A stretch of DNA of 39,129 nt from contig JAJDWF010000076.1 of assembly GCA_022825745.1 (NCBI GenBank), forward strand, positions 1 through 39,129, in the 5' to 3' direction. Source of the DNA: Dehalococcoidia bacterium (lineage in GTDB: Bacteria; Chloroflexota; Dehalococcoidia; Lucifugimonadales; UBA3495). Below, piece after piece: positions 1 through 39,129 of the stretch; the stretch's first letter is position 1; each line of letters opens with the position of its first letter. The notes beneath the pieces are model-generated. The model searched no databases, was not told the origin of the DNA, and saw only the letters and a list, made by a program, of their open reading frames with translations. Position numbers and translations under genes: made by a program.

Positions 1-2187
1 GGCGTAGCGGAATACCGACATGCCGCCCAGGGCCGCAAAGTCGGCCGGGGCGTAGGGGCCAGCCCAGGGAGTGTCGCCGTCGCCGCCGGTGGCGATGCGC
101 GGCGGGTCGAGAATCGGAGCTAGCTCGGGGTTGACCATGGACAGCGGATGCTGCGGGCGCGTGCGGTGGACGCTGTTCCAGGTCCAATCTTCAATGTTCC
201 GTCCCAGCCTGTGGGTCAGCGTATGGACGCCTTCGTCCAGCGCCGCGCTCAACGCGGATTGCCAGGTTTCGCCTGACGGCAGCAGTGCGATATCGTTGGC
301 GGCGATGGCGTCGGTGACCAGGTTGCGGAAGCGGTTGAAAAACACCCCGCGTCCACGGTCCACGGGCTCCCATGCCAGCGCGGCCAGCCGTTCGCCCAGG
401 TTGTGCTTGAGCAGCCGCCACATCAGCGCATCCCGCATGGCACTGTAGATGGTGGGTTCCACCGCCTCGGGGTCCATGCTTCCCGACCAGGCGCGCAGCC
501 GCCGCAGGGCGGACGCAGTACGAGTGCCGGAGGGTTGCATAAGCTTCGACAGGGCGGCCACATAGGTTTGCGCCGGCAAAGAAATGCGCTCGGCGTGGAT
601 GCGGCCCATGTCGTTGGCGGACGGGTTTTTGATGGACTTAATGCCGTGGGCGACCCGCATGGCCCGGTAACCGGGGGCGAAGTCCATGGAGATGTAATAG
701 GGGTAATCAGCGGCAACCGGGCGGTTGTTGGCGGTGGCGATGTAACCCTCGGGCGGGTTGATGCTGCGGGGCAGGTCGGCGAAGGGGATGCTGCCCTGCC
801 ATTCGTGTTGGCCGTCCCAGCCGGCGAATGGCAGGGGAGCCGGCGCGTCGCCGGGACGGCGGGGGATTTCGCCGCGACATTGGTAGCCGATGTTGCCGTC
901 GGAGTCGGCCATGACGAAGTTGTTGACCGGGTCAACCCAGCCGTTCATGGCGTCGGCCAGTTCGGGAACGGTGCGGGCATCCAGCATGGAGCACAGGATG
1001 TCGGTCCACGGGTCGGGACCATCGCCGGCGGTATAGCGGAGGGCCAGGGCGTATCCGGACAGCGGGTCGCCCCCGACCACGGGGCCGTGATGAGTGGCCC
1101 AGGTGCGGATGTGAACGTGATTGGTCATAGAATCCGGGCCGTCGCGCACTCGGATAACCTCATCGCGGACGTCGGCGTTGTACCAGTCCTCATCGCGTTG
1201 GTAGAGGGAGGCGTCGGCGTCGTTGAACCGCTCGATGTAGAGGTCCTGGTAGTCGGCGGCGGTATGGGTCACACACCAGGCGACGTGTCCGTTATGTCCA
1301 AAATGGGGGAATCCCGGCAGGCCGGCGAATGAGACGCCAATAACGTCGAACGTGTCGCAGGCGACGTGGTTCTGGTAATAGACGCTGGGAGTGTCCAGCC
1401 CGCGATGGCTGTCGCCGGCCAGTATGGGCTTGCCGGTGGCGGTGCGCGAGCCTGAGATGACCCAGGAATTGGAGCCACTGTCGGTTTCGCCGATGAGGTT
1501 CAAATCGGCCGCGGCCTCGAGCATCTGCTGCAGCCCTATGTCCACCGGGCCATCGTAGTCCGCGCCAGTGGGAATGATCACGGGTTGGCCGGGCGGGTAG
1601 GACGGGAACAGATCTGCCGCGCGTTCCGGTCCCAACTCTTTGACCAAACGGGCGCGCCACGCCTTGCTCTCGAACACGCCCATGAAGATGTGGCGCACCT
1701 TGTAGATGGCCAGGCCGTGCCAGGGTTCCCACGGTTCGGGGTCGATGCCGGTGATGGCGTACTCCACGGGCAGGGGCGCGTCGCTGTTAATGAAGGCGTT
1801 GACGCCGGCGGCGTAGGCGTCGAGCATGGCGCGGGCGCGAGGGCCGGCAGCGGTGTAGTCGGCGCGGGCGGAATCTTCCAGCCGGTGACGACGCATCTGC
1901 ATGTCCTGGCCCACGACGGATTGACCGGCGGCCTCGGCCCAACGGCCCACGGCGCGGCGGCGGTCGTACTCCATGGCCCACAGACGATCCTGGGCGGTGA
2001 CGAATCCCTGGGCGAACCAGGCGTCATGCTCGTTGGCAGCACGAACGTGGGGGATGCCCAAAGAGTCGCGCCAAACGGTGACGGCGTCGTGGAGGCCGGC
2101 AAGTCGGACTTCACCGTCCATGGACGGGACGGCGGCCAGCAGTTCGGCGGCGGTGATGTTGGCAGCGCCAATGGCGGTTGCGGTCAT
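1..2187 (-). CDS. Penicillin acylase (S45) family N-terminal-nucleophile hydrolase, 3' end outside the window
   Basis: About 729 codons are visible, read leftwards from the ATG at 2185-2187; the frame is still open at base 1, so the C-terminus is missing. The family cleaves amide bonds (beta-lactam side chains, acyl-homoserine lactones and others) after self-cleavage into two chains. The segment SGSNSWVISGSRTATGKP holds the expected nucleophile, Ser239, preceded by a 238-residue alpha chain of normal size. The motif HFGHNGHVAWCVTH and a later TANNRP, the usual conserved beta-chain Asn region, also fit. The N-terminus (MTATAIGAANITAAE) shows no signal peptide, although many relatives are exported. 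An upstream ATG near 2218 runs into a stop after nine codons, which supports the chosen start. The gene is divergent from the flavin oxidoreductase that starts at 2269. The substrate cannot be told from sequence. Confidence 0.9.
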   Translation of the reverse strand, partial: MTATAIGAANITAAELLAAVPSMDGEVRLAGLHDAVTVWRDSLGIPHVRAANEHDAWFAQGFVTAQDRLWAMEYDRRRAVGRWAEAAGQSVVGQDMQMRRHRLEDSARADYTAAGPRARAMLDAYAAGVNAFINSDAPLPVEYAITGIDPEPWEPWHGLAIYKVRHIFMGVFESKAWRARLVKELGPERAADLFPSYPPGQPVIIPTGADYDGPVDIGLQQMLEAAADLNLIGETDSGSNSWVISGSRTATGKPILAGDSHRGLDTPSVYYQNHVACDTFDVIGVSFAGLPGFPHFGHNGHVAWCVTHTAADYQDLYIERFNDADASLYQRDEDWYNADVRDEVIRVRDGPDSMTNHVHIRTWATHHGPVVGGDPLSGYALALRYTAGDGPDPWTDILCSMLDARTVPELADAMNGWVDPVNNFVMADSDGNIGYQCRGEIPRRPGDAPAPLPFAGWDGQHEWQGSIPFADLPRSINPPEGYIATANNRPVAADYPYYISMDFAPGYRAMRVAHGIKSIKNPSANDMGRIHAERISLPAQTYVAALSKLMQPSGTRTASALRRLRAWSGSMDPEAVEPTIYSAMRDALMWRLLKHNLGERLAALAWEPVDRGRGVFFNRFRNLVTDAIAANDIALLPSGETWQSALSAALDEGVHTLTHRLGRNIEDWTWNSVHRTRPQHPLSMVNPELAPILDPPRIATGGDGDTPWAGPYAPADFAALGGMSVFRYA

Positions 2188-2268
2188 GTCAGGGTGGCTC
2201 CCGTTGGTTTGCAGCCATAGTACAATATGATCGCTCCCAACGCAGTAAGACACTCAAGGTGCCGTCTC

Positions 2269-3186
2269 ATGGTTCAGTGTTCCTTCCGCCTCCCCAACGC
2301 CGACTACCTGGGTTTCCCGGCTACCACGAAGGCCATTCTGGAAACCGCCCTCAAAGCCGAGGATGCCGGGTTCGACGCCCTGTTCGTCAACGACCACGTG
2401 ATAGTTGACGACTCCCCGCGCAGCGAGCCGTGGCGCAACGTGTACGACCCCCTCATGACGCTGGCCTACGTGGCGGCGCGCACTTCCCGGATCCGGCTGG
2501 GAACGTCGGTGCTCATCATGCCCTACCGCAACCCCGTCGTTACCGCCAAGATGGTGGCGACCCTGGACCAGCTTTCCGAAGGCCGGGCCATCGTCGGCAT
2601 TGGGGCCGGCTGGAACGAGGCGGAGTATGCCGCGCTAGGCGTGCCCCACGGGGAGCGCGGCGCGCGCACCAACGAGTACCTGCGCATCTGGAAAGCCTGC
2701 TGGGAACCCGACCCGGTCACGTTTCACGGACGCTTTTTCTCCTTTGACGATATGCACGTCAGCCCCAAGCCGGTCCAGCAGCCCCATCCGCCCATCTGGG
2801 TGGGCGGATCCGGGCGTCCCTCGCTGCGCCGCGCCGCCCGCTTCGCCGAGGTGTGGCAGCCCACGCCTACGGCGCTGCCTGACCTGATAGCAAACCAGGC
2901 GTACCTGCGGGGTTACTCCGCCGAGATCGGACGCGAAACGCCGCCGCGCACCCGCATGAGTTTCAGGATCATCGTCAGCAGCATCACCGGAGTCTCCGCC
3001 TCGGGTAGCGACCGGCCGCCGGGTCTGGGTACACCGGAGCAGATTGCATCGGACATGAACCGCTACCGCCAGGAGGCTGGGCTGGAGGAGTTCCAGCTCA
3101 ACTGCCACGAGTGCGGCAACCTGCAACAATTGCTGGACACCATCGACGTGTTGACGCAGGAAATCCTGCCCAAAGTTGACGACTAA
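2269..3186 (+). CDS. LLM-class (luciferase-like) flavin-dependent oxidoreductase
   Basis: 305 residues. Members are TIM-barrel enzymes that use FMN or F420 to oxidise or monooxygenate small organic substrates. The N-terminal FRLPN strand, the segments EDAGFDALFVNDHV and RIRLGTSVLIMPYRNPV, and GRAIVGIGAGWNEAEY are typical of the TIGR03619-like F420-dependent subgroup. IWVGGSGRPSLRRAARFAEVW follows in the second half. The frame is open from an ATG at 2227, but the family N-terminus aligns with the ATG at 2269, which has an AAGGT upstream, so I chose 2269. It is followed after about 56 bp by an acyl-CoA-dehydrogenase-fold flavoprotein, so the pair may act on the same class of compound. The cofactor (FMN or F420) is not decided by the sequence. 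Confidence 0.9.
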   Translation: MVQCSFRLPNADYLGFPATTKAILETALKAEDAGFDALFVNDHVIVDDSPRSEPWRNVYDPLMTLAYVAARTSRIRLGTSVLIMPYRNPVVTAKMVATLDQLSEGRAIVGIGAGWNEAEYAALGVPHGERGARTNEYLRIWKACWEPDPVTFHGRFFSFDDMHVSPKPVQQPHPPIWVGGSGRPSLRRAARFAEVWQPTPTALPDLIANQAYLRGYSAEIGRETPPRTRMSFRIIVSSITGVSASGSDRPPGLGTPEQIASDMNRYRQEAGLEEFQLNCHECGNLQQLLDTIDVLTQEILPKVDD

Positions 3187-3242
3187 GACTCTTGCCTCCA
3201 TTCCCGAGCAGGCGGATACCCGGAAACGTCCAACCGAATAGC

Positions 3243-4415
3243 GTGATAACTTTCCCTACCGACCGCGCCGAGAAACGCCGCGTCCTGATGGATGCGGTGG
3301 AGAGCGTCCGGCCCACCCTGGAAGCCAATGCCCTTTTGGCCGAGGAGTCCGCAACTCTGCCGCCGGCATCCGTGGACGCGCTCTACGACTCCGGGCTGCT
3401 GCGCCTCAAGTTGCCTCATGTGCTGGGTGGGGCGGAGGCCGATCCCGTGACTCAGCTCGACGTGCTGGAAGCGGTGAGCCGCATCGACCCCGCCGCCGGC
3501 TGGTGCCTGATGATCGGCGCGGCCAGCGTGGGCAGCCTCGGCGCGTTTCTGCCCGATGACGCCATTGACGAGTTGTTTGTTGGCGGGAACCCGCCGCGCA
3601 CCGCCGGCGCGTTTGCCCCGTACGGCACGGCGATTCCGGTAGCTGGCGGTTACCGCGTATCGGGACGCTGGCCCTTCGGCAGCGGCGTCCGCCATTCCGA
3701 TTGGGTATCCGCCGGCGCCCGTGTGAAAAGCGACGATGCCCGCCCCCTGCAACTGCGGGTGGTCATGCCTCGCCGCGAGGTCACCGTCCACGACAACTGG
3801 CAGGTCATGGGATTGCGCGGCACCGGCAGCTGCGACTTTTCAGTAGCCGACCTCTTCGTTCCGACGCGGTTCGCGTGGGATGTATCGCTCACCGAACCTT
3901 TGCGGGGCGGCGCGCTGTATCGCCTCGGACGGCCCGGTTTCGTTACCAACGAACATTCGGCATTCGCCCTGGGCGTGGGGCGCCGGGCGCTGGATGCCTT
4001 CGCCGACGTTGCCGCCGGCAAGACGCGCGGGTACAACTCAACGAACCTGCTGGCGCAACGCTCGGTGATCCAGCGCTGCCTCGGTGAAGGCGATATGCGT
4101 CTGCGCGCCGCCCGCGCCCTGAACGTCGAAATCCTCGGTGACGCCTGGGACGCGGTGTGCGCAGGACACCCACCGCCGCCACCGTTGCAGGCCCAGATGC
4201 GCGCCGTCGCCACTCACACCACAGACGTGGCCGCAGATGTGGCCACCCAGGCTTTCCGCTACGGCGGCGGTTCGGCGTTGTTCACCACCAGCATCCTGCA
4301 GCAGTGCCTCCGCGACATCAACGCCGCGGCGCAGCATCAGATGGTCAGCGACACCGCTTATGAGAACCACGGGCAATTCCTGCTGGGCCTGCCGGACGCG
4401 CGGGTGATGGAATGA
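3243..4415 (+). CDS. Acyl-CoA dehydrogenase-fold flavoprotein (HpaC/HsaA-type monooxygenase-like)
   Basis: About 390 residues. The N-terminal half-domain (SGLLRLKLPHVLGGAEADP), the central beta domain (YRVSGRWPFGSGVRHSDW, then MGLRGTGSCDFSVADLFVP) and a C-terminal helical domain ending FLLGLPDAR match the acyl-CoA dehydrogenase type-2 C-terminal family. That family includes two-component flavin monooxygenases for aromatic and steroid rings as well as true dehydrogenases. The usual catalytic Glu of acyl-CoA dehydrogenases is not evident, which favours the monooxygenase-like branch; this is an inference. The start is uncertain: TTG at 3192, GTG at 3243 or ATG at 3289 are all in frame. None has a strong ribosome site, and 3243 gives a normal family length. 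It lies directly behind the luciferase-like gene and 24 bp before galU. Confidence 0.85.
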   Translation: MITFPTDRAEKRRVLMDAVESVRPTLEANALLAEESATLPPASVDALYDSGLLRLKLPHVLGGAEADPVTQLDVLEAVSRIDPAAGWCLMIGAASVGSLGAFLPDDAIDELFVGGNPPRTAGAFAPYGTAIPVAGGYRVSGRWPFGSGVRHSDWVSAGARVKSDDARPLQLRVVMPRREVTVHDNWQVMGLRGTGSCDFSVADLFVPTRFAWDVSLTEPLRGGALYRLGRPGFVTNEHSAFALGVGRRALDAFADVAAGKTRGYNSTNLLAQRSVIQRCLGEGDMRLRAARALNVEILGDAWDAVCAGHPPPPPLQAQMRAVATHTTDVAADVATQAFRYGGGSALFTTSILQQCLRDINAAAQHQMVSDTAYENHGQFLLGLPDARVME

Positions 4416-4439
4416 TGCCGTCGTGCTATCATCCCTGCC

Positions 4440-5312
4440 ATGCCTGCCGCCATTCGTAAAGCCGTAATCCCCGCCGCCGGCCTTGGAACGCGTTTCCTGC
4501 CCGTCACCCGCTCCGTGCCCAAGGAACTGCTGCCCATCCTGGACCGGCCAATGCTGCAATACGTGGTTGCCGAGGCTGCGGAAGCCGGTATCACCGACGT
4601 CATCATCGTCACTTCGCCCGGCAAAGAGGGCATCGCCGACTATTTCCGGCCCCGGCCCGACCTTGAAGAACGGCTGGCCGACGACGCCGCGCTGCTGGAA
4701 AAGGTGCAGTCCGGGGCGCGCCTGGCCGACGTGTCCTTCGTGATCCAGGAAGAGCCGCTGGGCCTGGGTCACGCCGTGCTGACCGCTCGCGACGCCGTCG
4801 GCGACGAACCGTTCGCCGTAATCCTGCCCGACGACATCATCGCCCACACCCCCGGCGTCCTTTCGCAAATGATGATGGGGATGGCTGACGCCGGCGATGC
4901 AGCCGCCGTAGCCGTGGAGCGCGTGCCCTGGGAACTAGTGCACAACTATGGCGTGGTGGATGCCGAATCGGTGGGAGGCGGGGGGCATCGAGTGCGGGGG
5001 TTGGTGGAGAAACCGCCGCCCGGCACTGCGCCGTCCAACCTGTCCATCGTGGGCCGATACCTGCTGCCCGCCGCCGTATTCGATTGCCTGGAACGCACAG
5101 CACCCGGCGCGCGCAACGAAATCCAGCTCACCGACGGCCTGGCCCTGCTGATGGAGGACACGCCGCTGTACGCCTGTGAATTCGCGGGCATCCGGTACGA
5201 CGGAGGCAACCCCATGGGACTGCTGCGCGCGTCCCTGGAACACGCCCTGCAACGGGACGATACCCGCGAGGCGGTCGCCGAGTTGATTCGCACGCTGGCG
5301 GCCGAACTGTAA
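4440..5312 (+). CDS. galU: UTP-glucose-1-phosphate uridylyltransferase
   Basis: 290 residues, normal for GalU. The enzyme makes UDP-glucose from UTP and glucose-1-phosphate for envelope polysaccharides and glycolipids. The nucleotide-binding start KAVIPAAGLGTRFLPVT, the active-site PKELLPI, the metal-binding ILPDDII, the segments VEKPP and GRYLLPAAVFDCLE, and the EIQLTDGL motif are all present in order. The ATG at 4440 starts the conserved N-terminus directly. It sits 24 bp after the flavoprotein gene and 24 bp before the ketopantoate-reductase-like gene; the same direction and short gaps suggest co-transcription, but the functions are unrelated on their face. Confidence 0.93.
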   Translation: MPAAIRKAVIPAAGLGTRFLPVTRSVPKELLPILDRPMLQYVVAEAAEAGITDVIIVTSPGKEGIADYFRPRPDLEERLADDAALLEKVQSGARLADVSFVIQEEPLGLGHAVLTARDAVGDEPFAVILPDDIIAHTPGVLSQMMMGMADAGDAAAVAVERVPWELVHNYGVVDAESVGGGGHRVRGLVEKPPPGTAPSNLSIVGRYLLPAAVFDCLERTAPGARNEIQLTDGLALLMEDTPLYACEFAGIRYDGGNPMGLLRASLEHALQRDDTREAVAELIRTLAAEL

Positions 5313-5336
5313 ACTCTCCCGAACTGGACTGACCGC

Positions 5337-6266
5337 ATGAAAGTAGCAGTCATGGGCGCCGGCAGCATCGGCGGATACTTCGGCGGCATGCTGGCCCGCG
5401 ATGGCCACGACGTAACACTCATCGCCCGCGGCGACCACCTGGACGCGATTCGCAGTGATGGACTGCGCATGCAAACCGAGGCCGGCGATTTCGTGGTGTC
5501 CTGCTCCGCCACCGACGACCCGGCCGGCGTCGGCCCGGTGGAGCTGGCCCTGCTCACCACCAAGACCTACCACAACGCTGACGCCGTGCCGTCGATGGCG
5601 CCCATGGTCGGGCCGGACACTGCCGTCCTCTGCTTGCAGAACGGCATCGATTCGTACCAGCCGTTGCTGGACGCCTTTCCCGACGCCACCGTGCTGCCCG
5701 GCGCGGCCTACATCGAGGCCAGCCGCACGGGTCCCGGCGCCGTCCGACAGTCCGGGCACGTGGTGCGCATCGTCACTGGCCCCGTGCGCGGCGCCGACCC
5801 TTCCCACGGCCAACGCGCGGCGGAAATCTGCGCCGCTTTCCAAGCCGCCGGAGTGCCCGCGGAGGCATCCGACGACATCGCCGTTACCCTTTGGACCAAG
5901 TTCCTGTTCATCGCCACCATGGCCGGAACCACCTCCCTGGCCCGGGAGTACATTAACGACCTTCTCCCCCGGCCCGAGTGGCGCAAGATCATCCTCGGCT
6001 GCATGGAAGAGATCGAGCGGGCCGGCCGCGCTTCCGGCGTAGAGCTGGCCCCCGACATCGTGGCCGACACCATCAACTACATCGAAGCCGGCGGGGCCGC
6101 CATGCGTTCGTCCATGCACGCCGACCTGACGGCCGGCCGGCCAATGGAGCTGGAAACGCTCAACGGCGCGGTGGTTCGCGCTGGGGTGTCCGCCGGCGTC
6201 CCCACGCCCATCAACGACGTAATCTACGCCGCCCTCAAGCCCTACGCGGCCGGCAACCCCGTTTAG
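5337..6266 (+). CDS. Ketopantoate reductase family (ApbA/PanE) protein
   Basis: 309 residues. The family reduces 2-dehydropantoate with NADPH in pantothenate and CoA synthesis, but many genomes carry several paralogues of unknown substrate. The Rossmann start MKVAVMGAGSIGGYFGGMLA, the segment LALLTTKTYHN and CLQNGIDS form the N-terminal domain. The C-terminal helical domain has TLWTKFLFIATMAGTTSLAR, with the expected catalytic Lys, and the end motif SMHADLTAGRPMELETLNGA with the conserved Glu. The ATG at 5337 is the family start. The stop lies only 6 bp from the stop of the convergent kinase gene, so no terminator fits between them. Assignment to PanE itself rather than a paralogue is unsure, so no symbol is given. 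Confidence 0.88.
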   Translation: MKVAVMGAGSIGGYFGGMLARDGHDVTLIARGDHLDAIRSDGLRMQTEAGDFVVSCSATDDPAGVGPVELALLTTKTYHNADAVPSMAPMVGPDTAVLCLQNGIDSYQPLLDAFPDATVLPGAAYIEASRTGPGAVRQSGHVVRIVTGPVRGADPSHGQRAAEICAAFQAAGVPAEASDDIAVTLWTKFLFIATMAGTTSLAREYINDLLPRPEWRKIILGCMEEIERAGRASGVELAPDIVADTINYIEAGGAAMRSSMHADLTAGRPMELETLNGAVVRAGVSAGVPTPINDVIYAALKPYAAGNPV

Positions 6267-6272
6267 CGCGGG

Positions 6273-8762
6273 TCAGTTGCCGAACTGGGGCGCTTCGGTG
6301 ATTTCGCGCAGGGTTCCTTCCGTAACGTACACTCGGAAGCTGGTGGAATGCATGTCGTCGCTGCTGCAAGCCGTGTCGTACACAGTGCCAGGACAGCGAC
6401 CTACGGCCTCGTCGGTCTGGTAGGTTACGGGGCCTACGTAATAGCATTCGCCCGGAATGACTTCCCGCAGTTCTTCCCTGGGGATAGTTTTACTGAACTC
6501 CAGCAATATCGCATTTTGCGCGTTCTCAATGGTGGCGCTAGGCCGGTCGGCCAGGTACATCCAGTATTGCTGCCGGGCCTCGTCGCCTACAAAGCAGCCG
6601 GAGACGTATTGATCGACGCCGGGCGCGCGGGACAGGTGGCCGGGAGGAGGCCCCCGCTGCGCCAGCATTGCCGGGTCCGGGTAGGGCGGTGGCGTGGGGG
6701 TGGGCGGGATGGCAACCACCGCCAATTCGCCGACCACGGCGGACCTATCGCCCACGGTGGCCGAGATGTGGTGGACGCCGGCGGCCATTATGGCCGGAAC
6801 CGCTATATTCTCGATCAGTGCGTCGCCGTTCACGTCGGTAGTGATGGTTCGGTCGCCCAGGATATCGTAGCCCTGAATGCTGACTCCATGCACCAGCGTG
6901 TAGGGCGGGAATCCGGTCAACCTCACGGCTACGGTTTCCCCGGGAAAAGCCGTGGCCGGCAGCACGTTTAAAACGGGGGCCGGAGTGGGTGCAACGACCG
7001 CAGTGGGCGGTGGCGTCGGGGTCGGCGTAGGTTCCGGTGTAGCTGTGGGCTCGGGCGTGTTGGTGGGGACCGGTGTCGGCGTGGGTTCCGGCGTATTCGT
7101 AGGGACTGGCGTAGGTGTGGGTTCCGGGGTGTCGGTGGCCACCGGCGCCGCTGCCGGGACGGGCGCGGGAGAGTCGGTCGGAACGACGAGCGGAACTGCG
7201 GCAGCCGCGCCGCCGGCTGCTGAAGCAACGTTGGCGCCGCCCCCGTTGCTCGCCTCTTGCAAGCTTCTTTCAAAGCTCCAATCTTGCCATTCCCGGTAGC
7301 CCGCTGCGCCCATACCGACCAGGATGAATAAGCCAAGCAGCGAAGCCGCGCCAATGGCAGCGTAGCGTCGCCTGGCGTTGGAACTGCTGAACTGGCTCCT
7401 GGCCGGAACCAGGAAGATGAACGCCGCCCCCACGCCTAACCCCAGCCACAGCCACCATGGCCAAACGGATATGGCCGCTCCGATCAGTCCCAGCAAGAAC
7501 CAGAAGCTGACCAGCGACGCGACGCCGATCACGATCCAGCGCTGCCTGGTGATGGGAGATTCCAGCAGCCTTCGAACCGGGAAGTAGAAGAACAGCCCCG
7601 CTAACACGAGCAGCGATATCCACCAGAAGGGCCGGAACTGCTCGAAGAACATGAGGGGCATCAACGCCCCGTAGCCGGCCACCGCCGACAGCCACAGCGG
7701 CCAGTCGTAACCGGAAGGAGTGTAATAGCGTCGCGGACCCGGCGCCGGCGATGGCGACGGCCGTGGAGTACGCCCCGGCGCCGGCGATGGACCTGACGAT
7801 GGCGACTGCGAAGGCGAGGGAGCCGGGACTGCCGGCATTTCCAGCAGGGCTTGCACCCACTCTTCCGGCGTGGGCCGGGGGTCATCTTTGTGCGCCCGGT
7901 CGAAGCAGCGCAGGAACAGCTCCTTCTGCTTGTCGGTCAGGCTGTCCCAAGCGTCGTTGTAGGGCGCAGGGGCAGTGAGGCCGGGGTCTGCCGGGGGAAA
8001 CAGCCAGGCGCTGATCCGGTCGCCGGGCAGCGTAACGTTGGGCCGGTTGGTGACGGTGTAGGGATGGTAGCCGGTGAGCAGGTGGAAGATGACCACGGCC
8101 AGGCCGAAGCGGTCATGATTCTGGGTACGGTTGGCGTAGTCGCCCTGGGCTTCCGGGGCCTGAAACTCGGGACGCCCCATGCCGTTGGAAAAGGAGCGGC
8201 CGGTGGCGGAGTCGGTGAAACCGTAGGAATCGCAGTCCACCATGGCGATGTCGTTCTGCCGGTTGACCTCGACGTTCTTCTCGTTGACGTCGCCGATGAC
8301 GTAACCGGCGTCATGAACGGCGTTGAAGCCCAGAGCCAGGTTGCGCGCCATGCGCACGCGGTCGTCAATCTGTATCTCGCGGGCTTGCGCCGCCCCGGTG
8401 CCCTGGGCCGCCCGGCGGTTGTAATACTCGACGATGGGTTCCCAGGATTCGCCGGGGTTGAGCGTGGGCATGGTGTAGCCGACGATGATTCCGCTCTCCC
8501 GGACTTCGTGCTGGGGCCAGGTGATGTGCCAGGTTACGCCCAGCCCGGGCTGTACCGGGTGGCTTACCAGGTGGCTGATTTTGGCGTCGGCGTCCTGGGG
8601 CGTCCGGCCCGGGTGCCAGATTTTAACCACCGAGCCGGGGTCATCGTCCACCAGGTGAACCACGCCCTCGCCGCCCTCGCCCAGCTTTTGGCCCGGCACG
8701 ACGGGGTTGCCGCTTTCGTCCACGAAGCGGCGGCCGGAGAGGGGATTGGATGAGGTAGTCAT
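6273..8762 (-). CDS. Transmembrane Ser/Thr-kinase-like receptor (YegI-like), kinase of the TerY-P-type module
   Basis: 829 residues. The cytoplasmic kinase domain spans about 24-310: glycine loop LGEGGEGVV (28-35), Lys48 in VVKIW, catalytic Asp158 in IGDVNEKN, Asn163, the metal Asp176 in VDCD instead of DFG, and APE at 202-204. The variant catalytic loop and DCD resemble E. coli YegI-type kinases. A Pro-Ser linker (311-345) leads to about five membrane segments (355-490), which would place the C-terminus outside the cell. Then come a Pro-Thr stalk (545-587), an Ig-like beta region (595-690), and a terminal domain with four or five Cys that could form disulfides. It is the last gene of the PP2C/vWA operon, 35 bp after the TM2 gene. 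Its ATG has no clear ribosome site and a small hairpin lies just upstream. Substrates are unknown; the phosphatase and vWA neighbours are likely partners. Confidence 0.85.
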   Translation of the reverse strand: MTTSSNPLSGRRFVDESGNPVVPGQKLGEGGEGVVHLVDDDPGSVVKIWHPGRTPQDADAKISHLVSHPVQPGLGVTWHITWPQHEVRESGIIVGYTMPTLNPGESWEPIVEYYNRRAAQGTGAAQAREIQIDDRVRMARNLALGFNAVHDAGYVIGDVNEKNVEVNRQNDIAMVDCDSYGFTDSATGRSFSNGMGRPEFQAPEAQGDYANRTQNHDRFGLAVVIFHLLTGYHPYTVTNRPNVTLPGDRISAWLFPPADPGLTAPAPYNDAWDSLTDKQKELFLRCFDRAHKDDPRPTPEEWVQALLEMPAVPAPSPSQSPSSGPSPAPGRTPRPSPSPAPGPRRYYTPSGYDWPLWLSAVAGYGALMPLMFFEQFRPFWWISLLVLAGLFFYFPVRRLLESPITRQRWIVIGVASLVSFWFLLGLIGAAISVWPWWLWLGLGVGAAFIFLVPARSQFSSSNARRRYAAIGAASLLGLFILVGMGAAGYREWQDWSFERSLQEASNGGGANVASAAGGAAAAVPLVVPTDSPAPVPAAAPVATDTPEPTPTPVPTNTPEPTPTPVPTNTPEPTATPEPTPTPTPPPTAVVAPTPAPVLNVLPATAFPGETVAVRLTGFPPYTLVHGVSIQGYDILGDRTITTDVNGDALIENIAVPAIMAAGVHHISATVGDRSAVVGELAVVAIPPTPTPPPYPDPAMLAQRGPPPGHLSRAPGVDQYVSGCFVGDEARQQYWMYLADRPSATIENAQNAILLEFSKTIPREELREVIPGECYYVGPVTYQTDEAVGRCPGTVYDTACSSDDMHSTSFRVYVTEGTLREITEAPQFGN
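7005..7130 (-). repeat. Tandem 36-bp repeats coding for a Pro-Thr stalk in the kinase
   Basis: The coding strand repeats a 36-bp unit specifying NTPEPTPTPVPT-like 12-mers about three times, with decayed copies at both ends. It encodes the extracellular stalk of the kinase receptor at residues 545-586. Similar Pro-Thr stalks occur in the lipoprotein gene at 24317. On the opposite strand the repeat produces an open frame rich in Gly-Val, which is an artefact. Confidence 0.8.
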
Positions 8763-8769
8763 GGTCGGT

Positions 8770-8782
8770 CGCGTTTGACGCG
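8770..8782 (-). promoter_or_regulatory. Small hairpin just before the kinase start
   Basis: CGCGT-TTG-ACGCG gives a perfect 5-bp stem with a 3-base loop, ending 8 bp upstream of the kinase ATG at 8760-8762, where a ribosome site would lie. No clear Shine-Dalgarno sequence is present. It could lower translation of the last gene of the operon, but a stem this short can arise by chance. Confidence 0.25.
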
Positions 8783-8797
8783 CTTATCACTAGGCGG

Positions 8798-9487
8798 CTA
8801 GAACCAAAGTCTCTGACCGGTTATGTACTCCTGCCGGAACTCAAGGTCGGTCTTGGACAAGTACCGTAAGCCTTCGGCCACGCCGATAGTGATGGACGCT
8901 ACCAGGGCAATGGGACCGACGAAGGACAGGACCAAAATATACAGGAAGATGATCAGCCCGATCACCGCCAGCGAGAGGAGTATGCCCAACACGAGCACCA
9001 CGCATCCTAATGAGCACCAACCGTCGTCGTCATCGTCATCATCGTCGGATCGACGCCGGCGTCTTCCCCCTCTGCGCCGCCGGTTTCTCCACCGCCGCCA
9101 CTGCCGCTCCTCTTCCTCGTCGCCCATCATGTTCGATCCCATCCCGACCACTCGGAACGTGTACCGGAGCAACCGCCACGGCCACAGGAGCAGCCGGGCC
9201 GGGTTCACGATCTCGCGCACCGTGTGCCCGAAATGGAACCGCCGGACATAGACATAGCCGAACAGGATGAGCGCCCACGCGGCGATATACACGGCAATGA
9301 GGTCGCCGGTTGGCGCGAAGAACTGGGCGGCCAGCGCCGCCACTCCCACCAGCGTAAGGGCGGCGTGAATAGCGGCAACGTGGTTATGGCCAAGATAAAA
9401 CTTGTGAATCCCGGTCCAACCCAGAAAAATTGCCAGATAGGCAGCGACCGTCCGGCGTTTCGGACCTGCTGGGAACATGGACGTCAT
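8798..9487 (-). CDS. TM2-domain membrane protein with an Arg/Asp-rich loop
   Basis: 229 residues. The N-terminal TM2 domain (about 12-90) has the family pattern FLGWTGIHKFYLGH followed by hydrophobic helices. A cytoplasm-facing loop (about 123-156) has an acidic EEEE patch, then a run rich in Arg and Trp, then eight consecutive Asp residues. One long or two short membrane segments follow (about 160-205), then a polar tail ending in RLWF. The function of TM2 proteins is not established; they often sit next to signalling or stress genes. The position inside the PP2C/vWA/kinase operon, 12 bp after one vWA gene and 35 bp before the kinase, suggests a membrane anchor or adaptor for the module. That role is an inference. 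Confidence 0.8.
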   Translation of the reverse strand: MTSMFPAGPKRRTVAAYLAIFLGWTGIHKFYLGHNHVAAIHAALTLVGVAALAAQFFAPTGDLIAVYIAAWALILFGYVYVRRFHFGHTVREIVNPARLLLWPWRLLRYTFRVVGMGSNMMGDEEEERQWRRWRNRRRRGGRRRRRSDDDDDDDDGWCSLGCVVLVLGILLSLAVIGLIIFLYILVLSFVGPIALVASITIGVAEGLRYLSKTDLEFRQEYITGQRLWF

Positions 9488-9499
9488 AACTGCCTGCCT

Positions 9500-10159
9500 T
9501 TACAGGAAGTTCTGCTGGGGCAGCCGGATGCTCTGGCCCGGCTGGGACTGGGACACGGCGGCCACGGAGCGGGACAGCCATTGAATTGAACCGTCCAGTT
9601 GGTCCATGCTGGTCAGCGGCACAGCTGGCCTAGGCAGAGTGGCGGACAGTGCCTCGGCGCCTCCGCCGATGACGAAAGAGAAGAAAGCGACACCGCGATT
9701 CTCCTCCATTTCGATTAGACGGGCAGCGGTGCGTCGGTTAAGCGCACCGGCGCCGTCGGTAAGAAAATAGGCCAGGCTGCGATAATAGGCGATGCCGCCG
9801 TCCCGGTAGCTCTGCTTGCGCGCCTCGATGAGGTCTAGGGCCAGGTTGATGCCAGCGCCGAAATTAGTGTAGCCGCTCGCCCGGAGGCGAGGAGGCTTGA
9901 AGTCCGTGCCGTTGGTGAAGTCCTGCGCCACCGACGCTGAATCATTAAAAGCAACGACGGCTACGTCGGCCCGCAGCGCGGTGACCGGGTCTTCGCGGAT
10001 GATGTCGCCGAACTTGACCAGAGCCTCATTGACCGTTGCAATGGGCGCGCCGCTCATGGAGCTGGACACGTCCAGAATCAGGACGATGGAGCACCGGGCT
10101 TCGGGGTTCTCGGCGAATTCGGCGGTGTCGTACACGCCAACCGAGTCTCGAATGCTCAT
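9500..10159 (-). CDS. TerY-like von Willebrand factor A protein, paralogue 1
   Basis: 219 residues, all one vWA domain without signal peptide or membrane segment. The metal-ion-dependent adhesion site is complete: DVSSS (Asp30, Ser32, Ser34), a Thr in GYTNFGAG, and an Asp in FLTDGAG. TerY/YegL-like vWA proteins are soluble partners of PP2C phosphatases and kinases. The C-terminus SIQWLSRSVAAVSQSQPG is nearly the same in all three paralogues here. A GGAGG precedes the ATG at 10159. It is the shortest copy: the segment after the third metal-site loop is trimmed compared with the others. It lies 18 bp behind paralogue 2 and 12 bp before the TM2 gene, in one transcription unit. Confidence 0.88.
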   Translation of the reverse strand: MSIRDSVGVYDTAEFAENPEARCSIVLILDVSSSMSGAPIATVNEALVKFGDIIREDPVTALRADVAVVAFNDSASVAQDFTNGTDFKPPRLRASGYTNFGAGINLALDLIEARKQSYRDGGIAYYRSLAYFLTDGAGALNRRTAARLIEMEENRGVAFFSFVIGGGAEALSATLPRPAVPLTSMDQLDGSIQWLSRSVAAVSQSQPGQSIRLPQQNFL

Positions 10160-11011
10160 TGTTGGCCTCCATCCGCTCTAGAAGTCCAGGTAGTCGGGTT
10201 CCGGCAGGCGTATGGCCTCGCCGGGCTGGGACTGGGACACGGCGGCCACCGAGCGGGACAGCCACTGGATGGATCCTTCCAGCTGTTCCATGTTGGTCAG
10301 CTCGATGGCCGCGCGGGGCGCCAGCTCGTTGAGCGCCGACATATCGACGGGAAGGTCCGGCGAGCCGATGCCGAAGCAGAAGAAGGCGATACCGCGGCTC
10401 TCCTCCGCCGCTTTCAGACGGTCCGCGGCTTTGGACAGCTCGCTGGCGTCGTCGTGCTCCGGGTAGCCGTCGCTGAGGAAGTAGGCCAGGCTGCGGTAGT
10501 AGGCGATGCCGCCGTCCCGGTAGCTCTGCTTGCGGGCCTCGGTAATGTCCAGGGCCAGGTTGACGGCCTTGGAGTAGTTGGTGCCGCCTTTGACGGACAG
10601 CGTGGGCGGTTCAAAGTCGGTGCCGTTGGTGAAGTCCTGCACTACGCGGGCATCATGGTCGAACTCGATGATGGCCACGTCGGCGCGGAGCGCGGTAACC
10701 GAGTCCTCCTTGATGATCTCGCCGAACTTGACCAGGGCCTGGTTCACGGTCTGCATTTTGAGCCCGCCCATGGATCCGGACACGTCCAGGATCAGGACGA
10801 TGGAACACCGGGCCTCCGGGTTGTCGGCGAATTCGGCCTGGTCATATACGCCTACGGTATCTTGTATGCTCATTGCTGGTCCTCCTTATCTTTGGAATTA
10901 AGGATCTTTGAAATTCAGGGTCTAGAAATTCAGGTAATCGGGTTGGGGCAGTCGGATGCTCTCCCCGGGCTGGGACTGGGACACGGCGGCCACCGAGCGG
11001 GACAGCCACTG
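9541..11011. repeat. Near-identical DNA blocks shared by the three vWA genes
   Basis: Two blocks recur in each vWA gene. The C-terminal block starts CTGGGACTGGGACACGGCGG and lies at about 9542-9580, 10226-10267 and 10970-11011. A mid-domain block containing GATGCCGCCGTCCCGGTAGC lies at about 9769-9827, 10483-10541 and 11428-11486. Synonymous sites are also nearly unchanged within the blocks while flanking coding sequence has diverged, which points to recent exchange between the copies or unusually strong constraint. The interval spans the first to the last C-terminal block. Confidence 0.75.
10178..10873 (-). CDS. TerY-like von Willebrand factor A protein, paralogue 2
   Basis: 231 residues, a single cytoplasmic vWA domain. 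Metal-site residues are complete: DVSGS (Asp30, Ser32, Ser34), the Thr in GGTNYSKA and the Asp in FLSDGYP. It shares long identical stretches with paralogues 1 and 3, notably KQSYRDGGIAYYRSLAYFL and the C-terminal SIQWLSRSVAAVSQSQPG, and ends in LDF. An AAGGAGG stands about 7 bases before the ATG at 10873. The 18-bp and 48-bp gaps to its neighbours place it in the same operon. It is the closest of the three to a plain TerY/YegL protein; its ligand is unknown. Confidence 0.88.
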   Translation of the reverse strand: MSIQDTVGVYDQAEFADNPEARCSIVLILDVSGSMGGLKMQTVNQALVKFGEIIKEDSVTALRADVAIIEFDHDARVVQDFTNGTDFEPPTLSVKGGTNYSKAVNLALDITEARKQSYRDGGIAYYRSLAYFLSDGYPEHDDASELSKAADRLKAAEESRGIAFFCFGIGSPDLPVDMSALNELAPRAAIELTNMEQLEGSIQWLSRSVAAVSQSQPGEAIRLPEPDYLDF

Positions 11012-11896
11012 AATGGAACCTTCCAACTGCGCCATGTTGTTCAATACCACCGGTGGGCGGGGCGCGAGCCTGGAAAGCTCACCCACCGCGGTTCGCATGA
11101 TGCCGGCGCTGACGCACCGCTCAATGATGTCCGGCACGCTGGCGTCCACCAGTTCGGCGACCCGGTATAAATTGAGTCCCCTGGCGCCTTCGGCGCCGTG
11201 TCCAAAGGCGCCGGCCGCGGTGAGTTCTTCGTCACTGATGCCAATCAGCTTGAAGAAATCATCAAGTTTATCGCCATCAACGCCCCACTCGGGTATGCCG
11301 TCGTCCCCACTGATTATGAAGGAGAAGAACGCGACGCTGCGATTTTCCTCGGCGGCGGCCAGGCGTTGGGCCGCCTGAGCCAAAGGGCCGGGATAGTCGT
11401 TGACCGGAAGGCCGTCGGTGAGGAAGTAGGCCAGGCTGCGATAATAGGCGATGCCGCCGTCCCGGTAGCTCTGCTTGCGCGCCTCGATAATGTCCAGCGC
11501 CTGGTTGACGGCGACGGAGAATTTCGTGCCGAACAATAATTTGCTGGAAGGGTATAAAGCCAGCAGATCCCTTTCCCTATACTGAGCATAGGTCGCCCGG
11601 TCTTTTGGAGTGGAACAGTAGAGGACCGGGGCCTCGAAATCCGTGCCGTTGACGAAATCCTGTACCACCCGCGCGGTACCCGTGAAGGCAATGACGGCTA
11701 TATCGGCCCGCAAGGCAGTGACCGAGTCTTCCCGGATCATCTCCTGGAACTTGAACAGGGCCTGGTTCACCGTGTCAATCTTGGCGCCCTCCATGGACTC
11801 GGACACGTCGAGAATGAGGACGATGGGGCACCGCGCCTCCGGGTTGTCGGCGAATTCCGACTGGTCGTACACGCCTATGGTGTCGTGGATGGTCAT
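10922..11896 (-). CDS. TerY-like von Willebrand factor A protein, enlarged paralogue 3
   Basis: 324 residues. The core vWA domain matches the two downstream paralogues: DVSES metal motif at Asp30, KQSYRDGGIAYYRSLAYFL, the Asp in FLTDGLP, and the same C-terminal SIQWLSRSVAAVSQSQPG. Two insertions make it about 95 residues longer. One (near residues 92-118) sits before the second metal loop, which reads GTKFSVAV rather than GxTNxxxA. The other (near 200-275) sits in the second half of the domain. A GGAGGGTAAC precedes the ATG. As the first vWA gene after the phosphatase (18-bp gap) it may be a specialised ligand-binding version; this is an inference from the insertions only. Confidence 0.86.
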   Translation of the reverse strand: MTIHDTIGVYDQSEFADNPEARCPIVLILDVSESMEGAKIDTVNQALFKFQEMIREDSVTALRADIAVIAFTGTARVVQDFVNGTDFEAPVLYCSTPKDRATYAQYRERDLLALYPSSKLLFGTKFSVAVNQALDIIEARKQSYRDGGIAYYRSLAYFLTDGLPVNDYPGPLAQAAQRLAAAEENRSVAFFSFIISGDDGIPEWGVDGDKLDDFFKLIGISDEELTAAGAFGHGAEGARGLNLYRVAELVDASVPDIIERCVSAGIMRTAVGELSRLAPRPPVVLNNMAQLEGSIQWLSRSVAAVSQSQPGESIRLPQPDYLNF

Positions 11897-11914
11897 GGCG
11901 GTTACCCTCCGGTT

Positions 11915-12706
11915 TCAGCCGGCGCGGGCAGCAATGGCGATGGTAACGTCGTCGGTGGTGCGCGACTGCACCCGCTCGCCGCTGATGAAGGCGTGGAGCC
12001 GTTCGGGGACGGCTTCCGGTTCGTCGGTGTGGACCAGGTCGTTCAGCATCGGGTTCCAGAAGCCGAGGAACGCTTCGCGTTCCGGCATCTTGAGGGCCAG
12101 GTTCTGCAAGCCGTCGGTAATCAGCGCCAGGGCGTCGTAATCATGGGCGGAGGCATGGCCCACGTCGGCTATGCTGTCCGGCTGTGATCGGGAAGTGATG
12201 AAGGTAGTCTCGTTAGCGTACTCGCCGGTGTGAGCGTCGCACAGGGTTCTGGCCTCGCCGCTGCCGATGTTGAAGGCGATAACGGCGCCGTCGCCCACCT
12301 GCGCGGCGGTCACGAGGTCGTCGCTGGCAAAGGCAACGATGAGGGTTGATGCCAGTTCCCGCACCGGGACGCCATGTCGCAGGCCGTAACGCTCCACCGA
12401 GATTCGGGCCTGCTTAACGGCGTCGCGCGCCAGGGACTCGGCCAGGCGCTCGCCAAAAGCCGCCGCCGGCTGTCGGTTGATGCCGTCAACAATCGTGGCG
12501 ACGGCGGCGTCCACGGCAGTACGGGAACCCTCGTCGGAACGGGGGGCGGAGCCGGCCCCGTCGGCGACGGCGGCCACTATGATTTCGCCGATGCCGACTT
12601 CGACCAGCCGGCAGGCCACCGCATCCTGGTTGGGGAGAGCATCCCTAAGGTGCGAACTGCCCGGAGCAGTTGCCGTTGCGATACGCCAGCGGTGTTTGCC
12701 AGACAT
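11915..12706 (-). CDS. PP2C-family Ser/Thr protein phosphatase (YegK-like)
   Basis: 263 residues, a soluble phosphatase domain. Metal-binding motifs are in order: NQDA (Asp28), VADGAGSA (Asp49-Gly50), VGDGAV (Asp139), ITDGL (Asp198) and TTDDVT (Asp252-Asp253). These enzymes remove phosphate from Ser/Thr using two or three Mg/Mn ions. The start is supported by GGGAGGTGAG directly before the ATG at 12706. It is the first gene of the minus-strand operon and lies 18 bp before the enlarged vWA gene. The pairing of PP2C, vWA and a YegI-like kinase is the signature of the TerY-P triad, so it probably opposes the kinase at the end of the operon. Confidence 0.88.
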   Translation of the reverse strand: MSGKHRWRIATATAPGSSHLRDALPNQDAVACRLVEVGIGEIIVAAVADGAGSAPRSDEGSRTAVDAAVATIVDGINRQPAAAFGERLAESLARDAVKQARISVERYGLRHGVPVRELASTLIVAFASDDLVTAAQVGDGAVIAFNIGSGEARTLCDAHTGEYANETTFITSRSQPDSIADVGHASAHDYDALALITDGLQNLALKMPEREAFLGFWNPMLNDLVHTDEPEAVPERLHAFISGERVQSRTTDDVTIAIAARAG

Positions 12707-12756
12707 CTCACCTCCCGGCCGTGGGAAACGTGGTGCGGTTACGCGCTCCCGTTCGC

Positions 12757-12762
12757 ATTATA
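12757..12762 (-). promoter_or_regulatory. Candidate -10 element of the phosphatase/vWA/kinase operon
   Basis: The minus strand reads TATAAT here, a perfect -10 box, about 50 bp upstream of the phosphatase start. The -35 region at the right spacing (CTATTT) is weak, so either an activator or a relaxed promoter would be needed. The transporter gene at 12889 diverges from the same 176-bp region. Confidence 0.4.
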
Positions 12763-12888
12763 CGCTATGAGTCCATAGCAAATAGAATAAGCGCGAGGGC
12801 GAGAGGTTAGTCGCGCGCGCAAGTACATTTCCTTGCGCCGATTGGGTTGTCGTGATAGGTTCCACGTATTGCTCCAGGAGGAATGAAT

Positions 12889-14946
12889 ATGCGCCCCGCC
12901 GGATGGTTAGCAGTCTGTATCCTGACGTTGTGCCTGTTTGCGCTGTTGGGATGTACCCCGGAGGTGGTCCGGGAGGAAGTGGTCCGTGAGGTGGAAGTAG
13001 TGGTCACGGCCACGCCCGGGCCCGGCGGATCCGCCCAAACCGGGCAAACGTCCGCGCCGGTCGGCCAGGCTCCCGACCCGACGCCGGGCCAGCAAGCCGC
13101 CTCGACAACGCAGCCGGCTGCGGCAACGCCGGCACCACCCACAACCACAGACGCGACCGAAAACGTTTACCAACTGGGCATTTCGGCGGACCTGACCACG
13201 ACCAACTACTGGGCGTACCTGGGACCCGACGGCACGATTTGGAACCTGTACGTGCTGGGCGGCGGCAAGCCCGTCCTGTACACGTACTCGGCGCAGCGGT
13301 TCGACTGGGTGCCGTCGCTGGCGGCGGATTTCCCGACGGCACTGGCGGAGGAAACCGTGGGCGGCCAGACCTTCTGGACCACCGAGGTTCCTCTGAAACA
13401 GGGGGTGAAGTGGAGCGACGGCAACGACGTCACCGCCGAGGATTTCGCCTTCACCGCGCATACGGCGGCCGAGCTGGAGCTCTCCGGCAACTGGCCGTCC
13501 ATAGTGGACCCCGAGTTCTTCGACCATGCGGAGGCGCTGGACCCATACCGGCTCAAGATATTCTTCAAGCAAAAGCCGGGGCTGGCGCGCTGGCAGTTCG
13601 GCCAGGCCTTCATGCCCATCCTCTCCAAGGCGTATTGGGAGCCGGTGGTGGCGGAGGCCAAACAGGCGGGCGAGATTATCGAGCAGCAGAAAGCGCTGTA
13701 CGCGCACGTTCCGGAGAACGAGCCGACGGCCGGGGGATTCGGATTCAGCAAGTGGGAGCGCGGCGCCTTCGCGGAAAAGGAACGGAACCCCGACTACTAT
13801 TTCGCCGACAGCACGGTGACGCAGTACGCCAGCGGCGCGTACGCCGAATCCAAGCCGGGGGCCTACGAGTTTGCGGCATACGGCGCGCCGGGCGGCGACA
13901 AGACGCTGGAGTACACGACGGGGCCCTACGCGGACAGCGCCATCTACTCGATCTACGGAAGCCAGGACGCCACGGTGCTGGCCCTGAAAAAGGGCGACAT
14001 CGACTTCATGCTGAACCCGCTGGGATTGTCGCGAGGCTTGCAGGAACAACTGGAGGGAGAGGACGGGCTGACCGTGATCGAAAATCCGTCCACCGGCGTG
14101 CGCTACCTGGGGTTCAACTTCCGCAGGGAACCGATGGACAATAAGGCGTTCCGCCAGGCGGTGGCGACGCTTATCGACAAGGAATTTCTGACCAGCACCG
14201 TATTGCAGGGCGTGGCCATCCCCATGTACACCATGGTGCCCGAGGGCAACGTGGCCTGGTACAACGCGGACGTACCGCTGATCGGGCAGGGGTTGAGCCG
14301 GGGCGAGCGTATCGCCCAGGCCGTGCAGATGCTCAAGGATGCCGGGTTCACCTGGGAGACGGAGCCCAGGATCAGCGAGGACGGCAGGTTCGTCGAGCAG
14401 CCGGGCGAGGGGTTGAAAATGCCCAACGGCGAGCCGGTTCCCGAGATGGACATCCTGGCGCCCAGTCCCGGCTACGATCCCTTGCGTTCCACCTTCGCCA
14501 TCTGGATCGAGCGGTGGCTGAACGAGGTAGGCATTCCCGTGCGAGCCGACTTGACCGGGTTCAACCTGATCGTGGAAAAGGTGTTTGACCAGCAGGACTT
14601 CGACATGTGGATACTCGGCTGGAGGCTGACCCTCTATCCCGACTACCTGGAGGCGTTCTTCCACAGCCGGCATGCCGGTCTGGAGGGACACAACGCCGGG
14701 GGCTACAACAACCCTGAGTTCGACCGGCTGGCCGACCAACTGCTGGCGGAGACGGACGTGGAAACGGCGCGGCAGCAGGTCTTCGAGATGCAGGCGTTCC
14801 TGGCGGATGACCTCCCCTACGTGGTGCTGTTCGACACGCCGCTGGTGGAGGCCTACCGCAGCGACCGGATTACATACCCGTACACCGATTCGCTGGGCGG
14901 GCTGCAGAACGCCTCGGGGTTGACGACGCTGGTGCAGTTCAAGTAG
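12889..14946 (+). CDS. ABC-transporter substrate-binding lipoprotein, peptide/nickel family 5
   Basis: 685 residues. It would capture oligopeptides or a similar solute outside the cell and deliver it to the permeases encoded next. The signal peptide ends in the lipobox LLGC (Cys22). The mature start EVVREEVVREVEVVVTATPG and a Gln/Pro/Thr linker are a common Chloroflexota pattern. The family-5 fold follows, with KQGVKWSDGNDVTAEDFAFT, then NKAFRQAVATLIDK and a late WILGWRL segment. AGGAGG at 12876-12881 lies only one base before an ATG at 12883 but seven bases before the in-frame ATG at 12889, so 12889 is chosen. The permease gene follows after 26 bp. The true ligand cannot be read from sequence. 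Confidence 0.9.
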   Translation: MRPAGWLAVCILTLCLFALLGCTPEVVREEVVREVEVVVTATPGPGGSAQTGQTSAPVGQAPDPTPGQQAASTTQPAAATPAPPTTTDATENVYQLGISADLTTTNYWAYLGPDGTIWNLYVLGGGKPVLYTYSAQRFDWVPSLAADFPTALAEETVGGQTFWTTEVPLKQGVKWSDGNDVTAEDFAFTAHTAAELELSGNWPSIVDPEFFDHAEALDPYRLKIFFKQKPGLARWQFGQAFMPILSKAYWEPVVAEAKQAGEIIEQQKALYAHVPENEPTAGGFGFSKWERGAFAEKERNPDYYFADSTVTQYASGAYAESKPGAYEFAAYGAPGGDKTLEYTTGPYADSAIYSIYGSQDATVLALKKGDIDFMLNPLGLSRGLQEQLEGEDGLTVIENPSTGVRYLGFNFRREPMDNKAFRQAVATLIDKEFLTSTVLQGVAIPMYTMVPEGNVAWYNADVPLIGQGLSRGERIAQAVQMLKDAGFTWETEPRISEDGRFVEQPGEGLKMPNGEPVPEMDILAPSPGYDPLRSTFAIWIERWLNEVGIPVRADLTGFNLIVEKVFDQQDFDMWILGWRLTLYPDYLEAFFHSRHAGLEGHNAGGYNNPEFDRLADQLLAETDVETARQQVFEMQAFLADDLPYVVLFDTPLVEAYRSDRITYPYTDSLGGLQNASGLTTLVQFK

Positions 14947-14972
14947 TTGGCTCCGGTTAGGAACGCGTCGCT

Positions 14973-16124
14973 ATGACAAGTTACCTGGCGCGGCGGGCCG
15001 GCCAGATGGTCCTGACCCTGTTCCTGATCGTCACGCTGACGTTCTTCCTGGTGCAAGCGCAGCCGGGGGACTACGCGACGTTCTATTCCCTCAATCCTGA
15101 CATTCCCGCAGAGGCGCGGGAGCAGATTAAGGCGTCGTTCGGACTGGACAAGCCCCTGTGGCAGCAGTACCTGGTGCACATGAAAAACACGTTCACCGGG
15201 AACTTCGGCGTGTCTTTCGGCCACTATCCGCGCCCGGTGATGGAGGTGCTGGCGGAGCGGTTGCCGCGCACGGTGGTACTGTTTCTCTCGGCCACGGCGG
15301 TATCCTTCTACGTGGGGTTCTTTCTGGGCAAGGCCATCGCGTGGCGCAGGGGCGGCGTGCTGGAGTATGCGGCGACCATCTCGGGGGCGACGCTGTTCAC
15401 GGCGTTTACGCCGGCGTTCGCGCTGATGATGATCTGGATCTTCGCGTTCAAGCTGGGGTGGCTGCCCGTGGGCAAGTTTCTGGACCCGCTGATCTGGCGG
15501 GGCGCGGAGGTGAGCGCCAACCACGTTTTCAGCTACATGCTGGCCACGGCGGCAGTCTTTATCGCATTCGCTTTTCTGACGCTGCTTGCGGCGCGGAAAC
15601 TCGGCCGCCTGGGGACGGGGCGGATGCCGTTCCTGGTGATCGCGGGCGGAGCGGCGGTCATTCCCATCGTGTGGGCCTTCACGGGCGTGGGCTACCTGGC
15701 GCTGGACATCCTGCGGCACATGATATTGCCCATCGCCACGCTGACGCTGATCTCGTTTGCCGGGACGATGCTGCTGACGCGCAACAGCATGCTGGAAACG
15801 ATGCGCGAGGACTACGTGATGGCGGCCCGGGCCAAGGGGCTGCCCGAAAAGGTGGTGCGGGACAGGCACGCGGCGCGCAACGCCCTGCTCCCGGTGATTA
15901 CCAGCCTGGTGTACAGCCTGATTTTCGCCATCGACGGCAGCGTGATCATCGAGGGCGTTTTCTCGTGGCCGGGCACCGGCATGACGCTGCTGGAGGCGGT
16001 GCGCTCGGAGGACCTGCCCCTGGTGATGGGATCGATGGTATTCATCGGCCTGTTCTCGCTGCTGGCCCACGTGATAGTGGACGTACTGTACGTGTACCTT
16101 GACCCGAGGATTCGTTACCAGTGA
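14973..16124 (+). CDS. ABC-transporter permease, DppB/OppB type, with an extra membrane insertion
   Basis: 383 residues, longer than the usual 300-340. The N-terminal YLARRAGQMVLTLFLIVTLT helix, the periplasmic FGLDKPLWQQYLVH, and the EAA coupling loop (ARAKGLPEKVVRDRHAARNA) followed by LLPVITSL define the DppB subfamily. Between GKFLDP (about residue 172) and RHMILPIATL (about 247) there is an additional segment of about 70 residues that holds two extra hydrophobic stretches. This accounts for the greater length. The stop codon overlaps the GTG start of the next permease (GTGA), so the two are translationally coupled. It forms the membrane channel together with that gene. Confidence 0.9.
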   Translation: MTSYLARRAGQMVLTLFLIVTLTFFLVQAQPGDYATFYSLNPDIPAEAREQIKASFGLDKPLWQQYLVHMKNTFTGNFGVSFGHYPRPVMEVLAERLPRTVVLFLSATAVSFYVGFFLGKAIAWRRGGVLEYAATISGATLFTAFTPAFALMMIWIFAFKLGWLPVGKFLDPLIWRGAEVSANHVFSYMLATAAVFIAFAFLTLLAARKLGRLGTGRMPFLVIAGGAAVIPIVWAFTGVGYLALDILRHMILPIATLTLISFAGTMLLTRNSMLETMREDYVMAARAKGLPEKVVRDRHAARNALLPVITSLVYSLIFAIDGSVIIEGVFSWPGTGMTLLEAVRSEDLPLVMGSMVFIGLFSLLAHVIVDVLYVYLDPRIRYQ

Positions 16125-17137
16125 TTGAGCGGCCGCCAAATCAGCCGCCGCCGGCGGGCGAGGGCGTATCCCTGTTCGGAGACGCGCCGGAGATTGACCT
16201 GAGCCGGGGGCGAGTGGACCTGACGCTGGTGCGCTTGCGGATGGCGTGGCGGACACTGCGGGACGGTTGGGCGGTGTTCGTGGAGAGCCGCATCGGTGTG
16301 CTGTCGCTGGCGATCATCGCCGTATTCGCGCTGATGGCGTTCTCGCACCCGATACTCATGGCGACGGTGTGGGAACCCGACGTGTACGACCCGGTAACGG
16401 GCTACGCCTTCGACCGGTTTGACCATCCGGCGCCGCCCAACTGGAGGCATCCGCTGGGCACGGACTCGCTGGGGCGAGACATTCTTAGCCAACTGCTGTT
16501 CAGCGCGAAGTCGGAGTTCATCCTGGGGATCACGGCCGCGCTGGTGACGGTGGGCATCGCAACCACGGTGGGCGCAGTCGCCGCCTACTACGGCGGGCTG
16601 GTGGACTCGCTGCTGATGCGGCTGGCGGACCTGATCATCGCGCTGCCGGGGATCTCGCTGCTCATCGTGCTGAGCGCGCTGTTCAACCTGAACCTGTTCT
16701 ACCTGGCGCTGATCATCGGCGTGCTGGGCGGCTTCGGGGGCACGGCCATCATCCTGAAATCGCAGGCTTTGAGCATCCGGGTCAAGCCCTACATCGAGGC
16801 AGCGCGGGCGGCCGGCGGGAGCCACTTTCACGTCATATTCGTGCACATCATTCCCAACCTGTTGCCGCTGTCGCTGCTGTACATGATGTTCACGGTGACG
16901 GGGGCCATATTTGCCGAGGCGGTGCTGTCGTTCCTGGGCTTGCTGGACATCAGGATGAGTTGGGGCATCATGATCCACACAGCCAACGTGGGCGGGTACC
17001 TGCTGAGCGGCGCCAATTACTGGTGGCTGGTTATTCCCGCCGGGGCGTCCATCACCCTGTTGTGCAGCGCGTTCTACCTGGTGGGGCGCGCCCTGGACGA
17101 GGTGGTGAACCCCAGGCTGCGGCGACACGACGGGTGA
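16121..17137 (+). CDS. ABC-transporter permease, DppC/OppC type
   Basis: 338 residues. The N-terminal cytoplasmic part and first helix (SRIGVLSLAIIAVFALMAFS), the family motif HPLGTDSLGRDILSQLL, and the EAA loop (YIEAARAAGGSHFHVIF followed by HIIPNLLPLSLLYMMF) are typical. Translation begins at a GTG that overlaps the stop of the upstream permease by four bases. Its own stop overlaps the ATG of the following ATPase gene by one base (TGATG). This pattern implies tight stoichiometry of the channel and motor subunits. It belongs to the same peptide-type importer operon. Confidence 0.91.
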   Translation: MIERPPNQPPPAGEGVSLFGDAPEIDLSRGRVDLTLVRLRMAWRTLRDGWAVFVESRIGVLSLAIIAVFALMAFSHPILMATVWEPDVYDPVTGYAFDRFDHPAPPNWRHPLGTDSLGRDILSQLLFSAKSEFILGITAALVTVGIATTVGAVAAYYGGLVDSLLMRLADLIIALPGISLLIVLSALFNLNLFYLALIIGVLGGFGGTAIILKSQALSIRVKPYIEAARAAGGSHFHVIFVHIIPNLLPLSLLYMMFTVTGAIFAEAVLSFLGLLDIRMSWGIMIHTANVGGYLLSGANYWWLVIPAGASITLLCSAFYLVGRALDEVVNPRLRRHDG

Positions 17138-18138
17138 TGCCTATGACCACCGCAGACACCGAACCCGTCCTGAAGGTCGTTGACCTCTCGCTGTCGTACC
17201 TGACGCGACAGGGGCCGTTGCAGGCGGTGCAGTCGGTGAGCTTTGAGCTGGGGCGCGGCCAGTCGCTGGGGCTGGTGGGCGAATCGGGCTGCGGCAAGAC
17301 ATCCATCGCCAACTGCCTGATGCGGCTGCTGCCCGACAACGGCCGGCTGACGTCGGGGCAGATTCTGCTGGACGGGCAGGACCTGGTGCCGCTGTCCGAG
17401 GAGGAGATGCGCCATTTCCGCTGGGGACAAATGGCAATGGTGTTCCAGGCGGCGATGAACGCCCTGGACCCGGTGTACCGCGTGGGGCAGCAGGTAGTGG
17501 AGGCCATCGAGGCGCACGGCGTGGAGGTAACGACCGCCGGGGCGCGAGAGCGGGTGGCGCGACTGTTTCGCATGGTGGGGCTGGACCCGCAGTTGATGGA
17601 AAGGTATCCCCACGAGTTCAGCGGCGGGATGCGCCAGCGGGCGGTGATTGCCATGGCGCTGGCGTGCGACCCGTCCGTCATCATCGCCGACGAGCCGACC
17701 ACGGCGCTGGACGTAATCGTGCAGGACCGGCTGCTCAGAGAGCTAAAGGGGGTGCAGCGGGAACTGAGCATGAGCATGATCTACATCAGCCACGACATCG
17801 GCGTGGTGGCGGAGGTCACCGACCGGATCGGCGTGATGTACGCCGGTCGCCTGGTGGAGTTGGGCGACACCGCCGACGTATTCGGCGCACCGATGCACCC
17901 TTACACGGCGGCGCTGATGTCGTCGTTCCCGAGCATCAGCGGAGAGAAACATGAGCTGGAGACGCTGCCGGGGGAGCCGCCCAACCTGGCGAACCCACCG
18001 GCGGGGTGCCCGTTCCATCCCCGGTGCGCGTACGCTACGGAGGAATGCCGGGAGGAGTTTCCAGCGCAGGTACAGCGAGGGAGCCGGTGGACGGCCTGCT
18101 GGCATCCGCTGACCGACATGGCAGGGGTGGGGCAGTGA
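17137..18138 (+). CDS. ABC-transporter ATPase, OppD/DppD type
   Basis: 333 residues from the ATG at 17137, which overlaps the previous stop as TGATG; a second ATG follows two codons later. Walker [11 protein letters not shown]-loop MVFQAAMNALDP, signature FSGGMRQR, Walker B VIIADEPTTALD and the H-loop ISHD are all intact. The C-terminal oligopeptide/dipeptide extension PPAGCPFHPRCAYATEEC is present, marking the Opp/Dpp subfamily rather than general ABC ATPases. The frame is open further upstream (to 16960), but that part lies inside the permease gene and is not coding here. It overlaps the next ATPase gene by four bases. Confidence 0.92.
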   Translation: MPMTTADTEPVLKVVDLSLSYLTRQGPLQAVQSVSFELGRGQSLGLVGESGCGKTSIANCLMRLLPDNGRLTSGQILLDGQDLVPLSEEEMRHFRWGQMAMVFQAAMNALDPVYRVGQQVVEAIEAHGVEVTTAGARERVARLFRMVGLDPQLMERYPHEFSGGMRQRAVIAMALACDPSVIIADEPTTALDVIVQDRLLRELKGVQRELSMSMIYISHDIGVVAEVTDRIGVMYAGRLVELGDTADVFGAPMHPYTAALMSSFPSISGEKHELETLPGEPPNLANPPAGCPFHPRCAYATEECREEFPAQVQRGSRWTACWHPLTDMAGVGQ

Positions 18139-19157
18139 GCAATCCAGGTAGCGCGCCGCTGGTCGCCGTGGACGGACTGACCAAGCGTTTCCCCATCGCC
18201 GCCGGGCTGTTTCGCAAGCCGACGAGCTTCATTCATGCGGTGGATGACGTGTCGTTCCGGCTGGGCGGCAGCGAGAGCCTGGGGTTGGTTGGCGAGTCGG
18301 GTTGCGGCAAGACGACCGTGGGCAAGCTGCTGGTCAAGTTGCTGGAACCTACCGGTGGGAACATTACCTACCGGTTCCCGGCGCCGGCCGTGGGCGGACA
18401 CCTGGCCGGCTCGGTGGAGGCGTCGAACATCAGGGGACGGCAGTTGCGGGTGTTCCGACGGCAGGCGCAGATGATTTTCCAGGACCCGTATGAGTCGATG
18501 AACCCGCGACGCACGGTGTACGACACCATCGCGGAGCCGCTGGCGGTGCAGGGAATCGGCGACGTAGTGGGCCGCCTGGACCGGGTCTCGGAGATACTGA
18601 ATCTGGTGGGGCTGACGCCGGCCGGGGCGTTCCTGTTCCGCCGGCCGCACGAACTTTCCGGCGGGCAGCGTCAACGAGTGGCGATTGCGCGGGCGCTGGT
18701 GATCGGGCCGTCGTTCGTGGTGGCTGACGAACCGACGTCCATGCTGGACGTGTCGAGCCGCACGGGAATCATGTCGCTGATGCAGGAGTTGGCGGAACGG
18801 CTGGGCATCGCGTACCTGTACATCACGCACGACCTGGCGGTGGCGCGGTATATGTGCCACCGGATCGCGGTGATGTACCTGGGCAAGATCGTGGAAATGG
18901 CGGAGACGGAGGAACTGCTGCGCAATCCCCTGCATCCGTACACCCGGGCCCTGCTGTCGGCGGTGCCCAGTCCTGATCCCATGCGCCGGCGCGAGCCGCC
19001 GAACATCGAAGGGGACCTATCACTGCCGATAGACCCGCCGGCACGGTGCCGTTTCTACGACCGCTGCCCGATGGCTACGGAGCGGTGCGCGAACAGTCCG
19101 CATCCGCCGGCCGAGGAGAAGGCTCCGACCCACTGGGTTGCCTGCTACGAGGCGTGA
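18135..19157 (+). CDS. ABC-transporter ATPase, OppF/DppF type
   Basis: 340 residues from the GTG at 18135, which overlaps the upstream stop (GTGA) and follows a G-rich ribosome site (AGGGGTGGGG). Walker [11 protein letters not shown]-loop [16 protein letters not shown], signature LSGGQRQR, Walker [12 protein letters not shown] and ITHD are intact. The terminal [18 protein letters not shown] extension is again the Opp/Dpp type. A stretch of about 20 residues ([18 protein letters not shown]) lengthens the loop after Walker A. It completes the five-gene importer and pairs with the upstream ATPase as a heterodimer. No convincing terminator is seen directly after the stop. Confidence 0.92.
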
Positions 19158-19584
19158 GGGAAATCCTGGCGGTTGGTCGGGGGAGTGATGTTTCGATTGG
19201 CTGGCTCCTTTGGGGTTTGAAATTGGCGAGAGGCAGGTTCTTCGCATCGTTGTCAGCATACGGCCGGGTTGGGTACGCAACTATTTGTCCCTACTTTTTC
19301 GTGTACTCGGTGCGCCGTAGGACGCACTTGCGCGCGGGCACGGACTGTCCCGGTGGACACCAGAAGGCTGCGCCGGTGGGGCGTTAGGTCGTTAAGCGGC
19401 GTTAGCCCACGTGGGCCGGTTGCGATTTTAGACTGACGGGTTTGGCCGTCGATGCTGGGAATCTGCCTCTCTATGGATTGGGATGGAACGTACGTTTTGC
19501 CTAGACGTGATTAGGATATACGTTCGGTTGGATGGTGTCAAGGGGTGATTACGTCTTGCCGGGCCGTGGGACTGTGGCCGGCTG
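19158..19584. other. Gene-poor stretch with several short palindromes
   Basis: 427 bp without a supported gene. The open frames here only continue shadows of neighbouring genes. It contains the perfect palindromes GCCCACGTGGGC (19405-19416) and AACGTACGTT (19487-19496), a GTGCG/CGCAC hairpin (19310-19327) and, at its right end, a GC-rich imperfect hairpin (19558-19582) that could terminate the minus-strand Uma2 gene. No tRNA-like fold is visible. Confidence 0.5.
19568..19583. repeat. Left copy of a 16-bp direct repeat flanking the Uma2 gene
   Basis: GGGACTGTGGCCGGCT. The other copy at 20456-20471 differs at one base (T/C at position 8). Each copy lies at the 3' end of a minus-strand gene: this one starts one base outside the Uma2 stop codon. 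Confidence 0.55.
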
Positions 19585-20337
19585 CTAGGCTTGAACGTCG
19601 CGCAGGCGGCGGAGTCGGTCTTCCAACTCGCGGACGCGGGCTTCAGCAGTGTCGGCGCGGGCTTCGGCGGCGTTGGCGCGGGCTTGTTCGCTGTCGGCGC
19701 GAGCCAGCTGGTCGGCATAGGTGAGGATGGGCCGGTTGGTGGCCGGGTCGTAGAACGCCAGCACGCCGGCCTCCCATCGGAGGTGCAGGTTGAGGACGGG
19801 GCTGTAGCCCTGCAAGCTGCCGTCCGCCAACTCGTCAATCCGCATTGGCTGATAAGCGTTACCCACCAGCAGGTCGCCGGCCAGCCGGGTCCCGTGATGC
19901 TGCCCAGTCTGGTCAAAGCGCCAATACTCGGGTATTCCCATGCGGGCGTAGTCGTCTCGTTTCGCCCCGGTATCCGTGCCCCCGGTGCTCGCCGAGGCCA
20001 CTTCCAGGACGAAGTCCGGCGGCTTGCCCTGCTCGGAGATGATGTAACCGTTGGTGTCCCGGTACAACTCCGGGTCCACGCCAAAGGCGACCATCAGGTC
20101 GGGATAGCGTGCCAGGTCGCGGAAAGTGCCGGGTTCGACGATAATCCAGCGGTCGGCGGTTACCAAGGTGGTTGGCAAGTTGCCCAGGTGCTGGATCAGG
20201 TGGTGAGCGTGGCCGGGATCGAACAGTTGGTCATATTGAGTCACTTCGTCAGGCTCTCGTTCGGGTATGTCCGGCAGCCGGAAGCGGTCCGGAGTCTGGC
20301 GGATGTTGGCAATGGTATTGGGTTTGGCGGTGGTCAT
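19585..20337 (-). CDS. Uma2-family (DUF820) putative restriction-endonuclease-fold protein
   Basis: 250 residues. The fold is PD-(D/E)xK nuclease-like: PPDFVLEVAS provides the acidic pair and TGAKRDDYARMGIPEYWRFD provides the Lys and the family signature. The N-terminal part (HAHHLIQHLGNL, then ADRWIIVEPGTFRDLARYPD) is also typical. The C-terminal 45 residues form an Ala/Arg/Glu-rich coiled coil (heptads of ARA/AEA), seen in many Uma2 proteins. The biological role of Uma2 proteins is unclear; they are abundant and mobile in cyanobacteria and Chloroflexota. The gene stands alone between two transporter loci and is bracketed by a 16-bp direct repeat, so it may be a later arrival. The ATG at 20337 is the likely start. 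Confidence 0.85.
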   Translation of the reverse strand: MTTAKPNTIANIRQTPDRFRLPDIPEREPDEVTQYDQLFDPGHAHHLIQHLGNLPTTLVTADRWIIVEPGTFRDLARYPDLMVAFGVDPELYRDTNGYIISEQGKPPDFVLEVASASTGGTDTGAKRDDYARMGIPEYWRFDQTGQHHGTRLAGDLLVGNAYQPMRIDELADGSLQGYSPVLNLHLRWEAGVLAFYDPATNRPILTYADQLARADSEQARANAAEARADTAEARVRELEDRLRRLRDVQA

Positions 20338-20455
20338 ATCACACCTGGCGGCCGGGGCTGGCGGCGCGCTTTGGCTCCCGGAAAGACGTTATGCTACGGG
20401 CAGTATTCTACCTCACTTTACCACTCACGGTTTAGCGAATGGCTGTGAGGTCGAT

Positions 20456-20471
20456 GGGACTGCGGCCGGCT
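20456..20471. repeat. Right copy of the 16-bp direct repeat flanking the Uma2 gene
   Basis: GGGACTGCGGCCGGCT, 15 of 16 bases equal to the copy at 19568-19583. Its last two bases fall in the stop codon of the iron-type permease (20470-20472). The repeats enclose about 870 bp carrying only the Uma2 gene. Confidence 0.55.
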
Positions 20472-22122
20472 ATTCCCGGCGGCGTTCCTCGCGCATGGTG
20501 ATGAGGGCCAGCGGGATTGATGAGACCGCCACCAGCAGCAGGGCGGGAGCGGCGGCGCGGGCGAAGAATGCTTCCTCGGCGGCGGCCCAGATGGAGGACG
20601 CGAGAGTGGTGAATCCGATGGGGCTGAGGATGAGAGTGGCGGGCAGTTCCTTCATGGTGAGGAGGAACACCAGCGCGGCGCCGGTCAGGATGCCGGGCCG
20701 GATCAGCGGCAGGGTGATGGTAAGCAGCACGGTGAGCGGCCGCTTGCCCAGGCTGCGGGCGGCGTCCTCAAACTCCGGGCGCACCTGCACCAGGGACGCG
20801 CGCAACGCGCCGACGGCTGCGGGCAGGAACAGGGTCACGTAAGCCACGGCCAGCATGGCCAGGGACTGGTAGAGCCAAGGCGCGTAGTTGGCGCCGAAAT
20901 AGACCAGGCCTAACGCGATGACGATGCCGGGCAGCGCGAAGCCGACGAATCCCAGGCGTTCCAACCAACGACTGAACTGGCCCGGGTAACGTATCGCCAG
21001 CACCGCGATGGGCGCGGCGCAAATCACCGTGAGGACCGCGGCCAGGGCGGAAACGCCCACCGAGTTGGCCGCCGCCCGCCAGAGCAGCAGCAACGGTTCG
21101 CCGGCCGCGACGCCCCGGACGGTCCAGTACACGAGCACGGCCACCGGCAGGCCGAGGGACACAAATGCCACCACGCCGCAATAGACCAGGGCCGGCCAGC
21201 GCCAGGAGCCCAGCGGCACCGGCTGGGGCAGTCGGGCCGCGCCGCCGCCGCTGAGGTAGTAACGACCGCCGCCGGCGTTGCGGGCGGTATGCTCACCCCA
21301 CACCACCACCAGCGCGAGGGCGATCAGCCCCAGCGACCAGGCTGCGGCCAGGGTGCGGTTGAGGGCCGCGCCGTACTGGATGAAGATGCTCCACGTGAAC
21401 GTTTCGTAGCGCATCATGGCCACCGCACCGAAGTCGCTCAGCGCATACAGGGCGGTGAGCAATCCGCCGGCGAGGATGGCCGGGCGCAGCATGGGCAGGG
21501 TCACGCTTCGAAAAGTCTGCCACCGGGTCCGGCCCAACGCGCGGGCGGACTCTTCGAGGGAGGTGTCCATGTTCCACAGGGAAGCGCGGATCGGAAGCAG
21601 CACGTAAGGAAAACTGATGATGATCAGCGTGAAGGCGGCACCGGGGAACCCGTAGATGCTGGGAATGCGGTCGATGGCTAGGGAAAACGGAGCAAAAGCC
21701 GCCTCCAGCCAACCCTGGAGGATGCCGCGCGGCCCCAAGCCCACCGCGATGGCGAATCCCACGATGTAAGACGGAAGCGCCAGGGGGAGCATGGTGACCA
21801 CGCGCCAGAATCCGCGAGCGGGCAGGTCGGTGCGGACGGTGAGCCAGGCCAGCGGCGCGGCGATGGCGATACAGCCCAGCATCACGGCGGCCATCAGCGC
21901 CACGGTGCGCCACACTACCCATAGAGTCCGGGGGCGGAAAATCAGGTCGATGGCCTCGGAGCCGGCGCCCAGGGTGCGCAGGACGAGATAAACCGGCGCG
22001 GTCAGCAGGAGGACGGCGATGACCAGTCCCGGGATCCAGATTATTGCGGGTGGGCGGGCCGTGCCCTCAAATAGCCAAGCCGACGGGGACCGGGGGATGG
22101 CTACGGACAGCTTTATGGACAC
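20470..22122 (-). CDS. Iron(III)-type ABC-transporter permease, fused double domain (FbpB/ThiP type)
   Basis: 550 residues with about 12 membrane segments, made of two homologous permease halves. Each half carries its own EAA coupling loop: EESARALGRTRWQTFRSVTL in the first half, and EFEDAARSLGKRPLTVLLTI in the second. This layout is typical of ferric iron (Fbp/Sfu/Afu), thiamine and related importers. It starts 3 bp after the DtxR-family gene and is in one unit with the ATPase gene further upstream; the regulator makes iron or manganese the likely cargo. No periplasmic binding protein is encoded in the window, so it must lie elsewhere. Its stop codon overlaps the right copy of the direct repeat. 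Confidence 0.88.
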   Translation of the reverse strand: MSIKLSVAIPRSPSAWLFEGTARPPAIIWIPGLVIAVLLLTAPVYLVLRTLGAGSEAIDLIFRPRTLWVVWRTVALMAAVMLGCIAIAAPLAWLTVRTDLPARGFWRVVTMLPLALPSYIVGFAIAVGLGPRGILQGWLEAAFAPFSLAIDRIPSIYGFPGAAFTLIIISFPYVLLPIRASLWNMDTSLEESARALGRTRWQTFRSVTLPMLRPAILAGGLLTALYALSDFGAVAMMRYETFTWSIFIQYGAALNRTLAAAWSLGLIALALVVVWGEHTARNAGGGRYYLSGGGAARLPQPVPLGSWRWPALVYCGVVAFVSLGLPVAVLVYWTVRGVAAGEPLLLLWRAAANSVGVSALAAVLTVICAAPIAVLAIRYPGQFSRWLERLGFVGFALPGIVIALGLVYFGANYAPWLYQSLAMLAVAYVTLFLPAAVGALRASLVQVRPEFEDAARSLGKRPLTVLLTITLPLIRPGILTGAALVFLLTMKELPATLILSPIGFTTLASSIWAAAEEAFFARAAAPALLLVAVSSIPLALITMREERRRE

Positions 22123-22125
22123 ACC

Positions 22126-22905
22126 CTACGTGAGTTCCTCGGGATCGGCCGGGCGCACAATGATTTGCCGCGCCACATTGTAGCCGATGGAGATGCTGTC
22201 CACTTCGGTCTGCACCTGCATCACGCCCAGGTAAGGCATGGCTTCCAGCAGGGTCATGCGACGACCCGGCACCAGGCGGGCGCCGTCCAGGAATTGCAAG
22301 AGTTGGGAATCTTCTTCCGGCACCCGGTCAACCACGTATGAGACGCCGTCGGTGGCGTTGTCCAGCGTGACCGCCCCCGGCGTGGCTCCCGGTGAGCCAT
22401 TGCCCGGAATCGGCCAGCCAAAGGGCGAGTGGGTGGGATGGCCCAACCGCTCCATCAGCTTGGCTTCCAGGGCAGGGGACATGCCGTGCTCCAGTTGGTG
22501 CGCCTCGATGTGGGCTTCGTGAAGTTCCATGCCGAGAAGCCGCACCACCAACCACTCTGCCAGCCGGTGACGGCGGGCGATGCTTTCGCCTTCCGTGGTT
22601 CCCCGGTCGGTGAGACGGATGCGCTTGTCGCTCCCGATGTCAACCAGGCCCTGCTTCTCCATGCGGCGCAGCATCCCGGCGACGGAGGGCACGGAGGTGC
22701 CCAGCCCCTCGGTGGGAGGCAGTTGGCGCAACGCTTCGGTCAGCCCGGTCAACGTGGGGACTTCGGAGTCCTCCCACATCTTGTAGAGCGAAAGGAGGTA
22801 GTTCTCCGTGACCGGCGACAGGCGTTCGGGTGCGTTGGAGGTTTCCGACTGAGCGTTGGTGTCGGACCTGGATTTTCGAGGACGCGCCACGTTATTTCCC
22901 AGCAC
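22126..22905 (-). CDS. DtxR/MntR-family metal-dependent transcriptional regulator
   Basis: 259 residues. An N-terminal tail (1-28) precedes a winged helix (about 29-105: SPVTENYLLSLYKMW, then SVPSVAGMLRRMEKQGLV). The metal-binding dimerisation domain follows (RRHRLAEW with His113 and Glu117; HIEAHQLEHGMS with His132, Glu139, His140), then a C-terminal FeoA/SH3-like domain (about 190-255). In DtxR and IdeR the residue at 136 is a Cys; here it is His, unlike both the iron type (Cys) and MntR (Glu). About eight extra residues (QLPPTEGLG) lengthen the turn of the helix-turn-helix. Such proteins repress uptake genes when bound to Fe or Mn. Lying between the ATPase (64-bp gap) and permease (3-bp gap), it probably regulates its own operon. 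Confidence 0.88.
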   Translation of the reverse strand: MLGNNVARPRKSRSDTNAQSETSNAPERLSPVTENYLLSLYKMWEDSEVPTLTGLTEALRQLPPTEGLGTSVPSVAGMLRRMEKQGLVDIGSDKRIRLTDRGTTEGESIARRHRLAEWLVVRLLGMELHEAHIEAHQLEHGMSPALEAKLMERLGHPTHSPFGWPIPGNGSPGATPGAVTLDNATDGVSYVVDRVPEEDSQLLQFLDGARLVPGRRMTLLEAMPYLGVMQVQTEVDSISIGYNVARQIIVRPADPEELT

Positions 22906-22969
22906 ACTTACAGGATAATGCCGGGATTATACCGCAACGAAGCAGCAATTGCTCGACCCGGGGTCAACA

Positions 22970-24121
22970 CTACGCGGCGTTCAGATTTTCCATATATTCG
23001 GGGGCGTTGAAAAAGGCGCGCCCGGCGATGAAAGGCAGCAATCTGTGTCCTTCGCGCGGGGAAACGGCGACCCGGGTTCCGGTGTCGAGGTGGGCGATGT
23101 GGGACATCATCACGCGCACGCGGCTGCCGGAGGCCAGTTGAACCCAGTAGATGTTGAAGGCTCCCAGGAACTCCTTGCCGACCACCAGGCCGGCGCCGTT
23201 CTCGTCCGGCACGATGTCCACACAGTCGGGGCGCACCATCACTTGCAGTTCACGGTCGCCGGGCCATGGCGTAGGCCAGAACGAGGGCCAGGGGGTCCGT
23301 CCAACCTCGCTGACCAGATAGTCTCCTTCCTGCCAAGCCGGCAGGAAATCGGCCGCGCCAAAGAACTCCGCCGCGAACCTGGTATCCGGGTTGTGAAAGA
23401 CTTCCTCGGGGGTTCCGAACTGCTCAATGCGGCCCTGGTTCATCACCGCGACGCGGTCGCCGAGTTGCATGGCCTCTTCCTGGTCGTGGGTGACGCAGAC
23501 GGCGGTGGCCTTGCGCTCTTTCAGTATCGCCCGCACTTCCGCGCGCAGCTGTTCCCGGAGTCCGCGGTCGAGGCTGGAGAACGGCTCGTCCATGAGGATC
23601 AGGTCGGGCGCCGGGGCCAGGGCCCGGGCCAGGGCGACGCGCTGCTGCTGGCCGCCGGAAAGCTGGTGCGGGTAACGGCTGTCGTAGCCCTCCAGGTTGA
23701 CCAGCCGGAGTGCATCGGCAATAGTCTCCTTGCGGTGGGCGTTTTTGGGCAGGCCGAACGCGACGTTCTGCGCCACGGTAAGGTGGGGGAACAGGGCTCC
23801 GTCCTGGAACACCATGCCGACGCGACGCTGCTCGGGGCTGTCGTTCACCCCCGGCCCGGACACGATGCGATTGCCAATCCGGATACTGCCGGAATCCGGG
23901 CTGTCGAAACCGGCGATCAGCCGCAGCGTGGTGGTTTTGCCGCATCCGCTGGGGCCGAGGAGACAGAGGATTTCGCCATGCTCCAGGTGCAGGTCAAGAT
24001 CATCGACGGCCACGACATCACGAAACGCTTTGCACAGCCCCCGCAAGGTCAAGGCATAGCGCCCAGACATTGCGTCCGTGCCTGCCGACTGGTTTTGCCC
24101 GTTAGAAGACGCTAATCGCAT
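22970..24121 (-). CDS. Iron(III)-type ABC-transporter ATPase (FbpC/PotA type)
   Basis: 383 residues. The nucleotide-binding domain has Walker A GPSGCGKTTT, Q-loop GMVFQDGALFPHLTV, signature LSGGQQQRVALARAL, Walker B LILMDEPFSSLD and THDQEEAMQ. A C-terminal TOBE-like part (about 255-380) follows, as in iron, spermidine and sugar importers. Two starts are possible: the ATG at 24121, or the ATG 17 codons later (24070, MSGRYALTL), which fits the family better. It leads an operon with a DtxR-type regulator and a fused permease, so iron is the most likely cargo. The upstream 195 bp separates it from the divergent lipoprotein gene; I see no clear DtxR-type palindrome there. Confidence 0.88.
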   Translation of the reverse strand: MRLASSNGQNQSAGTDAMSGRYALTLRGLCKAFRDVVAVDDLDLHLEHGEILCLLGPSGCGKTTTLRLIAGFDSPDSGSIRIGNRIVSGPGVNDSPEQRRVGMVFQDGALFPHLTVAQNVAFGLPKNAHRKETIADALRLVNLEGYDSRYPHQLSGGQQQRVALARALAPAPDLILMDEPFSSLDRGLREQLRAEVRAILKERKATAVCVTHDQEEAMQLGDRVAVMNQGRIEQFGTPEEVFHNPDTRFAAEFFGAADFLPAWQEGDYLVSEVGRTPWPSFWPTPWPGDRELQVMVRPDCVDIVPDENGAGLVVGKEFLGAFNIYWVQLASGSRVRVMMSHIAHLDTGTRVAVSPREGHRLLPFIAGRAFFNAPEYMENLNAA

Positions 24122-24316
24122 TTTACGTGTGCATGCTGAATAGTTTTGAATGCCAATAGAAAACGCGGGTCAGTCTATCTAGCCGCGATGCGGTTGTCAA
24201 CGCTTTGGGGAACACCCGGCGGGGTCTTTACAAAACTTATTGGCTGTGGCCGGTAATGGCTCAACCCTGTATCCTGTCGGAGTCATTACGCTACGCGACC
24301 TATAGCGGGGTGAGTC

Positions 24317-26134
24317 ATGCCGGAAAAGGCCATCGGCAGTGCCACACCGGTCAGGCTATGCGCCATATTGGCTTTGCTGGCGGCGATGCTGGCGACCGTG
24401 TTGGCCTGCACCGGGCCGGAGCCGACGCCGGTTCTCACCACGCCAGCGTTATCCGACGTGGCCCGGTCGCCCACCGAAGCGCCCATACCGCCGGTTCCTA
24501 CGGCAACCCCAACTTTGATGCCCACAACGACGGCTGAGCCGCCTAGTCCTGCTGCCACGCTCACTCCAACCCCAACTCCCACAGCTACGCCGGCGCCGAC
24601 CAACACTCCGCAACCGACGCCAACCAGTACGCCGCTCCCGACCCATACGCCCACGCCCACGGCCACCCCGGTTCCACCGACCAGTACGCCGTCACCCACG
24701 GCTACGGCGGTTCCACCAACAGCAACGCCGCGTCCTACCAGTACGCCAGCGCCGGCGCTGCCAACCGTCTCTCTCACCGACCTGGAGCACGTGGCGTGGC
24801 TTGAACAGAACAAACCGGCCCTGGCGAATCAACTCAAAGCCCTGCCGTGGGTTTCCGACGGCGTTGACGATAGCGAGCGCGAGGCCGCCGAGGCTCTGAT
24901 TGAGGCCGCCGTGTGGTATCCGGTTTCCTTCAGCGCGTTACTGGAAAAACCCTGGGTTGGCGACAGCATCACCCAACATGAAACCACAGCGATCAGAAGG
25001 ATACGTTGGGCCGCCAAGGACGCCCCCGAATTGGCCCAGGAGATATTGCAAAAGTCGTGGGTACAGGACGGAATTGCCAGGGACGAAGCGGCAGTAATCT
25101 ACTACCTTTATTGGACCGTCCGCGCGGAAGATGAGACTCTGCAACAGGCGGTCGTTGAAAAGGCTATCGAAATTCTGGCGATGCCGTTCCTGGACACCGT
25201 GGAGAGTCCCGACGCGCTGGCGGTGCGTTCGCTGGAGCGGTTCGAGGATGCGGGATCGGAAGCCTTCCTGGAGCTCATGTCCCACCCCACGCTCGGCGAC
25301 GGCATCACAGACGAGGAAGCCAAGACCGTCGTCCTGCTGGGCGCTACCAACGAGAAGAAGCCGGAATCCGTGCCCGTACTTCTTGACGGAAACGGCGTTT
25401 ACAGAGAAGAGCGGACTATCGATCTTCCCTACTCCGGCGAAACACTGCTCGCCGTCATCCGCCTGCGCAACCGGGTGAACGACAACATGAACAGACTGGA
25501 GCATGCCGTTCGCAGCGCCGAGGGTTTCATGGGCGAGTCGCTGACCACCAACTACGTCGCCTGGTACTTTGACGAAGCAACGTCATCCCCCACAACTCCC
25601 GGGACCAACTACCAAGCGCACATAACCTCGAAACCTTACTTCGATGATCCTAATGATGACCGTTGGTCCAACACGCCGCTCCACATCGCGCACGAAGTCG
25701 GCCATTACTATTGGACGGGCAGCAGCAACCAACGCTGGATCAGGGAAGGCGGCGCGGACCTGTTGGCTTACCTGTCTGAGAACGACCGCAGCGGGAGGCC
25801 GATAGAATCCCACCGCTCAGAATGCACCTTTTTCGACAACATCAGCGAGTTGGAAGCCGCTGACCCGGAGCGAGGAACCGACCAATACAGATGCTACTAC
25901 GCGTTGGGATCCAGGCTGTTCGTTGACCTATACCACAGTTTGGGCGCAGACACTTTCGAGCAAGGGTTCCGCAGCCTCTACTTGAAACGCCTACAGGACG
26001 ACCCTTACGACGACTGCGAAGGCACCGGGCTGGGCATCTGCCACGTGGAGGCGGCGTTCCGGGCGGGGGCGTCGGACGACGTCGCCGGAAGGGTGGACGA
26101 GGTGCTGGACCGCTGGTACGGGCCTCGACCCTGA
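24317..26134 (+). CDS. Surface lipoprotein with Pro-Thr stalk, helical repeats and a gluzincin-like metalloprotease domain
   Basis: 605 residues; not a named family that I recognise. The signal peptide ends at a lipobox (TVLAC, Cys31). Residues 51-148 are a Pro/Thr stalk. Five short repeats follow near 176, 211, 246, 289 and 323, each with a pattern like PWVxDGIxxxE then a hydrophobic helix (WVSDGV, WVGDSI, WVQDGI, FLDTV, TLGDGI); the first three are exactly 35 residues apart. The C-terminal part has HEVGH (459-463) and, 14 residues on, Glu477 in WIREGGADLLAYL, the arrangement of Peptidase_MA-like gluzincins. Zinc peptidase activity on the cell surface is therefore likely but inferred. It is divergent from the iron ABC operon and convergent with ubiE (18-bp gap). 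Confidence 0.75.
   Translation: MPEKAIGSATPVRLCAILALLAAMLATVLACTGPEPTPVLTTPALSDVARSPTEAPIPPVPTATPTLMPTTTAEPPSPAATLTPTPTPTATPAPTNTPQPTPTSTPLPTHTPTPTATPVPPTSTPSPTATAVPPTATPRPTSTPAPALPTVSLTDLEHVAWLEQNKPALANQLKALPWVSDGVDDSEREAAEALIEAAVWYPVSFSALLEKPWVGDSITQHETTAIRRIRWAAKDAPELAQEILQKSWVQDGIARDEAAVIYYLYWTVRAEDETLQQAVVEKAIEILAMPFLDTVESPDALAVRSLERFEDAGSEAFLELMSHPTLGDGITDEEAKTVVLLGATNEKKPESVPVLLDGNGVYREERTIDLPYSGETLLAVIRLRNRVNDNMNRLEHAVRSAEGFMGESLTTNYVAWYFDEATSSPTTPGTNYQAHITSKPYFDDPNDDRWSNTPLHIAHEVGHYYWTGSSNQRWIREGGADLLAYLSENDRSGRPIESHRSECTFFDNISELEAADPERGTDQYRCYYALGSRLFVDLYHSLGADTFEQGFRSLYLKRLQDDPYDDCEGTGLGICHVEAAFRAGASDDVAGRVDEVLDRWYGPRP
24467..24760 (+). repeat. Low-complexity Pro-Thr stalk coding region
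   Basis: About 98 codons, nearly all Pro, Thr, Ala, Ser or Val (for example PTPTPTATPAPTNTPQPT), encode the stalk of the lipoprotein. The style is close to the stalk of the kinase receptor at 7005-7130. It gives a Gly-Val-rich open frame on the opposite strand that is not a gene. Confidence 0.8.
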
Positions 26135-26152
26135 GCTTCCTAGGGGGACACG

Positions 26153-26875
26153 CTAACGCGGCTTTTCGCCGTGGTGCAGGGCGACGCCGCCCAAGCCGAG
26201 ACGGCGGTAGCCTACGTTGACGAGGCCGGCCTGTCGGTACACTTCGGCGAGGCCTTCGGCGGTGAGGAAGTAGTCCACGCTGCTGGGCAGGTAGGTGTAG
26301 GCGGTGCGGTCGCCGGCGACGACCTGACCCATCAGCGGCACGAACCGGTGGAAGTACAGGCGGCCCAGGGCAGCGCGGATGCCCGGCGGCATGGGGGTCA
26401 GCTCCAGGGTGGTCACTCGGCCGCCGGGAGACACTACCCGCGCCATCTCGGCGATGGCGGCTGGCACGTCGGCCATGTTGCGCAGGCTGAACCCGGCGGT
26501 GGCGCAGACGAAGGCGTTGTCGGGGAAGGGGAGTTGCAGGGCGTCGCCCATGATGAAAGACGTAGAGGCCGTGCATTTGTCGCTCGCTGCCGGTTTGTTG
26601 GCCGCGATGGTCAGCATTTCCGATAGCAGGTCAACGCCGACGGCGCGGTCGATGCCGGGGCAGCGCGCCAGCGCGAAGGCCAGGTCGCCGGTGCCGGTGG
26701 CTACGTCCAGCGCGGCTCCTTGCAGCCCGGCGGCGGTGAACCGGGCCGTCTCGCGTTTCCAGCGGTGATGCAGGCCGCCGGTCATCAGCGAGTTCATCAG
26801 GTCGTAGCGCGGCGAGATGCGGGCGAACATCTCCGCCACGTACTGCCGCTTGTCGTCCCCGCGCAGGTGAGCCAT
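26153..26875 (-). CDS. ubiE: Demethylmenaquinone methyltransferase (UbiE/MenG family)
   Basis: 240 residues. It would transfer a methyl group from S-adenosylmethionine to the demethylated quinone ring as the last step of menaquinone synthesis. The N-terminal MFARISPRYDLMNSLMTGGLHHRWKR is cut by no gap and matches UbiE. SAM-binding motifs are DVATGTGDLAFALARC, GVDLLSEML and ATAGFSLRNMADV. The usual second-half SPGGRVTTLELT is present. It lies 6 bp after the RibD/DHFR-like gene in the ubiA-ubiX operon. The quinone being menaquinone rather than ubiquinone follows from the suspected phylum and is an inference. Confidence 0.9.
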   Translation of the reverse strand: MAHLRGDDKRQYVAEMFARISPRYDLMNSLMTGGLHHRWKRETARFTAAGLQGAALDVATGTGDLAFALARCPGIDRAVGVDLLSEMLTIAANKPAASDKCTASTSFIMGDALQLPFPDNAFVCATAGFSLRNMADVPAAIAEMARVVSPGGRVTTLELTPMPPGIRAALGRLYFHRFVPLMGQVVAGDRTAYTYLPSSVDYFLTAEGLAEVYRQAGLVNVGYRRLGLGGVALHHGEKPR

Positions 26876-26881
26876 GGCGCG

Positions 26882-27451
26882 CTATCGGGCTGCGGAGCGA
26901 TAGTGCAGCATCACCACGCCGTCATCAAAGGATTGGGTCGCGATCAGTTCCAGGCGGGTTGGCGGTGGATTACCGTCCGCCGGAGGCGCATCTGCGACTT
27001 TCGCGGAACGACGTTGCGGGGAGAACAGTGGAACGCCGCTTCCCAGGATGGTTGGCATCACATGGATCATGTACTCGTCGATCAGGCCGGCGCGGCGGAA
27101 CTGCTCGGCCAGGTCCGCGCCGCCGAGCAGCCAGACCATGCCCTCGTACCGGGACGCCACGTCTCTGACGAAAGCGATGGGGTCGCCCTGCACAAACTGC
27201 ACGTCATGGGGGTTGTCATCCGGCGGGTGGCCGGTGAAGACATAGACGGGCTTATCGGCAAAGAGCCACTGATCGAAGCCTATCGCCTGGTCGTAGGTGC
27301 GCCGGCCCATCACCAGCGCTTGGACTCCGGCGTAGAATGCCTCGTAGCCGTAGTCGTCGGTTTCGCTGTCCGGTAGCCAGTCCACGCCGCCGTCAGCGTC
27401 GGCGATAAAGCCGTCCAAGCTGGCGGCAACCTGGTAGATGATGGTGGGCAT
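26882..27451 (-). CDS. Dihydrofolate reductase/RibD C-terminal-domain family reductase
   Basis: 189 residues. The fold is that of DHFR and the RibD reductase domain, enzymes that reduce pterins or ribosylaminopyrimidines with NADPH. The start PTIIYQVAASLDGFIADADG and the segments LVMGRRTYDQAIG and MVWLLGGADLAEQFRRAGLIDEY are characteristic of the stand-alone YwjB/YyaP-like group. That group has no established biochemical role. It is packed between ubiX (4-bp gap) and ubiE (6-bp gap), so it is co-expressed with quinone synthesis; a direct role there is not known. The ATG at 27451 begins the conserved strand. Confidence 0.87.
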   Translation of the reverse strand: MPTIIYQVAASLDGFIADADGGVDWLPDSETDDYGYEAFYAGVQALVMGRRTYDQAIGFDQWLFADKPVYVFTGHPPDDNPHDVQFVQGDPIAFVRDVASRYEGMVWLLGGADLAEQFRRAGLIDEYMIHVMPTILGSGVPLFSPQRRSAKVADAPPADGNPPPTRLELIATQSFDDGVVMLHYRSAAR

Positions 27452-27455
27452 GGGG

Positions 27456-28049
27456 TTATCGTTCCCGGTCGCGGTACTGCATATCGTCGGGCAGGCGGTC
27501 GGCGATGCCCAGGGACACCAACGCGCGTTGCACCACGAACCGCACCACGCCGTCGATGTCCAGCGGTTTCAGGTAGAAAGGCGGCTCCGGCGGCAGGATG
27601 GTCGCGCCCATGCGGGAGAGGGTCAGCATGTTTTCCAGGTGGATGGCGTGCAGGGGCGTTTCGCGGGGGATGAGCGTCAGGGGCCGGCGTTCCTTGAGCG
27701 TAACGTCGGCGGCGCGCAGCAGCAGGTTGGGGGTCAGGCCGTGGGCCAGCGATGCCACGGAGTTCATGCTGGCCGGCGCGATGACCATGCCGGCCGTGGG
27801 GAAGGTGCCGCTGGCGATGGGAGCGAACAGGTCGCTGACGGCGTACTGCGTGAAGTGAGGATGCTCAACCCAGCGGGCGACGGCGTCGTTGTAGGACTCA
27901 TCCAGCTCTTCGTGCCAGACCATGCGAGCCGCGTTGGACGCCACGGTGACTACCGGGGTCTCCCGTTCCAGCAATGCGTCCACCAGCTCACGGGCGATTA
28001 CGGACCCGCTGGCGCCGGTGATGCCGACGATGACGGGGCTGGCTACCAT
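27456..28049 (-). CDS. ubiX: Flavin prenyltransferase UbiX
   Basis: 197 residues, the normal length. UbiX attaches a dimethylallyl group to FMN to make the prenylated flavin needed by UbiD decarboxylases. The FMN-binding start VGITGASGSVIARELVDAL, the segment SGTFPTAGMVIAPASMNSVA, the conserved HGLTPNLLLRAADVTLKERR and the C-terminal LIPRETPLHAIHLENM are all intact. It overlaps the ubiA stop by seven bases and is followed after 4 bp by the DHFR-like gene. ubiD, its expected client, lies just upstream of ubiA in the same direction. A role in the futalosine branch (MqnM-like) cannot be told from UbiX by sequence alone. Confidence 0.93.
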   Translation of the reverse strand: MVASPVIVGITGASGSVIARELVDALLERETPVVTVASNAARMVWHEELDESYNDAVARWVEHPHFTQYAVSDLFAPIASGTFPTAGMVIAPASMNSVASLAHGLTPNLLLRAADVTLKERRPLTLIPRETPLHAIHLENMLTLSRMGATILPPEPPFYLKPLDIDGVVRFVVQRALVSLGIADRLPDDMQYRDRER

Positions 28050-28969
28050 GGCAGAAACCCCTCAAAGGGCGGGGCCACCGCCAGTATGGTAAAGCCCAGC
28101 AACTGGGTTGAGATGTACTTGTTGAAGGCGAAGGCTTTGCCGATTTTCGCCGGCTCGCCCGACTTGACCATGTTGTTTTCGTACACCAGCAGGATGACCG
28201 CCACCATCCAGCCAATGAAGTAAAACACGTTCAGGTCCAGCCAGATGCCCACGGCCAGCAGCGCCGCCGCCGACAGGCTGTGCAGAACGCGGGTGGTGCG
28301 GATGGCGTTGCGGACACCGAACCGGGACGCGATGGATTTGATGCTGTTGGCCCGGTCGAAGTCGTAGTCCAGGGTGCCGTAGATGGTCTCGAAGCCGCCG
28401 GCCCACATCATCACGGCGAAGGTGATGAGCACGGGCTGCCAGTCCCACTGGCCGGTGACGCCGATCCACGCGCCGGTGGGGGCGATGGACAGCGCGAAGC
28501 CCAGCATGAGGCTGCACAGCCAGGTGTAATACTTGGCAAAGGAGTACAGCACCACGTAGGCAGCGGCCACGGGCGACAGCATTAGGGCCAGGGGGTTGAG
28601 CTGCCACGCGGCGATGAAGAAAATCGCCGCGCCGCCCGCCGCCATCGCGCCGACTTCCAGCGGTTTCAGGATGCCAGCGGGTATGTGGCGGCCGGCCGTG
28701 CGGGGGTTCCGGGCGTCTTCGCGGGCGTTGATGATGCGGTTGGCGGACATGCCCAGGGTGCGGACACCCAGGAAGGCCAGCGTGATCCAGATGAAGGCGT
28801 GCCAGCCGGGCCAGCCGCCGCTGCCCGAATAGTGGGACGCCAGCGCCATGCCGATGTAGCCGAAGGGCATCGCAAACAGCGATTCCGACACGTTGATGGC
28901 GTTGAGGTAGTGCGGAACTTTGACTGCAACCGCACGGAGGGGGCCGGAATGCGCGGGAGCGTTCTGCAT
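28043..28969 (-). CDS. ubiA: UbiA-family membrane prenyltransferase (MqnP/UbiA-like)
   Basis: 308 residues with about eight to nine membrane helices. The family joins a polyprenyl chain to an aromatic acceptor at the membrane. The first Asp-rich motif appears as NRIINAREDARNPRTAGR, the second as YGTLDYDFDRANSIKSIASR; both are the diphosphate-Mg sites of the UbiA superfamily. The N-terminus (YLNAINVSESLFAMPFGYIGM) is typical of the 4-hydroxybenzoate and 1,4-dihydroxy-6-naphthoate types. In a genome with UbiD and UbiX beside it and no Men genes visible, prenylation of dihydroxynaphthoate in the futalosine route is the most likely job. The gene ends seven bases inside ubiX. Confidence 0.9.
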   Translation of the reverse strand: MQNAPAHSGPLRAVAVKVPHYLNAINVSESLFAMPFGYIGMALASHYSGSGGWPGWHAFIWITLAFLGVRTLGMSANRIINAREDARNPRTAGRHIPAGILKPLEVGAMAAGGAAIFFIAAWQLNPLALMLSPVAAAYVVLYSFAKYYTWLCSLMLGFALSIAPTGAWIGVTGQWDWQPVLITFAVMMWAGGFETIYGTLDYDFDRANSIKSIASRFGVRNAIRTTRVLHSLSAAALLAVGIWLDLNVFYFIGWMVAVILLVYENNMVKSGEPAKIGKAFAFNKYISTQLLGFTILAVAPPFEGFLPW

Positions 28970-29035
28970 AGCGCCCTAATGGTAGCATACCGGTGTCGCT
29001 GCCCCGCGCGACACGGTCCGCCGGCCAGTTGAACC

Positions 29036-30511
29036 CTAGCGCAGGTTGGCCGGCGGGATGATGTCGCTGAGGCCGAGTTCGGCCCACCGCTGGGAGACCT
29101 GCTGGCGGATCTCGGGACTCATTTCGATGTCGGGCGGCCATTCCCGGTGGTAGCCTTCCTGGGGCCCTTTGCGCGTGGCGTCGATGCCGACCTTGCTGCC
29201 GAACCGGGGCGTCGGCGACGCCACGTCGAGGTCGTCGATGGGGCCGTCCACCAGCACCAGGTCGGTGGCCGGGTTGATGTTGTTGGCGACGCGCCAGGCG
29301 ACTTCCGACGGGTTCTGCACGTCCACGAAATCGTCCACTACCACGATCACCTTGGTGAGACTGAGCAGGCCCAAGCCCCACAGGCCGTACATAACCTTGC
29401 GGGCGTGGCCGGGGTACTCCTTTTTCATGGACACGAGCACCAGGTTGTGGAAAATACCCTCGGCCGGCATGTTGACATCCACCACCTCGGGCAGGATCAG
29501 CTTGATGAGGGGCAGAAAGACGCGCTCGGTGACCTTGCCCATCCAGTAGTCTTCGGTGGGCGGCCGGCCTACGAAGGTGGTGGGGTAGATTGGATTCTGG
29601 CGGCGGGTGATGGTCTCGACGTGGAACACCGGGTACGGTTCGGCCAGGGAGTAGTAGCCGGTGTGGTCGCCGAAGGGCCCTTCGGTGCGTTCCTCGCCGG
29701 GGGTGACGTAGCCTTCCAGGACGATTTCGGCGTGGGCGGGCACCATGAGGTCAACGCTCACCGCCGGCGTCAGTTCCACGCCGGCGTCGCGGATGAACCC
29801 GGCCAGGGTCATTTCGTCCACTTCCGGGGGTAGCGGCGCGGAGCCGGTCCAGATTGACGCGGGGTCGCCGCCCAATGCCACCGCAACTTCGAGCCTCTCG
29901 CTGCTGGCCCGGTAGTGGCGAGCGCCTACCTTGTGGGTCTGCCAGTGCATGCCGGTGGTGCGGGAGTCGAACACCTGCATGCGGTAGATGCCGTAGTTCT
30001 GCGTGCCAGTCTCGGGGTCCTTGGTAATCACCAGGGGGAGGGTGATGTACGGCCCGGCGTCCTCGGGCCAGCACTTGATGATAGGCAGGCTGTGGAGGTC
30101 AACGTCCTCGCCGGTGAGCACCACTTCCTGGCAGGGAGCGTTGCGGACGGTGCGGGGCTGGTACGCGCCGATGTGGGCCAGCCGTCCCAGGGTGCGCAGC
30201 TTGTTCATCAGGCCCTGGGGCGGACCGCCCAGCGCCAGGTCGATCATGGATTCAAGGCGAGCGGCCAGGTCGTTGGCGTCGTCCACTTCCAGCGCCCAGT
30301 TCATGCGCCGCTCGGCGCAGAAAAGGTTGACAGCGACGGGCATGTCGTGGCCGATGACGTTTTCAAAGAGCAGCGCCGGCCCGTCGGCCCGCATCAGGCG
30401 GTAAGCTATCTCGGTGATCTCCAGCTCGGGACTGACCGGGGCAGAAATACGGCGCAAATCCCCGTTGCTTTCCAGGAAAGCGAGGAATTCGCGCAGGTCT
30501 TGGTACGGCAT
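29036..30511 (-). CDS. ubiD: UbiD-family prenylated-FMN-dependent decarboxylase
   Basis: 491 residues, normal for UbiD. The enzyme removes the ring carboxylate of the prenylated quinone precursor using the cofactor made by UbiX. The N-terminal DLREFLAFLESNGDLRRI, central ITLPLVITKDPETGTQNYGI, the cofactor/metal region EGPFGDHTGYYSLAEPYPVF and the FVGRPPTEDYWMG segment match the family. Downstream it leads to ubiA after a 66-bp gap, then ubiX. The ATG at 30511 begins the conserved N-terminus; the ribosome site is weak. The exact substrate (4-hydroxybenzoate type or naphthoate type, MqnL-like) is not decided by the sequence. Confidence 0.92.
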   Translation of the reverse strand: MPYQDLREFLAFLESNGDLRRISAPVSPELEITEIAYRLMRADGPALLFENVIGHDMPVAVNLFCAERRMNWALEVDDANDLAARLESMIDLALGGPPQGLMNKLRTLGRLAHIGAYQPRTVRNAPCQEVVLTGEDVDLHSLPIIKCWPEDAGPYITLPLVITKDPETGTQNYGIYRMQVFDSRTTGMHWQTHKVGARHYRASSERLEVAVALGGDPASIWTGSAPLPPEVDEMTLAGFIRDAGVELTPAVSVDLMVPAHAEIVLEGYVTPGEERTEGPFGDHTGYYSLAEPYPVFHVETITRRQNPIYPTTFVGRPPTEDYWMGKVTERVFLPLIKLILPEVVDVNMPAEGIFHNLVLVSMKKEYPGHARKVMYGLWGLGLLSLTKVIVVVDDFVDVQNPSEVAWRVANNINPATDLVLVDGPIDDLDVASPTPRFGSKVGIDATRKGPQEGYHREWPPDIEMSPEIRQQVSQRWAELGLSDIIPPANLR

Positions 30512-30558
30512 TTTGAATCAGCCGAGCGGCGCGGCGCGGCAATCAGCGGGAACAGATA

Positions 30559-30585
30559 CCGGCAGGCCGGCGCTCGGCCTGCCGG
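30559..30585. terminator. Perfect 11-bp GC-rich hairpin between the zinc-ribbon and ubiD genes
   Basis: CCGGCAGGCCG and CGGCCTGCCGG form a perfect stem around a 5-base loop (GCGCT), 14 bp past the zinc-ribbon stop on the minus strand. No run of T follows on that strand, so it is not a classical intrinsic terminator. It may still end or attenuate transcription, or protect the 3' end, before ubiD. Confidence 0.45.
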
Positions 30586-30599
30586 CTACGCCGGGGGCG

Positions 30600-30914
30600 T
30601 CAGGAGTTGCGCATCTGCGAGAAGCAGTCGCTGCAGTAAACCGGGCGGTCGCCGCGCGGTCGGAACGGTACCGTGGCGTCCACACCGCAGTTGCTGCACA
30701 CGATGGGGAAGGATTCCCGGGGGCCGCCGAAGCCGCCGCCTCCACCGCCGCCGTAGTTGTCCCTGGGCTGCCCGCGCCGGGCGTTGCGGCAGGACTGGCA
30801 GCGCTTGGGGTAGTTGGTGAACCCGCGGGATTGATAGAATTCCTGTTCGCCAACTGTGAAAAGAAACTCTGCGCCGCAGTCGCTGCATTCCAGAGTCATG
30901 TCTGATAGAGCCAC
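30600..30914 (-). CDS. Small protein with two zinc-ribbon-like Cys4 sites
   Basis: 104 residues starting at a GTG at 30914, chosen because GGAGGG lies five bases upstream; the frame remains open to 31058 but without a site. The first half carries Cys10, Cys13, Cys39 and Cys42 (LECSDCGAEFLF, then RCQSCRNARRG), as in the probable zinc-ribbon family zf-trcl. A Gly-rich linker (55-64) leads to a second CxxC pair of motifs (VCSNCGVDATVPFRP, then PVYCSDCF; Cys73, 76, 94, 97). Such proteins are frequent in Chloroflexota; nucleic acid binding is plausible but not shown. It lies between RidA and ubiD genes in the same direction and has its own likely promoter, with a leader of about 109 bases. Confidence 0.85.
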   Translation of the reverse strand: MALSDMTLECSDCGAEFLFTVGEQEFYQSRGFTNYPKRCQSCRNARRGQPRDNYGGGGGGGFGGPRESFPIVCSNCGVDATVPFRPRGDRPVYCSDCFSQMRNS

Positions 30915-31029
30915 GATTTCCCTCCAATGGGGTTGGTGATCACGATGCACACTGTTTTGGTCGGATTCGTCGGGCAAAGCGATTTCCAATACCCAAGGAA
31001 GATGGACCTGCGCAACTTGTACTGCATTC

Positions 31030-31058
31030 ACTATACTGGCAACCTCTCGCACAAGCAA
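31030..31058 (-). promoter_or_regulatory. Candidate sigma-70 promoter of the zinc-ribbon gene
   Basis: On the minus strand TTGCTT (31053-31058) and TATAGT (31030-31035) are separated by exactly 17 bases. Both are good matches to the -35 and -10 consensus. The predicted transcript would have a leader of about 109 bases before the GTG start at 30914. Confidence 0.5.
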
Positions 31059-31100
31059 CGACTTTGGCGCGAGATTTGTACCGTTAATCGCCGGGGCTGC

Positions 31101-31571
31101 CTAATCCTCGACCTCCACGATCATCTCGATCTCGATGGGCATGCCGCCGGGCAGGGTCGCCATGCCGACGGCGGAGCGGGCGTGCCGGCCCTTGTCGCCG
31201 TAGAGTTCGATGAGCAGGTCGGACGCGCCATTGGCCACCCGGGGCGGGTCGGCGAAGTCGGGCGCGGAGTTGACCATGCACAGCAGCTTGACGATGTGGC
31301 TCACCTTGTCCAGGTCGCCGATGGCGCCTTTGAGGTTGGTGAGCAGGTTCAGCATGGTCTGGCGGGCGCAGTCGTAGCCCTGTTCGACGGTCAGATCCGT
31401 TCCCAGCTTGCCGGTGTGCAGCAGCCCGCCGCCGGGCAGGCCCGGCCCGGTGCCGGAAAGGAAAACCAGGTTCCCGGTCTTTACGAAGGGGATGATGTTA
31501 CCGGCTCCCGGAGCCCGGGGCGGGGGCAGCTCGAGGCCCAGCTCTTTCAGCTTGTTTTCAATCTCAGGCAT
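31101..31571 (-). CDS. RidA (YjgF/YER057c/UK114) family protein
   Basis: 156 residues. RidA proteins hydrolyse reactive enamine/imine intermediates such as those released by PLP enzymes; other subgroups have different or unknown substrates. The segments FVKTGNLVFLSGTGPGLPGG, GYDCARQTMLNLLTNLKGAIGDLD and the C-terminal RHARSAVGMATLPGGMPIEIE carry the family pattern, including the conserved Arg. It is longer than the usual 125-130 residues because of an N-terminal extension (MPEIENKLKELGLELPPP). This marks the YjgF_endoribonc-like longer group. The start at 31571 follows an AGGAG-like sequence. It is divergent from the amidohydrolase gene at 31828. Confidence 0.9.
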   Translation of the reverse strand: MPEIENKLKELGLELPPPRAPGAGNIIPFVKTGNLVFLSGTGPGLPGGGLLHTGKLGTDLTVEQGYDCARQTMLNLLTNLKGAIGDLDKVSHIVKLLCMVNSAPDFADPPRVANGASDLLIELYGDKGRHARSAVGMATLPGGMPIEIEMIVEVED

Positions 31572-31634
31572 GAAACTCTCCTCATTCAGGCGTTACGCGC
31601 CAATTGAACCGATGGGCGTTCCGGCGCTACGCAG

Positions 31635-31640
31635 ATTATA
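31635..31640 (-). promoter_or_regulatory. Candidate -10 element upstream of the RidA-family gene
   Basis: A perfect TATAAT on the minus strand lies 64 bp before the RidA start. No clear -35 box stands at the right distance, so only the -10 is claimed. It lies in the 256-bp divergent region shared with the amidohydrolase gene; the rest of that region shows nothing further that I can support. Confidence 0.35.
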
Positions 31641-31827
31641 ACGGCTCGGCGGGAATGGGGTAGCATGTTGGCAGTCGGCAGCCGCTACGAGATTGCCACG
31701 AATACCCATCGGCATTTTCTCAATGACAGTCCAAAGATGTCGTAGAATGGCGTTGCCCGTTTTATTCACTGTAAGGAGATCTACGCATCGGAACGAGAGT
31801 CAAGCACCTGACCAAGGAGTTACTGCC

Positions 31828-32661
31828 ATGATCATCGACACTCATACCCACGTGGTCAGCAGCGACAGGACCGCGCACCCGCTCCATCCCGACGCGACGG
31901 GGTGGTCGCTGGAGGTCAGCAACAACGTGGAGGACCTGATCGCAGAGATGGACGCGGCCGGGGTGGAGTGCGCCACCCTGGTGCAGCCCAACGGAACGTA
32001 CGGCCTGGACAACTCCTACCAGTGCGACAGCGCGGTGCAATACGCACCGCGCACGGTGGCCGTGGGCATCCTGGATCCGGCGGCCTCGGACGCGGCGGAT
32101 TTGCTATCGTACTGGACCAACGAACGCGGGATGTGGGGCGTGCGGCTGCAAAGCCGGGCCGAACCCGACGATCCTCGCTGCGACGCGCTTTGGGAACGCG
32201 CCGCGTCGCTGGGCGTCCCCGTCTCCATCGGCGGCGGAGGCACGGCGGACCGGGTGAACCGGATGCGGAACATCGGGGCGCGGCATCCCAACGTCCGGTT
32301 CGCGCCCGACCACTTCGCCGGCTGGAGCGGCTCCGACGACAAGGCCGGCATGACCGCCGCGCTGGAGGAACTGGCCACGCTGCCCAACGCACACCTGCGC
32401 TATTCCAGCACCAGCCTCGGCCCCTACGCCGACCTGGACGCGGACGGCAAGGATCTGTTCCGCCGGGTGATCGAGGCGTTCACGCCGCGGCGCATGATGT
32501 GGGGTTCCAACTTCCCGTCGTCGCGGGTGGGCGGTTTCGCGGGGCAGGTGACGCTGGGCAAGACGGCGCTGCCGTGGCTGTCGGCCGAAGATCTGGACTG
32601 GATGATGGGCGGGGCCGCCGCCACGTTCTGGCCGATGCTGAAAGCGCCGGACGGCAATTAG
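31828..32661 (+). CDS. Amidohydrolase family 2 (metal-dependent hydrolase/decarboxylase-like) protein
   Basis: 277 residues. The frame is open from 31693, but AAGGAG at 31814-31819 and the family start MIIDTHTHV fix the ATG at 31828. The TIM-barrel metal motif HxH (His6, His8) and the barrel His162 in APDHFAG are present. The last metal-associated acidic residue, usually Asp in GSDFP, is Asn228 (MWGSNFP), a change found in some relatives. The family includes aromatic decarboxylases, lactonases and hydrolases with differing substrates, so no reaction is assigned. The next gene, an FMN-dependent hydroxyacid dehydrogenase, follows after 32 bp and is probably co-transcribed. Confidence 0.88.
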   Translation: MIIDTHTHVVSSDRTAHPLHPDATGWSLEVSNNVEDLIAEMDAAGVECATLVQPNGTYGLDNSYQCDSAVQYAPRTVAVGILDPAASDAADLLSYWTNERGMWGVRLQSRAEPDDPRCDALWERAASLGVPVSIGGGGTADRVNRMRNIGARHPNVRFAPDHFAGWSGSDDKAGMTAALEELATLPNAHLRYSSTSLGPYADLDADGKDLFRRVIEAFTPRRMMWGSNFPSSRVGGFAGQVTLGKTALPWLSAEDLDWMMGGAAATFWPMLKAPDGN

Positions 32662-32693
32662 AACAGAGACAAGAGTCGAGAGAGGTTAACCGT

Positions 32694-33806
32694 ATGGCTG
32701 CAGAACCCGTGAACATTTTCGAGTACGAAGAGATTGCCAGGGAGCGCATCGAGAAGGGGCATTACGACTTCATCGCCGGGGGCGCGACCGATGAGATTAC
32801 CATCCGGCGCACCCGGGCGGTGTACGACTCCATCATGCTGCGGCCGCGCATGATGGTGGACGTGGACCAGCGCAGCATGGCGACCACCGTGCTGGGGCAG
32901 GAGATCTCGCTGCCCCTGATGCTGGACCCGGCCGGCAACCACGGGGCGGCGCATCCGGAGGCGGAGATCGCGTCGGTCAAGGCGGCGGGGGCGGCCGGCA
33001 CGCTGATGGTGCTCAGCTCCCACGCCGCGCGGACGCTGGAGGACGTGTCGGCGTCGGCCACCGGGCCGCTGTGGTTCCAGCAGTATTTCTTCAAGGACCG
33101 GGGCCTGACGCTGGAGATGGCGGCCCGCGCCGAGGAAGCCGGGTATTCGGCCATCTGCATGACGCTGGACGCCAAGATCAAGCCCAAGCGTGAGCGCAAC
33201 ATCCGCAACGACTACGTAGGCGCGGAGTCGCCCAACTACGCGCAGCTTGACCTGGGCACCCACACCTGGAAGTTCGCCGCCGACGCTCCCGCCGGGCCCA
33301 GCGACATCCGCGACGTGGCATCGACGTGGGACGACCTGGACTGGTTCGCGTCCAGCGTCCGGCTGCCGGTGGTGGTGAAGGGCATCATGGCCGGCGAGGA
33401 CGGCCGGCTGTCGGCGGAAAACGGCGCAAAGGGCGTGATCGTGTCCAACCACGGCGGGCGGTACCTGGACACCACACCGGCCACCATCGAGGTGCTGCCG
33501 GAGGTGGTGCGCGCGGTGGACGGCAACGCCGAGGTGTACCTGGACGGCGGCATCCGCCGGGGCACGGACATCTTCAAGGCCATCGCCCTGGGAGCGCGCG
33601 CGGTGCTGATGGGACGCCCGCTGTTCTGGGGCCTGGCGGTGGACGGCGAGGCCGGGGTACGGGCTGTGCTGGAGATGCTGCGCGACGAGCTGGACGCCAC
33701 CATGGGCATGTGCGGCTGCCCCGACATCGACAGCATCGGGTCGGCGACCATCGACACGGTGTCGCCGCTGCTGGCGGCGTTTCCGGCCCATGCCGATTTC
33801 CGGTAG
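32694..33806 (+). CDS. FMN-dependent alpha-hydroxyacid dehydrogenase/oxidase family protein
   Basis: 370 residues. The family oxidises 2-hydroxyacids such as lactate, glycolate or mandelate to 2-oxoacids with FMN. A TIM barrel starts at FEYEEIARERIEKGHYDFIAGG. Features include GPLWFQQYFF, the MTLDAKIKPKRERNIRNDY segment, VVVKGI, and the active-site SNHGGRY (His253; usually SNHGGRQ). The phosphate site is YLDGGIRRGTDIFKAIALGARAVLMGRP. Near the N-terminus LPLMLDPAGNHGAAHPEAE is standard. The ATG at 32694 follows a weak GAGAGG site. It is linked to the amidohydrolase (32 bp), suggesting one catabolic pathway. Substrate unknown; the Gln-to-Tyr change in the active-site motif makes plain lactate oxidase less certain. 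Confidence 0.88.
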   Translation: MAAEPVNIFEYEEIARERIEKGHYDFIAGGATDEITIRRTRAVYDSIMLRPRMMVDVDQRSMATTVLGQEISLPLMLDPAGNHGAAHPEAEIASVKAAGAAGTLMVLSSHAARTLEDVSASATGPLWFQQYFFKDRGLTLEMAARAEEAGYSAICMTLDAKIKPKRERNIRNDYVGAESPNYAQLDLGTHTWKFAADAPAGPSDIRDVASTWDDLDWFASSVRLPVVVKGIMAGEDGRLSAENGAKGVIVSNHGGRYLDTTPATIEVLPEVVRAVDGNAEVYLDGGIRRGTDIFKAIALGARAVLMGRPLFWGLAVDGEAGVRAVLEMLRDELDATMGMCGCPDIDSIGSATIDTVSPLLAAFPAHADFR

Positions 33807-33815
33807 GGACGAACA

Positions 33816-33851
33816 AAGCGCCGGGGCAGGCATGGCGCTGTCCCGGCGCTT
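33816..33851. terminator. Bidirectional hairpin terminator between convergent genes
   Basis: AAGCGCCGGGGCAG (33816-33829) pairs with CTGTCCCGGCGCTT (33838-33851) with 13 of 14 bases matching and an 8-base loop. It lies between the convergent dehydrogenase (stop 33806) and nirK (stop 33893). T-rich tails follow on both strands (CGCTTT to the right, TTTGTTC to the left), so it can serve both genes. Confidence 0.65.
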
Positions 33852-33892
33852 CGCTTTCAGGTTGCTCGCGGGCGGCAAGCCCGGCGATCCGG

Positions 33893-35143
33893 CTACTGGA
33901 TGGGGCCGGGAGGTTTGACCTGTTCCATGAGGTCGTTGTTCCATTCGCCTTCCGCCACCAGGATTGCCTTGGCGTCGTAGGCGAACGCCTCGATGAGGTT
34001 GTGGGACAGGTACACGTAGGTTCCGGGCTGGCGGATGGTGTGGATGGAGGCCCCAGCGGAGCCGGCGGCGATTACCCAGGTTTCCAGGTCCAGTTCCGGC
34101 GGGTCGTTGAAGCCGCCACGTTCCCACACGTAATCGCCGTGGCCGCCGATCAGGTGGGGATAGGACTGGCGGTTGGCCTGGGAGTGAACGATCAGCACAT
34201 TGTCGCCCACGTTGGCGGTCAGCTGCCCGTCGCCCTGCAACGCTCCGGTGACGCCGTTGAACACGATATGCGTCGGGACGAGGGTCTTCATCGCCTCCAG
34301 GTCGTCCACCAGCGACGCGGCGGGGCTGTCGTAGCGCTTGAACGCGCCATCGGCGGCGCGGGGCAGGTAGTAGTCCTGCTCGCCGATGTAGTAAGCGCGG
34401 TCGTAGCGCAGGGGATTGCCGGCAGGGTCTTTCAGGCCGTCCCGGGGCAGTACCATGATGGCGCCGTTCATGCCGTGGGTTACGTGCCAGGGCACCATGG
34501 TGCCGCCGGGAGCGCAGTGATAGACGAACACGCCTGGTTTCACCGCCCGGAAGCGCAGCACCACCTCCTGGCCGGGGCCCACCTGGGTCAGCGAGCCGCC
34601 GCCCAACGCGCCCACGGAGGCGTGGAAGTCGATGTTGTGCAGCAGTTCACTGCTGGACGGGTTGACCAGCGTCAGCTCGACGTAATCGCCCTCGTGCACC
34701 ACGATGATGGGGCCGGGAACGGAGCCGTTGAAGGTGAAGGCCCACATGAACGCGCCGGGCGCGACCTCGATTTCCTTCTCTTCGATGACCATCCGCACTT
34801 CCACAACCCTGGGTTCCCCATCGTAGGTCTGCTCATGCTGGGGCAGGAAGGGCGGCGCGACCAGTTCCTGGGTTACCCGTTCCAGGCCACTGACGTCCTC
34901 CGGTTCCCAGGTTGTGGGGCCATCCCAATAGTCCGAGGTGCGGGCCGCCGTAGCCTCCGCTGCGCCGGCGGCGGGAACGGCCTCCGGGCTCGGCAGCGCG
35001 GTGGGGAGAGAGAATGCGGGCGTGGCGGTAGCCGCGGGTTCGCCTCCCCGACAGGCCATGAGAAAGAACAGCAGAGTTGCCACGGCCAGCAGCGTCAACG
35101 CGCCGGGCAGCGCCCGCGCAGTGGTGCGATTCTGATACCTCAT
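33893..35143 (-). CDS. nirK: Copper-containing nitrite reductase, predicted lipoprotein
   Basis: 416 residues from the ATG at 35143, chosen because AAGGAGGG precedes it by seven bases. It reduces nitrite to nitric oxide outside the cytoplasm. The signal peptide ends in FLMAC (Cys31), so the enzyme is likely membrane-anchored, with an Ala/Pro/Thr linker before two cupredoxin domains. Type-1 copper ligands are His169, Cys210, His220 and Met225; type-2 ligands are His174, His209 and His381. The catalytic Asp172 (HNIDFH) and His330 ([13 protein letters not shown]) are both present. The segment [12 protein letters not shown] is the NirK type. All key residues are intact, so activity is expected. 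It is monocistronic between a hairpin terminator and a promoter region with a palindrome; no nor or nos gene is in the window. Confidence 0.93.
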
Positions 35144-35198
35144 TGCGTACCCTCCTTGACTACGCCGACTTGCGGTATGGACGCCGGCGTTCACAAAA

Positions 35199-35204
35199 AT
35201 TATA
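35199..35204 (-). promoter_or_regulatory. Candidate -10 element of nirK
   Basis: The minus strand reads TATAAT here, about 56 bp upstream of the nirK ATG in an AT-rich stretch that stands out from its GC-rich surroundings. The palindrome at 35214-35232 covers the expected -35 region, which has no good consensus of its own. Confidence 0.5.
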
Positions 35205-35213
35205 TCACAAGAG

Positions 35214-35232
35214 TTGATACGCTTCATATCAA
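35214..35232. promoter_or_regulatory. Palindromic TTGATA-N7-TATCAA operator candidate upstream of nirK
   Basis: Two perfect inverted 6-bp half-sites with a 7-bp centre sit directly upstream of the nirK -10, where an activator or repressor could act. The half-site TTGAT recalls FNR/CRP-family boxes, but those have four bases between TTGAT and ATCAA while here there are nine. A different regulator, or a variant site, is likely. Confidence 0.45.
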
Positions 35233-35297
35233 TTCAATTTCCACAATCGGAGGCAATCATGCCCGCTAACCTTGAACGATTACTAATTGATAAAACA

Positions 35298-35326
35298 TTG
35301 ACGTTTTGGGCCATTAGGGATAGCAT
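35298..35326 (+). promoter_or_regulatory. Candidate promoter of the DUF1800-DUF1501-NHL operon
   Basis: TTGACG (35298-35303) and TAGCAT (35321-35326) are separated by exactly 17 bases, giving a fair sigma-70-type promoter. The transcript would have a leader of about 147 bases before the DUF1800 ATG at 35480. The remainder of the intergenic region (35233-35479) holds a hairpin (35433-35452) and a doubtful small reading frame starting at 35259. Confidence 0.4.
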
Positions 35327-35432
35327 TGCGGCACACTCGACGAATTGCCGTCTCCGCCCGGCACACGCTGGGATTGACTACCGGTTTATGTCATTCAAGC
35401 GCAGAAGTGGAACGGATTTCGTCACCGCCGGA

Positions 35433-35452
35433 GCGTGGCAGCTGTGCCACGC
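35433..35452 (+). promoter_or_regulatory. Hairpin in the leader before the DUF1800 gene
   Basis: GCGTGGCA and TGCCACGC form a perfect 8-bp stem with a GCTG loop, ending 27 bases before the ATG at 35480 and about 15 before the AGGAGG ribosome site. It could shape translation or transcript stability; there is no T run, so it is not a normal terminator. Confidence 0.4.
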
Positions 35453-35479
35453 CAAAGACACGCGATCAGGAGGTAACAA

Positions 35480-36886
35480 ATGGCTGAACAAGACATTGCC
35501 TTGATGGCTCACCTCATGCGCCGCGCCGGGTTCGGAGCGACGTACGAGGAGCTGGAGGCGCGCGCCGCCAAGGGCTACGAGGCCACCGTGGAAGAACTGC
35601 TGAATCCGGAGAGCCAGCCGGCCATCCAGGACGACATCCTGATGCGCTACCAGCCGCAGTGGGTGTCCAAGGCGGGACTCGAGGGCCAGCAGGAAGAGTG
35701 GACCTACCGGATGATCAACACCAAGCGGCCGCTTGAGGAGAAGATCGCCCTGTTCTGGCACCACATCTTCTGCACCGGCCACGCCAAGTGCGAGTATCCC
35801 AAGCAGCAGAACATCGAGCTGGACATGTTCCGCACCCTGGGGTTCGGTAACTTTGAAGAGCTGCTCATGGGCCTGTCCACGGACCCGGCCATGGTGTTCT
35901 ACCTGGACAACTGCATGAGCCACAAGGACGCCATCAACGAGAACTGGGGCCGGGAATTGCTGGAACTGTTCTCCCTGGGCGTCGGAATGGACGGCAATGC
36001 CAACTACTCCGAGGACGACGTCAAGGAAGCCGCCCGCGCCTTCACCGGGTGGACGGTCACCAACTCCATCCCGCGTTATCCCTACGGCAAGTACGAGGCC
36101 GCGTTCATCTACGACCCGTCGGACCACGACTACGGCGAAAAGACCTTCCTCGGCGAGTCCGGCAACTTCAACGGCGAGGACATCGTCAAGATCGTCGCCC
36201 GCCAGCCGGCCGCCGCCCGGTTCGTGGCACGGCACATGTACAACTTCTTCGTGGCCGATGAGCCGCAGGTTCCCGCCTGGCAGAACACGCCGCCGCGCGA
36301 CCCCGAAGCCATCAAGATGCTCGAGGAAGAGTACTTCCGCTCCAACTACGACATCCGCTCCATGCTGCGGGTGCTGTTCAACTCGGACTTCTTCAAGAAC
36401 GCCCGGTTCGAGAAGGTGAAGAGCCCCACCGAGACCGTCGTGGGCACCATGCGTCTGGTTGGGGACTTCGACATGCCGAGGCCGGGCCTGAACGCCATGA
36501 CGCTGACCATTCGCTACATGGGCCAGGACCTGCTGAACCCGCCGACGGTGGAAGGCTGGCACACCGGCCGCGAGTGGATCGACAGCGGCACGCTGGTGGA
36601 GCGCATCAACTTCACCGCCGACGCCGTGGGCAACACCTCCCATCGGGGCGTGCAGGCCATCATCAACCGCCTGGGCTCGCAGGGCGACACCATTTCGTCC
36701 GAGCAACTGGTGGACGGCTGCCTGCAGATGCTGGGCCACTACCAGTTGGCCGACGTGACCCGCAACGAGTTGGTCGCCCTGGCGGACAGCGAAGGTGAAC
36801 TGCGCACCGGCAGCGACGAGTTCGGCACCCGCGTCGGCCAGATGCTCCAGTCCATCGTGGCAACCACCGAGTACCTGTTCGAGTAA
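35480..36886 (+). CDS. DUF1800 family protein
   Basis: 468 residues. The function of this family is not known. Family signatures are clear: HLMRRAGFGATYEELEARA, LEEKIALFWHHIFCTG, ENWGRELLELFSLGVG, then EAARAFTGWTV, HDYGEKTFLGESGNFNGEDI, and near the end MGQDLLNPPTVEGWHTGREW. DUF1800 genes are typically paired with DUF1501 genes, as here (16-bp gap). No signal peptide or membrane segment is visible. The start is fixed by AGGAGGTAACAA before the ATG. It is the first gene of a three-gene operon and is probably a partner of the DUF1501 protein. Confidence 0.92.
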   Translation: MAEQDIALMAHLMRRAGFGATYEELEARAAKGYEATVEELLNPESQPAIQDDILMRYQPQWVSKAGLEGQQEEWTYRMINTKRPLEEKIALFWHHIFCTGHAKCEYPKQQNIELDMFRTLGFGNFEELLMGLSTDPAMVFYLDNCMSHKDAINENWGRELLELFSLGVGMDGNANYSEDDVKEAARAFTGWTVTNSIPRYPYGKYEAAFIYDPSDHDYGEKTFLGESGNFNGEDIVKIVARQPAAARFVARHMYNFFVADEPQVPAWQNTPPRDPEAIKMLEEEYFRSNYDIRSMLRVLFNSDFFKNARFEKVKSPTETVVGTMRLVGDFDMPRPGLNAMTLTIRYMGQDLLNPPTVEGWHTGREWIDSGTLVERINFTADAVGNTSHRGVQAIINRLGSQGDTISSEQLVDGCLQMLGHYQLADVTRNELVALADSEGELRTGSDEFGTRVGQMLQSIVATTEYLFE

Positions 36887-36902
36887 CAGAAGGGGGAACG
36901 AT

Positions 36903-38036
36903 ATGACATCCACCAAGAAAGATCCGGTGCTGGTGGTACTCCAGCTGTCCGGGGGCAACGATGCGCTGAACACCATCGTCCCCTACGGCGACCCCCTGTA
37001 CCTGGACAACCGACCCAACGTGCGGATACCCATTGACCAGGTCCTGCCGATCAACGACTACATCGGCTTCAACCCGGCCATGGCGCCGATGAAGCGGCTG
37101 TACGACGAGGGCAAGGTCGCCATCATCCAGGGCGTGGGCTATCCCACACCCAGCCGCTCGCACTTCCGCTCCATGGACATCTGGCACACCTGTGAGCCGG
37201 ACAAGGTTGGCGATGAGGGCTGGCTGGGCCGGGCCGTGCGCGACCTGGACCCGGAAAAGGAAAACGTGCTGACCGGCGTGAACTTCGGACGTGGCCTGCC
37301 GCGCTCGCTGGTGGCCCCGGGCGTGCCCGTCGCCTCGGTGGGCAACCTGGAGACTTACGGCGTGCTGACCGGCATCGAGATTGAAGAGCAGCGCACCAAG
37401 GCGCTGGACGTGTTCTCGCGGGTCTATTCGCCCATGCTGGGCCAGGGCCCGGTGCTGGACTACTTCGCCCAGACCGGCCTGGACGCGCTGGAAGGCGCGG
37501 ACATCCTGAGCACCGCCCCCGCCATGTACTCCTCCTCGGTGGAGTACGGCTCCGACACGGTGGCCCAGTACATGCGCAACATCGCGCAGACGCACCTGGC
37601 CGGGTTCGGCACGCGGGTGCTCTACACCACCGCGCCGTACAACAGCTTCGACACCCACGCCGGCGAGTTGGCCAACCACACCCGCCTGTGGACGGAAACG
37701 TCCCACGCCGTCGCCGACTTCTACGACGACCTGAAGGAGCACAACGCCGGCGACGACGTGGTGCTGCTGGTCTTCACCGAGTTCGGCCGGCGCGTTCATG
37801 ACAACGGCTCCGGCACCGACCACGGCTCCGGCGGCATTGCGTTCGTGGTGGGCGAGAACGTGAAGGGCGGCCTCTACGGCGAATACCCGTCGCTGGAAGA
37901 GAACAAGCTGCTGGAGGGCGACCTGCACTTCAACAACGACTTCCGCGGCCTCTATTCCACCCTGCTGGAGAAGTGGATGGGACTGGACGCCCAGCCCATC
38001 GTGAACGGCTCCTTCGAGCAGATGGACTTCATTTAG
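36903..38036 (+). CDS. DUF1501 family protein
   Basis: 377 residues from the ATG at 36903, which follows an AAGGGGG site; the frame runs upstream into the DUF1800 gene but that part is not coding. The family is related to alkaline-phosphatase/sulfatase-like folds but has no firmly known reaction. Motifs present: VVLQLSGGNDALNTIVPYGD, RSHFRSMDIWHT, NSFDTHAGELANHTRLW, LLVFTEFGRRVHDNGSGTDH and GGIAFVVGENVKGGLYGEYP. Many DUF1501 proteins begin with a twin-arginine signal; this one begins directly at the domain (MTSTKKDPVLVVLQLSGG). It is coupled to DUF1800 (16 bp) and the NHL gene (20 bp). Confidence 0.91.
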   Translation: MTSTKKDPVLVVLQLSGGNDALNTIVPYGDPLYLDNRPNVRIPIDQVLPINDYIGFNPAMAPMKRLYDEGKVAIIQGVGYPTPSRSHFRSMDIWHTCEPDKVGDEGWLGRAVRDLDPEKENVLTGVNFGRGLPRSLVAPGVPVASVGNLETYGVLTGIEIEEQRTKALDVFSRVYSPMLGQGPVLDYFAQTGLDALEGADILSTAPAMYSSSVEYGSDTVAQYMRNIAQTHLAGFGTRVLYTTAPYNSFDTHAGELANHTRLWTETSHAVADFYDDLKEHNAGDDVVLLVFTEFGRRVHDNGSGTDHGSGGIAFVVGENVKGGLYGEYPSLEENKLLEGDLHFNNDFRGLYSTLLEKWMGLDAQPIVNGSFEQMDFI

Positions 38037-38056
38037 CCCGGCGCAGGGAGGCGAAA

Positions 38057-39091
38057 ATGGTTACAGCGACAAGAATATCCCACGTACAACTCCAGTACAG
38101 CCACACCATCGGGCGCGGCGAGCAGTTCGGGCCGGGGTTCACCTACCCCATCCACATGGCCCGGGGCGAGGACGACCTGATGTACGTACTGTGCCGCTCG
38201 TCGGAATACCGACCCGAGGGCACGCGCGTCACGGTGTGCACCGTTGACGAGGAATACGTCAACGCCTTTGCTCGCGGCGTGCCGCAGCAGGGGCCGCACG
38301 AATACAACTTCGAGGACGGCTCCCTGGTCTGGCCGGTGAACGTGGCGATTGCCAGCAACGGCAACGTGTACGTATCCGACGAATGGCTCCACCGCATTTC
38401 GATGTTCACCCGCGACGGCGAGTACATCGGCAAGTGGGACGAGAACGTCGGCAGCGGCGACGGCCAGTTGGACCGGCCGTCGGGCCTGGCCATCGACGCG
38501 GACGATAACGTCTGGGTCGTGGACGGGAACAACCACCGGGTGCAGAAGTTCACGCCCGACGGCCAGTTCCTGGCCAAGTTCGGCAGCTTCGGCCACGGCG
38601 ACGGCGAGTTCGACACCCCCTGGGGCATCGACATCGACCGCGACGGCAACATCTACATCGCCGACTGGCGCAACGACCGGGTCCAGAAGTTCACTTCGGA
38701 CGGACGGTTCCTGATGCAGTTCGGTTCCTCCGGCTCCGGGGACGGCGAGTTCAACCGGCCGGCGGACGTGGCGGTGGACCAGGACGGCATCATCTACGTG
38801 GCCGACTGGCTCAACAACCGCTTGCAGTTCTTCGACCCGGACGGCAACTTCTGCGGCGAAAAGACCGGCGAAGCCACCGTATCCAAGTGGGGCAAGGACA
38901 AGCTGGACGCGAATCCCGAGATGTGGGACGAGCGGGAGCGCGCGCCCGGCCTCGAAAGGGAGCGGGACTTCTGGGCGCCCACCGGCGTCGCCGTGGACGA
39001 CCGCAACCGCGTGTTCGTCTGCGAAGGTCCTCGCAACCGCATCCAGGTGTTCCAGAAGCAGGCGCTCACCTTCATGGGACCGCGCCTGTAG
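38057..39091 (+). CDS. NHL-repeat beta-propeller protein
   Basis: 344 residues from the ATG at 38057, preceded by GGGAGG. The protein consists of about six NHL-type blades, the clearest from residue 130 to 270: for example LDRPSGLAIDADDNVWVVDG, FDTPWGIDIDRDGNIYIADW and FNRPADVAVDQDGIIYVADW, each followed by NxRVQKF-type strands. NHL propellers bind proteins, RNA or small molecules, and some are lyases; no catalytic residues can be assigned here. No signal peptide is visible. It is the last gene of the DUF1800-DUF1501 operon in this window. The final 38 bp of the window are non-coding, and whether the operon continues is not known. Confidence 0.88.
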   Translation: MVTATRISHVQLQYSHTIGRGEQFGPGFTYPIHMARGEDDLMYVLCRSSEYRPEGTRVTVCTVDEEYVNAFARGVPQQGPHEYNFEDGSLVWPVNVAIASNGNVYVSDEWLHRISMFTRDGEYIGKWDENVGSGDGQLDRPSGLAIDADDNVWVVDGNNHRVQKFTPDGQFLAKFGSFGHGDGEFDTPWGIDIDRDGNIYIADWRNDRVQKFTSDGRFLMQFGSSGSGDGEFNRPADVAVDQDGIIYVADWLNNRLQFFDPDGNFCGEKTGEATVSKWGKDKLDANPEMWDERERAPGLERERDFWAPTGVAVDDRNRVFVCEGPRNRIQVFQKQALTFMGPRL

Positions 39092-39129
39092 ATCCTGAGC
39101 GTACCTGAACCAACAGGGGCCTCCGCTCC

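Follow-up and report, generated by a model that had tools for sequence, protein, structure and literature searches.

Triads of the YegL/PphC/YegI type are widespread, yet to our knowledge their input and output remain unclear. In Escherichia coli, YegI is a membrane-bound Ser/Thr kinase that autophosphorylates and is dephosphorylated by PphC (YegK) (PMC13232886). The TerY-P triads of Anantharaman et al. (2012), following the account in PMC11090510, combine a vWA protein, a PP2C phosphatase and a YegI-type kinase in one operon, and the same paper reports their association with tellurite resistance. In addition, stand-alone defence has been attributed to TerY-P-like modules with an OB-fold kinase, and TerY-P accompanies Type II and III-A CoCoNuTs, some of which have two vWA genes (PMC11090510). 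In archaea, the kinase ArnC phosphorylates the vWA protein ArnB, switching its complex with ArnA; this network (ArnB vWA, ArnA FHA, ArnC kinase and PP2A) offers a vWA protein as a phosphorylation-controlled adaptor, but its proteins and the system differ from those described below and the analogy is mechanistic only (PMC12852372).

We analysed a 39,129-nucleotide stretch of DNA from a Dehalococcoidia bacterium (the window), which carries a run of six minus-strand genes transcribed in the order PP2C, vWA1, vWA2, vWA3, TM2 and kinase, with successive gaps of 18, 48, 18, 12 and 35 bp. All six received a Pfam assignment (PP2C_2, 3.4e-42; VWA, 4.5e-5, 6e-13 and 2e-7; TM2, 1.1e-9; Pkinase, 6e-8). 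The tight run with gaps of 12-48 bp reported by a first-pass annotation was found to be correct, with every open reading frame present. Pairwise dN/dS values against relatives were 0.03-0.32 for the genes and for the kinase and head domains, and 0.30-0.44 for the transmembrane/linker stretch of the kinase; the low values indicate that the six frames are real genes under constraint. An oligopeptide-type ABC transporter operon (SBP_bac_5, two permeases and two ATPases) diverges 176 bp upstream, its binding-protein gene lying at 12883-14946, and a ketopantoate-reductase-like gene converges on the kinase gene 6 bp downstream. Promoter-like sites were no commoner in our scan than in shuffled sequence, and the terminator-like sites found fell within genes. 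Elsewhere in the window, a DtxR-type iron-dependent repressor with a FeoA domain (22126-22905) adjoins a membrane transport gene (20470-22122), and a tRNA-Ala(GGC) at 25184-25260 falls within an open frame of 605 aa (24317-26134), which is therefore probably not a gene over its full length.

All three core proteins are homologous to those of E. coli, and the kinase is membrane-bound in both. The window PP2C is 32% identical to PphC over its full length (E 1e-30), the vWA family matches YegL (hhalign 100%, 36% identity), and the kinase matches YegI (hhalign 100%, 29% identity over 293 columns). However, the E. coli set has one vWA gene, the order yegL-pphC-yegI and no TM2 gene, whereas the window has three vWA genes, PP2C first and a TM2 gene; past the kinase domain, E. 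coli YegI continues, as read from its sequence, with a CPWC pair and a helix-hairpin-helix-like stretch, whereas the window kinase has a predicted outward head. The window shares the one-operon triad with the TerY-P systems described in PMC11090510, but differs from that description in that no TerD was found, the kinase has no cytoplasmic Zn ribbon, PP2C comes first, and extra vWA genes and a TM2 gene are present. With CoCoNuT-associated and stand-alone defence TerY-P (PMC11090510) it has in common the core triad and also the vWA duplication, but no restriction or helicase partners were found nearby and the kinase C-terminus is predicted to lie outside.

The named relatives that we compared are Chloroflexota/Dehalococcoidia metagenome bins, one of them labelled SAR202, and the labels of several suggest an origin in marine sponges. 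We found vWA, PP2C and kinase genes next to one another at all 16 kinase-bearing loci examined in the genus and family genomes plus the window, one PP2C gene being cut by a contig end. Scanning the named genomes for the kinase gave 55 loci from many phyla, 48 of them outside the window's type; all three triad genes occur together at 35 of these 48, and of the other 13, eight retain two of the three genes, and contig ends truncate several. The order is vWA-PP2C-kinase in each of the 35 complete loci, and PP2C comes first in all eight loci of the window's type, an arrangement seen, among the genomes examined, only in the window's genus. The window thus departs from the usual order, which is typical of triads rather than strictly defining. 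Random adjacency was rejected, since the recurrence among relatives shows that the vWA/PP2C/kinase neighbourhood is not due to chance. Homology to YegL, PphC and YegI together with the conserved adjacency identifies the locus, at the level of sequence, as a true TerY-P/YegL-PphC-YegI triad, in agreement with its earlier description as an expanded module of this kind. The genes do co-occur in relatives; in the genomes examined, TM2 and the placing of PP2C first are both confined to one Dehalococcoidia genus, TM2 being present in five of its eight loci of this type.

The kinase gene (6273-8762) encodes a YegI-type Ser/Thr kinase domain, predicted to be cytoplasmic (residues 1-310; 7833-8762; Pfam, alignment and YegI hhalign), a membrane region of about five hydrophobic helices (residues 355-487; 7296-7698), a predicted extracytoplasmic stalk (6690-7278) that combines a Thr/Pro-rich linker with an Ig-like beta-sandwich (about residues 596-690), and finally, at the C-terminus, head E1, delimited by alignments (residues about 691-829; 6273-6690). 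The domain retains the Gly loop (28-33), K47, D158/N163, D176/D178 and the helix-F Asp D217, and across 13 aligned kinases the key residues do not vary; the catalytic loop, GDVNEKN, is non-canonical, with N replacing the lysine of HRDxK. As Arg-rich loops lie on alternate sides of the helices, the Thr/Pro-rich C-terminal part should lie outside, and on a positive-inside reading of hydropathy alone the C-terminus would be extracytoplasmic; no cytoplasmic Cys cluster was found in the window kinase. In an AlphaFold2 model of residues 591-829, the Ig-like part had pLDDT values of 71-89 and Foldseek matched it to Ig-like and CARDB folds; the outer part of the kinase of one relative, G006, contains an FN3 module. 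Head E1 gave no Pfam or PDB-sequence match and its model is of low confidence with an unreliable fold; strand order looked suggestive of an OB fold, but on these grounds none is claimed. E1 contains four Cys residues (723, 773, 790 and 799), but since the G006 head lacks the first of the conserved Cys residues, disulfides in E1 are not certain. The first-pass annotation was right in describing a transmembrane receptor-like kinase, which is real and conserved, but not in treating a membrane kinase as foreign to the basic triad, as YegI is itself membrane-bound (PMC13232886). A hydrophobic segment also follows the kinase domain in many triad kinases of other phyla, and the membrane kinase was accordingly discarded as a unique feature.

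Other triad kinases in these genomes end differently. For example, one kinase of the genus (L058:8011-10020) ends in tandem TPR repeats rather than a membrane head, and a second triad type in the family (L062:5528-7981; also L061, L063 and L064) has a kinase that carries, as fused parts, two zinc-ribbon-like stretches and a full ADP-ribosylglycohydrolase domain (Pfam 1.5e-51 in L062). Fusions of the latter type suggest that TerY-P switches are connected with ADP-ribosylation.

The PP2C-family Ser/Thr phosphatase (263 aa; 11915-12706) is the first gene of the operon, and its metal-ligand motifs NQDA, ADGAGS, TDG and DDVT were all found. The three vWA genes encode proteins of 324 aa (vWA1, TerY/YegL type; 10922-11896), 231 aa (vWA2; 10178-10873) and 219 aa (vWA3; 9500-10159), and the MIDAS residues (DxSxS, T and D) are intact in all three, as had been claimed. 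vWA1 carries a lineage-specific helical insert of about 65 aa (about residues 200-267) and a smaller one (96-122); its AlphaFold2 model (mean pLDDT 86) shows a vWA fold with the helical insert modelled at high confidence, and its Foldseek matches are vWA domains. The most conserved paralogue is vWA2 (99% identity to G009; dN/dS 0.03), a short copy resembling it being present in all eight loci of the window's type, in which vWA copy number ranges from one to three. Third copies are more diverged, and the extra copies at the vWA3 position in G006 and G012 have a partly degenerate MIDAS. A EARKQSYRDGGIAYYRSLAYFL block containing YYR (with at most one substitution) and a SIQWLSRSVAAVSQSQPG tail are common to all three paralogues, the other loops being different. 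Gene conversion among the three genes was considered but is not claimed, there being no near-identical stretches of synonymous codons. The threefold vWA expansion, put forward as a departure from the basic triad, did not prove to be one and was dropped as a unique feature, because two other Chloroflexota triads with the usual gene order have multiple vWA genes, three in L136 and two in L135. In these distant triads (L136:986-6968 and L135:1897-6678) the tandem vWA genes are followed by an unusually long PP2C gene (633-699 aa).

The TM2-domain protein (229 aa; 8798-9487) has about four hydrophobic helices, an Arg-rich/Asp-rich middle loop and a conserved C-terminal block ending in WF. Full-length relatives were found in five of 50 family genomes searched, all five at window-type loci, and no TM2-like protein was found at the other triad loci examined. 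The proposed TM2 partner gene is thus real and conserved, but as it is missing from three of the eight window-type loci it is not essential. Between the window and G009, dS is 1.2 for TM2 and about 0.3 for PP2C, vWA2 and the kinase domain, and the TM2 block therefore appears to have been exchanged too. In G004 a gene resembling the Uma2 family, as judged by eye, lies between TM2 and kinase (L051:7713-8540), and DNA similar to this insert occurs in the window at 19998-20283.

We found that the head is replaceable. In G004, G012, G010 and G013, E1 is replaced by a head, E2, that is 19-22% identical to it and keeps GC..G, CY and one further Cys; between 8764 and 7252 the kinase genes of the window and G004 match at 80% DNA identity, and past that point they are unalignable. 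The kinase tree pairs G006, which has E1, with G012, which has E2; G004 (E2) in turn branches as the sister of G011, the window and G009 (all E1). At least three head changes are therefore needed, counted by hand, with one of the branches behind the count having support of 89/87. The reverse was observed between G006 and G005/G002, which match in both flanks (79-86%) and at the head-coding end (67-70%), the remaining triad DNA being unrelated apart from one weak vWA stretch; the kinase domains of G005 and G002 are only about 35% identical to that of the window. In a search of 393 genomes from the class, no E1 or E2 head was found outside the genus, the sole match being the window's own genome.

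The module also occupies one or other of two alternative chromosomal sites. Site 1, beside the transporter operon, holds the module of the window, G009, G006, G005 and G002, all with head E1; site 2, between glyA and the gene for a conserved 335-aa protein, holds that of G004, G012, G010, G013 and G011, the last in pieces on two contigs and with head E1. The site-2 flanking genes are 0.8 kb apart in the window's own genome and 2.2-2.4 kb apart in G009, G006, G005 and G002, leaving too little room for a triad. No PP2C match was obtained in three of the 14 genus genomes (G003, G007 and G008), from which the module therefore appears to be absent. We conclude that the module is a genuine receptor-type version of a known triad, and that it is both conserved and mobile.

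We consider it reasonably probable that the six genes encode a phospho-switch of the YegL/PphC/YegI (TerY-P) kind, in a receptor-type version anchored in the membrane. With the precedents of YegI/PphC and ArnB/ArnC, the simplest model would be a head-tuned kinase with PP2C reset and vWA adaptors or substrates. The outer head may sample the cell exterior and the membrane helices relay its state inward to a presumably active YegI-type kinase, the phosphorylation being reset by PP2C. The three vWA proteins, which we infer to be metal-dependent adaptors or substrates, might dock to the kinase/phosphatase core through their shared surfaces (the YYR block and the tail); as their other regions differ, each would be an adaptor or phospho-substrate coupling the one switch to a partner of its own. 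To this complex TM2 would add an accessory membrane subunit. Against this model, the vWA proteins may be structural, and some extra copies in relatives have a degenerate MIDAS.

A bolder reading, doubtful but by no means negligible, is that of a two-site, mix-and-match diversifying surface receptor kinase built on a TerY-P switch, its heads, bodies and TM2/vWA parts being recombined within one genus because the target of the head (phage, animal host or rival) keeps changing. An anti-phage or DNA-processing module, like the stand-alone TerY-P-like or CoCoNuT-associated systems (PMC11090510), would agree with the reshuffling and with the accessory nature of the locus, given the three genus genomes that gave no PP2C match. 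However, PADLOC models matched only the generic kinase fold and none of the vWA, PP2C or TM2 proteins; the flanking genes that were scanned included no nuclease, helicase or McrBC gene; and the window kinase lacks the cytoplasmic Zn-ribbon or OB-fold C-terminus of those systems, terminating in a predicted outward head. A defence role is therefore unlikely. The invariance of the remaining key kinase residues, the retention of a phosphatase with its metal-ligand motifs and the activity of YegI, which has a related loop and is reported as active (PMC13232886), also make quite improbable a membrane scaffold with a catalytically weak kinase, in which the vWA proteins, TM2 and the head would serve adhesion or assembly and phosphorylation would be vestigial, even though the catalytic loop is non-canonical, and Ig-like and (in G006) FN3 modules are typical of surface proteins.

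That the module is an accessory sensor of the adjoining oligopeptide transporter, its head sensing the substrate or the binding protein, is suggested by the five triads that adjoin this operon, all with E1. But six genomes (G001 included) in which the transporter gene has no adjoining triad and any triad lies elsewhere retain the binding protein at 78-85% identity, and G011 bears E1 beside glyA; a functional tie is weakened by both observations, and we regard it as very improbable. The least credible explanation, a tellurite or metal stress (Ter) response, draws on the family name, the intact MIDAS sites and the association with tellurite resistance given in PMC11090510. TerD was absent from the window's own genome and from 15 relatives (16 of 16 genomes searched), and the earlier link to tellurium-resistance-type stress systems is not supported on this account.

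For the receptor-type switch that we favour, the novelty lies in a modular receptor design in which outer head, inner body and chromosomal site have each been exchanged, as for a swappable sensor. These exchanges, which the first-pass annotation had no means of seeing, are the most informative features of the locus. The natural swaps, with different heads on near-identical kinases and different bodies under one head type, represent ready-made pairs for the study of head sensing and vWA coupling.
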